Shown: in pieces, positions 1 through 25,518 of the stretch
How the letters are laid out: each line of letters opens with the position of its first letter
Numbering within the stretch: position 1 is the stretch's first letter
Origin: a virus
DNA length: 25,518 bases
Strand: one strand, 5' to 3'
Virus record (IMG/VR): IMGVR_UViG_3300044823_000488
Coordinates: 1 to 25,518 of that record
Notes under the pieces: model-generated
What the model was told of the DNA's origin: nothing
The model's input: only the letters and a program-made list of their open reading frames with translations
Databases searched by the model: none
Translations under genes and position numbers: made by a program

Positions 1-1
1 G

Positions 2-289
2 TGGTGTGTAACACTACAAACCTCGGAAGAGTGGCGCCTACACTACGCAAGCGAGGTAGAATGGCTGCGCGAACGCATAAGGTATTACAGCGGTGATTGC
101 TATAAAAATTACAATGAAGGCATACTCTCCTTGCGTCAGATAATTGCAAATAATAAAACCGCATCTCCACCGTTAGCTATCGTAGCATTAGCGGAAGCAG
201 TATTACCAGCGTTCAGCATATCGCAGTGGCAGATGGAAGCTGACGAGACTCGACTAAAAATGCTTATTGAAGGCGGCTGTCAAGCATAA
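2..289 (+). CDS. 3' end of an unrecognised AT-rich plus-strand gene (partial)
   Basis: An open frame enters from the left edge and runs 95 codons to a TAA at 287-289. No convincing start codon lies inside it, so the gene probably begins outside the window. The visible protein reads as a plausible folded, mostly helical sequence (WRLHYASEVEWLRERIRYY near the start, a hydrophobic AIVALAEAVLPAF stretch in the middle) and ends in GGCQA. I do not recognise the family. The DNA is clearly richer in A+T than the phage structural genes, and the gene points against them: its stop is only three bases from the stop of the hub gene on the other strand. Like the other plus-strand genes here, it is probably an acquired accessory gene. 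Confidence is moderate that it is coding and nil for function. Confidence 0.5.
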   Translation, partial: WCVTLQTSEEWRLHYASEVEWLRERIRYYSGDCYKNYNEGILSLRQIIANNKTASPPLAIVALAEAVLPAFSISQWQMEADETRLKMLIEGGCQA

Positions 290-292
290 CCG

Positions 293-2080
293 TTACTGCG
301 ACGGCCACTGCGGGGTGATAGAGCCGCCCGTCATCTGCTGCGTCACGTCGTTCGCGTTTTCGGGCGTGGCGAAGACCTGAAGCGCCTGCCCAGTGCCGGC
401 GGGAAGGCCCACCTGATAGACGCCGTCCTGGCGCCGCGCATTGCCGATATATATGTTCCGGAGCAGCCCGTCGGTGCTGGTGTCGGCATAGACCGACGTC
501 GGCAGCCCCCGGGTCAGCGTCAGGGTCGTGGTGGATCGACCGCCGAACTCGAAGCGATGCCGAACCCCCTCAACGTAGAAGTCCCAGAGCACGCCGTCCT
601 TGAACGGCGCGTAGCGCCAGCGCGTGCCGACATAGACAGACGGCGACAGCGGTATCTCCACCGCGCCGCGCGCCATCAGGGGCAGCGGGTGCCACCAGCT
701 CGCCAGCGCGGCGGTAAGCACCACCTCGGTCTCGCGAACATCGAACCCTTTTGCCAAGGCCTGCTGCGACGCGGTGCCGTTCCAGTCGAACATCCAGCGC
801 GTCGTGCCGTTGGCCGGACGGTATCCATAGCGGTGCACCGACGCTGGATCGGCAACGGCCAGGAACTTAAAGGGAAACGGAATGACGTTTGAACCGTTGT
901 CGCCGTACGTCGTTTGGTACGCCGTCGGATTCAGCATGTAGAAGTTGCGCGCCTCGTCCGCCGTGAACTCGATATGCGACTCATAGAATCCATAGCCGCT
1001 CAGTTGGTGGAGCGGCAGCGCGTTCCAGCGCGAGACGTCCATGTTGCTCACGATGAACGACTGTGTCGTCGCGATCGGATCGAAGTTGAAGCGTGGAACC
1101 GGGTTGACTCGGGCCACCAGTTGCGGTCCGGCCGGAAGCGCCGTCGGAAAGTCCCGCATGGTGAAAGCGCGACCGGGCACGGATACATTCGCCGCGCTGG
1201 AGGTAACGGTCGATTCGGGTAGCGTGACGGAACCGTCCGGGTTGGTGACCGGCGCGCCGCTGGTCGCCACGGTCGGACCGGTCGGTGGAACGTTCAGCGC
1301 ATAGGTGCCGGACGGCGCGGTGGTGACGAAGAACTCGTACCAAGGCCAGGGGAAAATGTCGAGGAACTTCGCCATCCACGATTCCAGGCCGAGGAACTGT
1401 TCCGTGTATGGTATGTATATGCCTGGATACTGCTCCATCGTCTCGCTGATGAGCGTGTTGAACGGCACGCGCGTGTCGCCGCCCTGGTAGGGCACGAAGG
1501 TCTGTCCCATCATGGCGCCGGGGCCGGCCATGACCTTCTCGAACCATGTCTTACCGATCTGCACGGGGGAGCCCATGCCGACCAGTCCCTGCGATATCGC
1601 GGGCACGAGGCCGACCGGCAAGAATCCCAGTTGGTTCCTGAGCCCGTTGGGTGCCACAAGGCCGTACATGGACAGCATGTACCAGTTTTGCGTGTTGAAG
1701 AACCACGCGAAGTCGGCGCCCGCGATGAGTTGTTGGCGGGCGGCCGTGGATTCTCCCTGTGCGTTCGTCTGCCAGACCTGATCTTCACTCGGAAGCGATA
1801 CCACGCCGTCCATGACGATCGCCGCGTCGGCACCGCGCGACATGCCGATAAGCACGTGTGAGGCAGGCGTGATTACCTGCGTCCAGTCAGGGATAGACTC
1901 CGGCCCGTTGGGGCCTCCCGGAGCAAGCTCAATGGAGAAGGTGCCGTTTGCACCGCCTTGCAGTGTTTTCGACACGGTGACGCTTTTGATCTGGCCGCCC
2001 GAGATCCAGTAAGGCCCACCCTCGAACGGAAAAATCTCCACGGAACAAGCGACGGCGGCGAGAGGTGCAGAGCCGCTCAT
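293..2080 (-). CDS. putative baseplate hub / tail hub protein (gp27/gpD-like)
   Basis: This 595-residue protein is the last structural gene before the left edge. The frame is open 28 codons further upstream, but the ATG at 2080 is preferred because it lies four bases after the tape-measure stop and starts a protein-like sequence (MSGSAPLAAVACSVEIF). The N-terminus looks like a beta-barrel hub domain (VEIFPFEGGPYWISGGQIKSV...). The C-terminal part has features of tail hub proteins: a string of beta strands (VEIPLSPSVYVGTRWRY), the WDFYVEGVRHRFEFGG segment and the TTTLTLTRGLP segment. Hubs lie directly after the tape measure in myoviruses, which fits. In the virion it would form the centre of the baseplate, joining tube and spike. 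The identification is by pattern and gene order only; another baseplate protein is possible. Confidence 0.6.
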   Translation of the reverse strand: MSGSAPLAAVACSVEIFPFEGGPYWISGGQIKSVTVSKTLQGGANGTFSIELAPGGPNGPESIPDWTQVITPASHVLIGMSRGADAAIVMDGVVSLPSEDQVWQTNAQGESTAARQQLIAGADFAWFFNTQNWYMLSMYGLVAPNGLRNQLGFLPVGLVPAISQGLVGMGSPVQIGKTWFEKVMAGPGAMMGQTFVPYQGGDTRVPFNTLISETMEQYPGIYIPYTEQFLGLESWMAKFLDIFPWPWYEFFVTTAPSGTYALNVPPTGPTVATSGAPVTNPDGSVTLPESTVTSSAANVSVPGRAFTMRDFPTALPAGPQLVARVNPVPRFNFDPIATTQSFIVSNMDVSRWNALPLHQLSGYGFYESHIEFTADEARNFYMLNPTAYQTTYGDNGSNVIPFPFKFLAVADPASVHRYGYRPANGTTRWMFDWNGTASQQALAKGFDVRETEVVLTAALASWWHPLPLMARGAVEIPLSPSVYVGTRWRYAPFKDGVLWDFYVEGVRHRFEFGGRSTTTLTLTRGLPTSVYADTSTDGLLRNIYIGNARRQDGVYQVGLPAGTGQALQVFATPENANDVTQQMTGGSITPQWPSQ

Positions 2081-2084
2081 CGGA

Positions 2085-4646
2085 TCAGTTACCCGGCAAC
2101 ATGAGATACGACGGCATACCTTGCGACGGCCGCCCCAGCGTAAACTGCCGGTTGGCATCGGCAATGTGCTTGGCGAACTCAGCCAGCGCCTTGTTGACCG
2201 CCGGGATGATGACGTTCATATCCGTAAACGATATCTCGCTCCCCTTCATGACGCCGGCCAGGGCGTCGGAATACGCCGTCAGCGCCGCCAGCGGCGGCAT
2301 GTTCTGTCCTGGCGCGCTCGGAGCCGCGCTTCCGTTTTGGTTGCCAAAAACATCCGCCGCTTGCCAGGCCGCAAAGTTATCAGACGCGTCTGCGCGGGAG
2401 GGATTCTGCCGGAGGTATTGGCGCGTCAGGCCTCGGCGCTTGTCTACCTCGCCGGGGATGTTCCCCGGGCGCGAATAGAGCGTGAGCATGGCATCAGAGT
2501 CCGCTTCGGGACTCGATGCTGAATTCATAAGCACCCTGCCCGCCGCTTCGGCGCCTGGATCGCGATAGCCGCTGGTGCCGCGCATCTCCGCCAGTTGGAA
2601 TTCGTACTGCTCCTGGTCCGGTCCCTCCCCGGGTTTGTGTCCGTAGCGCCGCGTAAACGCCGAAAGGCGATCGCCGCGCAACTGAAAAAACCCCCAGGCG
2701 CCCTGACCACCACCCCCCATGTTGGGGGATGTCGTGTTCCAACTTCCGTCCCGGTTGTGGTCGGCCTCGGCGCTGGCGTCGGCCATGACGGCCGCGATGG
2801 CGTTATCCGGTAGGCCCTGCGCCTTGTAGTAGGCGTACATGCCTTGCAGGCGCTGGCGCTGCGCTGCTTGCTGCCCTGCAATAAGTTCACCGGTTTCTTG
2901 GTGCGTGAGGCCGATCGCGAGCGCCCCCATTCCAGGGGATGCCTGTTCCATTTGGCGATAGGCGGGGCTCGTAAGAAAGGCGCTGCGCGCCAAGCCTGAG
3001 TTTCCGGGAACGCCTTGCGTGCCGCCGCCGCCCACGATCTGCGACAGGTACATCTCGGCGCCGATGTCGTTCCCCTGGGCCTGCAGGTCGAAATAGTACT
3101 GCACCATCTGGCTGGTGACGGGGTTGTCCATTATGGACTGGTAGTAGTTGGGCTGGTCTGGATTGCTGTTCAGGAACGTCTTTAGTTGCGCGGGCGTGCG
3201 TATGTTCTTTTCCAGGTTCAGGTAGGTGAAGGTGTCGTTCGCATCGTGACCCACCCCCGCCAATCCTTGCTGAAGCCTTTGCGCGGCGTTTAGCCCGGCC
3301 TCGCCGGTGCGACCGCCCGGCAAGTCCTTGTAATCCAGCAAGAACTTGCCGAACGCGCCCATGTCGAAGCCGACGCCGCCGGCGCCCGACATGCCTTGCA
3401 TCTTGACCGCGGTGTCGATCGACTGCGCCAGCGCCGATCGGTCGAAGCCCTGCTGCACCGCTATCGTCATCACCGGCGCCATCTGCTGCGTGTACTGCTC
3501 CACGCCGCCGGCGTTTCCGGACACCACCCCGTAGCGCGCGGCCTGGGAAACGGAGCCTTCCATGTTCAGCCCGCTGAACGCGGGCGTGAACTGCATGCCC
3601 GCGATCCCCTGGATCAGCGACCGGTTCGCGGTGTTGCTGCCCTGCACGATGCCGAAGCCCGACAGCATGCGCAACGCTTCGGTGGGGCCAAGGCCCAGTT
3701 TCTCCATCCACTCCGGTGGCTTGACCCCCTGGTCGATGCTGCCCAGCAGCTTCTCGCCGCTGAAGCCGCCGGCGCGGGCCAGACCGTAGGCGCCAAAGAC
3801 CAGGTTGCGGTAGGGCGCCGCCGCGCCGATCGCGCCGCCCTCAAGGTGCCCGAAGGTCTGTGGCGCGAAGGCCAGTTCCTCCGCGGCAGCAGCGGCCACG
3901 CCGGCGGTAAGGCTGCCCGTCAGCAGGCGAGACGTGGCGCCGAACCCGAACGCACCGGCGAACGGCACGCCGCGACCCCAGCCACCACCGCCGCCGTCGC
4001 CGCCTCCACCCCCTATGCCACCGCCGCCACCACCCCTACCGTCGCCGCGGGCGTTGTGCTGGTAGCGCAGGAACGCCGGCACCCCGACCGGCCAGCCGCC
4101 GGGAGGCGCGGGCATGGTCGGCGCGTCCATCGAGGACGGACCCCAGCGGAACGATTCGCGCCACATGCCGTCGACGGACGCCCGCTGCGCCGCGCTCCTT
4201 TGCGCGATGATATCGTCGTCCTCGCGCATGCGGTTCAGGTTGTAGAGCACCGAGCCGTAGGCGGACCCGGTCAGCGGGGAGCGGCCCAGCGCGTTGGCCA
4301 GCGCGTTGGTCAGCACCATCTCGGGGGGTTGCATGAACGACATCGACGGCGACGACGCGCCCGCCATGGGCGAGATCATCGACGGGCCGCCACCCGGACG
4401 GAGCCCGAACATGTTGCCGGCTCCATAGGGGTTCACGCCCCAGACCGCGTAACCGGCGTTGGCGCGGGCGGCATGGCCGGCCATGGTCTGCGCCACCCAG
4501 CCGTCGCCGGTCCACGGCGCGACGCCGGCGGCAAAGTTAGCCTCGCCGCCCGACGCGCCGACGGTCCCGCCGGGCGGCAGGCCGAGCCCACCAGACCGCG
4601 CAAAGCCTGCGTTCGCGGACTGACCTTGGATCACGACTTCAGGCAT
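2085..4646 (-). CDS. tape measure protein with C-terminal lysozyme-like domain
   Basis: The 853-residue product sits between the tail chaperones and the hub, where the tape measure gene belongs. Its ATG overlaps the chaperone stop (ATGCCTGA), the usual coupled arrangement. Residues about 198-228 are a glycine-rich hinge made almost only of G, D and R, followed by a hydrophobic, membrane-compatible segment (about 229-265). Residues about 605-720 resemble the phage tail lysozyme family: a helix with A-V-M-A-D-A-S-A-E, then NRDGSW, GAWGFFQLRGDRLSAF and an aromatic-rich helix. The expected role is to set tail length during assembly and then help DNA pass the envelope, with the lysozyme domain opening peptidoglycan. 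Oddities are the short length for a tape measure and the lack of long coiled coils; a tail-associated lysozyme that is not the tape measure is the alternative. Confidence 0.68.
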   Translation of the reverse strand: MPEVVIQGQSANAGFARSGGLGLPPGGTVGASGGEANFAAGVAPWTGDGWVAQTMAGHAARANAGYAVWGVNPYGAGNMFGLRPGGGPSMISPMAGASSPSMSFMQPPEMVLTNALANALGRSPLTGSAYGSVLYNLNRMREDDDIIAQRSAAQRASVDGMWRESFRWGPSSMDAPTMPAPPGGWPVGVPAFLRYQHNARGDGRGGGGGGIGGGGGDGGGGGWGRGVPFAGAFGFGATSRLLTGSLTAGVAAAAAEELAFAPQTFGHLEGGAIGAAAPYRNLVFGAYGLARAGGFSGEKLLGSIDQGVKPPEWMEKLGLGPTEALRMLSGFGIVQGSNTANRSLIQGIAGMQFTPAFSGLNMEGSVSQAARYGVVSGNAGGVEQYTQQMAPVMTIAVQQGFDRSALAQSIDTAVKMQGMSGAGGVGFDMGAFGKFLLDYKDLPGGRTGEAGLNAAQRLQQGLAGVGHDANDTFTYLNLEKNIRTPAQLKTFLNSNPDQPNYYQSIMDNPVTSQMVQYYFDLQAQGNDIGAEMYLSQIVGGGGTQGVPGNSGLARSAFLTSPAYRQMEQASPGMGALAIGLTHQETGELIAGQQAAQRQRLQGMYAYYKAQGLPDNAIAAVMADASAEADHNRDGSWNTTSPNMGGGGQGAWGFFQLRGDRLSAFTRRYGHKPGEGPDQEQYEFQLAEMRGTSGYRDPGAEAAGRVLMNSASSPEADSDAMLTLYSRPGNIPGEVDKRRGLTRQYLRQNPSRADASDNFAAWQAADVFGNQNGSAAPSAPGQNMPPLAALTAYSDALAGVMKGSEISFTDMNVIIPAVNKALAEFAKHIADANRQFTLGRPSQGMPSYLMLPGN

Positions 4647-5034
4647 CGCCCTGCACCGGTTTGCCGCCCTTGGTCACGCCGGGCTTGAGGCCGCCCTGCA
4701 GCCCCTGCCGACGGCGATAAGCCGCGAGTCGCTGGTTGGCGGCGGTGACGCCCTCGCGGTCCATCTGGCGCTGGAAGGCCGCGCCAACCCGGACGCTCGT
4801 CCAGGCCGCATGCAGGTCCACCGCGGCACGGGACGGATCGACGCCGCCCCGCAGGAAGGTGAAGCGCTCCGGTTCGTCGAGCGCGCCCATCTCCAGGATG
4901 AAGTCCAGTTCGGCTACCGTGTGCTCCGTCAGCGGCTTGCCGAAGGGTCCGCCGGCGGCGTGGGAGCCGAGTATCCTACTGGCCAGCCACAGCTTCCGGG
5001 CCAGCGGGTGGCTTGTCGGGATTCCGTCGCGTGC
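4639..5034 (-). CDS. tail assembly chaperone, frameshifted second frame (GT part)
   Basis: This is the downstream half of the chaperone, 131 residues, in the frame +1 relative to the upstream half. No ATG or GTG opens it until deep inside (MGALDEPERF near 4890), although real-looking protein begins well before that (ARDGIPTSHPLARKLWLASRI). It is therefore most likely made only as a frameshift extension of the 4976-5434 gene, giving a product of about 264 residues. This mirrors lambda G/GT and equivalent pairs in many tailed phages, where the long form binds the tape measure during tail assembly. The stop TGA overlaps the tape-measure start. The start given is the first codon after the proposed slip at 5036-5038; the frame itself stays open up to 5472, so the true slip point is uncertain. 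Confidence 0.6.
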   Translation of the reverse strand, partial: ARDGIPTSHPLARKLWLASRILGSHAAGGPFGKPLTEHTVAELDFILEMGALDEPERFTFLRGGVDPSRAAVDLHAAWTSVRVGAAFQRQMDREGVTAANQRLAAYRRRQGLQGGLKPGVTKGGKPVQGDA

Positions 5035-5434
5035 GAAATCGAGCCATCTCGGCCTCGAAGGCGTTGCCGACCTGGATGACCGTCTCCTCGCGATCCGGCG
5101 GAAACTTGCTCGAGTCGACCAGCGGCTTGCCGTCGGTGCCGGCCGAGTACGGCCACTCCTGGTCGGAGCGCTCCAGGTAAAGCTCCATGATGGCGCAGGC
5201 CCGGGCAAAGGAGACCGCGGAGTAGTCGAGCCCGAAGTCGCCGGGGAAGCCGCCTCCACCCGCCGGGAACGCCCTGCGCCGCACGTCGGCGGCGCGGTAC
5301 CCCATCTCGATGGAGTAGTAGATGCCGGGCTTGCGGAAGACGTATGTTTCGCCTCCGACGTTCGCGCCGTCGACGGTGCTGCCGCCGATGACGACGTCAA
5401 AGGTCCGGGAGAGCGGGTCGCTTTCGGTGGGCAT
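4976..5434 (-). CDS. tail assembly chaperone, first frame (G part)
   Basis: This gene encodes 152 residues between tail tube and tape measure, starting at an ATG with a GAGG ribosome site eight bases upstream. The N-terminus reads RTFDVVIGGSTVDGANVGGETYVFRKPG and the centre contains ARACAIMELYLERSDQEWP, compatible with a small helical chaperone. The frame ends at TAG 4976-4978, while protein-like sequence goes on in the next frame. Position and two-frame layout are the diagnostic features of the gpG/gpGT chaperones that coat the tape measure before the tube polymerises. I recognise it by context rather than by a strong motif. The short form alone should be the major product. Confidence 0.65.
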   Translation of the reverse strand: MPTESDPLSRTFDVVIGGSTVDGANVGGETYVFRKPGIYYSIEMGYRAADVRRRAFPAGGGGFPGDFGLDYSAVSFARACAIMELYLERSDQEWPYSAGTDGKPLVDSSKFPPDREETVIQVGNAFEAEMARFRTRRNPDKPPAGPEAVAGQ

Positions 5435-5484
5435 GGTAGGCCTCGCACCTGTTGTGTCAGTGCGAGGAACATCGCACTACGCGG

Positions 5485-6036
5485 TCAGCCTGTAAAGCCG
5501 TTCGTGCCCGTGGCCGCGCCGATCTGACCGGCCGCGAGCGCCGCGCTGGCGGCGGTGGTGGCGATGCTGAGCGCGTTCTCGCCGGTGTTCAGCACGCTGT
5601 CGCCCTTGGCGTTCAGCACGTCCATGGCCAGGAAGGAGTAGCTGTTCCGCGACGGGGTGTTGGTCGGGATGCTGCCGGCGAAATTCTGGCACTTGCAGCC
5701 CACGTAGGTGAACTTCACCGTGTTGGTGAGCCCGTCGTAGACGTGGAAGTCGAACGAGTTGCCGGCCAGGATGTAGCTCAGGCTGACCCCGGACTGAAGC
5801 GTGGCCTCTCCCTGCGTGGTCAGCGCGAAACTGTCCAGGCTGATCTGCGGGGATATGCGGAGCTGCGGGATCTCCTGGGGCAGCGCCGATCCGATGCCAT
5901 AGAGGTGCTCGGCGCCGAACGGGAACTGGTGCCCCACGGTCTGCGCGAAGTAGACGATCTGGTCGCCAAGAAGAACGGCCACTTGATTGCCCGTTTGCAC
6001 ATTGGAGGCGACGGGCTGCGGCTGAAAACCGGGCAT
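5485..6036 (-). CDS. tail tube protein
   Basis: This 183-residue protein begins 13 bases after the sheath stop, with GGAG nine bases before its ATG. It is rich in beta-strand patterns and has few charged residues. The body contains the alternating strands typical of tube proteins (LRISPQISLDSFALTTQGEA, FDFHVYDGLTNTVKFTYVGC). It ends in an alanine/glycine-rich tail (ASAALAAGQIGAATGTNGFTG). In contractile-tailed phages the tube gene directly follows the sheath gene, which is exactly the order here. The product would stack in rings to form the inner channel of the tail. Size fits tube proteins of the gp19/FII type. A CKC pair (near residue 113) is unusual. Confidence rests mainly on synteny, size and fold pattern. 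Confidence 0.7.
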   Translation of the reverse strand: MPGFQPQPVASNVQTGNQVAVLLGDQIVYFAQTVGHQFPFGAEHLYGIGSALPQEIPQLRISPQISLDSFALTTQGEATLQSGVSLSYILAGNSFDFHVYDGLTNTVKFTYVGCKCQNFAGSIPTNTPSRNSYSFLAMDVLNAKGDSVLNTGENALSIATTAASAALAAGQIGAATGTNGFTG

Positions 6037-6049
6037 CTATTCTGCTCCG

Positions 6050-7852
6050 TTACGACGCAGTGATGGTGAACGCGAGCGGTTCTACGCTTGCGAAACAAGT
6101 GATGAATCTGTTCTGACCAACCAGCGTGACATTTACCGTGATCGACGCCAACTGGTTCTGTCCGTCGTAGACCAGCACCAGCGACTTCGAATCCCAGGAG
6201 GCCAGCACGCCGTTGCTCGCGCCGCCCGTGTAGATCAACGCGTTGAGCAGGCGCTTCAGCGCGTTCAGGATGGACGCCTCGGTGGTCGGCGTGGCGATGG
6301 TGCCGACGTAGCGCCGCAGCGTGGTGACGACCGAATAGGCCAGCCAGTACCGGCAGGCCACCTGCTGGGTCGACGTGTTCTCGACGTTGTCGTCGACCTG
6401 CCAGGTCGTGACGTCCGACAGGAAGGTCGGCGGCCCGTTGAACTGCGCGGTCTGCCACAGCGCCAGCACGCCCGCGTTCTGCAGGGTCGAAAGCTGCGAC
6501 ACCGTCAGTTGCAGGCCGGCGTTCACCGCCTCGACGCCGTTGCCGTTCAGCACCTTGTTGGTCAAGGGCAGGGCGACGATGTTGCCGGTGGCGATCGCGG
6601 CCGCCGACGCGGCGGCATAGAGGCCGCCGTAAAGCTGGTTCTGGCCGGTGCTGGTGTTGGTCCGGTAGATGCCAGGATACACGTAGACCATCTGCAACGA
6701 ATCGAGGTTCGTCGCGTTGGTGGTCGTGGTCGACACCGTGTCGCCGATCGACGAGCCGGTGAAGCCGCGCCGCCACATGCCGTAGGGCGGGCTGCTGGCG
6801 GTCTCGCAGTGCTGCGCCATCAGGGCCTGCACCGCCGTCGCGTTGCTGTCGGCGAACACCGTCCAGGCCGGCACCGTCAGCCCCGCGGTAAAGCCCGAGG
6901 CATAGTCGCTGTTGACCGGCGGAACCCCCGTGGCACCCGAGAAGAAGGTCGGCACGCCCGTCACGGGCAGCCATGCCGCCGAATCGACGGTGCCGCTGAC
7001 CGTCGCGCTGGCCAGGGGGCTGGCGAACTGGTTCACCCAGTACGCGATCTCCTGGAGGTATGCCCGCACGTTCGCGTACTGAAGCACGCCGCTGACCGGA
7101 ACCGCCAGCGAGACCGAGCCCGTCGCGGTCAGGAAGTTCGACGGCAGTTGGCCGCCGGTGGAAGAGAGGCCCACCGCATAGTAGTTGCCGGTGCCGTTGA
7201 GGGCCTCGGTGAGCGTGGCCACCGTCGCGTAGGCGCCGGAGCCGATGGGAATCGTCACCGATTCGCCGGAGACGGGGCTGCTGACACTGAAGGCCGGCGC
7301 GTTGCCGCTGACGACCACCGAGTAGGTGACGCTGCCCGACGCCTGGCCGGAATACGCGAGTTGGAAGGGGACCGTAAGGTCGTCGCCGACGTACTGGCCG
7401 CCGCCGTAGTTGTCGGTGATGGTCAGCTTCAGGCCGGCCGTGGAGCCGTTGGAGACCTGATACGAAAGCTGGTTGCTGGGAGGACCGTAGAAGGCCGAGG
7501 TCAGCAGGGTCTGGGTGCCGAGCGCGCCGGACGCGACAAGGGCCGCCAGCGACTGCGTGTTGCGGCTGACGTCGATGAAGGTGATGAGTTGCGCGCCGTT
7601 CTGGGCCGGCGAGGGGTTGGCGATGAACGGTATGAAGGCCGCCACCGGCGCGCCCCGCACCGCCGCGGCGAAATCGGCGGGACTGGTGAACGTGACGGGG
7701 GTCTTCGGCTTCGGCCCCCAGCCGTAGCCCAGCACCAGCATCGGCGGAGTCGTCGGCGGGTTGTTCGGCGTGGCCGCCGTGACGTCGTCCTGGTAGTAGG
7801 CGCCGGGCAGCGGAATGAAGGTGCCGGCGAAGGAGATGCCCTGCATCGGCAT
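6050..7852 (-). CDS. contractile tail sheath protein
   Basis: The 600-residue product starts one base after the stop of the small gene upstream. The N-terminus (GTFIPLPGAYYQDD) resembles the strand-exchange arm region of sheath proteins. The centre (residues about 140-270) is a beta-rich insertion, probably an exposed domain. The C-terminal third has the conserved sheath core: a segment with LQNAGVLALWQTAQFNGPPTF, then VACRYWLAYSVVTTLRRYVG, then EASILNALKRLLNALI and a final beta region with LVLVYDGQNQLASITVNVTLV. It forms the outer cylinder that contracts at infection. Its presence, followed by a tube gene, is what makes this phage a myovirus. The identification is good from motif order and size; no search was run. 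Confidence 0.82.
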   Translation of the reverse strand: MPMQGISFAGTFIPLPGAYYQDDVTAATPNNPPTTPPMLVLGYGWGPKPKTPVTFTSPADFAAAVRGAPVAAFIPFIANPSPAQNGAQLITFIDVSRNTQSLAALVASGALGTQTLLTSAFYGPPSNQLSYQVSNGSTAGLKLTITDNYGGGQYVGDDLTVPFQLAYSGQASGSVTYSVVVSGNAPAFSVSSPVSGESVTIPIGSGAYATVATLTEALNGTGNYYAVGLSSTGGQLPSNFLTATGSVSLAVPVSGVLQYANVRAYLQEIAYWVNQFASPLASATVSGTVDSAAWLPVTGVPTFFSGATGVPPVNSDYASGFTAGLTVPAWTVFADSNATAVQALMAQHCETASSPPYGMWRRGFTGSSIGDTVSTTTTNATNLDSLQMVYVYPGIYRTNTSTGQNQLYGGLYAAASAAAIATGNIVALPLTNKVLNGNGVEAVNAGLQLTVSQLSTLQNAGVLALWQTAQFNGPPTFLSDVTTWQVDDNVENTSTQQVACRYWLAYSVVTTLRRYVGTIATPTTEASILNALKRLLNALIYTGGASNGVLASWDSKSLVLVYDGQNQLASITVNVTLVGQNRFITCFASVEPLAFTITAS

Positions 7853-8161
7853 TTACCGTACTCCCGCCACGGTGGGATGCGCCGGCTCTTCGCGGGCGGC
7901 GTCGATCAGCGCCGCCCACTCGGCGTGCGTGTGACGCTCGGCGCCGTGCCGGATCTTGAGCAGCTTGAGCCAGACCTCGTCGGGATGCCCCGGCGTCACC
8001 GTCATCACGACGGCGCCGCCGCGGATGACCGGCCTGCCGCCCTTCACCAGCGCCACGCGGCGCGGGCGCAGCGTGGCGGCGAACACGGCGAGGGGAACCG
8101 GCGGCTCCACCGGCGCAGTGGGCTGCGCGGGCTGCACCGAGTCGTACGTGGTTTCGCTCAT
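7853..8161 (-). CDS. small conserved-position tail gene of unknown function
   Basis: A 102-residue product from the ATG at 8161 (GGAG about ten bases upstream), or 112 residues from an ATG at 8191. It begins with a proline-rich low-complexity stretch (about residues 8-26), then has a short beta region (LVKGGRPVIRGGAVVMTVTP) and a helix (HAEWAALIDAAREEP). Its TAA touches the sheath ATG directly, so the two are translationally coupled. It lies between tail terminator and sheath, a position where many myoviruses keep a small gene. I do not recognise the family. The base composition matches its neighbours, so it belongs to the original operon. Confidence 0.6.
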   Translation of the reverse strand: MSETTYDSVQPAQPTAPVEPPVPLAVFAATLRPRRVALVKGGRPVIRGGAVVMTVTPGHPDEVWLKLLKIRHGAERHTHAEWAALIDAAREEPAHPTVAGVR

Positions 8162-8215
8162 GGAGGCGGCACTCCGAAACATCGCCGCCATTCTATCGGC
8201 GGGCGGCCAGACCCC

Positions 8216-9139
8216 CTACGGGTCGAACGCCACCGCGACGCCGTCAGGACCCACCGGAACCACCGGAGTCGCGGGTTCGGCTGGCGGCTCTATGCCGAGG
8301 GTCACGTCGATTGCGCCGATCGGCCCGAACCCCGTGGCGATCGTCACGTCAAAGGTTCCCTCGACCTCCATGACGACGTCGGCGTAGTAGAAGCCGGGGC
8401 CGAGGCCGACCCACTCGTCGGCGCTGGTGCCGCTCGCCGCCTGGAAGGTATGGCGGATGTTCTGGCCGACCTGCGAGAACAGGGTCGCCTTCAGGGCGCG
8501 GAAGACGATGAGCAGCGCGTCGCGGTAGAAGTCGCGCTCGTCGGCGGATGGGCTGAGCACGCTGACCCGCCAGACCCGCCTGGCCCAGCCTGGCAGCGTC
8601 CACCGGTTCTGCGGGTTGGGCGCAAGGACATCCTGACCCACCATCGTCTCGCTCTGCTGGAGCAGGTCCAGGTTGACGACCGCGAAGGGAAGGGTGCCCC
8701 AGCCGCCGACAGGCATCTTCGTCGTGACCTGGATCGGGTTCACCGTCACGCCGGCGGGGCGCGGGGCGTTGTCGAGGCCGGCCTGAAGGAGTCGGATCAG
8801 CAGTTGCGTGAATGAATCGGGCGACGTGACGATGGAGCCGCCCGGCACGACCGGACCGACGGTGGTGGTGCCGCCGCTGTCGACGGCCTGCCACGTGTAG
8901 CTGGTGGCCGGATCCAGGGGGGTCGAGGACGTGAGGGGGCCGTCGCCGGCGTCGCACCAGAACGGCAGCGGAGCGCCGGAATAGATTTGCAGGTAGGAGG
9001 CACCCGACGCGGCCCGCGACAGGGTCAGCACCGTCGCGCCGGAGGGCGGGGCGAAGTTGCCGGCCTGGGCGCCGTAGAAGGCCAGCAGCACGGCGCCGCC
9101 GGTCGGAAGCACGCTCATGCTGACGGAAGGACCGGCCAT
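8216..9139 (-). CDS. tail terminator/completion protein with N-terminal Ig-like domain
   Basis: The ATG at 9139 overlaps the preceding stop (TGATG), giving 307 residues. Residues about 1-95 look like a small Ig/FN3-type beta domain (GAVLLAFYGAQAGNFAP, followed by TSYTWQAVDSGGTTTVGP). From about residue 105 the protein resembles tail terminator proteins: a helix LLIRLLQAGLDNAP, a strand-rich part ending in LPFAVVNLDLL, then WRVSVLSPSADERDFYRDALLIVFRAL. Such proteins cap the growing tube and join tail to head. The position before sheath and tube fits. The N-terminal domain is an addition not usual for the family and could be surface exposed. The frame is open upstream of 9139 but that part is antisense-like arginine-rich shadow. 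Confidence 0.6.
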   Translation of the reverse strand: MAGPSVSMSVLPTGGAVLLAFYGAQAGNFAPPSGATVLTLSRAASGASYLQIYSGAPLPFWCDAGDGPLTSSTPLDPATSYTWQAVDSGGTTTVGPVVPGGSIVTSPDSFTQLLIRLLQAGLDNAPRPAGVTVNPIQVTTKMPVGGWGTLPFAVVNLDLLQQSETMVGQDVLAPNPQNRWTLPGWARRVWRVSVLSPSADERDFYRDALLIVFRALKATLFSQVGQNIRHTFQAASGTSADEWVGLGPGFYYADVVMEVEGTFDVTIATGFGPIGAIDVTLGIEPPAEPATPVVPVGPDGVAVAFDP

Positions 9140-9708
9140 CAGGCGCCCCCGGCCGCGGCCTGGCGCGCGGCGATCTGGGCCAGCACGTGCGCCGGTGCGT
9201 ACGCGGGCATCGCGGGGATGATCCAACTGTCGGGATCGGAGTCGGGGCCGAACGAGGCGTAGCCGCTGCTGCCGGCCGAACGAACCTCGGCCCACATCGC
9301 CGGCCGCGCCGGCCCCGCGCCGATCCGTCGCAGGCCGGTCGCCCGGTAGTGCGCCATTGCGCCCGCCGGAGAGAGCATCGCGGCCGCAAGAGGCCTGTGC
9401 ATCGGTATCCCACGTCCCGACAGAGAAGGTGCCAGCTTCTTCAGGTCGAAGGCGCCGTGGCCGACCTCGAGCCACAGCGCCTCGGGCGCGATGTTCTCGT
9501 CGGCGACGATCGCCACCGTCGTCTCGTCGCGCTGCTCGAACCGCAGGGACGAAGCGTAGCGCCCCGTCGGATAGACCAGCCGCTTGCCGTCGAGCGAACC
9601 GCGACCCAGCGCGAACTCCATCCACTTCAGGAAGAGTTCCACACCGACGCGCGTGACGTCGACCGGACGCAGGTCGGTCTTGATGACGTACTTGATCCCG
9701 TCGCTCAC
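9139..9708 (-). CDS. neck / virion morphogenesis protein (HK97 gp10-like)
   Basis: The product has 189 residues from a GTG at 9708 that overlaps the preceding stop (GTGA). Residues about 20-95 read GVELFLKWMEFALGRGSL... GRYASSLRFEQRDETTVAIVADENIAPEALWLEVGHGAFDLK, which follows the layout of gp10-like neck proteins: an N-terminal helix, a G-R-x-A-x-S strand, a beta hairpin, then A-x-x-x-E-x-G and a D-x-K. The C-terminal half is looser, with an alanine-rich helix at the end. It sits between head completion and tail terminator genes, where gp10-like proteins lie. The likely role is in joining head and tail. The GTG start is chosen because it gives the coupled overlap; an internal start is less likely. 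Confidence 0.58.
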   Translation of the reverse strand: MSDGIKYVIKTDLRPVDVTRVGVELFLKWMEFALGRGSLDGKRLVYPTGRYASSLRFEQRDETTVAIVADENIAPEALWLEVGHGAFDLKKLAPSLSGRGIPMHRPLAAAMLSPAGAMAHYRATGLRRIGAGPARPAMWAEVRSAGSSGYASFGPDSDPDSWIIPAMPAYAPAHVLAQIAARQAAAGGA

Positions 9709-10580
9709 GGTCCGGCCCCCACGACGCCCGTCATGATCGCGTAGGGCGTCGCCGCGCCCGCGACCCGCGTGCTGCCCGCCGCGACGGGTTGCACCCCGCG
9801 CTGCCGCGTCCAGAAGTCGAGGGCCTGCAGGCGGAATCGCTTGGGCTCGTTGACCGTGCCGCCGCCGAAGGGCCTGATGTGGGGCAGGCCACCCGCCGCC
9901 CGGAAGGCGACATAGACCGGCGCCGCCAGGAACTCGACCATGTAGTTGGTGCCGTCGGGGTAGCCGCCTATCGTCACCGTCGGACCGGCCACCGAGTAGT
10001 CGACGATGGGCACCACATTTCCACTGATCGGGTCCCAGATCGTCACCGCGCCCGACGGAGCCACCAGCAGGTTCTGCTGGAACGGAAGGTTCTCCCGCAC
10101 GCCGGCCTGGAGGACGGCAGTGTAGCGGGCCTGCATGTCGACGGGGATGAACTGATCGTCGACCGACGCGTTGTTCCAGGCGTCGGTAGGCTGTCCCGGG
10201 TCGTTCACGGCGAGTGTCGGATTGGCGAAGGGAATCGTCATCGAGGGTTCGGAGGACTGCCACATGCCGTAGGTCTCGTTCATGCGGACGCCGGGCTCGT
10301 CGGGCGTCGGCGACATGTGCATGAACTCGATATAGGCCCGGAACGGAAGCGACGGGGCGTCCCAGTAGGTGCCGACGCCGAGGCACTTCGTGCAGGACCG
10401 CTGCGCCGAGCCGAGTTGCGGCAGGCGCCCCTGGCCTCCGCCGCCGGCGAAAACACACGGACACGTGTGGCCCCGCATCCAGGAGACGCGCTGTCCGTCG
10501 ACGGCAATCAGCGCGTCGAAGTCCTGGCCCGGCAGGACCATGCTGGTCGGCAGCAGGAAGGGAAACGCCAGGCCTGACAC
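9705..10580 (-). CDS. head-tail neck protein with zinc-ribbon-like cysteines
   Basis: The product has 291 residues from a GTG at 10580, two bases after the connector stop and preceded by GGGG; a GTG at 10607 would add nine residues and overlap the connector gene. Residues 38-66 contain HTCPC and, after a glycine-rich loop, CTKC: a CxC...CxxC set likely to bind zinc. The rest is beta-rich and virion-like (VTIWDPISGNVVPIVDYSVAGPTVTIGG, then NYMVEFLAAPVYVAFRA). It lies in the connector/neck block between connector and gp10-like protein and is presumably a head completion or neck component. I do not recognise a named family. The stop overlaps the next start, so expression is coupled. Confidence 0.58.
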   Translation of the reverse strand: MSGLAFPFLLPTSMVLPGQDFDALIAVDGQRVSWMRGHTCPCVFAGGGGQGRLPQLGSAQRSCTKCLGVGTYWDAPSLPFRAYIEFMHMSPTPDEPGVRMNETYGMWQSSEPSMTIPFANPTLAVNDPGQPTDAWNNASVDDQFIPVDMQARYTAVLQAGVRENLPFQQNLLVAPSGAVTIWDPISGNVVPIVDYSVAGPTVTIGGYPDGTNYMVEFLAAPVYVAFRAAGGLPHIRPFGGGTVNEPKRFRLQALDFWTRQRGVQPVAAGSTRVAGAATPYAIMTGVVGAGP

Positions 10581-10581
10581 G

Positions 10582-11169
10582 TCAGAGAATCCCCAAGTGG
10601 ATTCCACCGCACATGCTTTTCGCCCGGCGGGTGAGGCGCTTCACTTCCTCCTCGAACGCCATGATCGGTCCGGAGAAGGCGCCCTTCGGGTCGAAGCGCA
10701 TGCGCCTGGACAACCCGTCGGCGGTGATCTGGGTCTCGACCGCGCCATAGTTCACGCTGAGTTGCATCGACTTCAACGCCGTCACGGCGCTGCGGGCCAG
10801 CACGAGCTGGCGCATGAAGCGCCACTTCGACTGGTAGTCGGCAGCCGTCAGCCCGGCGGTGTACTGGAACCACATGCCGCCCGGCACGTTCTCGGCGAAG
10901 CCCATGAAGGCGAGTTGCATGGCGAAAAGCGGCAGCATCTGCACCGCCGTCGCGGGCACGAAGCGCACCAGGCCGCGGTCGGGATCCTCCACCACCCAGG
11001 ACTGCGGCATGCGGAAAAACTCGTTGAGCAGCGGATAGATGAAGGCGACGTTCTTGGTGCCGTTGAGGTTGGTGGCGTTGATGATCCCGGTCGGGTCGAC
11101 GGTGTCGACGCCCTTCACCGGTCGCCAACGCAGCCGCTGAAATAACCATCCCTCATCTCGGGCTCTTTC
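10582..11169 (-). CDS. head-tail connector, C-terminal part (frame shifted at T10)
   Basis: This 195-residue stretch continues the connector after the homopolymer at 11170-11179 in the +1 frame. It starts directly with good protein sequence (ERARDEGWLFQRLRWRPVKGVDTVD) and has no ATG before MPQSWVVED; a GTG in front of KGVDTVD is the only other possible start. The centre (FIYPLLNEFFRMPQSWVVEDPDRGLVRFVP) and the helical end (ADYQSKWRFMRQLVLARSAVTALKS) look like a structural neck protein. Removing one T joins it in frame to the upstream part, giving one protein of about 330 residues. Its stop lies two bases before the next GTG. I take it as part of the same gene rather than as a separate one. 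Confidence 0.6.
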   Translation of the reverse strand, partial: ERARDEGWLFQRLRWRPVKGVDTVDPTGIINATNLNGTKNVAFIYPLLNEFFRMPQSWVVEDPDRGLVRFVPATAVQMLPLFAMQLAFMGFAENVPGGMWFQYTAGLTAADYQSKWRFMRQLVLARSAVTALKSMQLSVNYGAVETQITADGLSRRMRFDPKGAFSGPIMAFEEEVKRLTRRAKSMCGGIHLGIL

Positions 11170-11575
11170 AAAAAAAAAAGTCGTATGCAGCCTCCTGAAA
11201 ATCGAAGTCGACGCCGAGTTGCTGGTAGTTGTACTGGGTGGTGAGACCCAGAAGCCGCGCCTCCTGCTGCGTCTTCGCCGGAGGCGCCGCCACCCAGGTC
11301 TGGCAGAGCAAGACATTGGTCTCCTGCTCGATCTCGTCCTCGGCGTCGCGGATCCAGTCGGAGATCGTGTCATCGTCGATCGGGATCGGCGGATTGCCGT
11401 ACTGCTGGATCGGCACCACCACGTATGCCCGCAGGTCGTTGGGCTGAATGCCGGTCTTGGTCTTGGCACCCGACGAGTAGGTGTTGACGATGGGCTGCTG
11501 ACCGGCGACGGTCGTCCAGTTCCACAGCGCCTTGGTGGGTACGGGAGGCCCGTACTGCGGGGAGGATTGGCTCAT
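11168..11575 (-). CDS. head-tail connector, N-terminal part (gp6-like), ends at T10 run
   Basis: The frame of 135 residues starts at ATG 11575 and ends with FFF and TGA formed by a run of ten T. Residues about 45-85 (VVVPIQQYGNPPIPIDDDTISDWIRDAEDEIEQETNVLL) resemble the helical start of gp6-like connectors, where a D-D-x-x-I is followed by an amphipathic helix and a hydrophobic L. These form the ring under the portal through which the tail is attached. The ATG overlaps the stop of the GIY-YIG gene (ATGA). The first 20 bases of this gene also occur, with two changes, at the start of the GIY-YIG gene. As written the gene is interrupted; see the continuation at 10582-11169. Confidence 0.6.
   Translation of the reverse strand: MSQSSPQYGPPVPTKALWNWTTVAGQQPIVNTYSSGAKTKTGIQPNDLRAYVVVPIQQYGNPPIPIDDDTISDWIRDAEDEIEQETNVLLCQTWVAAPPAKTQQEARLLGLTTQYNYQQLGVDFDFQEAAYDFFF
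11556..11575 (-). repeat. 20-bp direct repeat, connector copy
   Basis: The first 20 bases of the connector gene read ATGAGCCAATCCTCCCCGCA on the minus strand. They match the first 20 bases of the GIY-YIG gene at 18 positions. Both copies begin with an ATGA that overlaps the stop of the gene before. Confidence 0.8.
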
Positions 11576-12486
11576 GCCGTCAGCCCTTCTTTCGCCGCCC
11601 GTCGACGAGCGTGCGCCGCTATCGCGGCCTGTCGCATGTGTTCACGGTGCTCCGCCGAGAACGGAACCCCCTTACGAGATGCGCCTAGCTTAGCACGCGA
11701 CTCGGCTGTCCACACGCGCCGCGCGTTCGACGCCGCCATCTTCACCTTGACCTCCGGCCGCGCCAAGGCGACCGTCAGCGACTTGCTCATGCGCTCGCGC
11801 GTCTCATCGCTGACCGTTCGTCGCCGGTTTGACGCTGCGATCTTCTGCCGCACGGTCAGCGTCATGGCGACTCGCACCAATGGGATCCGCGCCGCCACAA
11901 TAGCGGGATCCTGCTTCCGGCCGCGAAGAGAGTCGCTGATCTTTTTCTTATGCGCCTCGGATAGCGGTCCGTTCACGCGAGCCGCCTGCATCTTCGCCAG
12001 TCGCTCCGGCGACAGCGGTGGCCGTGCCGCAAGGGCCGCGCGGATGTGTGCGAGATGCTCTGGTGTCTTTTGCAGGGCCAGATGGGTTGCGCTCATGCGC
12101 TGCCGCACGTCGTCGGGAACGGGCCGCCCCTTGTGTTTCCGGCTCATTTCAGCGCGAGCAGGGTCGGTATGGCGGTACCCTACCGTACCTTCGCCGCCCA
12201 ACGTCATGTTGTAGCCGCCAGGAGCGAGGGTGGCGTAATCCGCTATGAACCGCTGCTCCAACGCCTGGGCATGTGCCCAAGAGTCGACGCTCTGAAGAAC
12301 CCGAACCGTAAACGCCGACAAACCGTACTTGCGTATGGCGCGGTGCAAGAGCAACTTACTTCCCTTCCGCGCTTCGCTACAGTGTTTTTTGAACCGTTTG
12401 ACAGCGGCACACTTCGATATACCAACGTATTGCTTTCCGGTTGGCGCACACGTGAGCAAGTAGACTTGCGGGGAGGCTTGACTCAT
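11572..12486 (-). CDS. GIY-YIG homing endonuclease with NUMOD3 repeats
   Basis: The 304-residue protein starts at ATG 12486, overlapping the stop of the upstream gene (ATGA), and its own TGA overlaps the connector ATG. The GIY-YIG nuclease core covers residues about 8-95: VYL at 8-10, YVG at 20-22, catalytic Arg31 (RFKKH) and Glu77 (LEQRFI), all in the usual spacing. From residue about 105 it carries several NUMOD3-type DNA-binding repeats (GYRHTDPARAEMSRKHKGR, then further copies with SPERLAKM, SEAHKKK, SDETRERM, SAEHREH). Such free-standing enzymes cut a site in related phages and spread their own gene. The first seven residues (MSQASPQ) precede the nuclease core and match the start of the connector (MSQSSPQ). 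The gene is less GC-rich than its neighbours. An upstream in-frame start at 12516 is less likely. Confidence 0.88.
   Translation of the reverse strand: MSQASPQVYLLTCAPTGKQYVGISKCAAVKRFKKHCSEARKGSKLLLHRAIRKYGLSAFTVRVLQSVDSWAHAQALEQRFIADYATLAPGGYNMTLGGEGTVGYRHTDPARAEMSRKHKGRPVPDDVRQRMSATHLALQKTPEHLAHIRAALAARPPLSPERLAKMQAARVNGPLSEAHKKKISDSLRGRKQDPAIVAARIPLVRVAMTLTVRQKIAASNRRRTVSDETRERMSKSLTVALARPEVKVKMAASNARRVWTAESRAKLGASRKGVPFSAEHREHMRQAAIAAHARRRAAKEGLTA
12467..12486 (-). repeat. 20-bp direct repeat, GIY-YIG copy
   Basis: The first 20 bases of the GIY-YIG gene read ATGAGTCAAGCCTCCCCGCA on the minus strand, differing from the connector start at positions 6 and 10. After base 20 the two genes diverge completely, which marks the border of the inserted nuclease gene. 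Confidence 0.8.
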
Positions 12487-12839
12487 TTGCGGCCCTGGCG
12501 CTGTTGCCGGCGCCACTCCTTCACCCGGAGCGCCTCACGCTCCCGCCACGCCGGCGAACCCCGCACAGGTGCATCGGGCGCTGCGGCTTCCGCCACCGGC
12601 GCAACCGGAGCGGTCACGGCCTCACCGGCCGGCGCGGGCTCGGCGCCGAAGCACTCCAGCACGACGTCGGCGTTGCCGTGGAGCCGGCCCACCTCGATCG
12701 CGGTCAAGTCGCCCGTCGCGTAGTCGTTGCCCTGTGTCCAACGGAAGGCAACCCCGGCGACTTCGCCGGCTGGGGCGTGCCGATGCCGCCAGGCCGTCCA
12801 GATCGGAAAGCCGCGGCGCAGTTTCGCGCGGAAGGTCAT
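12483..12839 (-). CDS. small post-capsid structural gene, function unknown
   Basis: The product has 118 residues from ATG 12839. The first half holds a compact beta/helix region (residues about 28-65, with DYATGDLTAIEVGRLHGNADVVLEC) like the small proteins often encoded just after the capsid gene. The second half is alanine/proline-rich (about 66-92) and the end is strongly basic (REREALRVKEWRRQQRQGRK). The basic tail suggests contact with DNA or with an acidic partner. The stop overlaps the start of the GIY-YIG gene; before that insertion it must have overlapped the connector start in the same way. The family is not recognised. The Shine-Dalgarno is poor (GGGG directly at the ATG). Confidence 0.6.
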   Translation of the reverse strand: MTFRAKLRRGFPIWTAWRHRHAPAGEVAGVAFRWTQGNDYATGDLTAIEVGRLHGNADVVLECFGAEPAPAGEAVTAPVAPVAEAAAPDAPVRGSPAWREREALRVKEWRRQQRQGRK

Positions 12840-12854
12840 CCCCGCAGTCTAGCA

Positions 12855-12870
12855 TGTTCCACGTGAAACG
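12855..12870. promoter_or_regulatory. parS-like sequence
   Basis: The plus strand reads TGTTCCACGTGAAACG. The widespread bacterial chromosomal parS consensus is TGTTnCACGTGAAACA, so 15 of 16 positions agree, the last base being the exception. It lies in the gap before the post-capsid gene. No ParA or ParB gene is in the window, so a role is unproven; the host ParB could bind it. Confidence 0.45.
12862..12870 (+). repeat. 9-bp direct repeat at left border of HNH cassette
   Basis: CGTGAAACG occurs here and again at 14631-14639, on either side of the HNH gene and its terminator. The left copy is part of the parS-like sequence. Confidence 0.5.
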
Positions 12871-12916
12871 CCATCCCGGTGCGGCGTACGTTTAGCACGA
12901 GTAAAAATAAATCTTG

Positions 12917-12934
12917 CGTATTAACGTTAATACG
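12917..12934. promoter_or_regulatory. 18-bp perfect palindrome before the HNH gene (possible operator)
   Basis: CGTATTAACGTTAATACG reads the same on both strands with no mismatch and no spacer. It ends 15 bases before the HNH start codon in an AT-rich patch. This is the form of a dimeric repressor site, and it overlaps where a promoter or ribosome site should be. A short hairpin in the leader is the other reading. Confidence 0.5.
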
Positions 12935-12949
12935 ATCACACTTCCGCGT

Positions 12950-14587
12950 ATGAAAACATGTATCGCTTGCGGAGAGGCTAAGCCCCTCTCAGAGTTCACC
13001 AGAGATAGCCGATCGTCCGACGGATTGCTGTCGCGCTGCCGTGCATGCACGAAACTAAAGAACCGGGTAGCGTATCAGGCACACGCCGACGCTCGCCGCG
13101 CTGCCCAGCGGGAGAAAAACAAAACGGACAGGGTGGCGAAGGCGGTGTACAACCGCCTGTACCGCGACCGCCACCGCGACGAATTGATTCAGGCATCACG
13201 CGATTGGCGCGCGGCCGGAAACAAGGTCAACCGATCCCCCGAATCCGTCGAACGCCAGAATGCGCGCAAGCGCCTGCTGTACGCGACAGACCCTGCATAC
13301 AAGGAGCGCGCAAAGGCGTACGTCGCACTGTACCGCAAAACGCACCCGGGGTATTCGACGTCAAGCTACAAGAAGTGGCGCGCTGCCAATCTGGATAAGG
13401 CGCGAAAATACTCACGTGAGTATTATTTTGCGTACAACCAAACACCAGAAGGTCGAGTCAATCAAGCTGCCATGCGGCTAAAACACCGAGCCAAGCGGCA
13501 AGCACGGCAAGCCGCCTACTACGCAAAAAGATATGGCGAATCTGGCGTAATAACTAACGAATACCTGAACTGGCTCAATAAATGGCAGGACCACTGCTGC
13601 TGCTACTGCAACGCACCCCTCAACCAAAAGGAAACCATCGAGCATGTCGTTCCGCTCAACCGCGGCGGCGAGAACAACCCCCACAACGTTCTATTGGCGT
13701 GCTCGCACTGCAACACTTCAAAAAATCAGCGGCTGTTTGATGTTACAGAGTGGCTACCGTTTAGCGTGCAGACACCGACAAGGACACATTCCATCTTCAA
13801 CACCGGCAAGGCGCTCGACGCGTGCCTAAACGCCGGTATCCCGGCCGAGATCGACGGCGACGCAATCCTGCTGCGACCGGGCCGCAGACTGCGAGTCCTG
13901 TCCACTTTCTGGCTGTCGGACCGGAGCGAACACGACACAACCGTAGCCTCGCTTCACGCGCTCTACCCTAGCGACCTCCTGACGTTCGACCACGAATGGC
14001 AGGCGCGGCCGAACGCGATGCTGAACGTCACCATTGCCAAGGCAGGACTCGCTGAGTCCATCGGTGCCCGCGAACTCGATATCGAGGCGCCGACAGCGGA
14101 AGAAGCGCGCGCCTTTATGGATCACTGGCACGTGCAAGGCTTCGCCGGCGGATCATGGTACGTTGGTCTACGGCGGCACAGCGGAGGCGATTGGTGCGGC
14201 ATGGCCTCGTTCCGCCGCTTTGGCAGCGCCTACGAATTGGCGCGTCTTGCGTTCAAGGATCATGTTGCCGGCGGGCTTAGCCGCATCGTCACGGCGTTCA
14301 TGCGCGCTGCACCCGAACCGGGCGACTTGCTAACCTACGCGGACACGCGTTTTGGCGAAGGCGGTGGATATGCACACGCGGGCTTCGAGCCCGACGGTGA
14401 ATCGGCACAGTGGTACGGTTATGTCAACGGCGTGCGCATTCATAGCCGCCAAGCATACCGCAAAGACGCTATGGCAACGCTACTTGATTGGTTCGACCCG
14501 GAGTGGTCCGAGCACCGCTTGGCACGTGTCAACGGCCTGTGGCGCCTCAACGGCCTGCCACAGAAACGATTTATCCTGCGCGCGTAG
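12950..14587 (+). CDS. HNH homing endonuclease with N-terminal zinc finger and Hef-like C-terminal domain
   Basis: The product has 545 residues from ATG 12950; a TTG at 12914 is in frame but adds nothing protein-like. Residues 4-33 form a zinc finger (C4, C7, C30, C33) of the kind seen in front of HNH enzymes. Residues about 210-265 form the HNH nuclease: CCYC, then EHVVPLNRGGENN with the catalytic His, PHN, and CSHCNTSKNQ, which completes the paired CxxC zinc ligands. Residues about 385-545 resemble the C-terminal domain of Hef-type phage homing enzymes: YELARLAFKDHVAGGLSRI, LLTYADTRFGEGGGYAHAGF, WYGYVNGVRIHSRQAYRKD. The gene is less GC-rich than the structural genes, lies on the opposite strand between capsid and post-capsid genes, and has its own terminator. 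All visible catalytic residues are present. Confidence 0.85.
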   Translation: MKTCIACGEAKPLSEFTRDSRSSDGLLSRCRACTKLKNRVAYQAHADARRAAQREKNKTDRVAKAVYNRLYRDRHRDELIQASRDWRAAGNKVNRSPESVERQNARKRLLYATDPAYKERAKAYVALYRKTHPGYSTSSYKKWRAANLDKARKYSREYYFAYNQTPEGRVNQAAMRLKHRAKRQARQAAYYAKRYGESGVITNEYLNWLNKWQDHCCCYCNAPLNQKETIEHVVPLNRGGENNPHNVLLACSHCNTSKNQRLFDVTEWLPFSVQTPTRTHSIFNTGKALDACLNAGIPAEIDGDAILLRPGRRLRVLSTFWLSDRSEHDTTVASLHALYPSDLLTFDHEWQARPNAMLNVTIAKAGLAESIGARELDIEAPTAEEARAFMDHWHVQGFAGGSWYVGLRRHSGGDWCGMASFRRFGSAYELARLAFKDHVAGGLSRIVTAFMRAAPEPGDLLTYADTRFGEGGGYAHAGFEPDGESAQWYGYVNGVRIHSRQAYRKDAMATLLDWFDPEWSEHRLARVNGLWRLNGLPQKRFILRA

Positions 14588-14615
14588 AAAAAACCCCGGC
14601 TTGCGCCGGGGTTTT
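14588..14615. terminator. bidirectional rho-independent terminator
   Basis: Directly after the HNH stop, A6 is followed by CCCCGGC, loop TTGC, GCCGGGG and T4. On the plus strand it ends the HNH transcript; on the minus strand the same hairpin is followed by T6 and lies 30 bases after the capsid stop, so it can also end capsid transcripts. Confidence 0.85.
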
Positions 14616-14630
14616 CGCGTCAGATCCTAC

Positions 14631-14639
14631 CGTGAAACG
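14631..14639 (+). repeat. 9-bp direct repeat at right border of HNH cassette
   Basis: Second copy of CGTGAAACG, between the terminator and the capsid stop codon. Joining the two copies would leave a normal short gap between capsid gene and post-capsid gene. Confidence 0.5.
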
Positions 14640-14645
14640 TGCCGC

Positions 14646-16598
14646 TTAGTTGTTGGCGCCGAGCGGATTCCACACTGGGCTATCTGGGACAAAATTCCTT
14701 ATGATCGCATGGAATTTCGGAATTCGGTTCCGGATTGCACCGATTGCAGCCACGCACCAGGGCATATAGAGGTTGGCGGCGAACAGATTGATCCGCGTCA
14801 GTGGGAGGAGATAGCGCCAATCTATGCCCGCATCTTCCTCCCGCATGTCGAGCAGGTACACCTCCTCGCTGCCGGGGATCGTGTAGTTGTAGTCGGTGAA
14901 CCTCACCGTGCCCGAGCCGCTGGCCGCGATCGCGCCGATGTAGCGAACGGCGGTGGCGGAGTTGGCGCCCGAGGCGAAGCCAAGCGCGCCGGTCCGGAAC
15001 ACCCGGAAGGCGGTGGCGTCGGCCGCGGCCGGCCCGGCGATCGACAACACGACGGCGCCGGTGGCGAAGATGCCCGACGCGCCCGATGCCGGCATGACGT
15101 TCGACCAGGTCAGGTTCGACTCGTTCATGTTCGAGTCGGTGCTGGCGACGGCGTAGTAGTAGGTCGCCGTGCCGGAGACGTACGGGCTGCCCGCCCCGAC
15201 GCCCCAGTTGGTGCCGGTATAGGCGCCACTCGACGCGGCGGCAACGACGGTCGCCGGCGGGGTCGGCGCCACGGTGGTGGTCGGGGTGGTGCCGTTCGAC
15301 CGCGGCTGCCCCTGGGCGGGGGTATCGCGGGCCGTCATCACGATATCCAGCGGGAACTGAATCGGGCCGAGGCGGGTGCGCATGCCCTGAAGATCGCCGT
15401 CGACGACGATGCCGCGGCGGTCGGCGAACTCGGCGTTGACCAGGTTGTTCAGCAGGGTCGTCACCAGCGACTGGAGCGAGCCGTTGGTCGTCGGGGTCAT
15501 GAAGGCGTGGGTGATGCGGCCGAACTTGGTCCACGAGGCGATGTTCGCGCTGACCTCGTACATCATGTTGTAGAGGGTCTGCGCCGTGCTCCAGCCCTGC
15601 GCCGAGGCGTTGGCCGAATAGAAGGCCTGGAAGTCGAAGAGGTTGCCGCTCGGCGTGGTGGCGCTGATGCCCGCGAACTGGTTCGGGAACAGGTTCGGGT
15701 TGCCGTGGAAGCACATCCAGTCGGCGGTCTGCAGGACGGTGAGCGCCGCGTTGGCGTTCTCCTGCTCGTTGACGCTGACGAAGTTGTTCTGCGCCATCAG
15801 GGCCAGCGTGACCGCGCGCCCGTCCAGCATCAGCTTGAGGTTGATGCTCTGAAGCGTGTAGATGCCGGCGTTGGTCGCGAGCGTGCCGGATTCGACGCTG
15901 GAGAAGCCGCTGGTGGCCGAACCCGGCAGCGCGCCGCCGAGGTCGTCGATGTAGGCGAAGTAGTCGACGACCTGATAGGCCGGGCTCTTCGCCAGGGCCT
16001 GGTAGAGGGTGAAGCTGTCGGGCCGCACCGTGCCGCGGGCCAGGCGGGTGTCGAGCGACACGTAGCCCAGGGTCTGGCCACCCGTGATCTGAGTGAAGTT
16101 GGTCTGCGTGCCGACGTCCAGCACCGCCTTGGCCAGCGGGCTCGACTTGGCCAGTTCGACCTGGTCGATCTCCAGCAACCGGCCGCGGGAGGCGCCCTCG
16201 TGCGCGCCGGGCGCGTTGGTCTGGTAGTAGCGCGGCGTGTCGCGCCACACCCGGGCGTAGGCGTTGACGGGCTCCGCGGCCTTGTGCAGCTCGAGCAGCG
16301 CCCTGGGACCGTTGAACATCACCTGTTCGCCGGTGCCCATGCCGACCGGCAGCGTCTGGCCCATCGCCATCGCGGCGAAGACGGGCTTCAACGGTTCCAG
16401 CGCGTCGCCGCGACGGGGCAGCGACGCCTCGAACTGCTGGAGCGCCTGGAGGGACTGATGCGCCTTCTCCTCCGGGGGCTGGTCGGCGCTCGACATGCGG
16501 GGCCGGACGTACTCGATCTCCGGGCGACGCGCGATCGAGGCGAGAACGATGCCCGGGGCTGGGGTGGTGGCCGAGGGGGTGGCAACCTGCTTGGTCAT
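14646..16598 (-). CDS. major capsid protein with an inserted Ig-like domain
   Basis: The product has 650 residues and follows the scaffold gene after 28 bases containing a weak GGGAAAG ribosome site. Residues about 85-440 look like a capsid shell domain: GEQVMFNGPRALLELHKAAEPV, DQVELAKSSPLAKAVLDVGTQTNFTQITGG, and a long helical part with NEQENANAALTVLQTADWMCFHGNPNLFPNQFAG. Residues about 450-575 form an Ig/FN3-type insertion (GTATYYYAVASTDSNMNESN, then AFRVFRTGALG, then RFTDYNYTIPGSEE). After it the shell fold returns (EVYLLDMREEDAGIDWRYLLPLTRINLFAANLYMPW). Scaffold and protease genes directly before it support the call. The inserted domain is probably displayed on the capsid surface. The gene's transcripts end at the terminator at 14588-14615. 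Confidence 0.85.
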   Translation of the reverse strand: MTKQVATPSATTPAPGIVLASIARRPEIEYVRPRMSSADQPPEEKAHQSLQALQQFEASLPRRGDALEPLKPVFAAMAMGQTLPVGMGTGEQVMFNGPRALLELHKAAEPVNAYARVWRDTPRYYQTNAPGAHEGASRGRLLEIDQVELAKSSPLAKAVLDVGTQTNFTQITGGQTLGYVSLDTRLARGTVRPDSFTLYQALAKSPAYQVVDYFAYIDDLGGALPGSATSGFSSVESGTLATNAGIYTLQSINLKLMLDGRAVTLALMAQNNFVSVNEQENANAALTVLQTADWMCFHGNPNLFPNQFAGISATTPSGNLFDFQAFYSANASAQGWSTAQTLYNMMYEVSANIASWTKFGRITHAFMTPTTNGSLQSLVTTLLNNLVNAEFADRRGIVVDGDLQGMRTRLGPIQFPLDIVMTARDTPAQGQPRSNGTTPTTTVAPTPPATVVAAASSGAYTGTNWGVGAGSPYVSGTATYYYAVASTDSNMNESNLTWSNVMPASGASGIFATGAVVLSIAGPAAADATAFRVFRTGALGFASGANSATAVRYIGAIAASGSGTVRFTDYNYTIPGSEEVYLLDMREEDAGIDWRYLLPLTRINLFAANLYMPWCVAAIGAIRNRIPKFHAIIRNFVPDSPVWNPLGANN

Positions 16599-16626
16599 GG
16601 TGGTGTCTTTCCCTTTCCCGACCGGC

Positions 16627-18108
16627 TTACGCCGCGGCCCGCAGGATCGCCTGCACGGCAGGCGAACATCCGTCGATGGCGGCGTTGACGACGGTTTCCG
16701 GCACGCCCGCTACCCGGAGGTAGCCCAGCGCGTCGATGGCCTTGTCGCGCTCGCGCATGGTGATCGTGCCGTCGGAGACGAGGGCGTTGATCTGCGACTC
16801 CTTGCCGGCTGGGACCGCCTTGAACAGGGCGCCGACCGGAGGCACCCCGCCGCTCGACGGGTCGCGGCTCTGGCCGCCGACGACGGCCATCAGGCCCTGC
16901 ACGTTGGTGGTCATCAGCGCGTAGCCGGCGTTGGCCTTCTCGACGGCCGCGGTCATCGCCGCGACCGCCTTGGAGAGGTCCTCGCCCTGCGGCGCCACGA
17001 CGGGGGCGGCGGCGCTCTTGCCGGCCGGCCACTTGTCCTGGTTCTTCGCCTTGGCCTCCTTCAGCGCCTTGGCGACCGTGCCGATCGAGGCCTCGATCGC
17101 CTTCATGCTGGCGCCGACGCTGCCGTCGCGAAGCGACTTGGCGACCGCGACATGCAGGCGGGCCTTGGCCATCCGCTTCTCGGCCTTCATGTGCTGGCGC
17201 TTGCCGGCGGCCAGGCGACCTTCCTCCATGGCCTCGCGGGAATCGCGCTCGGCGGCCTTGGCCAGCTTCACGAGGGCCTTGGCCGTGAGGCGCTGCTGCG
17301 CCGCGGCCTTGCGGGTGGCCTTCGCGGCATCGTCCTCGGCCTCGTCCTCGCCCTCTTCCTCGTTCTCGTTGGTGATCTCGATCTCGGTGCCGGAGCCCGA
17401 TTCGGCCTCGTCGGCCTCCTCGTCGTCCTCCTCGTCGTCCTCTCCGGACGCCTCATCCGCCTCGGTCTCGCCCTCGGCCTTCGCCTGGGCGACGGCCTTG
17501 ACGACGGCCGGAATGGCCTTGCCCAGCGCGGCGGAGACGGCCTGCGGGATCGCCTTGGCGACGGCCGCGGCAACCGCGGCCTCGATCGCCTTGGCGTCGA
17601 CGGCGCCGGCGGTCGGCAGCGAGGCCTCGACCATGGACAGTCGGTCGCCGATCGACTTGCCGAACGCGATCAGCGACTTCATCACCCGGCCCTGCGCCGC
17701 CAGCTTGGCGCCGAGTTCCTCGGTCGCGCGCTGAACGCCGGTCTGCGGGGCGTGGCGCGAGTACTCGCGCTCCATCGCCGCGGCGCCGGCGCCGGAGGCC
17801 TGCTGCGGCTTGCCGACGCCGACCTTGCCGGCCGGGACGGAACCGTCGGGGCCGCCGGCCTCGACGGTCTCCAGGCGGTCGTCGGGCGGCCCGTCGAACA
17901 GGTCCTCGACCTGGCCGGGCGCGGCGCGGTCGCCGCCTTCCAGGAGATCCGTCGCCTTGCCGAGTTCCAGCGTCGAGGCGACCGCCGCGTCCTGGATCAT
18001 GGTGAGGCGATCCGCCGGAGCCATGTGGCTCCAAGCCGACTTGATGATGCGGGCGACATAACCGGCGCCCTGCGGCGATTCGGCGCGAGCCTGCGCGGTG
18101 GTGGTCAT
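16627..18108 (-). CDS. capsid scaffold protein
   Basis: The 493-residue product starts at ATG 18108 with a strong AGGAG site seven bases upstream; the frame is open further back but that part is not protein-like. The sequence is rich in A, K and E and predicted to be mostly helical. Residues about 216-256 are a very acidic linker made largely of D and E, between a hydrophobic alanine/valine-rich segment (about 165-210) and a basic helical region (about 258-345) with repeated RKAAAQQ and KAEKRMAKARLH patterns. The C-terminus (about 430-493) has a compact domain (GALFKAVPAGKESQINALVSDG, ERDKAIDALGYLRVAGVPE), likely the one that binds the capsid protein. Position between protease and capsid genes is the standard one for a scaffold, which is removed by the protease during maturation. 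Confidence 0.75.
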   Translation of the reverse strand: MTTTAQARAESPQGAGYVARIIKSAWSHMAPADRLTMIQDAAVASTLELGKATDLLEGGDRAAPGQVEDLFDGPPDDRLETVEAGGPDGSVPAGKVGVGKPQQASGAGAAAMEREYSRHAPQTGVQRATEELGAKLAAQGRVMKSLIAFGKSIGDRLSMVEASLPTAGAVDAKAIEAAVAAAVAKAIPQAVSAALGKAIPAVVKAVAQAKAEGETEADEASGEDDEEDDEEADEAESGSGTEIEITNENEEEGEDEAEDDAAKATRKAAAQQRLTAKALVKLAKAAERDSREAMEEGRLAAGKRQHMKAEKRMAKARLHVAVAKSLRDGSVGASMKAIEASIGTVAKALKEAKAKNQDKWPAGKSAAAPVVAPQGEDLSKAVAAMTAAVEKANAGYALMTTNVQGLMAVVGGQSRDPSSGGVPPVGALFKAVPAGKESQINALVSDGTITMRERDKAIDALGYLRVAGVPETVVNAAIDGCSPAVQAILRAAA

Positions 18109-18151
18109 GGAATCTCCTGGGCCTCCGGGATGAAGAAGCATCGGCGCATTA

Positions 18152-18268
18152 TCAGGGCGCGTACGCGGGGCTGCCGATGCCGAAAACGACAAAAGGGGGT
18201 TTGGCCTTGGCCGTGCGGCCACACGCGATGGTCTCGACGGGACTCTCTGGACTGCCGTCTACCGGCAC
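18152..18268 (-). CDS. possible small overlapping ORF (38 aa)
   Basis: A GTG at 18268 overlaps the protease stop codon region by ten bases and opens 38 codons ending PPFVVFGIGSPAYAP. A GAGGG lies about ten bases before it. It fills most of the 150-base gap between protease and scaffold genes. The coupling is typical of this operon, but the frame is short and the composition does not settle the matter. No family is recognised. Confidence 0.3.
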   Translation of the reverse strand: MPVDGSPESPVETIACGRTAKAKPPFVVFGIGSPAYAP

Positions 18269-19101
18269 TTCAGCGCACCCTCGAGGGCACGGCGGTACAT
18301 GACGGCGTGGGCCATCAGGTCGGCCATGCCGGCGGGCAGGCCGGCGCACTTGGCGAAGTGGCGCCGGTAGCCCAGCAGCGACGGCGCATCCTGCACGCCG
18401 CAGGCCTTGCAGGTGCTCCGCGCGTAGGCGTCGTCCATGGTCTGCGGGATGTCGAGCGGCATCGTCGAGGGCGGCATCGCCTCGGCCTTCGCCGCGACCA
18501 GCTCCGCGAGGAACGCCTTGGCCGTCACGATCCGCGCGGGGGAATTCAGCGCGGTGTTCTTGGGGGTGCGGGTGAAGGCCATGCTGCGCCAGTCCAGCGC
18601 CTTGATGACGAACTGCGTCGCGCCCGTCACCGGGCACGGGCTTTTGGTGCAGTCGTCCAGGTCGGTGGGGAATCCGTAGATCGAGGCGTACCACTGCACG
18701 GGCGGGTCGCACATCAGGGAGCCCCAGAACTCGTCGTAGTGGTTGTGCGCCGGGTCGTAGGTGCCGTCACGGGAGCGGCTGATCTCGCCCTCGACGAAGG
18801 TTCGGTGGTCCGGCGCGGCCTGCACGGAGAGGGGACGCCCCACGATATAGGAGGAGGGGTCGGGGATGCCGAGGCGGTCGCCGAACTCGGACTTGTGGTC
18901 GAGGTCGAGGTGGCCCTTGGCGACAAAACTGGCCGCGCTGTCGAGGAGCGCCTTCTGGAGGACCACGTCTCCATCCGTGTCGACTTCCTCGGTTGAGGCC
19001 TCCACAGAGACGACCCGTCGCCCGTTCGCGTTGGGCGTACGGGCCTTCACGATCGCGGGGAAGCGCGCGACGATGGCGCGGTCGAGTTGGGTGTCATCCA
19101 T
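18259..19101 (-). CDS. prohead maturation protease with C-terminal zinc finger
   Basis: The product has 280 residues from ATG 19101 (a TTG two codons earlier is possible). The N-terminal half follows phage prohead proteases: RRVVSVEASTEEVDTDGDVV, then GHLDLDHKSEF, where His64 or His69 is the likely catalytic histidine, and YASIYGF with Ser140 as the likely nucleophile, then the strand/turn DWRSMAFTRTPKNTALN, which corresponds to the usual S-x-x-x-x-PxNxxA motif. It would cut the scaffold and the capsid N-terminus in the immature head. Residues 231-252 add CKAC...H...C (C231, C234, H248, C252), a CCHC zinc finger not normal for the family. The TnpB island lies directly upstream, so this gene, the scaffold and the capsid may need a promoter of their own or read-through across the island. 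Confidence 0.72.
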   Translation of the reverse strand: MDDTQLDRAIVARFPAIVKARTPNANGRRVVSVEASTEEVDTDGDVVLQKALLDSAASFVAKGHLDLDHKSEFGDRLGIPDPSSYIVGRPLSVQAAPDHRTFVEGEISRSRDGTYDPAHNHYDEFWGSLMCDPPVQWYASIYGFPTDLDDCTKSPCPVTGATQFVIKALDWRSMAFTRTPKNTALNSPARIVTAKAFLAELVAAKAEAMPPSTMPLDIPQTMDDAYARSTCKACGVQDAPSLLGYRRHFAKCAGLPAGMADLMAHAVMYRRALEGALKCR

Positions 19102-19200
19102 GCACAAAGCATAAGGTACCCTGTGCGAAGGCGCCTATGCCATGCTCTGGCAACACGCAGCAGTTGACAAAGGTGAAAATGTGGTGCACATGCTTCTCAC

Positions 19201-19344
19201 ATGGCCACCACAGTCCGACAATCCGTTACACTCACAGAGCCGCAATTCGCCTTTCTCAGGGTAGAGGCGGAACGACTCGGCATCACGGTATCGGACCTTA
19301 TCCGACGGATCGTGGATCAGCACCGCGAGGCACGCGGAACGTGA
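19201..19344 (+). CDS. small ribbon-helix-helix (RHH/CopG-like) protein
   Basis: A 47-residue frame from ATG 19201 to TGA 19342-19344. It fits the RHH fold well: a short N-terminal strand (VRQSVTLT), helix A (EPQFAFLRVEAERLG), a turn, then helix B (TVSDLIRRIVDQHREA). RHH dimers bind operator DNA with the strand pair. The stop codon overlaps the TnpB start (GTGA), so the two are co-translated. A perfect TTGACA at 19164-19169 lies upstream, without a clear -10, and GTGGTG (19181-19186) can pair with CACCAC (19206-19211) across the start codon. Likely role: repressor of its own operon, and so of the nuclease. The ribosome site is poor. The alternative is a chance frame, but the fold pattern argues against that. 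Confidence 0.65.
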   Translation: MATTVRQSVTLTEPQFAFLRVEAERLGITVSDLIRRIVDQHREARGT

Positions 19345-20477
19345 TTCTATCCTACAAATACCGGCTGTTCACAAACCCCACGCAGGAAGTCGCTCTGACT
19401 GGGATGCTCGGCGCCTTTTGTGATCTATACAACGCCTGCTTGCAGCAGCGAGTAGAGGCGTATCGCCGTCGCGGCATCAACCTGCACTATAGCAACCAAG
19501 CATCTGAGTTGAAAGCTGTGCGTGCGGCAGACGAGCGACTTGCGAGCTTCGGATTCTCAACTGAGCAGCAAGTTTTACGCCGGATAGATAAAGCGTTCGC
19601 AGCATTCTTTGGTCGACTAAAACGTGGCACAAAACCAGGCTTTCCACGTTTTAGAGCAAAGGCGTCCTTCAACAGCGCCGAGATGCGTGTTGGCGACGGT
19701 CTGACACTGCGCAAAAGCCATAAGATCGGCATAATTGGTATTCCAGGCGAAATAAAGGTGCGATGGCACCGACCGCTTCCAACTAACGCAAAACACGGCG
19801 CCGCTGTGGTCAGTCGCAAAGCCGGCAAATGGTTTATCTGCTTCCAGATTGATTTGCCAACCCCCGAACCAGTCGAACGAACCTTTGCGCCTGTTGGCGT
19901 CGATCTCGGCCTCACCTCCCTAGCGGCGCTATCCACAGGCGAGACGGTACCGACGCCGCAGTGCACGAGGAACGCAGCCAAGGCGCTCCGCCGCGCCCAG
20001 CGAGCCGTTGCCAGGAAGCGGCGAGGCAGTAAGCGACGCACGAAGGCTAAGCTCCGCGTCGCTCGGCTGTTCGCATACGTCGCCAGCCAACGACGGGATT
20101 TTTCGCACAAACTCTCGCGATCTCTTGTTGCTCGCTTCTCGCATATCGCCTTCGAGAACTTGAACATCAAAGGGCTGGCGGCCGGGATGCTCGCCAAGTC
20201 CGTGCACAACGCCGCCTGGAATCAACTCGTCCAGCACGTTCAGTACAAGGCTGCAAGCGCCGGTGCTGTTGTTGTAATGGTCGATCCTCGCGGAACAAGC
20301 CAGGCTTGTCCGGAGTGCGGCACGATCAAGCGCAAGACGCTCAAGGAAAGGACGCACCGCTGCGAATGCGGGTGCGTGCTTGACCGCGACGTTGCTGCCG
20401 CAAAGATCGTGCTCATGCGGGCGGATTTCGGGCCGGGAACCGGCCTTCAGGCGCCAAGCCAGTGGATTGCCGCATAG
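19341..20477 (+). CDS. tnpB: TnpB RNA-guided nuclease (IS200/IS605 family)
   Basis: The product has 378 residues from GTG 19341, the normal size for TnpB; the frame is open back to 18993 but the conserved start (ILSYKYRLFTNPTQE) begins at the GTG. The RuvC-like site is complete: Asp188 in VGVDLGL, Glu272 in AFENLNIKGL, and the DRD at 348-350. The zinc ribbon has C323, C326, C341 and C343. The basic helical region 210-240 (RRAQRAVARKRRGSKRRTKAKLR) is typical. TnpB uses an RNA made from the 3' end of its own transposon to cut DNA next to a short motif, favouring retention of the element. No TnpA transposase is in the window, so it cannot move by itself. It lies on the opposite strand to the phage operon and is less GC-rich. 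Confidence 0.92.
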   Translation: MILSYKYRLFTNPTQEVALTGMLGAFCDLYNACLQQRVEAYRRRGINLHYSNQASELKAVRAADERLASFGFSTEQQVLRRIDKAFAAFFGRLKRGTKPGFPRFRAKASFNSAEMRVGDGLTLRKSHKIGIIGIPGEIKVRWHRPLPTNAKHGAAVVSRKAGKWFICFQIDLPTPEPVERTFAPVGVDLGLTSLAALSTGETVPTPQCTRNAAKALRRAQRAVARKRRGSKRRTKAKLRVARLFAYVASQRRDFSHKLSRSLVARFSHIAFENLNIKGLAAGMLAKSVHNAAWNQLVQHVQYKAASAGAVVVMVDPRGTSQACPECGTIKRKTLKERTHRCECGCVLDRDVAAAKIVLMRADFGPGTGLQAPSQWIAA

Positions 20478-20865
20478 CTTGCCTGAGAAGCCGTCTGCGG
20501 AATCTGACGGAGCGTTCACGGCGGACAAGGATTGCACGCGCCACCGGGACGACCTATGGTTTGCGTGTGGCAGCGCCCTGTACCCTTGCGGTGACACACT
20601 CCCGGTAACGGACGGGGCGAGGCCCCTTCCGCGGGTAAAAAGCAGGGTCTATGTGCGGAATCGAGTCACCTGCGCCGCCCTGATCGTGGTGAGGGCAGCC
20701 GGGAAGTAGACCGGCTTTTCATATGCCGCTGGGACACCCAGCCGAGCCGCCTGGGGCTCGACAAAACCAGTTGCATTGGCAGCGGGCAGCGCGTAGGTTG
20801 CTTATGCCCGTGACACCCCCTGCCGGTCGGCCGTCTTCCGCGAAAGCAGAGGGCGGCCGATCTTT
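20478..20865 (+). ncRNA. hairpin-rich non-coding region after tnpB, candidate omega RNA (reRNA) and element right end
   Basis: No gene is supported in these 388 bases. On the plus strand I see: CACGC 20535-20539 with GCGTG 20563-20567; a strong hairpin at 20601-20635 with core GGGGC-GAG-GCCCC; two hairpins set back to back, GCTGGG-ACA-CCCAGC at 20728-20742 and CGAGCC...GGCTCG at 20743-20760; CGGGCA 20783-20788 with TGCCCG 20805-20810; and a terminator at the end. TnpB families make their guide RNA from the end of tnpB and the following right end, so this is the expected place. The exact scaffold/guide border cannot be set from this sequence alone. Confidence 0.45.
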
Positions 20866-20867
20866 TT
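20827..20867 (+). terminator. rho-independent terminator after the TnpB region
   Basis: The stem TCGGCCGTC / GGCGGCCGA (one G-T pair) encloses a 15-base loop and is followed by TCTTTTT. It points along the plus strand, ends the tnpB transcript, and its T run overlaps the stop codon of the minus-strand Cys-rich gene. Confidence 0.7.
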
Positions 20868-21525
20868 ACGCAGCCTCCCCCTCAGCGGTCATCGGCGCGT
20901 AGGCGATAGCGTTGCCGAGCTGGGAGGCGAACTCGGCGGAGAAGTGGAGCCGCCGGCCCTCCCCGGCCGCGAACACCGCGCCCGACAGCACCGGCGACAT
21001 TGCCGCCTCGCACTTCTTCAGCCATTCGCCCATCGGACGGCGACCGATCTCGCAGGCGCACCAGTTCAGCGTGTACTTGGGCGACGCGATCTCCCGCTCG
21101 AACCACGCCATCACGGCTTCGCCGTGGTCGGAGTGGTAGTCGGCATGGAACGCCATCTCGATCGCCAGGTCCCGCACGTTGCTGGCCGCCACGTAGTTGA
21201 GGTGCATCCGGCCGACGAACCGGCAGTCCGGGCAGGCGCAGATGCTCCACCGGTGGCCCTTGGGGACCGTGCGCTCGGCCGCCGCGAACTCGCGGCCCCG
21301 CATGCGCCACTCCGTGCAGATCCGGCAGCCGCAGGACTCCCGGTTCGACATCGAGGCGTGCCTGAGCAGCGACACCTGGGCCGCGCCGGCGTCCATCATG
21401 CCGGACGCGACGACCGCCGACGCGAAGTAGGCCTCGAGCACACGGGCCGCCCGCCCCGCCTCGACGGAAAGCTGCTCGCGCCGCTCCGCGAGAGCGGCGA
21501 TGCGGGTGTCAGGAGAGAAGTACAT
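20866..21525 (-). CDS. cysteine-rich protein of unknown function, likely zinc-binding
   Basis: The product has 219 residues from ATG 21525, which has GGTGAG just upstream and overlaps the end of the previous gene by 17 bases. The N-terminus is helical (residues about 5-55). It then has CGCRIC (65-70) and CACPDC (96-101), two CxCxxC clusters with His91 and His108 near them, and a further CAC at 156-158. Such a set suggests one or two zinc sites. Between them lies a helical region (NYVAASNVRDLAIEMAFHADYHSDHGEAVMAWFEREI). I do not recognise the family. It lies between the glycosyltransferase block and the protease, from which it is separated by the TnpB island. Confidence 0.6.
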   Translation of the reverse strand: MYFSPDTRIAALAERREQLSVEAGRAARVLEAYFASAVVASGMMDAGAAQVSLLRHASMSNRESCGCRICTEWRMRGREFAAAERTVPKGHRWSICACPDCRFVGRMHLNYVAASNVRDLAIEMAFHADYHSDHGEAVMAWFEREIASPKYTLNWCACEIGRRPMGEWLKKCEAAMSPVLSGAVFAAGEGRRLHFSAEFASQLGNAIAYAPMTAEGEAA

Positions 21526-21979
21526 GCTCACCCCCCGGCGGAGGCGCCCCGTTGGCCAGGCAGACCCGCCGGTCCTCGGGCGACACTCGCTTGAACAGGT
21601 CGGGGTGGCGCGCCACGCTGAGCCGAATCTGCTCGCGGGTGCGGCCCGCGTCGTCCGGGTTCTTCGCCACGTAGGCCGCACGCAGCGCATCCATGTCGAG
21701 CGGCCCCCTCGCCGCCAGGATATCCTGGATCTCCTGCGCGACGGCGATCTTCCGGGCCGCCGGCGCGGGTGGCGCAGCGCCGTTCGAGGCGATCCGGGTG
21801 GGTGCCTGCGCCGGCACCGCAGCTGCGCCGGCGCCGTAATAGACCGCGAAGAAGCCGTCGAGCGCCTCCAACTCCTGCACCATCGACTTGTAGTGCAGCG
21901 CGAGTTGGCGCACCGCCGGGTCCGGCGACGCCGCCGCCAGTTCCAGTGCGCCTTTTGTCCGTTCGTTGTTTGTAGTCAT
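21509..21979 (-). CDS. small protein with winged-helix-like C-terminus
   Basis: The product has 156 residues from ATG 21979, whose ATGA overlaps the glycosyltransferase stop. The first half is helical (ERTKGALELAAASPDPAVRQLALHYKSMVQELEALDGFF), followed by a proline/alanine-rich linker (about 60-82). The C-terminal part (about 84-145) looks like a winged helix: AQEIQDILAARGPLDMDALRAAY, then TREQIRLSVARHPDLFKRVSPEDRRVCL. This pattern is shared with HARE-HTH-type and other small DNA- or protein-binding modules. It is probably a phage accessory or regulatory protein. The family assignment is weak; the reading frame itself is well supported by coupling on both sides. Confidence 0.55.
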   Translation of the reverse strand: MTTNNERTKGALELAAASPDPAVRQLALHYKSMVQELEALDGFFAVYYGAGAAAVPAQAPTRIASNGAAPPAPAARKIAVAQEIQDILAARGPLDMDALRAAYVAKNPDDAGRTREQIRLSVARHPDLFKRVSPEDRRVCLANGAPPPGGEHVLLS

Positions 21980-24900
21980 GCCGCAGCCCCCTTCTCCTGT
22001 GTAGCCCAAGCGCGGCCGGCCGCCGATTCGAGGTCCACGGTCAGGCCCGTCGCCCCCAGGCAGCGCATCAGCGACGCCGGGTCGGCCGGACTCTTCGTGC
22101 CCTCGAACGAGCAGACCACCACCCTCGCGATACCGAGCCGCTTCAGCGCCGCGGCGAGGTCGCTTCCCTGGCTCCGCACGTCCCAGGCCCCGACGTTCGC
22201 CGGTATCGGCGCGGTCAGGCGCAGCGCGAAGTCGTTGACGTCGGCGGCGAGGCACACCTCGCCCTTGCGCAGGCAAGCCACGGCGTGACCGGCCAGGCCG
22301 GGCCTGTCGTTGACCAGCAGCACCCGCGGCGCGTCGTCGCGAACGACCGGACGGTCCCAGGCCAGCATGTCGCGGTTGAGCCCGGAGATCGACATGCCGC
22401 CCTGCGACAGCCCGATCGACAGCAGCGGGTGCCAATAGGGATCGGGGCCGGGCCAGCGCGCCGCGAACCGTGCGTTGTCGTCCTGAAGCCGCCTTGCGAA
22501 ACCCGCCATGTCGCCCGGGTCGGTTCGCGACGTGCCCTCGGGGTGCAGCAGGTCGGTCGCCGCCTCGACGACGTTGCGCAGCCCGATTTCGCGCATCTTG
22601 AGGCAGAAGTCGGTGTCGCCGTAGTTCATCGGGAACGAATTGGCATCGAAGCCGCCGACGCGGTCGAAGTTCTCGCGGGAGACCAGCATGCAGGCCCCCG
22701 TGACGGCGGACGCCTCGTGGGTCAGCAGCGCCAGCCAGCCGTTGCCGGGGTGGCCGTTGGGCAGCCCCTTGTAGAGGTGGCCGGCGATGCCGAGATGGCA
22801 GACCACGCCGGCGTGCTGCACGACGCCGCCGGGGTGGACGAGCCGCGCGCCGACGACCCCGACGTCGGGCCGCACCGCATGGCCCATCATCGCGTCGAGC
22901 CAGTGCGGGGTGCCGACGCAGATGTCGTCGTTCATGAAGCAGAGGAAATCACCGCGAGCGTGCTCGCGCACCACCTCGTTGTTGAGGGCCGACCAGTTGA
23001 ATCTCCAGTCGGCCGCGCCGATCCGCACCACCCTCACGCGGGGATCGGCCAGGGCCGCCTCGCCAAGTTCCGGCGCCTCGCGAACGCCGTTTTGCGCCAC
23101 GATGATCTCGTAGTTGGGATAGTCGGTGTGCTGGCGGATGGTGTTGATGCAGGGCTGGATCAGCCGTCCCGCGCCAAGGGTCGGTACGATGATCGAGACG
23201 AGCGGCGCCGCCTTGTCGGCATAACCCGAATCCAACAGGTCAACAAAAGCAGCGCGCCAGTTCCGCCTGATCGACAGCACCCCCGGCAGCGCCGGATGCG
23301 CTGACACCGTCACGGCGTCGCCGTACTCAGTTTCGATCGCCATCTGCCGCCCGATGGCCGAGACCGCGGCCTCCTCGCCGGTCATCTCGCGCACCGTCGC
23401 AAGGAACTGCGGCAGGTGCCGGATCGCGCGCGACTCAGCGACCCGCAACAGGAACGCAAACAACTCCGTGCGATCCACAGGCATGTCACCAAGCAGCACA
23501 GTCACGCGGATCGCGCAGACCTGCGTGACGTAGTCCCGGGCCAGGAACAGTTCCAGGTCGAAGTCCGACTTCAGGTCGGGATAGACGCCGCCGTCGGGAC
23601 CCAGCATGTCATTGTCGCCGTATATCACGTCCACGTCGCTTGGTGCAGCGAGACAGGCTTGCATCAACGTCGCCATGCCATTCTCGTGCCACTCGACGGT
23701 ATCGTCAACGAAAACGACCCATTGCGTGTCAAGCGGCAGCGAGCCTTCCACACCGAAGGTGACCACCGCCATGCGCGTCATACATGCAACTTCAAGCGGC
23801 GGCACCGGCAGCGGACCCCGCAGCGCCGACCACGAGGCGTAGTCGTGCCCGAACCCCATCGTGCCGGGCAGCGGACCGCGCCACTCGGCGCGAAGCAGGT
23901 CCATCTCCAGCCCGGCGCGCTCCTGGTCCGTCAGGCTCTCGCCCGGCTTCTTGAATGCCTCGGCATAGCCCCGGAGTTGCAGGCGCTGTAGCACGGGCTG
24001 ACCTGGAGGCGCGGGCGGCATCGCCGAGGCGGCGAAGACGTCGACGGCCTGCATGACGCGCCACTCCTTCAACGCGGCCCGCAGACCCCACTCCATGACG
24101 GCCTGCTCCTCGTGCCCGTCGCAACCCCGCACGTCGGGAATGCCTAGCGCGGCAAGCGCACGGGCCGACAGCAGCACGCACGGTCCCGACGGAGCCGGAA
24201 TCGCGAGGCGGCGACCCGCGAACGACTGGTGCAGGGAATCCTGCACGGCATGCAAGGCCGACGCGGACACCGGCGTCCAGTTGTCCTTGCGGGGGAACGC
24301 GTTGGGGCCGTCGGTCGCGAGAGACACCGCCGCGGCGACGGTGTCGGCCTGGCCCAGGGCCTGGCGCAGCGACGCGAGCGCGGTATTGTCGCCGAATGTC
24401 GTGCCGGGCCGCAGCCACAGCACGTCCGACTCGGTCTGCGCCGCCCACGCGCAGGCGTCCTCCAGCGACGTCCGACGGGTGAGGTGCGCCAATTCCACCG
24501 GAACAGTACACCCCTCGGCCAAGGACAGCACGACGCCGCCGGCGCCGCCCGCCAGCTTGGCGGGATGCCACGCCGATTCGCCGTTGCGCCGGAGCCAGGC
24601 GTCGATCCGCTGGGGCAGGCGCTGCTCCAAGGTGTGGTGGCGTGCGACCCAACCCTGCAGCGCGGTCGCGTTCGCGCTGCGGTCGAATGCGGTGGCGGCC
24701 ATGAAGGCGCGGATGGCCTGCGTCCACTCGTCGGGGGTCTCCGCATAGGCGAACACCGGGGGCGCGCCGTCGAGGTAGGGATCCAGCCGCTGCGCGATCG
24801 CGCAGGCGCCGATCATGCCGGCCTCGAGGACCCGCAGGTTCGACTTGCAGCGGTTGAAGCGGTTGTCCTCGAGCGGCGCCAGCATGAGGTCGAGATCCAA

Positions 24901-25518
24901 GCCGAGCATCCTGGCCTGGTAGTCGCCGGGCGCCACCCCGGGGTGGAACTCGACATGGACAGGCGGGTTCTTGATCTGGGAGCCGAAGAACACCCACTCC
25001 ACCTCGTCGCCGATCTCCCGCATCGCGGGGCGGATCAACTCCAGGTCGCCGTCGTGAGAGATGCCGCCGACGAAGCCGACCCGCAACCGGCCGGTGGCGC
25101 GGCCCTCGCGCGGCCGCAGCGCGCCGCCGGGCACCGCGTTACCGACGACACGCACGTCCTTGGCGCCCAGTTCGTCGCGGAACCACCGGGCCAGCGGTTC
25201 GGTGCTGACGGTGACGCGGTCGCAGTGCAGGATCGCGCGCCTGATCCGTCCGGGCAGGTCGGGCGGCATGAAGCCGGCGTGGAACGATGCGGCAGGCAGT
25301 TCGCCGAGATAGTCGTCGAGTTCATAGACGAAGAGCGCGTCGGGCAGCGCCTCGCGGGCGCGCCGCATCACCTCGATTTGGCCGTCCTCGACATGGCGCT
25401 GCCAGACCACTACGTCGGGCTTCACGGCCAGCAGCATCTCGACGGGCCACTGCATGATGTCGAGGCGCCCCTCGGCGACGCCGTCGGTGCAGAGCGTGAA
25501 GCCCGACGTAGTGGTCTG
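21976..25518 (-). CDS. large multi-domain glycosyltransferase (partial at right edge)
   Basis: The frame is open to the window edge, so the start is missing; 1180 residues are visible (1159 from an internal ATG at 25455). I see at least three modules. The first (to about visible residue 310) is GT4-like: LRVGFVGGISHDGDLELI, VEWVFFGS, then RCKSNLRVLEAGMIGACAIA, the usual nucleotide-sugar region with its E. The middle has a degenerate GT2-like part and a segment of the O-antigen GT2 type (DVDVIYGDNDMLGPDGGVYPDLKSDFDLELFLARDYV, then a LRVAES...IRHLP segment). The third, from about residue 750, is a full GT2 domain: VSIIVPTLGAGRLIQPCINTI, DFLCFMNDDICVG with the metal-binding NDD, and GACMLVSRENFDRVGGFD. 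A further C-terminal region (about 1060-1180) is unassigned. It may glycosylate the virion or host surface sugar. Confidence 0.82.
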   Translation of the reverse strand, partial: QTTTSGFTLCTDGVAEGRLDIMQWPVEMLLAVKPDVVVWQRHVEDGQIEVMRRAREALPDALFVYELDDYLGELPAASFHAGFMPPDLPGRIRRAILHCDRVTVSTEPLARWFRDELGAKDVRVVGNAVPGGALRPREGRATGRLRVGFVGGISHDGDLELIRPAMREIGDEVEWVFFGSQIKNPPVHVEFHPGVAPGDYQARMLGLDLDLMLAPLEDNRFNRCKSNLRVLEAGMIGACAIAQRLDPYLDGAPPVFAYAETPDEWTQAIRAFMAATAFDRSANATALQGWVARHHTLEQRLPQRIDAWLRRNGESAWHPAKLAGGAGGVVLSLAEGCTVPVELAHLTRRTSLEDACAWAAQTESDVLWLRPGTTFGDNTALASLRQALGQADTVAAAVSLATDGPNAFPRKDNWTPVSASALHAVQDSLHQSFAGRRLAIPAPSGPCVLLSARALAALGIPDVRGCDGHEEQAVMEWGLRAALKEWRVMQAVDVFAASAMPPAPPGQPVLQRLQLRGYAEAFKKPGESLTDQERAGLEMDLLRAEWRGPLPGTMGFGHDYASWSALRGPLPVPPLEVACMTRMAVVTFGVEGSLPLDTQWVVFVDDTVEWHENGMATLMQACLAAPSDVDVIYGDNDMLGPDGGVYPDLKSDFDLELFLARDYVTQVCAIRVTVLLGDMPVDRTELFAFLLRVAESRAIRHLPQFLATVREMTGEEAAVSAIGRQMAIETEYGDAVTVSAHPALPGVLSIRRNWRAAFVDLLDSGYADKAAPLVSIIVPTLGAGRLIQPCINTIRQHTDYPNYEIIVAQNGVREAPELGEAALADPRVRVVRIGAADWRFNWSALNNEVVREHARGDFLCFMNDDICVGTPHWLDAMMGHAVRPDVGVVGARLVHPGGVVQHAGVVCHLGIAGHLYKGLPNGHPGNGWLALLTHEASAVTGACMLVSRENFDRVGGFDANSFPMNYGDTDFCLKMREIGLRNVVEAATDLLHPEGTSRTDPGDMAGFARRLQDDNARFAARWPGPDPYWHPLLSIGLSQGGMSISGLNRDMLAWDRPVVRDDAPRVLLVNDRPGLAGHAVACLRKGEVCLAADVNDFALRLTAPIPANVGAWDVRSQGSDLAAALKRLGIARVVVCSFEGTKSPADPASLMRCLGATGLTVDLESAAGRAWATQEKGAAA

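What the first reader, a model, noticed from the sequence alone, without database searches (positions are those of the whole stretch)
19201..20477. RHH regulator translationally coupled to TnpB
A 47-residue RHH protein ends inside the TnpB start codon (GTGA). TnpB genes in IS605 elements usually pair with TnpA, not with an RHH repressor. A two-gene regulator/nuclease unit without transposase, sitting inside a phage structural operon, looks like a nuclease used for its own spread (homing-like) or recruited by the phage, with its level controlled by the RHH protein. The RuvC residues are intact, so it should be active rather than a TldR-like repressor.
Basis: partly seen in the sequence, partly recalled or inferred. 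Interest (0 to 1): 0.65.

Follow-up and report, generated by a model that had tools for sequence, protein, structure and literature searches.

The report
Phage TnpB element with self-repressor
A 1.4-kb mobile element inserted exactly at the start codon of a phage head gene carries an RNA-guided DNA cutter (TnpB) and, in the place where its relatives carry their transposase gene, a tiny CopG-like DNA-binding protein that probably represses its own promoter; the same swap recurs in several bacterial phyla, so it looks like a general way to keep such a cutter on a leash.

Summary
In detail: a 47-aa RHH gene (19201-19344) overlaps the GTG start of an intact tnpB (19341-20477) by 4 bp. Two syntenic phages, L204 and L205, lack both genes. 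Their sequence runs across the junction of the window's flanks, which places the element at 19102-20519, directly after CCAT, the reverse complement of the head-protease start codon. The putative omegaRNA guide begins at 20520.

RHH sits in the slot that holds Y1 tnpA in the closest TnpB relatives. Four RHH types occupy this slot in phages, Pseudomonadota, Actinomycetota and Chloroflexota. One pair shows a clean swap (94% identical tnpB, tnpA in one, RHH in the other). Searching with RHH alone, 15 of 17 Chloroflexota loci other than the query's own lie directly upstream of tnpB. The pair is not one inherited clade.

RHH is under purifying selection and is modelled as CopG. RHH promoters carry inverted repeats over the -10/start region, strong in the Chloroflexota type; tnpA promoters do not. 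In the window only one half-site is clear.

Best explanation: a TnpA-less IS605-type element whose RHH autorepresses the operon and throttles a nuclease that enforces retention or homing. Binding, cutting and homing are inferred. New variant of a known kind.

The parts
19098..19101 (+). CCAT, insertion-site / TAM-like motif; reverse complement of the ATG-G start of the head maturation protease gene (18259-19101, minus strand)
   Evidence: Empty-site comparison with L204/L205; CCAT precedes the left end in most relatives with a recognisable left end
19102..20519 (+). whole element, 1418 bp, inserted between the 5' leader and the start codon of the head protease gene
   Evidence: L204 and L205 lack RHH and TnpB; the joined flanks align across the junction with them (right flank vs L204 p=0.010, vs L205 p=0.002)
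19102..19163 (+). left part; no canonical left-end hairpin found here
   Evidence: a second CATAGG copy at 19139 on the minus strand hints at a phage-leader copy, but the test is ambiguous
19164..19200 (+). putative promoter/operator of the rhh-tnpB operon: TTGACA 19164-19169, half-site GTGGTG 19181-19186 inside ATGTGGTGCACAT 19179-19191; right half-site degenerate
   Evidence: GGTG at -27..-12 of the start codon in 15 of 25 relatives, 1.7 expected; upstream regions
19201..19344 (+). RHH (CopG-like) protein, 47 aa
19341..20477 (+). TnpB, 378 aa, GTG start overlapping the RHH stop; RuvC D188, E272, D350 present
20378..20519 (+). putative omegaRNA scaffold: end of tnpB and right end with hairpin CCGTC...GACGG, ending GTTCAC 20514-20519
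   Evidence: Homology with relatives ends at 20519-20523; consensus fold has 15 of 33 pairs with changes on both sides; partly coding, so conservation is not RNA-specific
20520..20539 (+). predicted guide GGCGGACAAGGATTGCACGC = phage leader of the head protease gene, adjoining CCAT in the empty site
   Evidence: Position by analogy with characterised TnpB elements; sequence and junction

Best explanation
This is an IS200/IS605-type element without a transposase gene. It sits precisely upstream of the start codon of a phage head-maturation protease, antisense to the structural operon. Its operon makes (1) a 47-aa CopG-like RHH protein that binds its own promoter and keeps transcription low, (2) TnpB, translated by coupling through the 4-bp GTGA overlap, and (3) probably, from the 3' end of the same transcript, an omegaRNA whose guide starts at 20520. 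TnpB would cut the uninterrupted site (CCAT + GGCGGACAAGG...) in phage DNA that lacks the element and favour copies that carry it, either by elimination or by repair from the occupied copy. RHH would set the dose: high when the element enters a cell without repressor, low afterwards, as CopG does for RepB. Shown by sequence: boundaries, empty sites in relatives, intact genes, selection on RHH, use of the tnpA slot, promoter repeats in RHH families. Inferred: DNA binding, repression, coupling, cutting, homing and the dose logic.
For: Empty sites in L204/L205. RuvC triad. RHH is a CopG fold under purifying selection. In the nearest TnpB relatives tnpA sits in the same slot; L148 (RHH) and L040 (tnpA) have 94.4% identical tnpB DNA starting at the tnpB start, with related left ends upstream. 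RHH appears in 15 of 131 tree rows, scattered: 13 changes, 14.4 for shuffled labels. Reciprocal searches with RHH alone: A-type 4/4 hits upstream of tnpB (2 of them new), S-type 2/2 (1 new), K-type 15 of 17 beyond the query's own. Promoter inverted repeats: K-type combined p=1.1e-6, right arm at the start codon in 12 of 19; tnpA promoters p=0.22; W-type half-site 15/25 vs 1.7 expected. TnpB of IS200/605 has been shown to act as a gene drive in plasmids (PMC11870625).
Against: The window's operator is incomplete: GTGGTG is present, the right half-site is not, and the -10 is weak. W-type inverted repeats are only weakly significant locus by locus (combined p=0.008). The W-type RHH family is mostly not next to tnpB (6 independent of about 25 loci), so it is not TnpB-specific. 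No phage with an identical uninterrupted site was found; L204/L205 differ from the guide at several positions. The left end of the window's element is not recognisable. No expression, binding or cleavage data exist here.
Confidence: 0.6

Rival explanations
1. Bystander: RHH is an ordinary phage or plasmid regulator that happens to lie next to tnpB; the overlap has no functional meaning for TnpB.
For: The same RHH family occurs alone, before AAA_24 ATPases or before HNH genes in other phages; TnpB-linked W-type RHHs are not one clade (AU p=0.0005).
Against: Four different RHH types independently end within about 40 nt of tnpB, in the tnpA slot; nearly all A-, S- and K-type RHH genes found by RHH alone are followed by tnpB; empty-site boundaries put RHH inside the element.
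Confidence: 0.08
2. RHH acts on the transposon ends: it replaces or helps a TnpA supplied in trans, binding the left-end region during mobilisation.
For: Most RHH elements keep recognisable left and right ends like those of TnpA-bearing relatives; one Chloroflexota assembly carries both kinds (L036/L041 RHH, L064 TnpA).
Against: The repeats coincide with the promoter and start codon, not with the end hairpins; the window's element has no recognisable left-end hairpin.
Confidence: 0.1
3. RHH controls TnpB at the protein level (an inhibitor or specificity subunit, antitoxin-like) and not mainly by transcription.
For: Many RHH proteins are antitoxins that bind a partner (top folds include TacA1, MazE and CopASO); the overlapping genes favour stoichiometric expression.
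Against: At 43-56 aa most of these RHHs have little beyond the DNA-binding core; typical antitoxins carry an extra partner-binding tail (general knowledge). RHH types swap freely among TnpB lineages.
Confidence: 0.1
4. Domesticated phage weapon: the unit serves the phage against competing phages or the host, with RHH timing it to infection.
For: It lies in a phage with other nuclease genes (HNH, GIY-YIG); TnpB derivatives have been exapted by phages (TldR, PMC13418256 abstract).
Against: The guide is the element's own flanking sequence, as in ordinary mobile TnpB elements; the same units occur in bacterial chromosomes.
Confidence: 0.12

Closest known systems
IS200/IS605 elements of the IS605 group (tnpA-tnpB)
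   Same: TnpB, right-end hairpin, guide read from the right flank, insertion 3' of a short motif without target duplication, overlapping two-gene layout
   Different: tnpA is absent; its place between left end and tnpB holds an RHH gene with its own promoter
IS1341 group (TnpB-only elements)
   Same: no transposase gene; tnpB with its right end
   Different: defined as encoding TnpB only (PMC9956272); here a second, conserved gene is present
CopG-RepB operon of plasmid pMV158 (general knowledge; CopG structures 1ea4/2cpg)
   Same: tiny RHH repressor encoded first, in one operon with the DNA-acting enzyme whose dose it would set; operator-like repeats at its own promoter
   Different: the partner is an RNA-guided nuclease, not a replication initiator; binding not shown
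Free-standing homing endonuclease genes of phages
   Same: nuclease gene inserted at a conserved structural gene, with uninterrupted relatives
   Different: RNA-guided, with the target recorded from the insertion site; regulator attached; homing not shown
TldR
   Same: phage-borne TnpB relative
   Different: TldR has lost nuclease function and acts as a transcription factor; here the RuvC triad is intact
CvkR, MerR-type repressor of type V-K CAST (PMC9938897, abstract)
   Same: a regulator encoded with an RNA-guided mobile element and repressing it
   Different: MerR fold and Tn7-like CAST, not RHH and TnpB

Membership tests
IS200/IS605 family, IS605 group | Y1 (HUH) transposase gene tnpA | tested here: not met
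   No tnpA in the element 19102-20519: only the RHH and tnpB ORFs fit (boundaries); other copies in the phage cannot be excluded, the record is a fragment
IS200/IS605 family, IS605 group | TnpB with RuvC motifs and zinc finger | tested here: met
IS200/IS605 family, IS605 group | subterminal hairpins at left and right end | tested here: inconclusive
   Right end present and conserved; left-end hairpin not found in the window, present in RHH-bearing relatives L024, L056, L058, L068, L118, L139, L148
IS200/IS605 family, IS605 group | insertion next to a short motif without target duplication | tested here: met
   CCAT; empty-site comparison with L204/L205
IS1341 group | encodes TnpB only | tested here: not met
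   RHH gene inside the boundaries; definition from PMC9956272
RHH / CopG family | ribbon-helix-helix fold | tested here: met
   AF2 + Foldseek; Pfam just below cut-off in the window, above it for L105 and L118
RHH / CopG family | autorepression through an operator at its own promoter | tested here: inconclusive
   Family-level repeats; only one half-site in the window; binding needs an experiment
Homing endonuclease | uninterrupted alleles in relatives | tested here: met
   L204, L205
Homing endonuclease | cuts the uninterrupted allele and is copied into it | not testable with these tools
   needs cleavage and mixed-infection assays
TldR | inactive RuvC | tested here: not met
   D188, E272, D350 intact

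The most novel reading that the evidence does not exclude
RHH-TnpB elements are a recurrent class of mobile element. In unrelated lineages the transposase gene of an IS605-type element has been exchanged for an autorepressor cassette (promoter + RHH), turning a transposon into a dose-controlled, RNA-guided homing element that spreads by DNA breaks and recombination, with a burst of nuclease on entry into repressor-free cells.
Probability: 0.4. Interest if true: 0.8.

Novelty: new variant of a known kind. Interest (0 to 1): 0.66.

Why it matters
TnpB is the ancestor of Cas12, and many tnpB genes stand without a transposase gene; how such solitary copies persist and how a self-made DNA cutter is kept harmless are open questions. 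A dedicated, repeatedly acquired repressor in the tnpA slot would answer part of both and gives a direct test: delete RHH and measure TnpB level, cutting and retention. No paper in the held open-access library describes an RHH-tnpB unit, but key subscription papers, such as the 2023 TnpB/Cas12 survey, could not be read.

Tried and rejected
(1) A structured RNA at 20534-20866 with its own plus-strand promoter: the motif there (CATAGG on the minus strand) belongs to the conserved leader of the head protease gene in L204/L205, and Rfam gives nothing. (2) The GGAA loop of the right-end hairpin as a sign of lost TnpA recognition: L116 has the same loop in both ends and carries tnpA. (3) Left end replaced by a copy of the phage leader: p=0.0035 vs L205 but 0.53 vs L204 and 0.15 vs the window's own right flank; left open. 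(4) Insertion at start codons as a proven family rule: CCAT is clear, but my control was poor, since 63% of random CCAT sites also open ORFs of 60 aa or more; shown only for the window. (5) General flank-duplication scan: mostly GC-rich noise; L105 is the convincing case, L114 may be tandem paralogues. (6) tblastn with 47-53 aa queries against plasmids and phages: no useful hits. (7) Defence-library match: TnpB hits Cas12f-type models as expected for TnpB; RHH hits nothing. (8) Per-locus inverted-repeat tests for W-type promoters are underpowered.

Full report
Observation. The RHH ORF (19201-19344) and tnpB (19341-20477) share GTGA. TnpB matches the OrfB_IS605, TNB and guided_TnpB models and solved ISDra2 TnpB; D188, E272 and D350 are invariant across the relatives aligned. 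The RHH scores just under the Pfam cut-off, but its 70% and 82% identical homologues pass, its AF2 model has pLDDT 93 and the best fold matches are CopG structures. Between phages its synonymous sites are near saturation while pN is about 0.2, so it is a real, selected gene.

Element boundaries. The window is an IMG/VR virus record. Two syntenic relatives with 75-77% identical major head protein, L204 and L205, lack RHH and TnpB. When the window's right flank (from 20520) is joined to its left flank (up to 19101), the joined sequence aligns through the junction with both relatives, including a conserved CATAGG and TGCAA leader and the ATGG start of the head protease (right flank against L204 p=0.010, against L205 p=0.002). 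The element is therefore 19102-20519, give or take a base, and was inserted directly after CCAT. In relatives with a recognisable left end, the same CCAT precedes it at a fixed distance. The right end closes with GTTCAC, where homology to other elements stops, and the guide should start at 20520.

The slot. In the closest TnpB relatives the position of RHH is held by Y1 tnpA (L101/L003 and L102/L004, 76%; L107/L008, 64%) or by neither gene (L103/L005, 73%). RHH of the window's own type (W) is present in L105 (71% TnpB), L118 (52%), L139 (37%) and, with a distant TnpB (30%), L174; a further distant case is L201. Other RHH types hold the slot in Azospirillaceae and a phage (S-type: L024, L109; no Pfam match, so RHH only by eye), Actinomycetota and a phage (A-type: seven rows) and Ktedonobacterales (K-type, Arc: L036, L041). 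In L148 (RHH) and L040 (tnpA), tnpB is 94.4% identical from its start codon on and the left ends are related, while everything between differs. On the TnpB tree the RHH state needs 13 changes for 15 rows: exchange, not inheritance of one ancient pair. TnpB-linked W-type RHHs are likewise not one clade, and RHH and TnpB similarity disagree (window-L118: RHH 82%, TnpB 52-53%; window-L174: 72% and 30%).

Is the pairing real? A profile made only from W-type RHHs without tnpB was run on 14,422 ORFs around 147 tnpB loci; it hit only in the slot. Starting from RHH alone: A-type is rare (3 of 400 actinobacterial genomes), and all four hits are followed by tnpB, two of them new; S-type 2 of 2, one new; K-type occurs in 16 of 47 genomes of its order, and of 17 evaluable loci other than the query's own, 15 have tnpB directly downstream, mostly 14-39 nt away, some of them decayed. 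The W-type family, in contrast, is used widely by phages: before tnpB, before an HNH gene (L175), before AAA_24 ATPases (L180, L181) or alone.

Control. Upstream of W-type RHH genes a -35-like TTGAC (20 of 25, allowing variants) is followed by GGTG at -27 to -12 (15 of 25; 1.7 expected) and often by its complement next to the start codon, with different but matching arms: GTGGTG/CACCAC in L175, GGGGTGC/GCACCCC in L187, GAGGTGC/GCACCTC in L186 and L189. K-type promoters have longer arms, different in each locus, around the -10 and ending at the start codon (CATGTATC-18-GATACATG in L036, CATGACACT-16-AGTGTCATG in L223); combined p=1.1e-6 against 0.22 for tnpA promoters. This is what an autorepressor would leave. 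The window keeps the -35 and the left half-site; its right half-site is degenerate, so its own case is the weaker one.

Mechanism. Commitment: an autoregulated rhh-tnpB operon, RHH as dose control in the manner of CopG for RepB, TnpB-omegaRNA cutting the uninterrupted site (0.6). That TnpB can act as a gene drive for IS200/605 elements has been shown in plasmids (PMC11870625); in this phage it is inferred. L105 gives a hint of recombination-driven spread: its right flank holds the first 16 codons of a gene (MTQFEVIEAKPYHCGQ), while its left flank holds the full 478-aa gene with a diverged start (MTEFRIIEAKPFHCGQ; mostly synonymous codon differences), so the interrupted gene is restored by a copy that differs from the predicted guide.

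Comparison. It fails the defining feature of IS605 (tnpA) and of IS1341 (TnpB only, PMC9956272) and is not TldR. It is a new variant of IS200/IS605-type elements. No paper in the held library describes it, though subscription papers are missing.

Noticed in passing
window 12914-14587 (+) and 11572-12516 (-): HNH homing-type endonuclease (557 aa) and GIY-YIG/NUMOD3 endonuclease (314 aa) in the same 25-kb phage record; neither is found in L204, and only a 34% GIY-YIG relative elsewhere in L205.
   Followed up: partly
L105 1-2283 and 3678-3727: Gene start duplicated on both sides of an RHH-tnpB element, the left copy recoded mostly by synonymous changes: looks like a natural recoded rescue next to an RNA-guided cutter.
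   Followed up: partly
left ends of L024, L027, L040, L047, L087, L088 and others: The left end just inside CCAT often carries GGAGG-like Shine-Dalgarno sequence for the opposite-strand gene (e.g. GGAGGATCTGATG), as if the element repairs the translation start it displaces (control inadequate).
   Followed up: partly
L175 2501-3263, L178 2510-3332: The same RHH family overlaps an HNH endonuclease gene (L175) and a cysteine-rich ORF without Pfam match (L178): RHH-nuclease pairing may extend beyond TnpB.
   Followed up: partly
L180, L186, L189, L181: W-type RHH directly or shortly upstream of AAA_24 (Sak4-like) ATPase genes, with the same operator-like repeat.
   Followed up: no
window TnpB residues 348-354: Third RuvC motif reads DRDVAAA instead of the usual DRDxNAA; shared with TnpA-bearing relatives L003 and L004, so not a sign of inactivation.
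   Followed up: partly
L116 left and right ends: Both end hairpins have a GGAA loop instead of TTTA/TTCA although tnpA is present; window and L105 right ends share the loop.
   Followed up: no
L036, L041, L064 (one Ktedonobacterales assembly, JAICVS01): RHH-tnpB and tnpA-tnpB elements with closely related TnpB in one genome, so TnpA could act in trans.
   Followed up: no
window 20823-20868: GC-rich inverted repeat followed by TTTTT at the end of the neighbouring minus-strand gene; may end plus-strand transcripts from tnpB (seen by eye; not listed by the scan).
   Followed up: no
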